Source: a bacterium (GTDB lineage: Bacteria; Patescibacteriota; Gracilibacteria; UM-FILTER-43-11). Taken from it: a stretch of DNA of 34,754 nucleotides. Under the pieces are notes generated by a model. The model ran no database searches and was not told where the DNA came from. It saw only the letters and a list, made by a program, of their open reading frames with translations. Both the position numbers and the translations under genes were made by a program. Shown piece by piece: positions 1 to 34,754 of the stretch (positions within the stretch are counted from its first letter, which is position 1; each line of letters starts with the position of its first letter). The stretch covers positions 1-34,754 of the forward strand of contig JAUHWS010000011.1 in NCBI GenBank assembly GCA_030427295.1, in the 5' to 3' direction.

Positions 1-116
1 GTTGTGATGGCTTCATAATACTCATGATCTTTGGGCACATCCGTAAAATCTGCCTTGACTACTTGAATGGGCAGGATGAGCAGGCCTAATAAGATAAGGA
101 GTTGATTTTTTTTCAT
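1..116 (-). CDS. S-layer homology (SLH) domain protein, N-terminal fragment
   Basis: Seen: an ATG at 116 on the minus strand opens a frame that stays open to the window edge, 38 codons. The N-terminus is a classic signal peptide: MKKNQ, a Leu/Ile-rich stretch, then VVKA as a likely cleavage site. The next residues, DFTDVPKDHEYYEAI, match the start of an SLH repeat (FxDVpxdhwyxxAI). Family knowledge: SLH repeats anchor exported proteins to cell-wall polymers. Inference: a secreted or wall-bound surface protein whose body lies to the left of this window. There is no Shine-Dalgarno sequence, as elsewhere here. The total length and any enzymatic domain cannot be known. Confidence 0.7.
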   Translation of the reverse strand, partial: MKKNQLLILLGLLILPIQVVKADFTDVPKDHEYYEAIT

Positions 117-222
117 TTTGTCTTTTTTATTTGTTTTTATTTTAGTCTTTATTTTGATTTTTTTAAAGGCGTATTCCTTAATTACTTATTTTTCTCCTCG
201 CACCTTGCACTTTGTACTTCTA

Positions 223-260
223 GGTGGGTATATACTTTAGATGAGGGTGGGTATATACTT
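223..260 (+). repeat. Paired TATATA box, copy 1
   Basis: Two TATATAC motifs start at 229 and 252, exactly 23 bp apart, joined by a G-rich 17-nt linker. Consensus of the family on this strand: GGGTATATA, 17 nt, TATATACTT. Confidence 0.75.
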
Positions 261-377
261 TTTTCTTAGTTACGAATTGCGAGTTACGAATTACGAATTA
301 AATCGCAATTCCTAAAGCCTCAATTTTTAAACCTTATTCAGACTATAAATAGCTTAAATAAATCCAATTCTAAGTTA

Positions 378-495
378 TTTAGACATTAAAAATTAGATCT
401 TAAGATTTGTTTGAAAAGTATTGATAAGTATTGGAATGAATTGGAGTGAATTAAGACATGGGTATATAGTTGAAGAGAGGGTAAGTATATACTTT
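378..495 (+). repeat. Module B plus paired TATATA box, copy 2 (inverted partner at 34613-34735)
   Basis: TATATA motifs start at 463 and 486 (23 bp). The upstream part includes GATTTGTTTG, GGAATGAATTGG and GTGAATTAAGACAT. The reverse complement of 34613-34735 carries the same strings in the same order, ending in the same paired box. This makes a long imperfect inverted repeat about 34 kb apart, at the two ends of the window. Confidence 0.7.
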
Positions 496-647
496 TTCTC
501 AATGACTAATTTCCAATGTCACAATTTCCAAATAAAACTAAATCCCGAATGTCTAATTTTTAAACCTTTGAACCACTAGCTACGATTTTCCAGCTCCCAG
601 CATTTTTCATAGGATGGGTGTATTGATGAGGGTATGATGACTTTTTC

Positions 648-656
648 TGTTATAAT
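648..656 (+). promoter_or_regulatory. Extended -10 promoter of the MFS gene, leaderless geometry
   Basis: TGT followed by a perfect TATAAT (651-656) forms an extended -10 element. No good -35 exists at a 17-bp spacing. The usual start, 7 nt beyond the -10, would be base 663, the A of the ATG. This predicts a leaderless mRNA. Confidence 0.6.
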
Positions 657-662
657 GAACTC

Positions 663-1835
663 ATGTCTCAATTGGTTTCCGCTCATAATATCCGGTTGCT
701 CAAATGGTTCAACTTCTTTTTAGATTTTAGGCCGTATGCAGCTATTGCGATCATTTATTTTTATCAGGTCACCGGTTCTTATGCGTTGGGTTTGAGTATT
801 TATTCCTTCATTGCCATTTCAACGTCCATTTTTGAAGTGCCTACGGGAGTTTTGTCTGATAAATTAGGCCGTAAAAAGACGATCATTATTGGTGCCTTTA
901 CCATGCTTTTAGGGGTTATTTTTTATACCTTTTGGCAAAGTTATTTAGGCTTGGCAATGGGGGCTATTTTGGAAGGTATTTCCATGTCTTTTTTTAGTGG
1001 GAACAACGAGGCCTTGCTTTATGATAGTTTAAAATCTGAAAAAAAAGAGGGGCAATATTCTCATTTTTTAGGTAAAACTAGCGCCATGTTTCAATTGGGT
1101 TTGGCAATTTCAGTTTTCTTTGGTGGTTTCCTGGCCGAGTGGTCTTTGCAGTATGTCTTCATCGCTTCTATTTTTCCTCAGGTCACGACATTTATTTTGG
1201 CCTTCTTTTTTATCGAGCCTACCACCCATTATGAGGTGATTGAAACCAATATTTTCAGCCATCTAAAAGAAGCGATTCAGGCTTTCATTCGTAACTGGAA
1301 ACTTAGGGATATCAGTCTTTCTTCGATCATTAGTCACGCGGTTGGAGAGACCGTTCATAAATTTGTGCCTTCTTTTTTCGAATTGTTGTGGCCGGTGTGG
1401 GCCTTGGGGATCCCCAGAACTTTGACTTACTTTTTTGGTTTTTTAAGCTTTCATTTTTCAGGGGATGTTATCAAAAAATGGGGTCCGGTTAAAACCATGT
1501 TGAACAGCTCTATTTTTAATCGTTGTGTTGCCATCATTGCCTACGGAATACCCACTCTGATTTCTCCTATTTTAGTGGCTATCCCTTCGTTGACCTTTGG
1601 ATTATTCAAAGTCAGCGAAAGCACTCTCATGCAACAAGAATTTAATGATCACCAACGTGCGACCATGGGATCGCTTAATAGTTTGTTTGGTAATATTTTC
1701 TTTGCCATGTTTGCGGTGGTATTTGGTTATTTTGCTGATGATTGGGGGCCAGCTAAGGCCCTTTTGGTGGGTGAAGTGTTGTTGCTTGTCCTGTTGCCTA
1801 TTTATTGGAAGCTTCTTAAGGCTTCATCCACATAA
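663..1835 (+). CDS. Major facilitator superfamily (MFS) transporter
   Basis: A 390-aa integral membrane protein with about 12 hydrophobic helices, the usual MFS length. The loop between helices 2 and 3 has the diagnostic motif A, GVLSDKLGRKK (residues 62-72), with acidic and basic residues in the expected places. Helices 1-6 and 7-12 are split by a charged central loop around residues 190-215 (EPTTHYEVIETN). Family knowledge: proton- or solute-coupled transport of small molecules across the inner membrane. The substrate is not readable from sequence. The start is ATG 663, directly after an extended -10 promoter. The next gene begins 13 nt after the stop and is probably co-transcribed. Whether it imports or exports is unknown. 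Confidence 0.85.
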   Translation: MSQLVSAHNIRLLKWFNFFLDFRPYAAIAIIYFYQVTGSYALGLSIYSFIAISTSIFEVPTGVLSDKLGRKKTIIIGAFTMLLGVIFYTFWQSYLGLAMGAILEGISMSFFSGNNEALLYDSLKSEKKEGQYSHFLGKTSAMFQLGLAISVFFGGFLAEWSLQYVFIASIFPQVTTFILAFFFIEPTTHYEVIETNIFSHLKEAIQAFIRNWKLRDISLSSIISHAVGETVHKFVPSFFELLWPVWALGIPRTLTYFFGFLSFHFSGDVIKKWGPVKTMLNSSIFNRCVAIIAYGIPTLISPILVAIPSLTFGLFKVSESTLMQQEFNDHQRATMGSLNSLFGNIFFAMFAVVFGYFADDWGPAKALLVGEVLLLVLLPIYWKLLKASST

Positions 1836-1848
1836 CTTTTTTTGTTTT

Positions 1849-2415
1849 ATGAATTGGCCCTTTCGTTTTTCTAAACTCCGAAAAACCCCTCTACTTATTT
1901 GGCTTTTTGTAGTGACTGTTTTACTGAGTTTATTTTTTTTCCATCGAGAATGGTTTGATTTGGCTCAATTGGAATTCTTGTTGGCTGAGCACAAGCTTTG
2001 GGTGGTCTTGATTTATCTTTTTATTCTTTCGATCTTAGGTTTGTTTTTTATTCCCTCCACTCCTTTTGCGGTGGCGGGTGTCTTGCTTTTTCCAGCTGCG
2101 GAGGTTTATGTTTATAATTTGATAGGGATTCTAACTTCTTCTTTCATTGTTTATTATTTTGCTCAGTTTCTTCGTTTGGATGAAGCCTTTCATGCCAAAC
2201 ACCCTCTAAAAATTAGAAAGCTGAAGTCTGCCTTAAAGAATAAAGAGCTCCCCATCATCATCGGATGGAGTGCTTTCCCTCTTGTTCCTACGGATTTGAT
2301 TATTTATGTCAGTAGCACCCTAAAAATAAAAGTTTGGAAGGCTCTTTTGGGCGTATTGATTGGCGAAGGGATTCTTAATGCTTTTTATATTCTTTCCACA
2401 GACTTGCTTGTTTAA
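1849..2415 (+). CDS. VTT/DedA-like (TVP38/TMEM64 family) membrane protein
   Basis: A 188-aa polytopic membrane protein. The same frame is open upstream to 1597, but that part overlaps the MFS gene out of frame, so ATG 1849 is chosen. Features: a basic N-terminus, a first helix at about 13-31, the VTT-domain signature FFIPSTPFAVAG (66-77) that forms the re-entrant loop, a charged cytoplasmic segment (115-133), then FPLVPTDLIIY (143-153), matching the second conserved proline-containing loop. Family knowledge: VTT/DedA proteins act in lipid scrambling or flipping, including undecaprenyl-phosphate recycling in some members. Inference: a lipid-handling role here is possible but unproven. The gene ends in a 4-bp TTAA overlap with the convergent purA stop codon. 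Confidence 0.75.
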   Translation: MNWPFRFSKLRKTPLLIWLFVVTVLLSLFFFHREWFDLAQLEFLLAEHKLWVVLIYLFILSILGLFFIPSTPFAVAGVLLFPAAEVYVYNLIGILTSSFIVYYFAQFLRLDEAFHAKHPLKIRKLKSALKNKELPIIIGWSAFPLVPTDLIIYVSSTLKIKVWKALLGVLIGEGILNAFYILSTDLLV

Positions 2416-3824
2416 CTTAAATTCACATATTGTTCTCGTCCGGGTCCTACACCGATTCCCATGATTTTGCAGCTTGTTCGCTCTTCTATTTCTTCCAATA
2501 ATTTTTTTAGTTCCGCAGGCAAATCGTTTGGTTCTCTCATATCCGAAATGTCTTTAGAAAACGCTGGACGTTGTTCAATGGTGGGCACGACTCGAGCATA
2601 GGCTTCCGCTGAGGCGGGGACATAGTCGATGGATTTTCCGTCGAGGGTGTATCCGGTGACCAATGGGATGGTGCCGGTACTGGTTTTTGAGTAGGCATTG
2701 AGTAAGTCACATTTAGTCAAAACCAATTTTCGAATGCCATTGATTTGAGCGGCATAGGTCAATTGTACTAAATCTAAAGCGCCGATGCGTCGGGGTCTGG
2801 TGGTCACGGTTCCATATTCTCCAGAAAGATGACGGATGGCTTTTCCCATTTCAAATGGGTTTTCTGATTGGAGTAATGCTTCAATATCATAATCTGCTTC
2901 CACCTGGCGCCCATAACGGGGGCTTCCATCTTCATTGGCTTCCATGCAGTAATTTTCTGATTCTTTCCCCCCAAATTCTGAGGCAAAGGGACCGTGCCCC
3001 ACTCTGGACATGATGGCTTTGGCTACTCCGATGGTTTCCCGATGGAACTCAGGAGACAGGTCACCTCCCACGTAGGCGGAGGCGGCTGCTGTTCCACTTG
3101 AGGTGACGTAGGGGATAGAACCTTTATTCACATCCAGCATGAAAGACTGAGCGCCTTCAAACACAACGTTTGCACCACGGCTCACTTTTTTTTGCAAAAA
3201 GAGGGTGTCTGGCTCTACATATTCTGTGATGGTTTCGAGAGCTTGCTTCATTGCTTCAATGCTCATGTCTGTGGACTGATCTTGGAGCTTGTACATGTCT
3301 TTAAAGAAGTTCAGGTTTTCTTTCATTTTTCTGAAGTATTCATCGGTGTTTTCGACGATGTCCCCCAATCGGATATTTAAGAGACGATCTCCCCACATCC
3401 GCAGGGCTCGATCCGCGTAGGCGGGTCCAATTCCGTTCCGTGTGGTTCCAATTTTTCCACCAATCATGTTGTCTAATAAAATATGATGGGGTTGAATGAC
3501 TCCAGCATTCACGCTCAATTTCAATCGGTTTTTTAAGTTGATTCCGATGGCTTCTAGCTTTTGAATTTCATCCACCAACTTAAGAAGGTGCAGGACACAG
3601 CCTGAGCCAACATAAAGTAGTTTTTCCGGATGAAAGATTCCTGAGGGCACCTGTTTCAGGGCTACTTTTTGACCTTTGTATTCAACGGTGTGTCCGGCAT
3701 TGGCTCCTCCGTTAAAACGGGCCACGATGTCGTAATGTTTGGCGATATCATCCACCACACGTGCTTTTCCTTCATCGCCATATTGGGTTCCGATCACAAT
3801 ATCTGCATATCCAGGGGTGTCCAT
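2412..3824 (-). CDS. purA: Adenylosuccinate synthetase
   Basis: Condenses IMP with aspartate using GTP, the first committed step from IMP to AMP; cytoplasmic. The 470-aa protein is slightly longer than the roughly 430 aa typical of bacteria. Visible motifs: GTQYGDEGKARVVDD (P-loop with the catalytic Asp, about residues 12-26), NAGHT with the catalytic His, GTTRNGIGPAYAD, FEGAQSFMLDVNKG, PYVTSSGTAA, and TTRPRRIGALD near the GTP site. The usual GDEGKGK is GDEGKAR here, an uncommon P-loop variant; the catalytic Asp and His are kept. ATG 3824 gives a start just before the P-loop strand. It converges with the VTT gene by 4 bp. No purine genes are adjacent, so it stands alone. Confidence 0.93.
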   Translation of the reverse strand: MDTPGYADIVIGTQYGDEGKARVVDDIAKHYDIVARFNGGANAGHTVEYKGQKVALKQVPSGIFHPEKLLYVGSGCVLHLLKLVDEIQKLEAIGINLKNRLKLSVNAGVIQPHHILLDNMIGGKIGTTRNGIGPAYADRALRMWGDRLLNIRLGDIVENTDEYFRKMKENLNFFKDMYKLQDQSTDMSIEAMKQALETITEYVEPDTLFLQKKVSRGANVVFEGAQSFMLDVNKGSIPYVTSSGTAAASAYVGGDLSPEFHRETIGVAKAIMSRVGHGPFASEFGGKESENYCMEANEDGSPRYGRQVEADYDIEALLQSENPFEMGKAIRHLSGEYGTVTTRPRRIGALDLVQLTYAAQINGIRKLVLTKCDLLNAYSKTSTGTIPLVTGYTLDGKSIDYVPASAEAYARVVPTIEQRPAFSKDISDMREPNDLPAELKKLLEEIEERTSCKIMGIGVGPGREQYVNLS

Positions 3825-4026
3825 TTTTAGGGGGTTAAGGCATGTTCATTGATTTGTCTGGGCGAGGTTTAAGATAGCATAATTCATCACCTTTTGGGAG
3901 CCATTTTTTGTTAGCTATTAGCTGTTAGAAACTTGTCTATGTTTTTTGCCCCATCCTTTAATATTAAGGGCGTGTTTTTTGATTATTTTGGTATACTTTA
4001 TTTGCCTGATGATTTAATGACTTGCT
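3825..4026. other. Divergent purA / alkD-like intergenic region
   Basis: This 202-bp spacer separates divergent genes. An extended -10 for the rightward gene is clear (3989-3997). On the purA side only a weak TGCTATCTT is seen, at a long leader distance. No hairpin or riboswitch was recognised. Confidence 0.5.
3989..3997 (+). promoter_or_regulatory. Extended -10 promoter of the AlkD-like gene
   Basis: TGG-TATACT with no -35 match at 17 bp; predicted start near 4004, a leader of about 23 nt. The string GGTATACTTTA resembles the repeated intergenic GGTATATACTTTA boxes. Confidence 0.5.
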
Positions 4027-4731
4027 ATGACGGCTTTCATGCTCAAAAAAGATTTATTGCTTTTGGCTGATCCAGAAAAAGCTAAATTATTGTTGCGTTT
4101 TTTTAAAACTGGCAAGGGGGAATATGGCGAGGGTGATCAATTTATTGGGGTGACGGTTCCAAATCAACGTCGTGTGGCCAAAGAATATAAAGATTTACCT
4201 TTGTCTGAAATTTTAAAGCTTCTGAATAGCCCTATTCATGAACATCGTTTAACGGCTTTGTTTATTTTGGTTCATCAGTATCAAAAAGGAGATGAGGTCC
4301 ACAAGAAGGTCATTTATGATTTTTATGTCGCGCATCGGGATCGGGTCAATAATTGGGATTTAGTGGATTCTTCTGCGCATAAGATCATGGGAGATTACTT
4401 GTTGGATCGAGATCGTTCCGTACTTTATGATTTTGCTCATTCTGAAGTTTTGTGGGATCGACGCATTGCCATCATTAGTTGTTTCGCTTTCCTTAGTCGA
4501 AATGAATTTAAGGATACCTTGGCTCTTTCTAAAATTCTCTTAAAGGATGACCATGATTTGATTCATAAGGCCGTGGGTTGGCTCCTTCGAGAAGTGGGGA
4601 AAAAAGACCTCAGTCTTTTACTTTCTTTTTTGGATGAGCATGCAACTGAAATGCCTCGCACAATGCTTCGCTATGCGATTGAAAAATTAGACGAATCCAA
4701 ACGGCAGTTTTATTTGAAGAAGAAGTTTTAG
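4027..4731 (+). CDS. AlkD-like DNA alkylation repair protein (HEAT-like repeats)
   Basis: A 234-aa, largely helical protein of the size of AlkD-family 3-alkyladenine/7-alkylguanine glycosylases. Diagnostic segments: [11 protein letters not shown] near the N-terminus, [11 protein letters not shown] in the middle, [14 protein letters not shown], and the C-terminal block [12 protein letters not shown] plus [13 protein letters not shown], which is highly characteristic. Family knowledge: AlkD removes alkylated bases by trapping them on a concave HEAT-repeat surface, using an Asp and aromatic residues. The W-D of NNWDLVD is in the expected position. It acts alone in the cytoplasm. ATG 4027 or ATG 4039 could be the start; 4027 is kept because of promoter spacing. 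A single TATATAC motif follows the stop. Confidence 0.88.
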
Positions 4732-4897
4732 TTTACTTATGTATATACTTTATTTTCAATTACAATATTCCCCGTGGTATGGCAAAAGCCTTACGGCGAA
4801 GCCACATGATATTGAAGTAAATTACTAATTACGAATTAAATCGCAATTCCTAAGACTTCAATTCTTAAGCCTTATTTTGAATTACTAATGCCTTCTT

Positions 4898-5123
4898 TTT
4901 CTCAGAAGGCGAAGATATATATCTTCGCCTTCATTGAGAAATGGGAAAACGTTTGTTACTCTAGGACGTTAGACCCTAGAGTCGTCTGTATTTGGAACTT
5001 CTGCATTTAAAAAGACTCCCGAGTTAACCTTTCTGGTAAACCACTCTTTACCTCGTGGATCATAAAGGCTTGGGAGTAACATTGGGGTGTAGGATGGGTA
5101 TATACTTTAGGTGAGGGTTACTT
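4898..5123 (+). repeat. Structured repeat element, module A copy 1 (inverted copy at 24909-25139)
   Basis: Four parts are visible. (1) A perfect 28-bp palindrome at 4905-4932 extended by TTTCTCA/TGAGAAA. (2) Hairpin ACTCTAGG/CCTAGAGT (958-965 with 975-982 of the 4-kb block) around loop ACGTTAGAC. (3) A long stem ACTCCCGAG (5015-5023) with CTTGGGAGT (5069-5077), containing CCTTT/AAAGG and a possible H-type pseudoknot GGTAA/TTACC with CCAC/GTGG (5035-5058). (4) A TATATAC box at 5097. The second copy keeps the helices with different bases. The functional strand is unsettled: on the minus strand the third stem is followed by TTTTT, as in a terminator, whereas G-U compatibility gives mixed signals. 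Confidence 0.75.
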
Positions 5124-5170
5124 TATTCTTAGTTACGAATTACGAGTGACAAATTACGAGTTTATTTTTT

Positions 5171-5256
5171 GAGCGTGTAGCGGTCAGTGTATAGCGTTTG
5201 GCTCTATTCTAAGATCTATTTTAGCTAATCGCTACTCGCTATTCGCTACTCGCTTG
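5171..5256 (+). repeat. 7-bp-period tract, block D (related block at 31535-31602)
   Basis: Contains GCGTGTAGCG, GTCAGTGTATAGCG, GGCTC, then CTAATCGCTACTCGCTATTC with a 7-bp period. A related series, in the same orientation, sits at 31535-31602. Non-coding by appearance. Confidence 0.55.
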
Positions 5257-5299
5257 CTGAAAAAGGTACTGAGATGACGTCCAGCATTCCACAGAGGTT

Positions 5300-5336
5300 G
5301 GGTATATAGTTGAGGAGAGGGTGAATATATACTTCT
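5300..5336 (+). repeat. Paired TATATA box at the 3' end of virB4-like gene
   Basis: TATATA motifs start at 5303 and 5326 (23 bp). The box abuts the minus-strand stop codon at 5337. It is preceded by CCAGCATT and GAGG, a module shared with the copies near 14821 and 24716 (inverted). Confidence 0.75.
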
Positions 5337-7334
5337 TTATGCCTCAGCTTCAGATTGCCTTCGACTCAAAACGTCTTCGGGATTGGTGGTGATGATGCGA
5401 TCTTCATCGTAGCTGGCGATGATTTGGATGGCGACGTGTTTTAATCCCGCAAAGAAAAGCCCTTGTCCGACATTGGCGTTCAGCAATAGATATTTTTCTC
5501 CTTCGGTCAGATTAAAAATTTCAGCCAGTCGGTCGATGGCACTGCTCGATTGTTTTAAGAGTAGCTGCATCGACGAGTTGGTGATGATGGGCTTTCCATA
5601 GCTTGAATTCACAAAATCTTCCACATCCTGGGTGATGGTGGTGATTCCCAAGTAATATTTACGGGCTCGTTTAACGAGTCCATACAAAAAGCGAGCACTG
5701 TCTTCGTACTGCATCAAAGACCAGGCTTCATCAATGATTAGGAGTCGTTTCTTTAGGCTTGAGCGTACGGTGTTCCAGATGTAGTTCAAAATAATGTACA
5801 TGGCGATGGGTCTCAGGGCATCTTCCAAATCACGAATGCAGAATACCATCAGTCCACTAGTGTTCAGGTCTACGTTGGTGGGTTTATTGAACAGACCCGA
5901 GAAGGTTCCCACGGTATACTTTTGGAGCCGTTGAGCCAAATTTTCTCCCCCTTGCATGCTACTGAGGATGTCATGCAAGTCTTCCATGGTCGGAGGCTCA
6001 AGTTCGGATGGTTTTGGGGTGTCCATGGTGATGCCTTTTAAGGCATAGGTGTCTAAAAGGGCTTTGTCCATCAAGCCTTCTTCCTCTGGAGTGAGTTTTC
6101 CTAACATCAAATTGAGTAGTCCATGTAGTGTGATGATGTTGGATCGTAGCAATTCACCTGAACTTTCATCTCCTTCACCGATTGGAGAAGGTAGGTCAAA
6201 GGGGTTGATGCGTTGATCTGAATTCAGCGACACGCGCAAATAGGTTCCATTGACGGTTTTAGACAATTCTTCATATTCGTTTTCTGGGTCGATGATAATG
6301 ACTTCCGTTCCCATCATCAGAGAGCGCAAAATTTCGAGTTTCACCGCATAAGATTTACCGGCTCCTGATTTCGCAAATACCACGGAGTTGGCGTTTTCAA
6401 GGTTGAATCGGTCGAAGATGATCAAGCTATCGTTGTGTCGGTTGATTCCATAGAGAATTCCCTCACTACTGGTCATATCAGAGGAGCTGAAGGGGAAGGT
6501 GGTCGATAGGGGGTTGGTGTTCATGTTGTGATGAATTTCAAGTTCATCATTGGCTAGGGGTAGAGATGAGTTGAATCCATGTTCCATTTGCATTTCAGCG
6601 GGTTTGCTGAGCACGAGTTTTCCCCCTAGCGTCGATTCGAGTTTGGTTTGAATTTTTTTGATCTTGTCTTCGTCTTCAGCATAAATCGTGAAATAGAGAC
6701 CAAATTGAAAGAAGCGCTCTTGTCCTCGTTGGAGGTTCCGACGCAGTTCTTCGGCATCTTGCAAGGCGGTTTCGAGGGCGGGGTCAGACACCATGCCTTT
6801 TTCTTGCTCGATGTGGATGCTTGATTGAATTTGAGCGACTTTGTTTTTCAGGAATTTTACCATTTTGGCACTACTGGTGGGATAGATGAACATTGAAATG
6901 TCCATGCTCACGTCGAAGTTGATAACGGGCGAGAGCCAGTTGACTTCGGTGTAGCGTGGGTAGGCATAAACGAAAAAACTTTTGGCAAACATCCCACTGA
7001 CTTTGAGTTTATCGACCATCACTTCCATCGATGAGGGTGAGATCAGGTCTTTGATGGTGGCAATGCCTTCTCGATAAATTTTTTCAGCTTCTCTGATTTC
7101 TTGAGACGTGGTTTTTTCGGTTGATTCTGGCTTTCCTACTTCTTTACCTTCTTTTTCAGTTTTGGGCTTAGCGGGTGGAAAAAGGGTGAGTTTTAGTTTT
7201 TTGAAAAATCCCATTTTTCCCTCTTTTTTTTCAGGATTAGCTGTTTTTTCACCTTCTGTTTGAGGTGTTTTCAGTGAATCAGGAATGCTTGGCGGCACAC
7301 TGACGACGTTTTGATTTTGATTTTCTGCTTCCAT
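5337..7334 (-). CDS. VirB4/TraC-type conjugation/secretion ATPase
   Basis: A 665-aa soluble ATPase. Residues 1-80 are a charged linker rich in Lys/Glu/Pro; 90-300 match the N-terminal VirB4/TraC domain; then Walker A FAKSGAGKS (about 320-328) and Walker B RLLIIDEAWSLM, with the Asp near 535, followed by a RecA-type sensor segment TTITQDVEDF. Family knowledge: VirB4-like ATPases power substrate transfer and pilus assembly in type IV secretion systems. No other T4SS component is in the window. Inference: in CPR-type genomes such orphan or dispersed ATPases may serve DNA uptake or a reduced pilus; not testable here. ATG 7334. The histidine kinase stop lies 60 nt upstream, so co-transcription is plausible. 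The 3' end abuts a paired TATATA box. Confidence 0.85.
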   Translation of the reverse strand: MEAENQNQNVVSVPPSIPDSLKTPQTEGEKTANPEKKEGKMGFFKKLKLTLFPPAKPKTEKEGKEVGKPESTEKTTSQEIREAEKIYREGIATIKDLISPSSMEVMVDKLKVSGMFAKSFFVYAYPRYTEVNWLSPVINFDVSMDISMFIYPTSSAKMVKFLKNKVAQIQSSIHIEQEKGMVSDPALETALQDAEELRRNLQRGQERFFQFGLYFTIYAEDEDKIKKIQTKLESTLGGKLVLSKPAEMQMEHGFNSSLPLANDELEIHHNMNTNPLSTTFPFSSSDMTSSEGILYGINRHNDSLIIFDRFNLENANSVVFAKSGAGKSYAVKLEILRSLMMGTEVIIIDPENEYEELSKTVNGTYLRVSLNSDQRINPFDLPSPIGEGDESSGELLRSNIITLHGLLNLMLGKLTPEEEGLMDKALLDTYALKGITMDTPKPSELEPPTMEDLHDILSSMQGGENLAQRLQKYTVGTFSGLFNKPTNVDLNTSGLMVFCIRDLEDALRPIAMYIILNYIWNTVRSSLKKRLLIIDEAWSLMQYEDSARFLYGLVKRARKYYLGITTITQDVEDFVNSSYGKPIITNSSMQLLLKQSSSAIDRLAEIFNLTEGEKYLLLNANVGQGLFFAGLKHVAIQIIASYDEDRIITTNPEDVLSRRQSEAEA

Positions 7335-7394
7335 TAAAACAATTTAATCCTACTATTATAGCATTTTTTGCTTTTAAATTCAATGTTTCTTTGC

Positions 7395-9512
7395 TTAATT
7401 GACGGTTAGGGTGAAATGAAAACGGGTTCCTTTGCCTTCTTCGGATTCAAACCAGATTTTTTCCTTTGATGATTTTATGATGATTTTAGCTAAATAAAGG
7501 CTCAACCCTGTTCCGTCGGGATAACTTAGGTCTGCTTTGTCACTTCGGAAGAATTTGGTGAAAACTCTCGATTTTTCTTCGTCATTCATCCCCAAGCCAT
7601 GATCCTTGACGGTGATGATTATTTTTTTCCCTTTTAAATCCAGTTCTGCAGATAGTTCAATGGTATTTTTTTTGTCCTGACTTTGGTATCGTGCAGCATT
7701 GTCAATTAAGGCAGAAAGGACTTGATCGATTTTCTTCGGGTCTGCTTTAATTTTAGTACTTAATAATTTTTTGGATAGCTTTGCTTTGAAGGTTAGTTTT
7801 TCATTATCTTCCGCTTTGGACTTTCCTTTAGCAATGGCCGGTTCGATGAGTTGTTTTAACTCAAATGTTTCCTTTTTAATAGGGATTTTGTCCTTCTTGA
7901 TTTCAGCGACGTTGATCAGAATGTTACTCAAAGAATTCAAATTATCGGAGGCATTTTTAATGACTTTAAGAGTTTCTTTTTGGTCTTCAGTTATTTCTCC
8001 AAAGGTACCATCCAATAAAATCTGTGAATTCCAATTGACGGCAGTGATGGGGGTTCTTAATTTATGAGAGGCTACGTGGATGAATTGATGTTTGGATTTT
8101 TCACTTTCTATTTCTTTTGTGATGTCGTTAAAAACCCAGATGCGGCCAATTAACTTTCCGTTGGCTCCGATTACTGGTTTGGTGTACAGCGCCAAAATGG
8201 CATAAAATGGTTTTTTAAGGGTGATCTGGGTTGTGATTTGTTTTTTGAGATCACTTTCTTTGATGATTTTTTGGAGGATGTCCACCGCTTTTTTTGACTC
8301 TTCATCAACATTGTTTTTATTGATGGTATTCAGAATATCCTTTGCAGCTTTCAATTGATTTTTTCGACGATTTTTTAAAAATAGACCTTCAAATTCTTTA
8401 TTGTATGCAATGGCTTTATTTTTGGGATTGAATAAAATAATTCCTTCATTGGTTGATTCAAGGATGGTTTTATATTTCCCTTTTTCTTCGATGAGATTGT
8501 TGGTTTTTTGGTCTATTTCTAGGGTCATGGCGTTGAAGCTTTTGGCCAAGAAACCGACTTCGTCTTTGTTTTTGACTTCTACTTGTTGTTTTAAGTCCCC
8601 CTGTCTCATTTGGGCGACTCCTTCAGTCAATAATAAAATTGGTCTGACAAATTCTTTGCTTGAAAAATGTCCTAAAATCATGACTAGCATTAGAATCAGA
8701 CTGGCAAAGACCATTAACAGGTAGGTAAAGTCTCGGATGGGTTCGTAGGCAATTTCACTCAAAATTTGTACGGCGACCTGCCAGTTGTTTCCATCGAATG
8801 AAAAATATCCTTCGGATGTGACTTGTTGCTGTAGGTATTCAGATGGTTTTTGATAGATTCTTGCTGGGCTAATGGATTTATTGGTGGTGATGGGAGGTCC
8901 TTTTTGGGCAATGACTAAACCATCCCCCGAAATCAAATAGGCTTCAAAATTTTCGGGGGTATTTTTGAGGAGGTCTTTGATGATGTCGAGTGAAAATTCC
9001 GCGACCAGGTATCCCAAGACATTGTTGTCATTGTCTTGAACCGTATTGGTGAAGATTAAGACTTTTTCTTTGGTGGTGGGTGAGCTGACGGCGTCGGTGA
9101 CATGAATGAATTCTTTTTCAGTGATTTTGTACCATTGATTTCCTGAAAAATTTTCCCCCAAGGCTTCGCTGTTTGTGCTGGCGATCACATCACCTTGTTT
9201 GTTAGTGAGATGAAATTGGTCGTACCATCCTAAGTTTATGAGTTTGTTTTTGAGGACTTCCGTTTTTTCTTGATTGCTGACATTTGGGTTGGTTAAAGTC
9301 GAGTCGGCGATCATTAGTTGCATGTCGTTTTGACGATCGAAGATGAGCTTGTTGATTGATTCTAGGGTTCGATCAGTTTGTATGCTGAGCACTTGTTGAA
9401 TCTGATCATCAATGATACTTCGACCTACTTGATAACTCAAATAACCCACTGCTGCTACAGATATCCCTGTGATGGTGATCATCAACAGGATTAGTTTGGT
9501 TCCAAACCGCAT
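7395..9512 (-). CDS. Membrane sensor histidine kinase (extracellular CACHE-like, HAMP, PAS, HisKA, HATPase_c)
   Basis: The protein has a short cytoplasmic N-terminus, TM1, an external region of about 240 residues with CACHE-like features (LTNKQGDVIASTNSE, LGYLVAEFSLDII), TM2 and a HAMP segment (VRPILLLTEGVAQM). It then has a PAS-like domain (ILESTNEGIILFNPKNKAI), HisKA with the phospho-acceptor His in HVASHKLRTPITAVNW (codon 8064-8066), and the ATPase N-box (IDNAARYQ), G1 (KDHGLGM) and G2 (GTGLSLYLAK). Autophosphorylates on His; its response regulator is not in the window. Start: the frame can begin at TTG 9569 or ATG 9512; ATG is chosen because it leaves a normal short cytoplasmic tail. It lies about 50-100 nt after the oxoamine synthase gene on the same strand, so its signal may relate to that enzyme's product; that is inference. 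Confidence 0.9.
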   Translation of the reverse strand: MRFGTKLILLMITITGISVAAVGYLSYQVGRSIIDDQIQQVLSIQTDRTLESINKLIFDRQNDMQLMIADSTLTNPNVSNQEKTEVLKNKLINLGWYDQFHLTNKQGDVIASTNSEALGENFSGNQWYKITEKEFIHVTDAVSSPTTKEKVLIFTNTVQDNDNNVLGYLVAEFSLDIIKDLLKNTPENFEAYLISGDGLVIAQKGPPITTNKSISPARIYQKPSEYLQQQVTSEGYFSFDGNNWQVAVQILSEIAYEPIRDFTYLLMVFASLILMLVMILGHFSSKEFVRPILLLTEGVAQMRQGDLKQQVEVKNKDEVGFLAKSFNAMTLEIDQKTNNLIEEKGKYKTILESTNEGIILFNPKNKAIAYNKEFEGLFLKNRRKNQLKAAKDILNTINKNNVDEESKKAVDILQKIIKESDLKKQITTQITLKKPFYAILALYTKPVIGANGKLIGRIWVFNDITKEIESEKSKHQFIHVASHKLRTPITAVNWNSQILLDGTFGEITEDQKETLKVIKNASDNLNSLSNILINVAEIKKDKIPIKKETFELKQLIEPAIAKGKSKAEDNEKLTFKAKLSKKLLSTKIKADPKKIDQVLSALIDNAARYQSQDKKNTIELSAELDLKGKKIIITVKDHGLGMNDEEKSRVFTKFFRSDKADLSYPDGTGLSLYLAKIIIKSSKEKIWFESEEGKGTRFHFTLTVN

Positions 9513-9618
9513 TCCGTGGGTAGGCTTGATGTTGTCCTTGCCTGAATTTTGTTTTGTTTTTTTCCTCAAAAATGTAGACGGTGATTTTTTTAAACCGCGA
9601 TCTTACAAAAGATTATCA

Positions 9619-11013
9619 TTAAATGATACTATTTTTAAGCTTATTTTCAATTTTTGTGTTTATTTTCTTACTCCCTCCTGCATTTATCTTTACGTTTAAT
9701 GAATGATTTATTTCGGACTCATTTCTTCTTTTTATCTTTACTTTTTTATTTAGTTTTTTGAGAACTTCCATTAAATGGTCTACCTCGGCCTGCGTATTTG
9801 CTGCTGTCAATTGAATTCTGAAGCCTGCTTCATGACGAGGAACAAGTGGGTAGGGGGCCAAGGTGACATAAATTCCATGTTCATATAAAAAGTTGCCGAC
9901 AAAATCCATATCCTCAGCTTGTTCCATTGTTAGTCGGTATACGGGAAAGCCTGTGTGATTCTCATTTTTCCACCCCATTTCATCAATTCCTTTTTCTAAA
10001 TTTTTAGAAATTTTATAGAGATGAGCCCTAATCTCATCTCCTTCACGACGGTTTATCTCGAAAGATTTTAATAGACAGCTTAAGGCAGCTATTGGTGCAG
10101 GTCCTGAGTAAAGATAGGGATCAATAGACACTTTTAAGAAATCTTTTTCTTCTGACTTACACCCAATAAATCCTAAAAGAGCAGAATAAGCTTTGGAAAG
10201 TCCTGCAATGTAGGTGATTTGCTCATAATTTTCACTGTAGTATTGAATGATACCTCCCCCCTCAGTTCCAAAGGAGCTTAATTCACTGGAGCTGCGTTTG
10301 CCTAGTACTCCAAAGCCATGCGCGTCATCGATATATAATTTTGCATCATATTTTTTAGCCAAGGTTAACATTTTTTTCAAGGGAGGTGTGTAGCCGTGCA
10401 TGCTGTATACCCCATCCACACAGATTAATTTTGTTTCCGCTTTACTTTGACTTAGTTTTTCTTCTAGATCATGTGCATCATTATGATTGAATGATTTAAT
10501 TTTTGCCCCGTAAAGCGTGGCTCTCATGCACCCATCATAAATGGTCTTGTGAGCTCTTTTGTCTAAAAATAAGTCTCCTTCTTTGGCTAGGATAGGTAAT
10601 GCAAATAGGTGGGTCAGGCTGATGCTAGGCATTAGGATGCAATCTGGCAACCCTGTTAGTTTAATGATTTCTCCTTCAATTTTTTCATACAAATATGGAC
10701 TTCCTAGCAAACGAGACTGGCCAGGATAAGTCGTTAATTTTTCAATGTGGTCATTCACACTGGCCATGACTTCAGGATGGACATCAAGACCTAGATAATT
10801 GCAGGACGCGAAGTCGGTCAGCCATTTTTCATTTACTCTAATTTGGCGTTTTTTTACCTCTTGAATTACCGCATCAGACATTGGGTTTTTTTTGATTAAG
10901 CTCAAGAATGTTTGGCTTGAATCAATTTTTTTTTGATAACGAGATTTGGTCTTACGATTCAGTTTGATTTTTAGTTTTTGAGTTGGCAACTCATCAATTT
11001 CTATGCTCTCCAT
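9619..11013 (-). CDS. Alpha-oxoamine synthase family PLP enzyme (AONS/SPT-like)
   Basis: A 464-aa fold-type I PLP enzyme. Visible: FASCNYLGL (68-76), GQSRLLGSPYLYEKIE (98-113), DKRAHKTIYDG (151-161), the cofactor-binding DDAHGFGVLG (229-238) and GLSKAYSALLGF (271-282), with Lys274 as the expected Schiff-base lysine. Family knowledge: members condense an amino acid with an acyl-thioester and lose CO2, giving an alpha-amino ketone (8-amino-7-oxononanoate, 3-ketosphinganine, 2-amino-3-oxobutyrate, or CqsA/LqsA signals). The substrate cannot be read. Residues 425-464 form a low-complexity Asn/Lys tail. No biotin genes are adjacent. Divergent neighbours include an SDR and a GNAT-like protein, which would fit an acylated amino-alcohol product; this is inference. 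ATG 11013 is used; the first 45 residues are basic and variable. Confidence 0.85.
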   Translation of the reverse strand: MESIEIDELPTQKLKIKLNRKTKSRYQKKIDSSQTFLSLIKKNPMSDAVIQEVKKRQIRVNEKWLTDFASCNYLGLDVHPEVMASVNDHIEKLTTYPGQSRLLGSPYLYEKIEGEIIKLTGLPDCILMPSISLTHLFALPILAKEGDLFLDKRAHKTIYDGCMRATLYGAKIKSFNHNDAHDLEEKLSQSKAETKLICVDGVYSMHGYTPPLKKMLTLAKKYDAKLYIDDAHGFGVLGKRSSSELSSFGTEGGGIIQYYSENYEQITYIAGLSKAYSALLGFIGCKSEEKDFLKVSIDPYLYSGPAPIAALSCLLKSFEINRREGDEIRAHLYKISKNLEKGIDEMGWKNENHTGFPVYRLTMEQAEDMDFVGNFLYEHGIYVTLAPYPLVPRHEAGFRIQLTAANTQAEVDHLMEVLKKLNKKVKIKRRNESEINHSLNVKINAGGSKKINTKIENKLKNSII

Positions 11014-11240
11014 AAATCTTTTTGTTAATGGTCAGGTTATTTTTTTGGAGAGCAATTGCTTTGATTTTGTCAGAATTTATTTCATTTCCATAATGATTTA
11101 TATGGACGAAGTTTAAAAAGCATTTTTTTAATGTTGTTTAAGATCTTTTTTTTAAAAAATTTTAATCAATTAAATAGGTTTTTCTTTACCTATTATATTA
11201 ATCTCATTAACATAGGTTTAGATTCCCTTAAAAAAATATT
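11014..11240. promoter_or_regulatory. Divergent AT-rich regulatory region, oxoamine synthase / lipoprotein
   Basis: A 227-bp region between divergent genes, very AT-rich with long T and A runs. A 7-bp inverted repeat AATAGGT (11173-11179) / ACCTATT (11188-11194) sits beside TATTATATTAAT, near the expected lipoprotein promoter, and could be an operator. A related CATAGGTTTAG follows. No convincing -35/-10 pair was found for either gene. Confidence 0.35.
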
Positions 11241-12275
11241 ATGAAAAAGTTATCAATTTTTGGACAGAGCATTCTTGTTTTTTTAATCCTTTCTATGTTT
11301 CTTTATGGATGCAGTGAGGGTGAGCCTTTAGTTACGGATGATTCAACAGTGCAGCTTCAGAGTGATGAAACCGTCCGCTTTTTGTATAGCGACTGGCCCC
11401 CAGATTTGATTGCTTATTTAGCTCAAGAAAAAGGATTTTTTGAAGAAAATCAAGCCAATGTCGAGCTCATTAAAGTGAGTGGGTATGATGAACTTTTAGA
11501 AAAAAAAGCAAGTCAAGAAATACCTTATGTTTGGAGCTTTACTTTACTTGACGCTCTAAAGGAACAGGCTACAGGAGAAGAAGCTGACGGTCAGGTTTTG
11601 TTGGTTGAAGATTACTCTGCTGGAGCTGATGCTGTTTTGGCTGCGCCTGATTCTGGGATTAGCGCAGTGATTGATTTGGCTGGTAAAAAAGTAGGCTTGG
11701 AAGAAGAAACGGTGGGTGAATTTTTCTTAAATATTTTATTGAGTCGTGAAAACATGAGTTTTGATGATTTTGAAGTGGTTTCTTTGACCTCTGAGGAGGT
11801 TCCCGAGGCTTTGGTTTCTGGCCAAATTGATGCTGGGGTGGCTTATGAACCTGATGTTTCAAATGCTTTGGAAATGGGGGCCACGTTAATCACTGATTCG
11901 AGCCAAGAAAGAGGTGTTATTGTTGATGTCTATGTTGGAAAGCATTCTCATATTCAAGAAAATAAAGAGAACTATGAGCGTTTTGCTCAATCTATCTTTG
12001 AGGCGGCTGACTATTATAATCAGCATCCAGATGAGTCTATTGATATTATGTCCAAGGCTTTTGATATGGATCCAGATGAGCTTCGTCAAACTTTTGAGAC
12101 CTTGCAAATTGCTACGCTAAGGGATAATCAAACTGCATTTAATCGCAGTTCAGGTTTTAGTTCTTTATATAATTTAGCTAAACAGGCAGAGCAATTTTTA
12201 CAGGATCAAGGGGTTGTGACTATGCCTTTGGATTATGACGCTTTGTTTGGAGATAATGTTGTTGATAATCTTTAA
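11241..12275 (+). CDS. NMT1/SsuA-like substrate-binding lipoprotein
   Basis: A 344-aa lipoprotein: MKKLS, a hydrophobic stretch, then lipobox FLYGC with Cys24, followed by an acidic linker. From about residue 43 it follows the periplasmic-binding fold of the NMT1/TauA/SsuA group: FLYSDWPPDLIAYLAQEKG, a hinge region DLAGKKVGLEEETVGEFF, SGQIDAGVAYEPD, and a C-terminal helical stretch. Family knowledge: such proteins deliver sulfonates, pyrimidine precursors or similar small organics to ABC importers. Odd: no ABC permease or ATPase is nearby. Inference: it may pair with a distant transporter or act as a sensor or carrier for the cluster's product. It is the first gene of a tight rightward operon; the next start is 6 nt past the stop. 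Confidence 0.85.
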   Translation: MKKLSIFGQSILVFLILSMFLYGCSEGEPLVTDDSTVQLQSDETVRFLYSDWPPDLIAYLAQEKGFFEENQANVELIKVSGYDELLEKKASQEIPYVWSFTLLDALKEQATGEEADGQVLLVEDYSAGADAVLAAPDSGISAVIDLAGKKVGLEEETVGEFFLNILLSRENMSFDDFEVVSLTSEEVPEALVSGQIDAGVAYEPDVSNALEMGATLITDSSQERGVIVDVYVGKHSHIQENKENYERFAQSIFEAADYYNQHPDESIDIMSKAFDMDPDELRQTFETLQIATLRDNQTAFNRSSGFSSLYNLAKQAEQFLQDQGVVTMPLDYDALFGDNVVDNL

Positions 12276-12281
12276 ATTATT

Positions 12282-13139
12282 TTGGAGAAAGTTGTTTTAA
12301 TCACGGGTTGTTCAAGTGGCATTGGCTTGGCAACTGCACTTTATTTGGCTGATAAGGGTTTTCAGGTGGTGGCGACGATGCGGAATGTGAGTAAACGCTC
12401 TGAGCTTGATGCTGCCTTGCAAAAAAAATATTTTTCTGTCGAAGTGCTTGAGCTTGATGTGACTAAAAAAGATACGATTTCTGCTGCCTTGAAGCAAGTG
12501 AAGCAAAAATACGGCCGACTGGATGCTATTGTCAACAATGCAGGAATTACCATTGACGCTTTTTTTGAAGATCATTCGGATGCGGATGTGCGTAAATTGT
12601 TTGAGGTCAATTTTTTTGGCGTGCTTGAGTTGACTCGCCAGGCTTTACCTCTTATGCGCCAACGAAAATCAGGTCGTATTGTTACAATTGGCAGTATTGC
12701 TGGTCAATATGCTTTGCCTCAAGTGAGTATTTATTCTGCGATCAAATTTGCTTTGGAAGGATGGTCTGAGGCTTTGCGATTTGAGGTTGCCCCGTTTGGG
12801 GTTTGTGTTTCGATTATTGAACCATGCTTTGTTCAAACAAATCTTGGAAGTAATAATAGATCAGTAGGTGAGTTTAGCAGTTCTCCGTCTAGTGCTTATT
12901 ATTCTTTTAATAAGATCATGGATGATTTTTATGAATCTTATGATGAAAAATACTCTAAGCCTCCTGAGGCTGTTGCAAGGCTCGTTTATAAGGCGCTTTC
13001 TCAAAAGAAGCCAAAGATTCGCTATATGTTAGGTCGACGTGAGACGTTTTTTTACCTTTGTAAGCGCCTGCTTCCTCAGAAGCTTTATGAAAGAATTTAT
13101 AATCGTGTTTTTCCTTCTTTAAAACTTGACGAACATTAA
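12282..13139 (+). CDS. Classical short-chain dehydrogenase/reductase
   Basis: A 285-aa SDR. The Rossmann motif TGCSSGIG is at residues 8-15, VNNAG at about 84-88, catalytic Ser138, Tyr151 and Lys155 in GSIAGQYALPQVSIYSAIK, and the PG-like segment IIEPCFVQTNL. Reduces or oxidises a carbonyl/hydroxyl with NAD(P)H. The extended C-terminal part (residues about 190-285, basic, LCKRLLPQKLYERIY) resembles 17-beta-HSD/3-ketosphinganine-reductase-like SDRs acting on lipid-like substrates; that is a weak resemblance. The start is TTG 12282: no ATG lies between the previous stop and the Rossmann strand, and TTG places VVLITG at the usual distance. Inference: it reduces the ketone made by the divergent oxoamine synthase. 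Confidence 0.9.
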   Translation: MEKVVLITGCSSGIGLATALYLADKGFQVVATMRNVSKRSELDAALQKKYFSVEVLELDVTKKDTISAALKQVKQKYGRLDAIVNNAGITIDAFFEDHSDADVRKLFEVNFFGVLELTRQALPLMRQRKSGRIVTIGSIAGQYALPQVSIYSAIKFALEGWSEALRFEVAPFGVCVSIIEPCFVQTNLGSNNRSVGEFSSSPSSAYYSFNKIMDDFYESYDEKYSKPPEAVARLVYKALSQKKPKIRYMLGRRETFFYLCKRLLPQKLYERIYNRVFPSLKLDEH

Positions 13140-13151
13140 ATTATTTTGCGT

Positions 13152-13550
13152 ATGAAAAAATATAGAGTCCACTTTGCCATTGTTTTGATTATGGATGTCG
13201 TGAGCGCTTTAACAGCACGTTCAGCGTTTGAGTCAGGCAGTACTATTTTACTCATTTTTTCGATGCTGAGCCTGTCTATTGCAGGCTATTTTTTCATTCA
13301 ACTCATGAAGGATGGTGTAGGTATTATTTTGAATGTCACCTGGGTGGCTTTAGGAACCATCAATGTGACGGTAGCGGGTTATTTAGCCTTTGGTGAAACG
13401 ATTTCTTTTTTTCAGGGAATTGGGATGGCAGTGATTGTATCTGGGCTGATTTTGACTGAAATTTATGCCCCTCCGGATGCGGATGAGACCTTCGAATCTT
13501 TTGGTGCTCCTAAAATGGTCGATACTGAAAATAATCCTTCAAGCTCATGA
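13152..13550 (+). CDS. SMR/EmrE-like small transporter, subunit 1
   Basis: A 132-aa four-helix membrane protein matching small multidrug resistance proteins in length and layout, plus a 25-residue hydrophilic tail (DADETFESFGAPK). Family hallmarks: GIILNVTWVALGTINV in helix 3 aligns with the EmrE AYAIWSGVG region, and GETISFFQGIGMAVIVSG with GQRLDLPAIIGM. The membrane carboxylate equivalent to EmrE Glu14 is Asp (IMDVVSAL). A TTG at 13146 is also in frame; ATG 13152 is preferred. It overlaps the next gene by ATGA and so ends in TGA. Inference: one half of a heterodimeric exporter. Confidence 0.75.
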   Translation: MKKYRVHFAIVLIMDVVSALTARSAFESGSTILLIFSMLSLSIAGYFFIQLMKDGVGIILNVTWVALGTINVTVAGYLAFGETISFFQGIGMAVIVSGLILTEIYAPPDADETFESFGAPKMVDTENNPSSS

Positions 13551-13858
13551 AATTTCCTTTATTGATTGCTTTAATCACGGCTTTAGATATTGCCGCTTTG
13601 GTAACGGCCCGCTACTATGTGGATCATATGAAGCATTGGGTATTGGTTCTTTCGCTGTCTATTTTTGCGATCTCGGCTTTTGTTTATGTCCAATTAATGG
13701 AATTTGCGGTCACAGCGATTATCAATGTTTTGTATGCTGCTTTTTCTACAATTTTTATCACCTTGTTTTATTTTTTGGTTTTTAAAGAGCGAATTACTCG
13801 AGGTCAGTGGGTGGGGATTTTAATTGCTTTGTTGGGAATTATTATGCTAGAAATGTAA
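13547..13858 (+). CDS. SMR/EmrE-like small transporter, subunit 2
   Basis: A 103-aa four-helix protein, the standard SMR length. Its start codon overlaps the previous stop (ATGA), a sign of translational coupling and of equal subunit production. The helix 1 carboxylate is again Asp (TALDIAALVTAR); helix 4 has ERITRGQWVGILIALLG, close to SMR family ends. Family knowledge: paired SMR genes (EbrAB, MdtIJ) form heterodimers of opposite topology that export cations, polyamines or drugs. Both members using Asp rather than Glu is unusual. Inference: exports a cationic or amino-alcohol product or intermediate of the cluster, or flips a lipid; the substrate is unknown. Confidence 0.75.
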   Translation: MKFPLLIALITALDIAALVTARYYVDHMKHWVLVLSLSIFAISAFVYVQLMEFAVTAIINVLYAAFSTIFITLFYFLVFKERITRGQWVGILIALLGIIMLEM

Positions 13859-13868
13859 CTTAATAATT

Positions 13869-14687
13869 ATGAGTTTTACTGATCGTTTAAGCCCTTATTT
13901 TGAAGGTTCTATCGAACTAGATGAAGGATTTGTTAAAGATGGTTATTTATTTCGTCGAGTGAGGGATGATGATTTTGAGGGTTTGATGACTTTGGAAAAA
14001 CCCTATAAAGATCTGGCTCTGACACCTGAAGAAGTTACTGAGGACCTTGCTTTGTTTCCACAATTACAGGTGGTGGCTGAGACTCTTGATACGCGTCAAC
14101 TTGTGGCAAAAGCCGCTGCTGTTTTGGTTAAGCCTGCTGTGGGTGAAGATATAGAAGCAATTGTTCAGGGTGAAGAAGGGTGGTATGGGAGTTACTCTCG
14201 GAAAGCGGCCGATGGACCTTATCATGAAGCAATTGGTGTTTCTGTTGATAAAAAAAGGAACTCTGAGCTTCCTCGGAATATTTGTATGGTGCTTTTTCGA
14301 GCGATTGTTGAAAATACGCTTCGTGGAGATGGATTTGAACGATTAAGATGGTCTAGTAGTTTACATTTACTTTGGAGAAGAATTCCATCCATGCTTGGCT
14401 GGGAACGAGGAATGAGTTTTGAAGCAATAAGTCAGCGCTTTAGTCAGTTGCCTGATGAAGAAAAAATAGTACATGTTCAATATTATATTGAAAAGGTGAT
14501 GGAGGGTGGGCAAGTTGATGTTCCCTTTAGTATGCATTCTCAATTGCTCAAAATTTCAGATGGTAAAGCTCGTTTTACAGGCATTAATCGTTGTCGAGAT
14601 GATTTTAGGTCCTTGGGTTTCGGTGCTCGCATGATGGCAGATGAAGCTGTAGATGAGGTTGTGGAATGGAGGAAGAGTTTGGCTTAA
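13869..14687 (+). CDS. GNAT-like (putative N-acyltransferase) protein
   Basis: A 272-aa soluble protein, last in the operon, 10 nt after the SMR pair. The N-terminal part (YLFRRVRDDDFEGLMTLE, residues 26-43) looks like the first strand and helix of a GNAT fold. LVAKAAAVLVKP (78-89) resembles strands 2-3, and HEAIGVSVDKKRNSELPRNI (119-138) followed by a long helix occupies the place of the acyl-CoA loop. The canonical R/QxxGxG/A loop is not present, so catalytic competence is uncertain. Family knowledge: bacterial ceramide synthase (bCerS) belongs to the GNAT superfamily. Inference: acylates the amine of the neighbouring pathway. It could instead be a non-catalytic GNAT relative or an unrelated protein; I do not recognise a close family. 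Confidence 0.45.
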   Translation: MSFTDRLSPYFEGSIELDEGFVKDGYLFRRVRDDDFEGLMTLEKPYKDLALTPEEVTEDLALFPQLQVVAETLDTRQLVAKAAAVLVKPAVGEDIEAIVQGEEGWYGSYSRKAADGPYHEAIGVSVDKKRNSELPRNICMVLFRAIVENTLRGDGFERLRWSSSLHLLWRRIPSMLGWERGMSFEAISQRFSQLPDEEKIVHVQYYIEKVMEGGQVDVPFSMHSQLLKISDGKARFTGINRCRDDFRSLGFGARMMADEAVDEVVEWRKSLA

Positions 14688-14878
14688 GTTTTTAATACTT
14701 TAGTATATACTTTATTTTAACTGTTAGCTGGTAGACTAGTCGCTATTTAGAACAACCTAAATTATCCCTTATTTAAGACAAATACAGAGCTATCCTAATC
14801 GAATTTAACTACCAGCAACAAGCTCCCAGCCTTTTGACGAGGGTGGGTATATAGTTGAGGAGATGATGAGTATATACT
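14688..14878. repeat. Spacer with TATATA boxes between convergent genes
   Basis: Contains a single TATATAC (14703-14713), tracts like CTGTTAGCTGGTAG, the CCCAGCCTTTTGACGAGG module (14825-14843) and a paired TATATA box whose motifs begin at 14848 and 14871 (23 bp). The box runs into the minus-strand stop codon of mraY (14879-14881), just as the 5300-5336 box does for the virB4-like gene. No gene or clear intrinsic terminator was seen. Confidence 0.7.
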
Positions 14879-15934
14879 TTAGTTCACAATTAGTCCCATT
14901 CCCAGTAGTCCGATGATGAGGCCGGCGACGCCGAAGATAGCTCCCATGATCCAAAAACGCATGGTGATTTTGGCTTCTCCCCAGCCTTTTTTTTCAAAGT
15001 GATGATGAAGGGGGGCGATCAAGAATACCTTCTTTTTGAAAACGCGTTTGCTGAACCATTGGATTAAGACGGATAGAGTTTCTACAATAAATACCATTCC
15101 TACAATAATTAACACAACGAGTGAATCCGTCATCATGGCAATAACGCCCAGGGTTGCTCCGTACGCCAAGGAACCTGTGTCTCCCATATAAAATAGAGCA
15201 GGGGGGATATTGTTCCACAAGAAGGCAGCCAAACTACCAATCATCAATCCACAAAAAATAGCTAAAGCAAATTGGCCTTTTACAAACGCAATGACTCCAA
15301 AGGCTGTGCAGGCTAGTAATAGTAATCCTCCTGCTAAGCCATCTAAGCCATCAGTGATGTTAACAGCGTTGGCGGTGGAAACGATGACTAGGATGAAAAG
15401 GGGGATGTACCACATGCCAATTTCAAAATCACCGATGCTGGGGATATGGATGCTGGAAATCTCTAGTTTATAGAAAAACCACCAGGCACCTGCCATGGCA
15501 AATAGTAATAAAAAAAGCATCTTGGGTTTAGCCTTAATGCCTTTTGAGCCGCCGATTTGTCTGATGTTGAAAAAATCATCAACTCCCCCTAAAAGCCCCA
15601 TGGCGATGAGAGTGAAAAGGGGTAAGTAGACCTCCCCCCGTTGGAGTAAGGATTGTTCAATTAAGCCAAAAAAGGACAGTAACCTTGAAAAAATAATGAT
15701 CAATAACACCGACCCCCACATGATGACCCCCCCCATGGTCGGGGTGCCTTTTTTCTTGGCATGCATTTCTTCAAAAAATGTGGCTTTACCTCCGCCTGTA
15801 GCTTCGCTGCGAATTTGTTTGCCGAGTTTTAATTTTTTAGCGTATTTTAAATAAACTGGAGTCAACATCAAGACCAGTACAAAGGTCAAACTTGTCCAAA
15901 TAAAAACCTGTATGAGCTGCGTTGAAATTTCCAA
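14879..15934 (-). CDS. mraY: Phospho-N-acetylmuramoyl-pentapeptide transferase
   Basis: Transfers phospho-MurNAc-pentapeptide to undecaprenyl phosphate to form lipid I, the first membrane step of peptidoglycan synthesis. The 351-aa protein has about ten membrane helices, the normal length. Signatures: KKGTPTMGGV near the N-terminus, GGVDDFFNIR, NITDGLDGLAGG with the catalytic Asp pair, FYMGDTGSLAYGA, and APLHHHFEKKGW with the conserved triple His. The start is TTG 15934: no ATG or GTG lies between the dnaB stop and the first helix. The gene follows dnaB by 33 nt, away from any dcw cluster in this window. Its stop codon touches a paired TATATA box. Confidence 0.95.
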   Translation of the reverse strand: MEISTQLIQVFIWTSLTFVLVLMLTPVYLKYAKKLKLGKQIRSEATGGGKATFFEEMHAKKKGTPTMGGVIMWGSVLLIIIFSRLLSFFGLIEQSLLQRGEVYLPLFTLIAMGLLGGVDDFFNIRQIGGSKGIKAKPKMLFLLLFAMAGAWWFFYKLEISSIHIPSIGDFEIGMWYIPLFILVIVSTANAVNITDGLDGLAGGLLLLACTAFGVIAFVKGQFALAIFCGLMIGSLAAFLWNNIPPALFYMGDTGSLAYGATLGVIAMMTDSLVVLIIVGMVFIVETLSVLIQWFSKRVFKKKVFLIAPLHHHFEKKGWGEAKITMRFWIMGAIFGVAGLIIGLLGMGLIVN

Positions 15935-15967
15935 TGACTTGTAGCTAAAAATTAAGCAAATGGAGCT

Positions 15968-17341
15968 TTATTCTCCTTCGTAGACGTGTTGTGTGTCGAT
16001 GTCATAAAAGCGCATGCGGCTTTTTTCAAAGCGGAGAGAAACTTTTCCAGTGGGTCCATTACGATGCTTCCGTACAAAAACGTCAGTGATGCCTACTTCA
16101 TCTTCTGTCAAATTTTCTTCGTAATAATCTTTTCGGTACAGCATCAATACGATGTCTGCGTCTTGCTCAATGGATCCAGATTCACGTAGGTCGGATAGTT
16201 GAGGGATTTTTGGATTTCGCATTTCCACTGCTCGTGAGAGCTGGGATAGAGCAATGATAGGAATGTGCAGTTCACGTCCCAGGGCTTTTAGAGAACGAGA
16301 GATTTCGGAGATTTCTTGCACCCTGTTGCCCGCATAATTATTGGCACCACCTGAAGACATGAGCTGCAAGTAGTCTACCACAATTAAATCCAAACCATGT
16401 TCCATCTGTAATCGTCTTGCTTTGGCTTTTAGTTCTGAAATGGACATGCCGACCGAGTCGTCGATATAAATGGGAGCTTTGTTGAGCAGATCCATGGCTG
16501 AGCCCATGTTTTGGAATTCTTGATCGTCGAGTTTTCCATGTTGGAGTTTCCATGAATCAACCCCTAGAATGGAGCAAAACATTCGATCCACGAGTTGTTC
16601 TTTTGACATTTCCAGTGAAAAAATTCCGACCGTGTGCTTTTTGCTGGCTTCGATAGCTATTTTTTGGACGATAGATAAGGAAAGAGCTGTTTTTCCCATA
16701 CTGGGTCTTGCCGCTAGAATGACCAAATCGGATGGGTTGAGTCCAGATAAAATGCCATCTAGGGATTTGTAGCCAGTACTGATTCCTTTTACCTTATCTT
16801 TTTCATCAGCAATGTGTAGGGCTGAAAATTCTTCAAATCGTTTGTTGAGAACTTCACGCACATGCACGAATTTGTCTTTCATGAAAGTTTGACTGATGCC
16901 AAACACTTCTTTTTCGGCTATTTCGAGTAGGTTTTCAATTTTTTCATCTTCATCGTAACCACAGCCTGTGATCACGTTGCCTACTTTGATCATTTTACGG
17001 AGGGTAGACTTTGTTTTGACGATTTGGCCGTACTTAAACACATGTGATGCTGTGGGGACACTTGAGGTGAGTTCAGCTAAATAACCCGGGCCACCCACAG
17101 GGTCCAGTTGTTTGCGTTCTTCTAGTAAGTTGGCTAAGGTTAGTAAGTCAATGGGGTCATGGCGTGCGTATAGGTCAAGCATGGCCTCGTAGATCAGCTT
17201 GTGGGTGTCATAATAAAAGTCATCTGGTTCAAGTAGGTCGGCGATTTTGATGATGGCATCTTTCTCAATTAAAACAGAGCCCAGAACAGATTGCTCAGCT
17301 TCTTTGTTGTGAGGGGGGATGGTTCCTGCAACTTGATTCAT
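15968..17341 (-). CDS. dnaB: Replicative DNA helicase DnaB
   Basis: The ring helicase that unwinds DNA at the replication fork. 457 aa: N-terminal DnaB domain (PPHNKEAEQSVLGSVL, residues 9-24), linker, then the RecA-like core with Walker A ARPSMGKTA (211-219), Walker B DLIVVDYLQLM, and the DnaB4 segment QLSRAVEMRNPKIPQLSDLR followed by the arginine-finger region. The frame extends to a TTG at 17362, but ATG 17341 gives the canonical N-terminus and is chosen. It sits after recA on the same strand, separated by a hairpin terminator, and before mraY. No intein is present. Confidence 0.95.
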   Translation of the reverse strand: MNQVAGTIPPHNKEAEQSVLGSVLIEKDAIIKIADLLEPDDFYYDTHKLIYEAMLDLYARHDPIDLLTLANLLEERKQLDPVGGPGYLAELTSSVPTASHVFKYGQIVKTKSTLRKMIKVGNVITGCGYDEDEKIENLLEIAEKEVFGISQTFMKDKFVHVREVLNKRFEEFSALHIADEKDKVKGISTGYKSLDGILSGLNPSDLVILAARPSMGKTALSLSIVQKIAIEASKKHTVGIFSLEMSKEQLVDRMFCSILGVDSWKLQHGKLDDQEFQNMGSAMDLLNKAPIYIDDSVGMSISELKAKARRLQMEHGLDLIVVDYLQLMSSGGANNYAGNRVQEISEISRSLKALGRELHIPIIALSQLSRAVEMRNPKIPQLSDLRESGSIEQDADIVLMLYRKDYYEENLTEDEVGITDVFVRKHRNGPTGKVSLRFEKSRMRFYDIDTQHVYEGE

Positions 17342-17382
17342 GGGAAGTAAAAAGAGAAACAATAAAGATTGTTTTTGCTCAA

Positions 17383-17417
17383 AAGAGGCTTAATTAGTCT
17401 ACCTATTTAAGCCTCTT
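17383..17417 (-). terminator. Hairpin terminator after recA
   Basis: An 11-bp perfect stem AAGAGGCTTAA (17383-17393) / TTAAGCCTCTT (17407-17417) with a 13-nt loop, just past the recA stop. On the minus strand the stem runs into CTCTTTT, a short T tract. Confidence 0.65.
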
Positions 17418-17436
17418 CATGCAATGCAAAATTGGG

Positions 17437-18483
17437 CTAAGCTGCTTTTTTACTAGCTTCTTTTTCAACCTTCTTTTTTGTGCTGGATTCAACTTTTATT
17501 TCTCCCACGGTTAATGCGGTTTTGATTTGATTGAGTACTTTCTCGTTGTCTTTTAAGAAATTTTTAGCATTCTCTCTTCCTTGACCTAGTTTAGTGGAAT
17601 CGAAGCTGTAAAAAGCTCCTGATTTATTGATGACCTTCTTTTCGACGGCCGTGTCCAATAAATCTCCTTCAACGGAAATTCCTTCGTTGAACATGATGTC
17701 AAACTCCGCTTGCTTAAAAGGAGGGGCAATTTTATTTTTTACGACTTTGACCCTAACTCGTCGTCCCATGATTTCCTTTCCGTCGTCTGTAGTGCCCGTG
17801 ATTTTATCTGTCGCTCTGATATCTAGACGAACGGAAGAGTAGAATTTCAAGGCGTTTCCTCCTGTGGTGGTTTCTGGGTTGCCGAACATGATTCCAATTT
17901 TCATCCGTAGTTGATTCAAGAAAATGACAGTGGTGCCTGTTTTGGAAATGATAGAGGTGAGTTTTCGAAGTGCTTGACTCATGAGTCTGGCTTGAAGCCC
18001 CATGTGAGAGTCTCCCATCATGCCTTCGATTTCTGCTTTAGGTGTCAGGGCTGCTACTGAGTCGATCACAATTACATCGACTCCTCCAGAGCGAGTGAGG
18101 GTTTCTACAATTTCTAGGGCTTGCTCTCCATTATCTGGTTGAGAGATGAGAAGTTCAGCTGTATTGACCCCAATTCGTTGAGCGTATTCGGGGTCTAGAG
18201 CATGTTCAGCATCGATGAAGGCTGCTGTGCCACCTGCTTTTTGAGCTTCGGCAATGGTGTGTAAGGCAAGAGTGGTTTTACCAGAAGACTCAGGTCCATA
18301 GATTTCAATGATACGCCCTTTTGGGATTCCTCCTCCTAAGGCTTTGTCTAGTGAAATAGAGCCTGTAGAAATGGTTTCTACTTTGACATTTGGTTTTTCA
18401 CCTAGTTTCATGATGGTTCCTTGGCCAAAGTTTTTTTCAATCTGAGCAAGGGCATTTTTAATGGCATCGTTTTTATTACTCAT
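17437..18483 (-). CDS. recA: Recombinase RecA
   Basis: Strand exchange in homologous repair and co-protease for LexA. 348 aa, normal length. Signatures: Walker A GPESSGKT (63-70), [31 protein letters not shown], the L1 loop region [20 protein letters not shown], and L2 with [27 protein letters not shown] (written with a break). The Lys-rich tail ([13 protein letters not shown]) replaces the usual acidic C-terminus: E. coli RecA ends acidic, and this one ends basic. A strong sigma70-type promoter lies upstream, with a 34-nt leader lacking a Shine-Dalgarno. No LexA box was recognised. Confidence 0.97.
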
Positions 18484-18523
18484 GTTGTGAAGTTATTGAT
18501 TAATTGTTTTTATTGATGTCTTC

Positions 18524-18552
18524 AGTATAGTAAACAAAAGTTCACCTGTCAA
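18524..18552 (-). promoter_or_regulatory. recA promoter, consensus -35/-10
   Basis: On the minus strand: a perfect TTGACA (18552-18547), a 17-bp spacer, then TATACT (18529-18524). Predicted start near 18517, giving about 34 nt of leader before ATG 18483. Confidence 0.8.
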
Positions 18553-18561
18553 TTCTTTCCA

Positions 18562-18603
18562 CTTAAAAAAGAGGTCGACCTCCCGGTTTTCCTCTTTTTT
18601 AAG
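18562..18603 (-). terminator. Intrinsic terminator after acidic lipoprotein gene
   Basis: A perfect 13-bp inverted repeat CTTAAAAAAGAGG (18562-18574) / CCTCTTTTTTAAG (18591-18603), GC at the loop end and a T6 run in the distal arm. It lies between the lipoprotein stop (18633) and the recA promoter, insulating recA. The symmetric A/T runs would also work on the plus strand. Confidence 0.75.
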
Positions 18604-18632
18604 GATTATTCTGCGCTAGACAGATTTATTTT

Positions 18633-19748
18633 TTAATTCTTAAGCAATATTTTTCGGTAGGCAACTCCCATTCCCATCAGACCAAATGCGATGAGAAAAT
18701 TGATCCATAGATTTGCGCCAACATCGGGGAGCTCGTGTGAGTCGATGGGGTCGTAATTGATGGTAAATTGAGTGCTTTCGATTTCATTTCCATTTTTATC
18801 TAAAGCAATAACATTATAGGTGTTTCCTCCTTCTTGCAGCGTTTTGAACTGGGTTCCAGCGATGTAGCTCCAAGAGGTTTGACCGGGGTAAAATTTGGTC
18901 AACTTGAAGTTGTTGATGCTGATATCGTAGGTGCCGGCTGGTGCTGTTCCTCGGATTACGTTGTAGTTTGAACGCGTTTCAAGGGTGCCATTTTCTAACT
19001 CATTGATGTGTAGCCCTTCTTCGTTGTTGCCTTCTTTTTCGGCAGCTGCTTCGTTGGCATCGCTTGATTCATTGACAGCTTCTTCAGCTTGATTTGAATC
19101 CTCTGTATTAGATTCTGCTGTATTAGATTCTGCCTTTTCTTCAGTGTCTCCTTCAGTTGTTGTCTCTTTCGCATTGCTTTCGTCACTTGTTTCTTCTTCT
19201 GTTTCGGTAGTAGTCGCTTCTTCCATGTTTTCATCTGTACTTTCTACTTCATTGCTTTTGGTTTCATCAACAGTATTTTCATCAGTGATTTCCTCGTCCT
19301 CATTTACTTCCTCATCTACCTTATTCTCATTTTCTTCATTGGTTTCGTCGCTTGTCATTTCCGCTTCATCATCTGCTTCCTCTTCTGCTTCAGTGTTTTC
19401 TGTTTCGCCTATGTTTTCCTCAGTTTTTTCTTCAGTGTCATTTTCATCACTGACAGGTTCTACTTCGATTGTTTCAGTCGTTTCATCGGCTTCTTGATTT
19501 TCTGCTTCGGTTGCCACTTCGTTCTTTGTATCGGCCGTATCAGCTTGGTTTTCAGTCTCCTCTGAATTATTGACTTCTTCTTCGTCGGCAGTCTCTTCAT
19601 CGGTCTCATTGACTTCATCGGTGGTGTTTTCTTCTGCTACTTCTGACTGAGTGTCAAAACGCATGGTGTTTCCATTTTCATCTTCACCACATCCATTTAA
19701 TAAAGTGAGCGAAAAAAACGCTGTAACAATAAACAAAAGCTTTTTCAT
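18633..19748 (-). CDS. Acidic low-complexity lipoprotein with C-terminal membrane anchor
   Basis: 371 aa in three parts. (1) Signal peptide with lipobox LLNGC (Cys20). (2) Residues about 25-245: an extreme Glu/Asp/Thr/Asn/Ser repeat-like stalk of ETEN-, DETN- and EETT-type units, strongly negative and probably disordered. (3) Residues about 250-335: a beta-rich Ig-like domain (LETRSNYNVIRGTAPAGTYD, TFKTLQEGG-like strands), then LPDVGA at 340, a hydrophobic helix and a basic tail (YRKILLKN). The end resembles an LPxTG sorting signal, though Val replaces Thr. Having both a lipobox and a C-terminal anchor is unusual. Inference: a surface-exposed spacer or adhesin. It follows the zinc-ribbon gene by 24 nt. 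Confidence 0.75.
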   Translation of the reverse strand: MKKLLFIVTAFFSLTLLNGCGEDENGNTMRFDTQSEVAEENTTDEVNETDEETADEEEVNNSEETENQADTADTKNEVATEAENQEADETTETIEVEPVSDENDTEEKTEENIGETENTEAEEEADDEAEMTSDETNEENENKVDEEVNEDEEITDENTVDETKSNEVESTDENMEEATTTETEEETSDESNAKETTTEGDTEEKAESNTAESNTEDSNQAEEAVNESSDANEAAAEKEGNNEEGLHINELENGTLETRSNYNVIRGTAPAGTYDISINNFKLTKFYPGQTSWSYIAGTQFKTLQEGGNTYNVIALDKNGNEIESTQFTINYDPIDSHELPDVGANLWINFLIAFGLMGMGVAYRKILLKN

Positions 19749-19772
19749 TTAAATTGGGGTTAAATTAGACGT

Positions 19773-20051
19773 TTAGCTTTGTTTTTGTTTTACGTTGTAG
19801 TAGTTATGAACGGATTCTTCGGTTCCGAAGGAGACTTGTTCTCCGCAATTGGTGCACTTGAAGCTGAGTTTTTTTCCAATTCGTTTGGGGCTGACGGGAG
19901 ATTTACATTGTTTGCAGTAGTAAACAATTTTGGCAGGTTGCCCCTCTTCCTCAACAAATTTTGGATCCACGTCCACCTCTGACCGAATGATTTCGGTGTA
20001 TTCCTTATCCGTGGGGGCGTTCACTTTTATGTCATTTGTTTCGTCTTGCAT
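19773..20051 (-). CDS. Small zinc-ribbon protein
   Basis: 92 aa with an acidic N-terminal half, then YYCKQCKSPVSP and FKCTNCGEQVSFG: two CxxC knuckles 18 residues apart, forming a treble-clef or zinc-ribbon fold likely to bind one Zn ion. Such ribbons occur in transcription factors, ribosome-associated proteins and translation regulators; no specific family is recognised. It has its own extended -10 promoter (20079-20087) with a 21-nt leader and is followed after 24 nt by the acidic lipoprotein gene. No helical extension or enzyme domain is present. Confidence 0.7.
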   Translation of the reverse strand: MQDETNDIKVNAPTDKEYTEIIRSEVDVDPKFVEEEGQPAKIVYYCKQCKSPVSPKRIGKKLSFKCTNCGEQVSFGTEESVHNYYNVKQKQS

Positions 20052-20078
20052 AAGGGAGTTATTTTAGATAAAAAAAGG

Positions 20079-20087
20079 ATTATCGCA
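20079..20087 (-). promoter_or_regulatory. Extended -10 promoter of the zinc-ribbon gene
   Basis: Minus-strand TGC-GATAAT (20087-20079). Predicted start near 20072, 21 nt before the ATG. The -35 region is poor. Confidence 0.45.
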
Positions 20088-20135
20088 AGGATTTAACCAA
20101 AGTTTAAGTTACGATAAAGCAAAAATATGGTATGA

Positions 20136-20969
20136 TTATTTATCGTCATAGAAGGCGTTGTTTTTCTTGCTTTCTGAAACTCCTTCTTCCTTTGACTTTT
20201 CTAAACCGGCTTCCCGGGTGAAGAAGTTGCCTTGTTCGGGATCACTTTCTTCTTCTTTTTTGGGTGTGGAGCTTTCCTCATTGTTTTTTTTAGCGTCTTT
20301 TTCGCCTTCATCATCTTCGTTTAAGCTTAATTCAATGCTGTCTAGCGTTTCAGCATCTTCTACGAAATGAAGAGGGGCAACTTCCTCTACTTCCATTTCA
20401 ACATCGAGGTCCATTTTATCTAATTCCTCTTCCATGTCGGCTTCCATTTCTGAAACAGCTTCCGCGAGTTCTTCATTGATTTCTTCTGCTTGCTCTAAGG
20501 TCTCAAGGATTTCACTTTTTTGTTTTTTTCGAATGAGAGCAAAGGCTGAGAAGGTGCCGAAAATGGATCCTGCTAGCGCTAAATAGATGCCAAACCGAAG
20601 GCCCGCATCCGTGAATTCGAGGGCTCGCTTGGTGTGGATGCTGACGGTTAGTAGGGTCAGGAAGGCAGATTGTCCTAAAAAGAAAGCCAGCAGATTTTCG
20701 CGTTTGAATCCCAAATAAGGGAAGGGAAGGTGCATGTTTTCGGCAATCAACACGATGAGGCTTAGGGCGCTCATGATAAATACCACAAAGCCAATCACTC
20801 CTAAGTCTCCGCTGAAGGCGGTGTCGATGTATCGTTTTCCAGCGAGGACGTCGGTCCGATCGTACCAAGGAATGAAGCATCCGATGAGGATGGCCAGGCT
20901 TCCCAGCCCAATGGTTTTTTCTTCGGGGCTGAGCCTGAGGAGCGTGTGTTTGATGCGGCGCAGGTTCAT
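20136..20969 (-). CDS. Four-helix membrane protein with long acidic cytoplasmic tail (unknown)
   Basis: 277 aa, not recognised. Residues 1-20 are basic (MNLRRIKHTLLRL). Four hydrophobic helices lie at about 18-36, 57-78, 92-112 and 126-146. A basic RKKQKSE boundary follows, then a tail of 125 residues dominated by Glu/Asp with coiled-coil character (LEQAEEINEELAEAVSEMEA) and a final Lys/Ser/Glu-rich end. By the positive-inside rule both termini are cytoplasmic. The acidic tail is compositionally similar to the lipoprotein two genes downstream. No enzymatic motif was seen. It is divergent from the glycosyltransferases and starts at ATG 20969 behind its own extended -10. Confidence 0.65.
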   Translation of the reverse strand: MNLRRIKHTLLRLSPEEKTIGLGSLAILIGCFIPWYDRTDVLAGKRYIDTAFSGDLGVIGFVVFIMSALSLIVLIAENMHLPFPYLGFKRENLLAFFLGQSAFLTLLTVSIHTKRALEFTDAGLRFGIYLALAGSIFGTFSAFALIRKKQKSEILETLEQAEEINEELAEAVSEMEADMEEELDKMDLDVEMEVEEVAPLHFVEDAETLDSIELSLNEDDEGEKDAKKNNEESSTPKKEEESDPEQGNFFTREAGLEKSKEEGVSESKKNNAFYDDK

Positions 20970-20992
20970 TTTTTTGATTTAATGATGAGATG

Positions 20993-21001
20993 ATTTTATC
21001 A
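20993..21001 (-). promoter_or_regulatory. Extended -10 promoter of the four-helix membrane protein gene
   Basis: Minus-strand TGA-TAAAAT (21001-20993), predicted start near 20986 and a 17-nt leader. Confidence 0.45.
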
Positions 21002-21112
21002 CGGTTGTGGATTTATTTCCAATAGTTGATGCTCAATGTCTAATGTCTCATTTCTCCATGCTGGTTTCTCACCTTGCTTTCTTGTATGGTGGAGGTGTTT
21101 TATTTTTTGCTT

Positions 21113-22246
21113 ATGTCAGGAACTGTTAAAAAGCCAGCGATTGTTATCACCCGTTTTCCTTATGAATCGGCCTGGGGAGGGGAAGAATCGCACACGATTT
21201 TGGTGGCAGAGCATTTCCGTTCCAAGGGTTTTGAGGTGATTTTTATGGGAAACTGTCAGACTTTGACTCCAAAATTTAAAGAAAAGGGTTTTCAGACCTG
21301 CTTTGTTTCTGGTGGCAAGATGATCGTGACCCCGTTTCAACTTTTGAAATCATTTTTTATGTGGCCTGTGTGGCGCCGTCGGATGAAGCGTGCCTTTGAT
21401 CAGCTTATGGATGATTATGATGTGAAGGCGTTGTACTGCCTCTCGCTCAATGAAAAGTTATTTTTGACTCCCTTGGCGCTTCAACATTCAATTCCAGTCA
21501 CTTGGGTGGAACACCAAGAGATTCGGGGTTGGCTTTTGAACAGTCCTTGGAAAAAACGTTATGCCCGATGGGCTCGTCATGTGAACATCATTCCGATCAG
21601 CCCTGTGAACACTGAGCGATTGGAAAAAGGGGTGGGCGTTCCTCAGTCTCATTTGGTGGAAATTGTTCATGGCATTGATTTAAAATTGCTTTTGAGCCTC
21701 AAGCGACAGACTCAAAACGGTTTGGTGGTGTTTTCGAATCGACTGATTCCCAAAAAAGGGGCGATGGATTTTCTGCAGGCAGCTAAATTGCTTTTATCGA
21801 AGCAACCTGAGCTGCATTTCAAGCTCATTGGTGAGGGGCCTGAGAAAGACAAAATTTTGGCTTTTATTCAAGAAAATAAACTTCAGGATTCTATTGAACT
21901 ATTGCCTCGCTTGGATCGGGCTGGGTGGCATCACGCTTTGGCTCAGGCTGATGTTTTCGTCGCTTGTGCGCGGGACACGAATGAGACCTTTAGTTTGAAC
22001 ACAGCCGAGGCTTTGGCAGCCGGTTGTAGGGTGGTGGTGACACGTTGTTCGGGGATTGCGCACTATTTGGAGGATCAAAAAGAAGCTTTTTTGATTGAAC
22101 CTGAGGATCCAGTTGGACTATCGAAGTTCATTGAAAGGGCTCTTCAGGCGCCTGAGTCTATGAGGGCTGTTGCGCGTCAGGCGGCGGTTCAAAAATTTGA
22201 CCAAGAACGAATGTTGTCGCAATATGAGTCCGTTATTTTGCGTTAG
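21113..22246 (+). CDS. GT4-type glycosyltransferase 1
   Basis: A 377-aa GT-B glycosyltransferase. The frame is open from 21074, but MSGTVKKPAIVITRFPYES (ATG 21113) gives a normal first beta strand, so that start is used. The N-domain has SAWGGEESHT (nucleotide-sugar loop); the C-domain (Glycos_transf_1) has VVFSNRLIPKKGAMDFLQAA, LHFKLIGEGPEKD and the donor-site segment DTNETFSLNTAEALAAG, where the usual EGFGL..LEAMA is altered but both Glu are present at the E-x7-E spacing. Retaining transfer of a sugar to a polysaccharide or glycolipid. The second GT4 follows after 24 nt, suggesting a surface-glycan pair. Confidence 0.88.
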   Translation: MSGTVKKPAIVITRFPYESAWGGEESHTILVAEHFRSKGFEVIFMGNCQTLTPKFKEKGFQTCFVSGGKMIVTPFQLLKSFFMWPVWRRRMKRAFDQLMDDYDVKALYCLSLNEKLFLTPLALQHSIPVTWVEHQEIRGWLLNSPWKKRYARWARHVNIIPISPVNTERLEKGVGVPQSHLVEIVHGIDLKLLLSLKRQTQNGLVVFSNRLIPKKGAMDFLQAAKLLLSKQPELHFKLIGEGPEKDKILAFIQENKLQDSIELLPRLDRAGWHHALAQADVFVACARDTNETFSLNTAEALAAGCRVVVTRCSGIAHYLEDQKEAFLIEPEDPVGLSKFIERALQAPESMRAVARQAAVQKFDQERMLSQYESVILR

Positions 22247-22270
22247 GCTATCTTTGCTCACGTTTATTTT

Positions 22271-23368
22271 ATGAAAAAACTGTTAGCCCTCGATCAAGGG
22301 GAATACATTGGGGGGGCAGAGTTGTTTTTTTCGGATTTGCTGGCTCGATTGTCTTCTGACTTCGAGATTCATTTGGTGACAGGGCTGAATAAAGCTTATC
22401 AAGATCGTTATAAAAATACGTCCATTGAATTGCATGAATTGGTGATGCCTGCCTTAAGGCCCATGGGCGTTTCGACTTACAAAAAATATCGTACTGCCCA
22501 GCGACTTTTAGCCAATGTCATCGACGTGATTCAGCCGGATGTGATGATTTCAAATACGGTTCGAACGCACTTACTCGCCTCGGGTTTGGCGAATGAGCGA
22601 AAGATTCCCTTGGTGTGGATGGCGCATGATCGGACCTTTCCTAAAATGATGCTGCGTTTGTTTTTGCCTTCCCCTCAAGTGATCGTGAGTTGTTCGGCGT
22701 TTGTTCAGTCTTATTACCAACAGTATTTTGGCAAGACGAAAAAGATTGATTATCAAGTCCTTTATCCCTTTGGCTTGGATGAAACATGGCCTGAAGTGGA
22801 TTTTTCTAAAAAGGAAAAGTGCATTGGAATGGTGGGTAAATTCATTCCTTGGAAGGGTCATGATTTATTCATCGAGATGGCTCACCAGATTCACCAGCGC
22901 TATCCAGATTATCGTTTCGAGTTGATTGGGGATGCCTATTTGGGCAATGCTGAATCTGAGGCATTTTTTAAAAAATGCCAGTCTTTGATTGTTGAGCGGG
23001 GCTTGTCCGAGGTGTTCCAGATTAAAACGGATATTAAGGATGTGTTGCCACATGTAGCCCGTTGGCAGGTTTTAGTTCATGCTTCCAAGCAGGCAGAACC
23101 GTTGGGACGGGTGATTTTAGAGGGCATGGCGATGGGGGCGGCGGTGGTGGCGAGTGACTTGGGGGGGCCAAAAGAGATTGTGAGGCATCAAGAAAATGGT
23201 GTGGTGGCGAAGCCTTCTGTTTCATCCTTGGTGCAGGCGCTTGATTTTTATTTGTCGGATGTAGATCGGATGGGGCAGATGGCCCAGTCTGCTCAAAAGG
23301 AGGTTTTTCAGAATTATCAGTGGTCAAAGATGGCGGCTTCGTTTGAGCAATTGATTGAGAAGGTTTAG
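22271..23368 (+). CDS. GT4-type glycosyltransferase 2
   Basis: A 365-aa GT-B glycosyltransferase, second of a pair. The N-terminus MKKLLALDQGEYIGGAELF carries the GGAE loop common in GT4. In the C-domain: GMVGKFIPWKGHDLFIEMAH, a sugar-binding region RFELIGDAYLG, and a textbook donor motif EPLGRVILEGMAMGAAVVAS followed by DLGGPKEIV. Family knowledge: transfers hexose, often mannose or glucose, from NDP-sugar with retention. Acceptor unknown. Co-transcription with the upstream glycosyltransferase is likely. The NAD kinase gene downstream has its own promoter. Confidence 0.9.
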   Translation: MKKLLALDQGEYIGGAELFFSDLLARLSSDFEIHLVTGLNKAYQDRYKNTSIELHELVMPALRPMGVSTYKKYRTAQRLLANVIDVIQPDVMISNTVRTHLLASGLANERKIPLVWMAHDRTFPKMMLRLFLPSPQVIVSCSAFVQSYYQQYFGKTKKIDYQVLYPFGLDETWPEVDFSKKEKCIGMVGKFIPWKGHDLFIEMAHQIHQRYPDYRFELIGDAYLGNAESEAFFKKCQSLIVERGLSEVFQIKTDIKDVLPHVARWQVLVHASKQAEPLGRVILEGMAMGAAVVASDLGGPKEIVRHQENGVVAKPSVSSLVQALDFYLSDVDRMGQMAQSAQKEVFQNYQWSKMAASFEQLIEKV

Positions 23369-23503
23369 ATGGGGGTGGAGCCTTTCCTTTTGTATTCTTT
23401 TGTTTGTTTCACACTCTAATTGTCCAGCTTATAAAGTTTAGGACCTTATTTGCTTCTTGTCTTCATAAGCTTTGTAGGCTCTTGAGCTTTTTGCTAGTAG
23501 GAT

Positions 23504-23532
23504 TAGACAGCTTTAACTTCTCGTACTACAAT
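23504..23532 (+). promoter_or_regulatory. nadK promoter
   Basis: TAGACA (23504-23509), 17-bp spacer, TACAAT (23527-23532), each one mismatch from consensus. Start near 23539, with a leader of about 43 nt. It lies in the 213-bp gap after the second glycosyltransferase, which otherwise shows nothing recognisable. Confidence 0.65.
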
Positions 23533-23581
23533 GAATCTTGGAGGGAGTTTTGGAGTGTGATGCATTTTTATCTTCAATCAA

Positions 23582-24445
23582 ATGTTTCAAACGATTGGTG
23601 TGGCTTCCCGTCAAAATGTAGAAAAGCACGTGGCTGTTTTTAAGCGTTTGGTGGCGTATTTAGAAAAAAAACCGGTGGACTTTTATTTGCAAGATCGGGT
23701 GGCCGAGATGCTGGGAAAGAAAAAGTATCAGGCTTTTGTTCCTGGAAAAACCAAGGTGGATTTGGTCTTGGTTCTGGGGGGGGATGGCAGTATTCTTCGG
23801 GCTGTTTCTAAAATGAAAGACTTTGAAACCGTCTTTTTTGGGATCAATATTGGTCATTTAGGTTTTTTGTCCGAGGTGCCACCTCAAGAGATGAAGAAAG
23901 CTTTGGATGCGATTTTGGCAGGTCGATACACCTTGGACAAACGGATGATGTTGGATATTTCTCTCCATCGCAATGGGAAAAAAATCAAGCAGTTTCACGC
24001 GCTCAATGAGTTGGCTATTTCGCAGGGGCCGGTGCGTCGTTTGATGGAACTGAATACTAAGGTGGGGGGTCGCAAGTTGGCCAACTTCCGTTCGGATGGA
24101 CTTTTGGTATCCACCCCGACGGGTTCCACGGCTTATAATCTTTCAGCAGGCGGCCCCATTGTACATCCTTGCATTGATGCCATGATTTTGACACCTATTT
24201 GCCCCCATAGTTTTAGTCAAAAACCGATTTTGCTTCCGGCTGAGAAGCGGGTTGAAATCATGATCAAGAGTGATTATAAAGGGATGAATATCACTTTGGA
24301 TGGTCAAGATTCAGTGTTGGTTAAAGAAGATGATGTGATTAAGGTAAAACGAGGTCAGATGGCTCAATTTGTGCGCCTGCCCAACGAACATTATTTTCAA
24401 AACTTGCGTCAAAAGTTGGGGTGGGGGATGGAGAATCATTCTTAA
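23582..24445 (+). CDS. nadK: NAD kinase
   Basis: Phosphorylates NAD to NADP; cytoplasmic. 287 aa, usual length. Signatures: LVLGGDGSILRAV (GGDG at 66-69, the phosphate-binding loop), NIGHLGFLSE, ALNELAISQG (the NE motif), FRSDGLLVSTPTGSTAY (the second conserved glycine/serine block), NLSAGGPIVHP and a C-terminal LDGQDSV. ATG 23582 puts MFQTIGVASR as the first strand. No Shine-Dalgarno. The neighbouring repeat island begins right after the stop. Confidence 0.95.
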   Translation: MFQTIGVASRQNVEKHVAVFKRLVAYLEKKPVDFYLQDRVAEMLGKKKYQAFVPGKTKVDLVLVLGGDGSILRAVSKMKDFETVFFGINIGHLGFLSEVPPQEMKKALDAILAGRYTLDKRMMLDISLHRNGKKIKQFHALNELAISQGPVRRLMELNTKVGGRKLANFRSDGLLVSTPTGSTAYNLSAGGPIVHPCIDAMILTPICPHSFSQKPILLPAEKRVEIMIKSDYKGMNITLDGQDSVLVKEDDVIKVKRGQMAQFVRLPNEHYFQNLRQKLGWGMENHS

Positions 24446-24454
24446 TGACGGATC

Positions 24455-24545
24455 GTTTTCGAATAGTTTACGAATAGTTTACGAATGGGTTGCGAATAGT
24501 TTACGAATGGGTTGCGAATAGCTGCGAATGGTTAACGAATGGTTA
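24455..24545 (+). repeat. 11-bp-period tandem array
   Basis: Successive units of CGAATAGTTTA, CGAATGGGTTG and CGAATAGCTG type, imperfect, 8 or so copies. A related array is at 34431-34525. Confidence 0.6.
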
Positions 24546-24672
24546 GACTATATTTAGCTCCCCCTTGCTAAAGGGGGCTGGGGGATCTTCTCAATCACGT
24601 ATTACGGATTACGTAGTATGCATTACGCATGGTCTGATAAAAATCAGACATTAGCTCATTAGACATCAGACA

Positions 24673-24716
24673 TTAAGTATATACTCACCCTCCCTCCAAC
24701 TATATACCTATCCTCC
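24673..24716 (-). repeat. Paired TATATA box (C-rich on plus strand)
   Basis: TATATA at 24677 and 24700, 23 bp apart, linker CTCACCCTCCCTCCAAC. Reverse orientation relative to the boxes left of 15 kb. On its reverse-complement strand the CAGCATT...GGAGG module precedes the box. Confidence 0.75.
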
Positions 24717-24805
24717 ATAAAATGCTGAGGTTCAGTGACTCACCGACCTTCGACGTGCTAACGAGGTAACTTGGAACGAAGCAACCGATGGTAAGACTAA
24801 AAAGC
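24717..24805 (-). repeat. Possible divergent third copy of structured module A
   Basis: Shares ACGAGGTAAC and the layout CTTCG...CGAAG (matching CCTTT/AAAGG) within an outer CTCACC/GGTAAG-type helix with one imperfect pair. Similarity outside these points is low. Confidence 0.4.
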
Positions 24806-24908
24806 TTATTAAATAAACAAAAATGAGTTGTCTAGATCTGAATGACAGTTATTTCGTTATAGTGTTGTTTCGTTGTAGTGAGAATTTCAGAAGACGGAAT
24901 AGAGCGAG

Positions 24909-25139
24909 AAGTATATACTAACCTCAACCCAAAGTATATACCTACCCTACACCTCAATGTCACTCCCGAGCCTTTATGGCCCACGAGGTAACGAGTGGTT
25001 TACCAGAAAGGTGAACTCGGGAGTCTTTTTGAATTCAGTTATTCTAAATTCAGATGATTCTAGGGTCTAACGCCCTAGGGTGACATCTGCTTCCTTGTTT
25101 CCCAATGAAGGTGAGGTTTGCAAACCTCACCTTTAGGGA
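24909..25139 (-). repeat. Structured repeat element, module A copy 2
   Basis: The reverse complement matches 4898-5123 at most positions. Paired TATATA box with motifs at 24912 and 24935. Stem ACTCCCGAG (24962-24970) / CTCGGGAGT (25016-25024) is perfect here, followed on the plus strand by CTTTTT, like a terminator after a 45-nt structured loop. Hairpin CTAGGG (25060-25065) / CCCTAG (25073-25078) around TCTAACG. Long palindrome 25108-25133 extended by TCCC/GGGA. The palindrome arms share almost no sequence with copy 1 yet remain self-complementary. Confidence 0.75.
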
Positions 25140-25149
25140 TGTTTCAATT

Positions 25150-25248
25150 TTCATTTAGGACCGCCCCCTAATAAATATCAATCAAATTAAATCATTCCCC
25201 CTCCTCATATGAGGAGGGGGACAAAGGGGGTGGTCCAGATTAAATGAA
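25150..25248. repeat. MITE-like inverted-repeat element
   Basis: Terminal arms TTCATTTA-GGACCGCCCCCT (25150-25169) and AGGGGGTGGTCC-agat-TAAATGAA (25225-25248) are complementary with one mismatch and a 4-nt bulge. Inside lies a perfect 24-bp palindrome, CCCCCTCCTCATATGAGGAG plus GGGG (25197-25220). Non-coding and about 99 bp. No target-site duplication is evident. Confidence 0.6.
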
Positions 25249-25280
25249 TGGGATGATTCTGACGCTCAACATTCAAAGAC

Positions 25281-25303
25281 TCCAAGATCTAGTCTTGGAG
25301 TGA
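25281..25303 (+). other. Hairpin upstream of tyrS
   Basis: ACTCCAAGA / TCTTGGAGT, a 9-bp stem with a 5-nt loop and no T tract. It lies upstream of the tyrS -35 and so is not in the tyrS leader. Function unknown. Confidence 0.5.
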
Positions 25304-25368
25304 TAATCTGTTTCTCCACGATTCGTTTAGAGCGAGTGAGTTTATCTGATTGCGTCCTGTGGATGGCA

Positions 25369-25397
25369 TTTACAACCCCCTTCTTTTAAGGCATAAT
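25369..25397 (+). promoter_or_regulatory. tyrS promoter
   Basis: TTTACA (25369-25374), 17-bp spacer, CATAAT (25392-25397), each one mismatch from consensus. Start near 25404, leaving a leader of about 24 nt, too short for a T-box. Confidence 0.7.
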
Positions 25398-25427
25398 GTG
25401 TTTACGTTCATCCTTTAAAATAAAACC

Positions 25428-26600
25428 ATGGATATTGACCAGTTGCTTCATCGGGGGGTGCAGGATATTGTGCCGAAAAAGGGCTTGCTTGAAAAAATTA
25501 AGGCTGGCAAAAAGCTCAAGGTTTATTTGGGGATTGATCCTACTTCCACGAATATTCATTTGGGGAATGCGGTGCCCCTCCGTAAATTACGGGATTTTCA
25601 AGAAGCGGGTCATGAAGTGATTTTTTTGGTGGGAAGTTTTACAGCGTTGATTGGTGATACCTCCGATAAAGATGCGATGCGTCAGCCCTTGACTCAGGCG
25701 CAGGTGGAGAAGAATTTTCATACTTATAAAGAACAGGCGTCTAAAATTTTGGATTTTTCAAAGGCCCAGATTTTATACAACGGAGAGTGGCTTTCGAATC
25801 TGAGCTTCCAAAATATTGTGGAGTTGGCTCAGCATTTTACGGTCCAGCAAATGATTCAGCGGGACATGTATCAAAAACGTTTGGAGGCGGACAAGCCGAT
25901 TGGTTTGCACGAGTTTTTGTATCCTTTGATGCAAGGGTATGATTCGGTGCACATGGAGGTGGATTTGGAAATTGGGGGAAATGACCAACTCTTTAATATG
26001 TTGGCGGGTCGCACGTTGCTTCAGGCTTACAAACAAAAAGAAAAGCATGTGCTTACGACACCTCTCATTGAAGGGACCGATGGCCGCAAGATGAGTAAGA
26101 GCTATGGAAATGTCATCAACATCACGGACTCACCTCAGGATATGTTTGGGCGTACGATGTCGATGTCCGATGATTTAATCATCAAATATTTCTTGCTTTG
26201 TACGGATGTGCCGTTCAAAGAGGTGGATGAAATGGATAAAGCAATTAAAGCCGGGTCGAATCCTCGGGATGCGAAGGTGCGTTTGGCGCGGGAGTTGGTG
26301 AAGATGTATCATTCTGCTGAGGCGGCCGATCAGGCTCAAAAAGATTTTGAGACGATGTTTAAGAAAAAGGGGGTTCCGGATGAGATTCCGGAATTCAAAC
26401 TGAATGGCGATCGGAATATTGTGGATTTGCTCGAGCTCTGTAAGTTGATTCAATCGAAATCTGAAGGGCGCCGGATGATTCAGCAGGGTTGTGTGTGGAT
26501 CAATCAGGATCAAAAAATTACGTCTCACGAAGAGGTGATTCACCTGGAGGAGGGGATGATCGTGCAGGTAGGGAAACGGAAATTTGCGAAGGTGGTTTAA
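25428..26600 (+). CDS. tyrS: Tyrosyl-tRNA synthetase
   Basis: Charges tRNA-Tyr. 390 aa, within the range for bacterial TyrRS. Class I signatures: HLGN at 44-47 (the HIGH motif, in TSTNIHLGNAVPL) and KMSKS at 221-225; tyrosine/ATP-pocket segments YLGIDPTS and GGNDQLFNMLAGR; a C-terminal S4-like RNA-binding domain (about 330-390, MIQQGCVWINQDQ). The start at ATG 25428 follows its own promoter. The stop overlaps the convergent muramidase/VanY gene by the 4-bp TTAA (26597-26600). Confidence 0.95.
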   Translation: MDIDQLLHRGVQDIVPKKGLLEKIKAGKKLKVYLGIDPTSTNIHLGNAVPLRKLRDFQEAGHEVIFLVGSFTALIGDTSDKDAMRQPLTQAQVEKNFHTYKEQASKILDFSKAQILYNGEWLSNLSFQNIVELAQHFTVQQMIQRDMYQKRLEADKPIGLHEFLYPLMQGYDSVHMEVDLEIGGNDQLFNMLAGRTLLQAYKQKEKHVLTTPLIEGTDGRKMSKSYGNVINITDSPQDMFGRTMSMSDDLIIKYFLLCTDVPFKEVDEMDKAIKAGSNPRDAKVRLARELVKMYHSAEAADQAQKDFETMFKKKGVPDEIPEFKLNGDRNIVDLLELCKLIQSKSEGRRMIQQGCVWINQDQKITSHEEVIHLEEGMIVQVGKRKFAKVV

Positions 26601-28306
26601 TGACTGTGTTGATGGTAGGCAAGGTCACTTTTATTTCCTTGTCTCACATAAGCCATTAATCTTGCATCTCCTTCTTTAAGGATGCCTTGTTTTTGCATGA
26701 TTTTGACCCAGTAAACAGTTCCTATTTCAAAGTGCCAGGCTTCGTTTTGTAGCCGAACAAAGCCCACGGCGTTCATGTATTTTTCTAGCTGTTTGTTGTA
26801 GGGTTCGCGGTGTGCTTCTTTCATTTCATCGGAGGTGGCTGCGGACAATCGGTTTTTTTTGTCTCCTAGTTTATAGAGGGCTAAGTCGACGGCTCCTCCT
26901 GATTGATGCCAGGAATTGCCAGGAGGTGCCGCCCACTTGCGGGCTGCTTTTCCATGTTTTTTTTTCGCAGCTTCAAAGATATCTTTTTGAGCTTCTGGAC
27001 TCCTGTAGCCTGAAGCGGGAATGATTTGATAGCCATCTTTCCTTGCTAATTCATTGGCTTCATCGAGTCCTCTTTTGAGTGTCTCTCTAAGGACGACTCC
27101 TTCGTATTTTGCGATGGTCGGTTTGACTCTTTCTTCGTTGACATTGTAGTGTTTTAGGTAGCCTATTCTGTCTTTTTGAATCGGGTAGGTCAGTACTCGG
27201 TTTTTATGGCGTGCTACTTCTATTTTTTCAGCTTCCATCAGGTATTTTTCGTTTGCTGTTCTAATTCTTCCTTGAGCTCCTAAAATCAATCCGGCAACCC
27301 CCACTCTTTGGCTTATTTTTGTTCTGTCGAATTTACCATCGGCCACAAATCTTCCTCGTGGCGTTAGGTTGGTTCCTCCATAAACATAGCCCGTTCGTTT
27401 TCCTTTATTTCTATATCCGTATCCGTTATAAGCTTCGGCAAAGGCTGCTATTTTACCCATGTCTGTGGTGTTCTTGTTGATACCAAATTTTCTTCTTAAT
27501 TGTTGAAAATATTTGAGAGATGGCTTTGGCGGATGGCTATGATCATTGATGTTTCCTCCCAGGGCATGTATGGCCGATTCTCTCCATCCTTTTTTCCCTT
27601 TTGGAAAGAGAATTCCGGGGGGATGAATGGTGGTGGGTTCTCCTAGGGGTTGTCCGTTGTGTAAGTAAGTTCCAAAGTTCATCTCACTTTCCATTTTATG
27701 AATGGCAGCGATGAGTAGAGGTGGCATGTCGACTTCATTGGAAACGCCTTCATAAAGATGTTTGTTGACTTCATATTTTTCTTTGAAGTTATCGACTTGT
27801 TTTTCGGTTTTTCCTGGCCACAGTTCTAAGTACTGCATGTTTTGACGGTGTTCTTGAGCTAGTTTTTCGGGTTCTCTCGTTTTTTTCACTTCAAGATTGA
27901 AACCTTTTTTCTTCCCATGCTGCTCATACCGACGAATGCTCTCGTCGGACATGCGGACGGTGGTGCCGGTTTTGTCTTTGACCCCCATGCGTTCGAGTTT
28001 GTATTTGTCGAATTCTTCTTTGTCCATCATCAGGCCGAGCATGCCGATGGCGAAAATTCCAAAAATGCGACTGAATTTTTCTTTCATGTCGATTTTATTG
28101 AAGTCTTCGTAGAGGCGTTGCATTTCACCTCCGACGTAGCGCATGACTTCGACTTTGGTTTTTATTTCTTCTCGTGCTTGCTTGAAAACATCCATACTTT
28201 CTTTGACATCTTTGGCTGTTTCTTTAGCTTTTTGACCCGCTTCTTTGGCGGCGTCGACGCTGGCTTGAACGGTTCCCGCTGCTTTGTCCACAAGGTTGTC
28301 ACTCAT
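26597..28306 (-). CDS. Bifunctional peptidoglycan hydrolase: muramidase-like domain plus VanY/M15B carboxypeptidase domain
   Basis: 569 aa. Residues 1-60 form an amphipathic Lys/Ala/Glu helix without a cleavable signal peptide; 80-94 is a short hydrophobic segment (FSRIFGIFAIGMLGL). Residues about 180-350 match a lysozyme-like domain seen in phage and bacterial lysins: LIAAIHKMESEMNFGTYLHN with candidate catalytic Glu206, and EAYNGYGYRNKGKRTGYVYG. The C-terminus (about 420-545) is a VanY-type D-alanyl-D-alanine peptidase: ASGYRSPEAQ, SWHQSGGAVDLAL (zinc His467 and Asp), and EAWHFE with His525 and Glu527 region. Cleaves glycan and peptide parts of peptidoglycan. Last gene of the minus-strand cluster, 9 nt after the 494-aa gene. 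Inference: cuts the wall for an assembled structure, or a prey wall. Confidence 0.85.
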   Translation of the reverse strand: MSDNLVDKAAGTVQASVDAAKEAGQKAKETAKDVKESMDVFKQAREEIKTKVEVMRYVGGEMQRLYEDFNKIDMKEKFSRIFGIFAIGMLGLMMDKEEFDKYKLERMGVKDKTGTTVRMSDESIRRYEQHGKKKGFNLEVKKTREPEKLAQEHRQNMQYLELWPGKTEKQVDNFKEKYEVNKHLYEGVSNEVDMPPLLIAAIHKMESEMNFGTYLHNGQPLGEPTTIHPPGILFPKGKKGWRESAIHALGGNINDHSHPPKPSLKYFQQLRRKFGINKNTTDMGKIAAFAEAYNGYGYRNKGKRTGYVYGGTNLTPRGRFVADGKFDRTKISQRVGVAGLILGAQGRIRTANEKYLMEAEKIEVARHKNRVLTYPIQKDRIGYLKHYNVNEERVKPTIAKYEGVVLRETLKRGLDEANELARKDGYQIIPASGYRSPEAQKDIFEAAKKKHGKAARKWAAPPGNSWHQSGGAVDLALYKLGDKKNRLSAATSDEMKEAHREPYNKQLEKYMNAVGFVRLQNEAWHFEIGTVYWVKIMQKQGILKEGDARLMAYVRQGNKSDLAYHQHSH

Positions 28307-28315
28307 CGAGCGGGG

Positions 28316-29800
28316 TTATTTGTTTTTATCTTCTTTCCCCGCCCCTTTGTCATCTGCATCGTCATCTGTTGTTGTCTCAGGGGTGGTAGGTGCGCTGGTT
28401 TTGATTTGATCTAGCAATCCACGTAGATTTAATCCTTTGCTTGGATCATTTAGACTCTGAATGATTTGATCATCAATTGAATTGAGAATGTTTCCATCTT
28501 TGTCGAGTTTGGCGACACTGGCACGAATTTGTCCCCCTTCAACATTCATGTCGATCATGTATTTTTCATTCCCTCGGGTCACATCGATGGTGGTTCCGTT
28601 GGAGGCGGATTCCATTTTTGATATTTTCATACCCGTTGATAGTCCTGCTTCAATTTTTTTCTCGATGGGTGTTTTGAGGAGTCCTCGATAGGGCGTGGGT
28701 TCTGATTTTCCAAATTCAAAAAGTTCTTTGGCTTTTCGCGATCCTTCTGGGTCTGCATGGAGTTTGATCAATTGACCCAAATCATCGATATGATCCACCG
28801 CATCTTTGTAAGTTTTTTCTGCATTTTCAATGCGTTTGGCCATGTCGTGTTTCCCTTCTGCGGCATCAGATATGGCTTCTTGCAGGACGCTGTAATCTCC
28901 CGTGGCTTTAGCTCGGTTGTAGAGTTCGAGGAGTTTCATGCCGATTTTGAAGAGTCGTCCAATCCCACTTTCTTTTTTGCCCATTTTTCCTTTTTCGATG
29001 GCATTGGCGGTTTGAAGGGCTAGGTTCATTTCGGTGAGCTTGGATTGAAGGGCTTCGCCGTAGGCATTTTTGTCAGCATCGGTGGCCCCTTCGGCATTGG
29101 CGGCGGCATATTTTTCACGGATGTCTTGGGGGAGGAGGCTGGGTATGAGCTCTGCGGTGACTTCCACATCTTTATCGCCTTGTTTGACATAAAGTTTTCG
29201 TCCTTTCCCCCCAAATTCGTATTGCATCGAAAGGAGGGTCAAGGCGTCTTCGCCAAATTTGTCACCCACTTTTTTTCTTAGGGCATTGATTTCATTTTCA
29301 TTAGGAAGTTTAGCGGCTTCAATTCCAGTTTCTTTTTTGAACCAGGTTGCGAATGTTTTTTCGTCTACGGTGTATTCTCCACTTTCATTGGGTTTCATCC
29401 CCTCGACGAATTTTTTGAATTGTGGATGTGTTTTAACTTCTTCAGCGAAGCTGGCTTGATCTAAATTTTCTTTACCCATGTACTGCATCATGGTATGAGC
29501 GAGTTGGGGGTTATTTTCCCAAATGGCATTGGCGGCTTTTTCGGCTTCGCCTTGAATTCTTTCCCCCGTTTCTGGATCAACGTCTTTTTCGTCGACATCT
29601 TGATCCACTTTTTCCTTGGCTTGATCGGCTTCTTTTTCAGCGCGTTTATTACTCAAATCATCGGGATTGTCTAATTGTTCTCCGGCAGCTTCTGGAGCAC
29701 CTTCGCCTTGCCCCTCAATTTTTCCTGCTCCAGGAATTTCTCCGTCGAAAACGAATCGCTTGAGTTCAAATTCTTGGAATGTTTCTTTTTTGATGTGCAT
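28316..29800 (-). CDS. 494-aa hydrophilic protein, unknown
   Basis: Not recognised. A soluble, charged protein without signal peptide or membrane helix. Residues 25-95 are Glu/Asp/Lys-rich and disordered (KEADQAKEKVDQDVDEKDVD). The central part (about 100-340) is predominantly helical, with segments like NPQLAHTMMQYMGKENLDQA and LFKIGMKLLELYNRAKATGD. A beta-rich domain (about 375-450, GTTIDVTRGNEKYMIDMNVE, ASVAKLDKDGNI) follows. The tail is Thr/Asp/Lys-rich. It lies in a tight cluster, 9 nt ahead of the peptidoglycan hydrolase, implying a shared transcript and probably a shared process. It could be a structural or secreted component. ATG 29800. Confidence 0.6.
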   Translation of the reverse strand: MHIKKETFQEFELKRFVFDGEIPGAGKIEGQGEGAPEAAGEQLDNPDDLSNKRAEKEADQAKEKVDQDVDEKDVDPETGERIQGEAEKAANAIWENNPQLAHTMMQYMGKENLDQASFAEEVKTHPQFKKFVEGMKPNESGEYTVDEKTFATWFKKETGIEAAKLPNENEINALRKKVGDKFGEDALTLLSMQYEFGGKGRKLYVKQGDKDVEVTAELIPSLLPQDIREKYAAANAEGATDADKNAYGEALQSKLTEMNLALQTANAIEKGKMGKKESGIGRLFKIGMKLLELYNRAKATGDYSVLQEAISDAAEGKHDMAKRIENAEKTYKDAVDHIDDLGQLIKLHADPEGSRKAKELFEFGKSEPTPYRGLLKTPIEKKIEAGLSTGMKISKMESASNGTTIDVTRGNEKYMIDMNVEGGQIRASVAKLDKDGNILNSIDDQIIQSLNDPSKGLNLRGLLDQIKTSAPTTPETTTDDDADDKGAGKEDKNK

Positions 29801-29847
29801 TTTTTATTGCTTATTATTGATTACTTATTTGCTGATTACTTATTTTT

Positions 29848-30480
29848 TTAACTATTGGATTCTTTTTTTACAATTTCGTTCATTCCACCAGAGACGTTTT
29901 TTAGATCGATAATTCCTTTTTTTAGACTTTCGATTGTATTTTCTGCTTTGGCTTGCATGGAAATATCTCCTTCATGTATCAATCTTATGCTTATTTTTCC
30001 ATCTGATCGTGGGCTTATGAGAAAGTCTTGCTCAAATGTAGTGGTTAATATTCTTTTTTCCCCATCAACAATTTCTTCTTTTGTTTCAGACTGGAAAACA
30101 ACGTTTAATTTAAGACTATTTGGAGCAACTCCTGGTTCCAGTATTGCTAAATTCATCTCTAATTTTTCGGAAAGGAATTGCTTGGTTGCTTCTAGTTTTT
30201 CTCTGTAATTTGCTTCTGTCAAAGTTTTTTTTTCGCCTTCTTCCATTGAATCGATTGCTTCTTTTCCTTGGTATAAATCTTCTATGATCGTTTTAACACT
30301 TGGCTTATTTTTTTCTATTGCTTCAGGTTGAACATTGCTTTCATTTTGCCTTTCTGGAATTTGCGCCTTTAACTCGTCCAGCTCAACACTCGTTTCTTGT
30401 ACTTCGGATGTTCCAGGTCCTGATTCTTTGAAGAATATGTTTCTTAGAACGCTGAAGATTTTAAATGGTTCTTTTGGCAT
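29848..30480 (-). CDS. 210-aa protein, unknown
   Basis: Not recognised. Basic N-terminus (MPKEPFKIFSVLRNIFFKE), a disordered Glu/Pro/Gln segment (20-70), then a folded part with a helical stretch (KTLTEANYREKLEATKQFLSEK-type) and an extended beta region: LKLNVVFQSETKEEIVDGEK, TTTFEQDFLISPRSDGKISI, RLIHEGDISMQAK. The alternation resembles the beta-rich module at the end of the 494-aa neighbour, and both may be versions of one domain; this is a visual guess. Cluster member, 48 nt upstream of that gene. AT content is higher than in its neighbours. Confidence 0.55.
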   Translation of the reverse strand: MPKEPFKIFSVLRNIFFKESGPGTSEVQETSVELDELKAQIPERQNESNVQPEAIEKNKPSVKTIIEDLYQGKEAIDSMEEGEKKTLTEANYREKLEATKQFLSEKLEMNLAILEPGVAPNSLKLNVVFQSETKEEIVDGEKRILTTTFEQDFLISPRSDGKISIRLIHEGDISMQAKAENTIESLKKGIIDLKNVSGGMNEIVKKESNS

Positions 30481-30535
30481 GATTTTATTTTTAATTTTTT
30501 CCCTTAAGATTAATTTTAAATTTAAATTTAATTCA

Positions 30536-31234
30536 CTAGCTCACTTTTTCTCTGGCTTCTACTTTTGCTTTTAAATCATTGATGTCTTTGAATTCAATGG
30601 CTGGATCGAGTCCCTTTCGGGCTTCCAATTTATCTCCCACTTGAGTGATTTCGTACTCATCTCCATTTTTTAAGGTAAGGATTCCTGGTTTTGATTCCAA
30701 TCCTGTTTTAGGTTCTGTCAGTGATTCAACCTCGGGCCATTGTTCTTGAAGATATTTCAAACCTCCTTCAGCCTGACTGAGTTCGATGAGATCCATGACT
30801 GAATAGTTGGTTGATTCGGTGGTTTCACTAGGCGCTTCTGATTGTCCTTCATTTTTTTCACTGGTTTGAGTTTTTTTATTTTCTTTTGGAGGGGTTTGGG
30901 CTTGGGCTACTTGCATGAGCTCATCTACCCCTAGCCAAGCAAATAAGCCCTGCGTGATTTGAGCGTACACTTCACTGTCGGGATCGAGCCCAATTTTTTC
31001 TCCGATTTCGGCCATTTTTTCGTTGACGAATTCGACCAGGTCTTCTGGATTTTTGATTCTTTTTTTGCCTTTTTCTTTGGCTTCATTTGCTGCACCATCT
31101 AACTTTCCTTTTTCAGGGCTGCGGTCAATTTCCCTTTGTGCAACCTCTCCATGAAGCCCAGCTAAGCTTTCATGTGTTTGACCAGGAGTGACTTCTGGCT
31201 TTTCTGGACCTCTGCTTATTTCTGGATTTGCCAT
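30536..31234 (-). CDS. 232-aa acidic protein, unknown
   Basis: Not recognised. The first 60 residues are Pro/Glu/Lys-rich and likely disordered. Residues about 62-110 form a helical segment (DLVEFVNEKMAEIGEKIGLD, FAWLGVDELMQVAQAQ), then a Lys/Thr/Ser/Glu linker (115-145) and a C-terminal region with YSVMDLIELSQAEGGLKYLQ and a beta pair LTLKNGDEYEITQVGDKLEA. That last pair resembles the folded tail of the 494-aa and 210-aa neighbours, supporting a cluster-specific domain. No signal peptide. It is 4 nt downstream of the 89-aa gene, so translationally linked. Confidence 0.55.
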   Translation of the reverse strand: MANPEISRGPEKPEVTPGQTHESLAGLHGEVAQREIDRSPEKGKLDGAANEAKEKGKKRIKNPEDLVEFVNEKMAEIGEKIGLDPDSEVYAQITQGLFAWLGVDELMQVAQAQTPPKENKKTQTSEKNEGQSEAPSETTESTNYSVMDLIELSQAEGGLKYLQEQWPEVESLTEPKTGLESKPGILTLKNGDEYEITQVGDKLEARKGLDPAIEFKDINDLKAKVEAREKVS

Positions 31235-31238
31235 TTTT

Positions 31239-31508
31239 TTAATGGTTAGAATTGATTTTATTTAAAATGTCCTCTTTCGCGGCATCGAAGGTGCGGAGCA
31301 CGTCATCTTTTTCTTCGTTTTTGACGATGTACACCCCGCGTTCGGCGGCGTTGCATCGATAGTTGAAGGCTTCGATCAATTTTAGGTAATTGGGTTGATC
31401 GTCCCGGTCCATCAGGAACATGGCTAAGATGTAGCGGGCTTTGAGCTCATCGGACAAGTGTGAGTTGTTTTTGATGAGATCGATGATTTTTTCTTCGAGA
31501 TCAGTCAT
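31239..31508 (-). CDS. 89-aa protein, unknown
   Basis: Not recognised. A small, helical, charged protein (MTDLEEKIIDLIKNN, ARYILAMFLMDRDDQPNYLK, NAAERGVYIVKNEEKDDVLR). No cysteine motif or membrane helix. Length and helix pattern would suit a chaperone or adaptor for a neighbouring secreted protein, but nothing in the sequence proves it. The next gene starts 4 nt after its stop. It is separated from the upstream 75-aa gene by a 98-bp spacer holding 7-bp tracts. Confidence 0.55.
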   Translation of the reverse strand: MTDLEEKIIDLIKNNSHLSDELKARYILAMFLMDRDDQPNYLKLIEAFNYRCNAAERGVYIVKNEEKDDVLRTFDAAKEDILNKINSNH

Positions 31509-31534
31509 TGTTTAATTATGAATTATTTTTTTAG

Positions 31535-31602
31535 AGCGTTTAGTGATCAGCGTGTAGTGTTTAGCTCCATGTTTTTTACTATTCGCTAATCGCTAATCGC
31601 TA
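31535..31602 (+). repeat. 7-bp-period tract, block D copy 2
   Basis: GCGTTTAGTGATCAGCGTGT, then TTAGCTCC and ATTCGCTAATCGCTAATCGC. Similar in order and orientation to 5171-5256. Confidence 0.55.
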
Positions 31603-31606
31603 ATTA

Positions 31607-31834
31607 TTACGAATGGTTTGTTTGACTATCTTCATTTTCATTCCCGTTTCCATTCAAGGCTTCCAGATCTTTCAAAAGTTGCTCTTCAGCCGCGGGGACT
31701 TCAACGGCTTGATGTTGTTGACTGCTGTCTTTACGAATTTTTTGCGCTTTTTGACCGCCTTTTTTGATGGCGGCGGCGTGTTTGGGGTCGTATCGACGTC
31801 GTCTGGCCGGTGGCATGTAGTCTCCTTGGCCCAT
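31607..31834 (-). CDS. 75-aa small protein with basic N-terminus, unknown
   Basis: Not recognised. The first 35 residues are strongly basic (PPARRRRYDPKHAAAIKKGG, QKAQKIRKDS), resembling a nucleic-acid-binding tail; the second half is acidic and Asn/Glu-rich. No fold signature. It is flanked on both sides by repeat tracts, so its grouping with the cluster is positional. Moderate confidence that it is a real gene: the ATG is clean and composition is protein-like, but it is short and low-complexity. Confidence 0.45.
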   Translation of the reverse strand: MGQGDYMPPARRRRYDPKHAAAIKKGGQKAQKIRKDSSQQHQAVEVPAAEEQLLKDLEALNGNGNENEDSQTNHS

Positions 31835-31970
31835 TTTGCTTTAATTACGAATTATTAATTACGAATTGGGTGCGTATAGGATGCGAATGGCTTTATTTAA
31901 GGATTATGTATTACGTAGTACGCATTATGCATGAGCTGATTTTTACTCCGCACCACGCACCACGCACTTG
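31835..31970. repeat. Repeat-rich spacer within the minus-strand cluster
   Basis: TTACGAATT units (31839-31866), GTGCGTATAGGATGCGAATG, then ATTATGTATTACGTAGTACG with GCATTATGCATGA, and CACCACGCACCACGCAC. The central block matches parts of 24598-24640 and 34545-34580. No gene. Confidence 0.6.
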
Positions 31971-32357
31971 TTAGATGATATACACGTCTCCATACTCTTT
32001 CTCGAACTTGGATTTCATTTGGAAGACGGTTTCGACGAGGTTCTGGATTTGGAAGGTGGCGGTTTGGTCGAGTTTCCAAATGGATTCAATCTGACGAATG
32101 GTGCTCATCAGGTTGATGGCGGTGAGGCTGGCTTTTTCTTGCTCTTTTTCTGACAATTGGTCGTAGATGGCGTGGTTGTAGAGGGTGTTGGGATTGTGAG
32201 TCTCTAGCTCGCCTGATTCAAGCTTTGCGATGAGCATTTTTAGGAACTCCTCGTGTCCTTCGTTGAAGCCGGTGTCATCTTTGGCTGGTTTATTGAGCAT
32301 GTTTTGCGTGGCACCATCCACTTGGTGATTTTCGTATTGTTTCAGTAGGTTTTGCAT
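31971..32357 (-). CDS. 128-aa helical protein, unknown (weak FlgD-N-like resemblance)
   Basis: First gene of the minus-strand cluster. Not firmly recognised. The stretch EEFLKMLIAKLESGE (residues about 37-51) followed by NPNTLYNHAIYDQL recalls the N-terminal part of hook-capping protein FlgD (a DFLKLLxxQL...DPxNP pattern), but only loosely and over about 30 residues. The rest is helical (TAINLMSTIRQIESIWK, IQNLVETVFQMKSKFEKEY). No signal peptide. ATG 32357 follows an AT-rich, TATATA-containing stretch. Co-location with a muramidase-type gene would fit an envelope-spanning structure, but no flagellar gene is present. Confidence 0.55.
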   Translation of the reverse strand: MQNLLKQYENHQVDGATQNMLNKPAKDDTGFNEGHEEFLKMLIAKLESGELETHNPNTLYNHAIYDQLSEKEQEKASLTAINLMSTIRQIESIWKLDQTATFQIQNLVETVFQMKSKFEKEYGDVYII

Positions 32358-32442
32358 ATATATATAAGTTTAAATCTAATTATTTTATCACAAAAAAGGC
32401 TTGAAATCAAGGCTGGTCCGCTTTTAAAAGTATTGTCTAAAA

Positions 32443-32471
32443 TTGACTAATTTAAATTAATATATTATTAT
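32443..32471 (+). promoter_or_regulatory. Promoter of the ART-like gene, leaderless geometry
   Basis: TTGACT (32443-32448), a 17-bp spacer, TATTAT (32466-32471). The start expected 7 nt past the -10 is 32478, the A of ATG. The -10-to-ATG spacing matches the MFS gene (6 nt between). Confidence 0.6.
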
Positions 32472-32477
32472 ATATTT

Positions 32478-33158
32478 ATGGAATACTATGAGCGCATAAC
32501 AGAATTGGCCGAAGCGGATCTTCTCTATGAACGTGATTCAGGTGTTTATGCTTTGCATGGTACCTCAATACAAGCCATTCGTTTTTTGGCTGAACATGGA
32601 CGTATGCCAGTTTCTGGCTTTGTGAGCTTTGAGAGTTCTGGTCATCAGCGGGGTGAATTTTATTTTGTTCCTTCGGATTCTTCAGCTCCTACTAGCCCTG
32701 AAACAATTGCTTTGCGTTATGCCAAAATGCTTTCTGCCAGATCTAGGCTATTTTCCTTGTTTAAGCCGGAAGATTTCTCCCTTTCAGATGAAGATATTTT
32801 TAATCTCATGCAGATTTTTACTTTTCATGACCCAGATCAGCATCTTGGTGCAGTTGATTATGAATACGAATATCCTCATCTTATTCCTGTTTTGGCTCAA
32901 ATTTTAAAGTGTCAACCTTCGGAAATACTTGTGCATCTTTCTAGATTCCATATGAAAAAGGCAGGAATTATCATTGCCTTAAACAGTCGTATTTATGATG
33001 ATTATGAAGTTCATGCCGGTGATACTGATGATGATCGGTATATTGTTGTTCCAGAAGGCTTGCCTATTGATTGTATTGCTAGCATCGAACCAGTGGGGCA
33101 AGAAGACTATGACGCCTTATTCAAGGATGGTTTGGCTGATGTTGAAGTGACTTATTAA
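32478..33158 (+). CDS. Possible ADP-ribosyltransferase-fold protein
   Basis: 226 aa, soluble, single gene. N-terminal YALHGTSIQAIRFLAEHG (residues 24-41) has the form of the H-G-T/S entry motif of PARP/ART-fold enzymes, followed about 30 residues later by GEFYFVPSD, resembling the second strand with an aromatic/Tyr (Y62). A helical middle with IALRYAKML comes next. The end is KKAGIIIALNSRI and YIVVPEGLPIDCIASIEP, a strand pair with a Glu (about 208) that could be the third catalytic residue. Family knowledge: ART-fold enzymes move ADP-ribose or act on phosphorylated RNA. Inference only; activity and target are unknown. A plain hypothetical is the alternative. Confidence 0.5.
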   Translation: MEYYERITELAEADLLYERDSGVYALHGTSIQAIRFLAEHGRMPVSGFVSFESSGHQRGEFYFVPSDSSAPTSPETIALRYAKMLSARSRLFSLFKPEDFSLSDEDIFNLMQIFTFHDPDQHLGAVDYEYEYPHLIPVLAQILKCQPSEILVHLSRFHMKKAGIIIALNSRIYDDYEVHAGDTDDDRYIVVPEGLPIDCIASIEPVGQEDYDALFKDGLADVEVTY

Positions 33159-33167
33159 TTTGGTTTC

Positions 33168-34397
33168 TTATTTTTTAACCTGGCTCTTATTTTTTTCTTC
33201 AAGGGATGAAAGCAAGTGGCCCATTTTTCGTTTTTTGGTGGTCAAATATTTTAGGTTGACCGTATTGGGTTTTATTTCTAGGGGGAGGCGTTTTTTGATG
33301 GTTAATCCGTAGCCTTCTAGGCCGACGAGTTTTCGGGGGTTGTTGGTCAGCAGTTCCATTTCTTGGATGCCTAGATCGGCCAAAATTTGGGCTCCGATGC
33401 CGTAATCTCGTTGATCCATTTTGAAGCCTAGTTTTTGGTTGGCTTCGACTGTATCTAGCCCTTCACTTTGCAATTGATAGGCTTTGATTTTATTGCTCAA
33501 GCCAATGCCTCGACCTTCTTGGCGCATGTACAAAAGCACTCCACTTCCTTTTTTGGCAATCAATTGCAGGGCTTTGTTCAGTTGTTCGCCGCAGTCGCAG
33601 TGTTTAGAGCCAAATACATCTCCTGTCATGCATTCTGAGTGAACTCTCACGAGGGTTGTTGTGTTTTTTTTGACTCCCCCCATGCTGAGGGCCACGTGTT
33701 CTTTTTGGTCGACTAAGCTTTTGTAAACGTGCATTTGAAAGGTTCCATGCTTTGTGTGTAGGGGTGATTCCGCTGTTTTTTGAATCAAGGTTTCATTCAT
33801 GTGACGGTATTCAATTAGGCTTTGAATGGTGATGATCTTTAGTCCATGTTCTTTTGCAAAAATTTTTAAGTCAGGTAATCGAGCCATGCTTCCATCTTCA
33901 TTTAGGATTTCACAGATGACGCCAACGGGTTGCAGGTTGGCCAATTTCATCAAATCGACCGAGGCTTCGGTGTGACCTGCTCGCACCAGCACGCCTCCGG
34001 ATTTGGCAATGAGGGGAAACATATGACCGGGCCGAATAAAATCAGCAGCCGTGGCTTGCGGGTCCACCATTTTTTGGATGGTCAGCGCTCGTTCTTTGGC
34101 TGAAATACCGGTGGTGGTGCCTTGTTTGGCGTCGACTGAAATGGTGAAGTTGCAATTTCCATCAAACTCATTTCCAGGCACCATGGGCTTGAAGTTTAGC
34201 CTGGCGGCATGTTCTTCTTCTAGGGGGGTGCAAATGAGCCCTCGCCCTTTTTTGGTGATGAAGTTGATGGTATCGGCGCTGGCAAATTCGGCCGCCATGA
34301 CCAAATCCCCTTCGTTTTCGCGATCTTCATCATCAATTACGATGATCATTTTGCCGGCTTTTAGGTCCTCTAAGGCAGAGGGGATGCTTGAAATCAT
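33168..34397 (-). CDS. ribBA: Bifunctional 3,4-dihydroxy-2-butanone-4-phosphate synthase / GTP cyclohydrolase II
   Basis: Supplies both riboflavin precursors: the N-domain makes DHBP from ribulose-5-phosphate, the C-domain opens GTP. 409 aa. DHBP part: IDDEDRENEGDLVMAAEF (acidic metal site), CTPLEEEHAARL, RPGHMFPLIAKSGGV, GHTEASVDLMKLA. GCH2 part: RVHSECMTGDVFGSKHCDCG with the three zinc Cys and RQEGRGIGLSNKIKAYQLQ with the catalytic loop, then TNNPRKLVGL. The C-terminal tail is basic (KKRKMGHLLSSLEEKNKSQ). Only this riboflavin gene is in view. The leader is about 15 nt, too short for an FMN riboswitch. ATG 34397. Confidence 0.95.
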   Translation of the reverse strand: MISSIPSALEDLKAGKMIIVIDDEDRENEGDLVMAAEFASADTINFITKKGRGLICTPLEEEHAARLNFKPMVPGNEFDGNCNFTISVDAKQGTTTGISAKERALTIQKMVDPQATAADFIRPGHMFPLIAKSGGVLVRAGHTEASVDLMKLANLQPVGVICEILNEDGSMARLPDLKIFAKEHGLKIITIQSLIEYRHMNETLIQKTAESPLHTKHGTFQMHVYKSLVDQKEHVALSMGGVKKNTTTLVRVHSECMTGDVFGSKHCDCGEQLNKALQLIAKKGSGVLLYMRQEGRGIGLSNKIKAYQLQSEGLDTVEANQKLGFKMDQRDYGIGAQILADLGIQEMELLTNNPRKLVGLEGYGLTIKKRLPLEIKPNTVNLKYLTTKKRKMGHLLSSLEEKNKSQVKK

Positions 34398-34418
34398 GAG
34401 GTTTCTTTAGTGGGGTTT

Positions 34419-34427
34419 ATTGTATCA
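34419..34427 (-). promoter_or_regulatory. Extended -10 promoter of ribBA
   Basis: Minus-strand TGA-TACAAT (34427-34419), predicted start near 34412 and a 15-nt leader. Confidence 0.5.
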
Positions 34428-34612
34428 CGGATGGGTTGCGAATGGGTAGCGGATTGTTAACGAATAGGGTGTGAATAGTTTTACGGATGGATTTACGAAT
34501 TGTTTTCGAATGGGTTACGAATTGTTTTTTATTTGGGGATTACGCATTACGGATTATGTAGTACGTATTGTCTCATAAAAAATTAGACATTAGCCCATTA
34601 GGCATCAGACAT

Positions 34613-34735
34613 TAAGTATATACTCACCCTCTCCCCATCTATATACCTATGTCTTAATTCATTCCAATTCACACCAATTCATTCCAATCGTTTCCAAACA
34701 AATCCTAAATGCTAATTTCTAATGTCCAAATTGTC
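34613..34735 (-). repeat. Module B plus paired TATATA box, inverted partner of 378-495
   Basis: On the reverse strand: GGATTTGTTTGG, GGAATGAATTGG, GTGAATTGGAATGAATTAAG, ACATAGGTATATAG, then the 17-nt linker and TATATACTTAATG. An extra GTGAATTGGAATGAATT-type unit is present here compared with the 378-495 copy. Confidence 0.65.
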
Positions 34736-34754
34736 TTGAATTTCTTTTATTTAA

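Follow-up and report, generated by a model that had tools for sequence, protein, structure and literature searches.

A class-wide Gracilibacteria locus whose small conserved proteins may carry or scaffold fast-evolving, wall-directed proteins

A run of seven genes in the window, a 34,754-nt stretch of DNA from a genome of the Peregrinibacteria/Gracilibacteria class, appears to be the local version of a class-wide locus in which small conserved proteins, likely cytosolic, may carry or scaffold fast-evolving, wall-directed cargo that has no recognisable signal sequences. We give this reading a probability of roughly 0.38. The comparisons below support the view that the cluster is undescribed, fast-evolving and wall-related; the envelope-spanning or host-attack apparatus first suggested is hypothetical. 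The source bacterium is tiny and probably host-dependent.

The seven open reading frames lie at 26597-32357, all on the minus strand, as do all cluster features given below, and encode proteins of 128, 75, 89, 232, 210, 494 and 569 aa. The initial annotation had the frames, strand and lengths right but counted six genes and considered the 75-aa frame doubtful; the count is seven and the doubt is dropped, because that frame is 48-68% identical to the gene at the same position in six relatives. The intergenic gaps, from the hydrolase end toward the 128-aa gene, are 9, 47, 55, 4, 98 and 136 nt, so that only two are of the 4-9 nt once ascribed to several. The 128-aa gene is preceded, at a distance of about 25 nt, by a promoter-like site (32382-32410), the single one on the operon strand; this is a consensus match only and not above chance. 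No Rfam family was found in the cluster region.

The first gene (c0, 31971-32357) encodes the 128-aa protein at the core of the locus, with a conserved C-terminal end, GDVYII. The protein is 52-75% identical across 14 family relatives, single-copy per genome, present in 117 of 288 class genomes and found in none outside the class; it has no significant match in Pfam, PHROG or NCBIfam. The 75-aa protein (c3, 31607-31834) contains a motif, AEEQLLKDLEAL (31655-31690), that on sequence comparison resembles the extreme C-terminus of class-wide c5-like proteins (EEELLkkLqnL). The 89-aa protein (c2, 31239-31508) is family-specific, occurring in 15 of 18 family genomes and 0 of the other class genomes searched, and has distant similarity to the c5-like hairpin (the c5 profile matches it at E about 2e-4 to 4e-4). 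Mean identity in the family is 66% for c0, 53% for c3 and 56% for c2, compared with 73% for tyrS and 56% for NAD kinase, and 15-20% for the large proteins c4, c1 and c7.

The order c0-c3-c2-(c4)-(c5)-c1-c7 recurs in the window's family above chance, and the family cluster usually ends against convergent tyrS/NAD kinase. Among 38 class loci, ligA/recG are upstream of c0 in 36, a second small helical (c5-like) protein is in the same run in 28, and a convergent sortase (PF04203) is next in 23. The cluster was initially described as unrecognised, with synteny proposed as a check; this description holds, and gene order is kept across the family and a reduced c0/c5-like core across the class. Three loci of one family have c0 and a c5-like protein only. 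We therefore consider the hydrolase to be cargo and not core, contrary to the earlier idea of it as the defining part. The initial annotation named the hydrolase occurring alone in relatives as a refuting condition, and this did not clearly come about: other genomes do encode muramidase-like and VanY relatives away from the locus, yet the family cluster usually includes a lysozyme-like protein. The c0 gene stands without the operon in family f5 and at loci L053 and L111. The c5-like domain is also encoded beside greA/rpoD and near clpC in the genome of the window, and may have a general role.

The large proteins of the family swap domains (muramidase plus VanY, SLT-like, GDSL, OmpA lipoprotein), and relatives carry extra tail-anchored and OmpA-type lipoprotein members. 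Of the 8 family loci extending to tyrS or close to it, 7 encode lysozyme- or SLT-like proteins, as judged by reading and with weak Pfam support. Across the class, 41 large proteins include M23 domains in 7, SLT in 4 and VanY in 1; the NlpC/P60-like appearance of some class proteins (L093, L103) is without database support and is not claimed. The recurrence of wall-hydrolase domains in both family and class bears out the link to wall cutting that was noticed at the outset. None of the 41 has a signal-like N-terminus or a membrane-like segment, vs 43 and 86 of 327 neighbours, by a hydropathy scan, a coarser method than trained signal-peptide prediction.

The hydrolase itself (c7, 569 aa, 26597-28306) has a helical N-terminus, a short hydrophobic segment, a muramidase-like domain and a VanY peptidase. 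Its initial description as a muramidase-VanY fusion is secure for the peptidase half (peptidase M15; residues 406-522, 26741-27091), which matches PF02557 at E=1.2e-15 and has the SxHxxGxAxD and ExxH residues of the family; the metal and catalytic residues H467, D474, E522 and H525 are invariant with two relatives. Relatives in the PDB are 4f78 (a D,D-dipeptidase/carboxypeptidase), 4ox3 (YodJ) and 5zhf, and the nearest named relatives are VanXY types. The muramidase-like half (residues 170-365, 27212-27799) has neither a Pfam nor a PDB sequence match, and we predict its function from the invariant E206 and from viral relatives. A structure search with c7 returned mainly the lysozyme superfamily (goose lysozyme/MltF/Slt) and VanY enzymes, with fold matches all at E>0.5 and none individually significant. 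In other c7 relatives the lysozyme match is weak (best E=0.0012) and the catalytic Glu is sometimes not evident. A VanY protein encoded away from the locus (L051) also joined c7 in single-linkage grouping and was excluded from the cluster count. The initial annotation saw no signal peptide in any of the proteins. There is indeed no Sec-type N-terminus, but residues 81-95 of c7 (IFGIFAIGMLGLMMD, 28022-28066) form a 15-residue hydrophobic stretch of marginal hydropathy (1.97) that is a possible signal anchor, with values of 1.9-2.2 at about the same position in three c7 relatives of the family.

The 494-aa protein (c1, 28316-29800), whose relatives span 371-1326 aa, is predicted to have a disordered linker, a helical core and a beta-sheet C-terminal domain. 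The AlphaFold2 model has a mean pLDDT of 75.9, with residues 160-450 mostly at 80-93; at E<=0.001 it matches nothing in PDB or BFVD and, in line with the original expectation for the cluster proteins, resembles no housekeeping fold in structure search. The 232-aa protein (30536-31234) corresponds in position to the divergent c4 proteins and has weak similarity to a 287-aa protein of a same-genus genome (E=6e-4). The 210-aa protein (29848-30480) is at the position of the relatives' tail-anchored c5, in which a hydrophobic C-terminal tail occurs in 9 of 11 family members, and is dissimilar both to c5 and to the 494-aa protein. A beta-rich end common to the 494-, 232- and 210-aa proteins, as once suggested, finds no support in BLAST and hhalign and was rejected; the modelled beta-sheet domain is found only in the 494-aa protein. 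An N-terminal 20-residue motif, MHIKKETFQEFELKRFVFDG (29741-29800), is common to c1 relatives and, beyond the family, occurs in 4 of 41 operon proteins vs 0 of 327 neighbours (p=1e-4). The idea of a secretion tag used throughout the genome was rejected: there is only one significant copy in the genome of the window and, in genome G030, copies in the four array genes only, so the motif is locus-specific.

We infer that the products act together. The small proteins (c0 and c5-like in the class; c0, c3 and c2 in the family) would serve as a carrier or scaffold, probably in the cytosol, and the cargo here would be the modular 232-, 210-, 494- and 569-aa proteins, aimed at the cell wall of the bacterium or of its host. 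In c7, cleavage of the glycan strand would fall to the muramidase half and that of the stem peptides to the VanY half. Because ordinary Sec signals are missing, the large proteins would need an anchor, docking or a non-Sec exporter: the weak internal anchor at c7 residues 81-95, a membrane-anchored partner such as the relatives' tail-anchored c5, or an exporter independent of Sec. Against the carrier reading, the locus has no exporter ATPase gene, some loci lack cargo or have c0 without the operon, and the c5-like domain also occurs elsewhere. A more specific version, in which c0 and c5-type proteins form a non-Sec system for delivery or assembly, specific to the class, that loads signal-less, fast-evolving wall hydrolases and structural proteins for a host contact site, we consider unlikely. 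For type VII (ESX) secretion, there is no WXG100 or FtsK/EssC-type ATPase Pfam match in the cluster, and the 89-aa family lacks a WXG motif.

The locus may instead remodel the bacterium's own wall, with c7 held in the membrane by a signal anchor (N-in, C-out) and working as an autolysin or an enzyme of division while its neighbours regulate or scaffold it. Several c7 relatives have a hydrophobic segment in a comparable position, which is consistent with this, as are the normal autolysin pairing of muramidase and D,D-peptidase, the housekeeping genes adjoining c0, and a mraY-like gene in the genome (window 14879-15934). We hold it to be possible but somewhat doubtful, since such segments are found in 0 of the 41 class-wide large proteins, and hydrolase types are swapped or absent among relatives, which would be odd for a core autolysin. 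It is quite improbable that the cluster is an accessory wall-opening module of a Patescibacterial type IV secretion system, in a VirB1/PrgK-like role and split from the virB4 locus. A VirB4/TraG-type ATPase is encoded in the same window (5337-7334, PF19044 E=1e-27), about 19 kb away. In Patescibacteria, VirB1 homologues mostly do not adjoin virB4 and their role may be taken by other glycosidases; in Ca. Saccharimonas epibionticum, a member of the same phylum, the genes for a lysozyme and a peptidase that follow virB4 are essential (PMC12102498). These genes and VirB1-like bifunctional hydrolases (PrgK, TraG of pIP501) resemble our locus in having two wall-cutting domains per protein or locus and an envelope context. 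However, PrgK and TraG combine SLT with CHAP rather than muramidase with M15, c7 is surrounded by class-specific small proteins, neither the window cluster nor the 41 class proteins include a recognised type IV component, and c0 is class-restricted whereas these systems are spread through the phylum (PMC12102498).

A cytosolic enzyme that recycles or digests imported muropeptides, as cytosolic VanXY does, would fit the missing Sec signal and the VanXY-like peptidase half. VanXY, VanY and LdcB (peptidase M15) D,D-/L,D-carboxypeptidases have the same catalytic domain and metal site, but in c7 this domain shares a chain with a helical N-terminus and a muramidase-like domain, and no resistance operon surrounds the gene. 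Muramidases work on polymeric wall, as do the M23 and SLT enzymes of the class loci, and are unexpected in the cytosol, which makes this role very unlikely. Least probable is an origin as domesticated phage lysis genes or a prophage remnant. Viruses commonly encode the muramidase-like domain (82 IMG/VR loci), and phage proteins, including one of Bradyrhizobium phage ppBjS10J-1, share it at about 25-44% identity; viral searches with the two c7 domains gave matches, while one with the whole 569-aa protein gave none. The ppBjS10J-1 copy is joined to PG_binding_1, whereas that of c7 is joined to VanY in a conserved chromosomal locus. With c0 absent from the viral contigs searched, we reject the cluster as a phage element; its chromosomal position is fixed in many families, no phage structural protein was recognised in it, and the viral look is limited to the one domain.

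The locus bears on the little-understood question of how Patescibacteria breach their own wall or that of a host. Wall hydrolases have been inferred in predatory Vampirococcus, a related host-dependent lineage, and described as secreted or membrane-bound, but not as a c0-c7 locus (PMC8080830). Wall hydrolases without recognisable export signals present a testable paradox, and c0 offers a compact, class-restricted, single-copy marker with a defined partner set. The 128-, 75- and 89-aa proteins are under strong constraint, and the diversifying proteins are where host-facing function would be expected. If the carrier reading is wrong, the locus still names conserved, uncharacterised proteins of Peregrinibacteria; if it is true, the implication would be an export route undescribed in the Patescibacteria phylum.

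The cluster, on the minus strand, contains every open reading frame claimed by the initial annotation, which had counted six genes; we count seven. The 75 amino acid ORF, held there to be doubtful, is genuine, as the gene at the same position in six relatives is 48-68% identical. Counted upward from the hydrolase, the intergenic gaps are 9, 47, 55, 4, 98, and 136 nt, and the stop ends of the hydrolase gene and the convergent tyrS overlap by 4 nt. VanY is the sole domain recognized in the cluster using Pfam, PHROGs, and NCBIfam. A 226 amino acid orphan without a family match (32478-33158, plus strand) is divergent from the 128 amino acid gene; relatives have recG or other genes in its place. 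The genome assembly comprises 1.48 Mb in 98 contigs. Relatives found with the 128 amino acid protein are mostly named Candidatus Peregrinibacteria, Candidatus Gracilibacteria, or Patescibacteria group bacterium, and we therefore place the organism in the lineage that holds Peregrinibacteria.

Neighborhoods from genomes of the family (close relatives of the window) and 16 public contigs, largely from the same genomes, give the order c0 (the 128 amino acid protein), c3 (60-87 amino acids), c2 (about 90), c4 (326-544), c5 (115-182), c1 (371-1326; 494 in the window), and c7 (the hydrolase) or another lysozyme-like protein. Convergent tyrS and NAD kinase genes (PF00579, PF20143) usually follow where the contig extends so far. 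Computed over the shorter protein, mean identity within the family is 66% for c0, 53% for c3, and 56% for c2, similar to the housekeeping references tyrS (73%) and NAD kinase (56%), and 15%, 20%, and 16% for the large proteins c4, c1, and c7. c2 is confined to this family. The c5 of relatives has a strong hydrophobic C-terminal tail (9 of 11); by profile search, the 210 amino acid gene in this position in the window is not c5-like. The large family proteins are modular: a GDSL/SGNH hydrolase domain ends one c4 copy (L057 6619-7944, the same protein as L035 6619-7941; PF13472, E=4.5e-9), relatives of c7 include SLT-like regions (best E=0.0012), and in one family locus the additional members are a lipoprotein with an OmpA domain (PF00691, E=1.7e-16) and a protein resembling LPP20. 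At the cluster end, L044 (1558-6934) and L036 (10300-14027) have extra genes that look like lipoprotein genes, one of them with an OmpA domain, with repeated short modules.

In the class Gracilibacteria, c0 is a single-copy gene in 117 of 288 genomes, and a scan of 240 genomes across the phylum gave 17 hits, all 17 inside the class. We analyzed 38 class c0 loci (L049, L050, L052, and L053 among them). ligA or recG lies at most two genes upstream of c0 in 36, and in 28 the same-strand run includes a c5-like protein, a second small helical protein. The first opposite-strand gene is a sortase in 23 (PF04203, E=1.6e-27), with mnmA next; the sortase is convergent with the c5-like gene, for example in L093 (3623-4717). 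Zero to four large proteins separate c0 from the c5-like protein, and three loci of one family (L118-L120) have these two small proteins only. Pfam domains of wall enzymes among 41 large proteins, almost all from c0 runs, are Peptidase_M23 (seven), SLT (four), SLT_4 (four), and VanY (one), and many loci have large proteins in which the scan recognized no domain. Based on this content, hydrolases are a frequent and not a constant cargo; the constant part is c0, usually with a c5-like protein. The window's own genome has two c5-like proteins outside the locus (L134 9562-9951, contig C63; L135 3410-4291, contig C90), one after rpoD- and greA-like genes and the other near clpC.

The VanY/M15 domain of the 569 amino acid hydrolase spans residues 406-522, and H467, D474, E522, and H525 are intact. 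Residues 170-365 match a domain that is common in viruses (82 viral loci), has an invariant glutamate (E206), and occurs with PG_binding_1 in a Bradyrhizobium phage protein. The AlphaFold model has a mean pLDDT of 68; the muramidase region reaches 92-97 at its best, and the VanY half is of poor quality. Foldseek matches of the model were mainly goose-type lysozyme, MltF, Slt35/SltB, autolysin Auto, and VanY, every one with E above 0.5, so the modeled residues 170-365 are likely a muramidase domain at a level that is not formally significant. VanY fused to a region that by eye resembles an alpha/beta-hydrolase was seen outside the locus in other class genomes (L051 6450-8189; L072 7204-9507). 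For the 494 amino acid protein, an AlphaFold2 model from 12 sequences (mean pLDDT 75.9) has disordered residues 1-46, a core made up mainly of helices, and an alpha/beta5/alpha domain at the C-terminus, and Foldseek found no known fold at E<=0.001 in PDB and BFVD. The beta-rich end suggested to be common to the 494, 210, and 232 amino acid proteins is not shared at the sequence level. Some of the earlier structural hints were wrong; the locus itself is real and conserved.

A Kyte-Doolittle scan (no trained predictor) found a signal-like N-terminus in none of the 41 large class proteins versus 43 of 327 neighboring proteins, and a 19-residue membrane-like segment in none versus 86. The only candidate hydrophobic segment in the window is at hydrolase residues 81-95. 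c1 proteins open with a motif of approximately 20 residues. The pattern R[FL][VIL][FYW], derived from it, occurs within the first 40 residues of 4 of 41 operon proteins outside the family versus 0 of 327 neighbors (p=1e-4; W was included once sequences from outside the family had been viewed, which makes the test less than fully blind). As a genome-wide tag, the motif was rejected by a search of the own genome. L071 (7450-13568; genome G030, genetic code 25) encodes four large proteins in tandem with long linkers and a common N-terminus comparable to that of c1, of which there is no copy elsewhere in the G030 genome. The 605 amino acid protein carries the muramidase-like domain of the window; the other array proteins seemingly have different C-terminal domains, without Pfam support.

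It is possible that the locus is an accessory of a type IV secretion system (T4SS). The window encodes a VirB4/TraG-type ATPase (5337-7334, minus strand; PF19044, E=1e-27) adjoining a histidine kinase-like gene, and VirB1-like functions are scattered in this phylum (PMC12102498). However, we recognized no T4SS gene in the locus, nor, by eye, a further one next to the ATPase. The reading that fits best is that the small proteins are a conserved cytosolic carrier or scaffold and the large proteins are its cargo, because the small proteins are kept like housekeeping proteins, the large ones change fast and include wall enzymes, and export signals are not evident.

The locus is apparently undescribed. 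The passages searched of open-license papers on Vampirococcus and Gracilibacteria (PMC8080830, PMC11452946, PMC6851277) do not describe it, an absence that, given the restriction to open-license literature, is not proof of novelty. The components that can be recognized are wall hydrolases, a type already known; the small conserved proteins have no match among known families. The target may equally be the wall of the cell itself or that of a host, and attack on a host is unproven. On the best-fitting reading, the conserved carrier or scaffold would serve a diversifying cargo directed to the wall.
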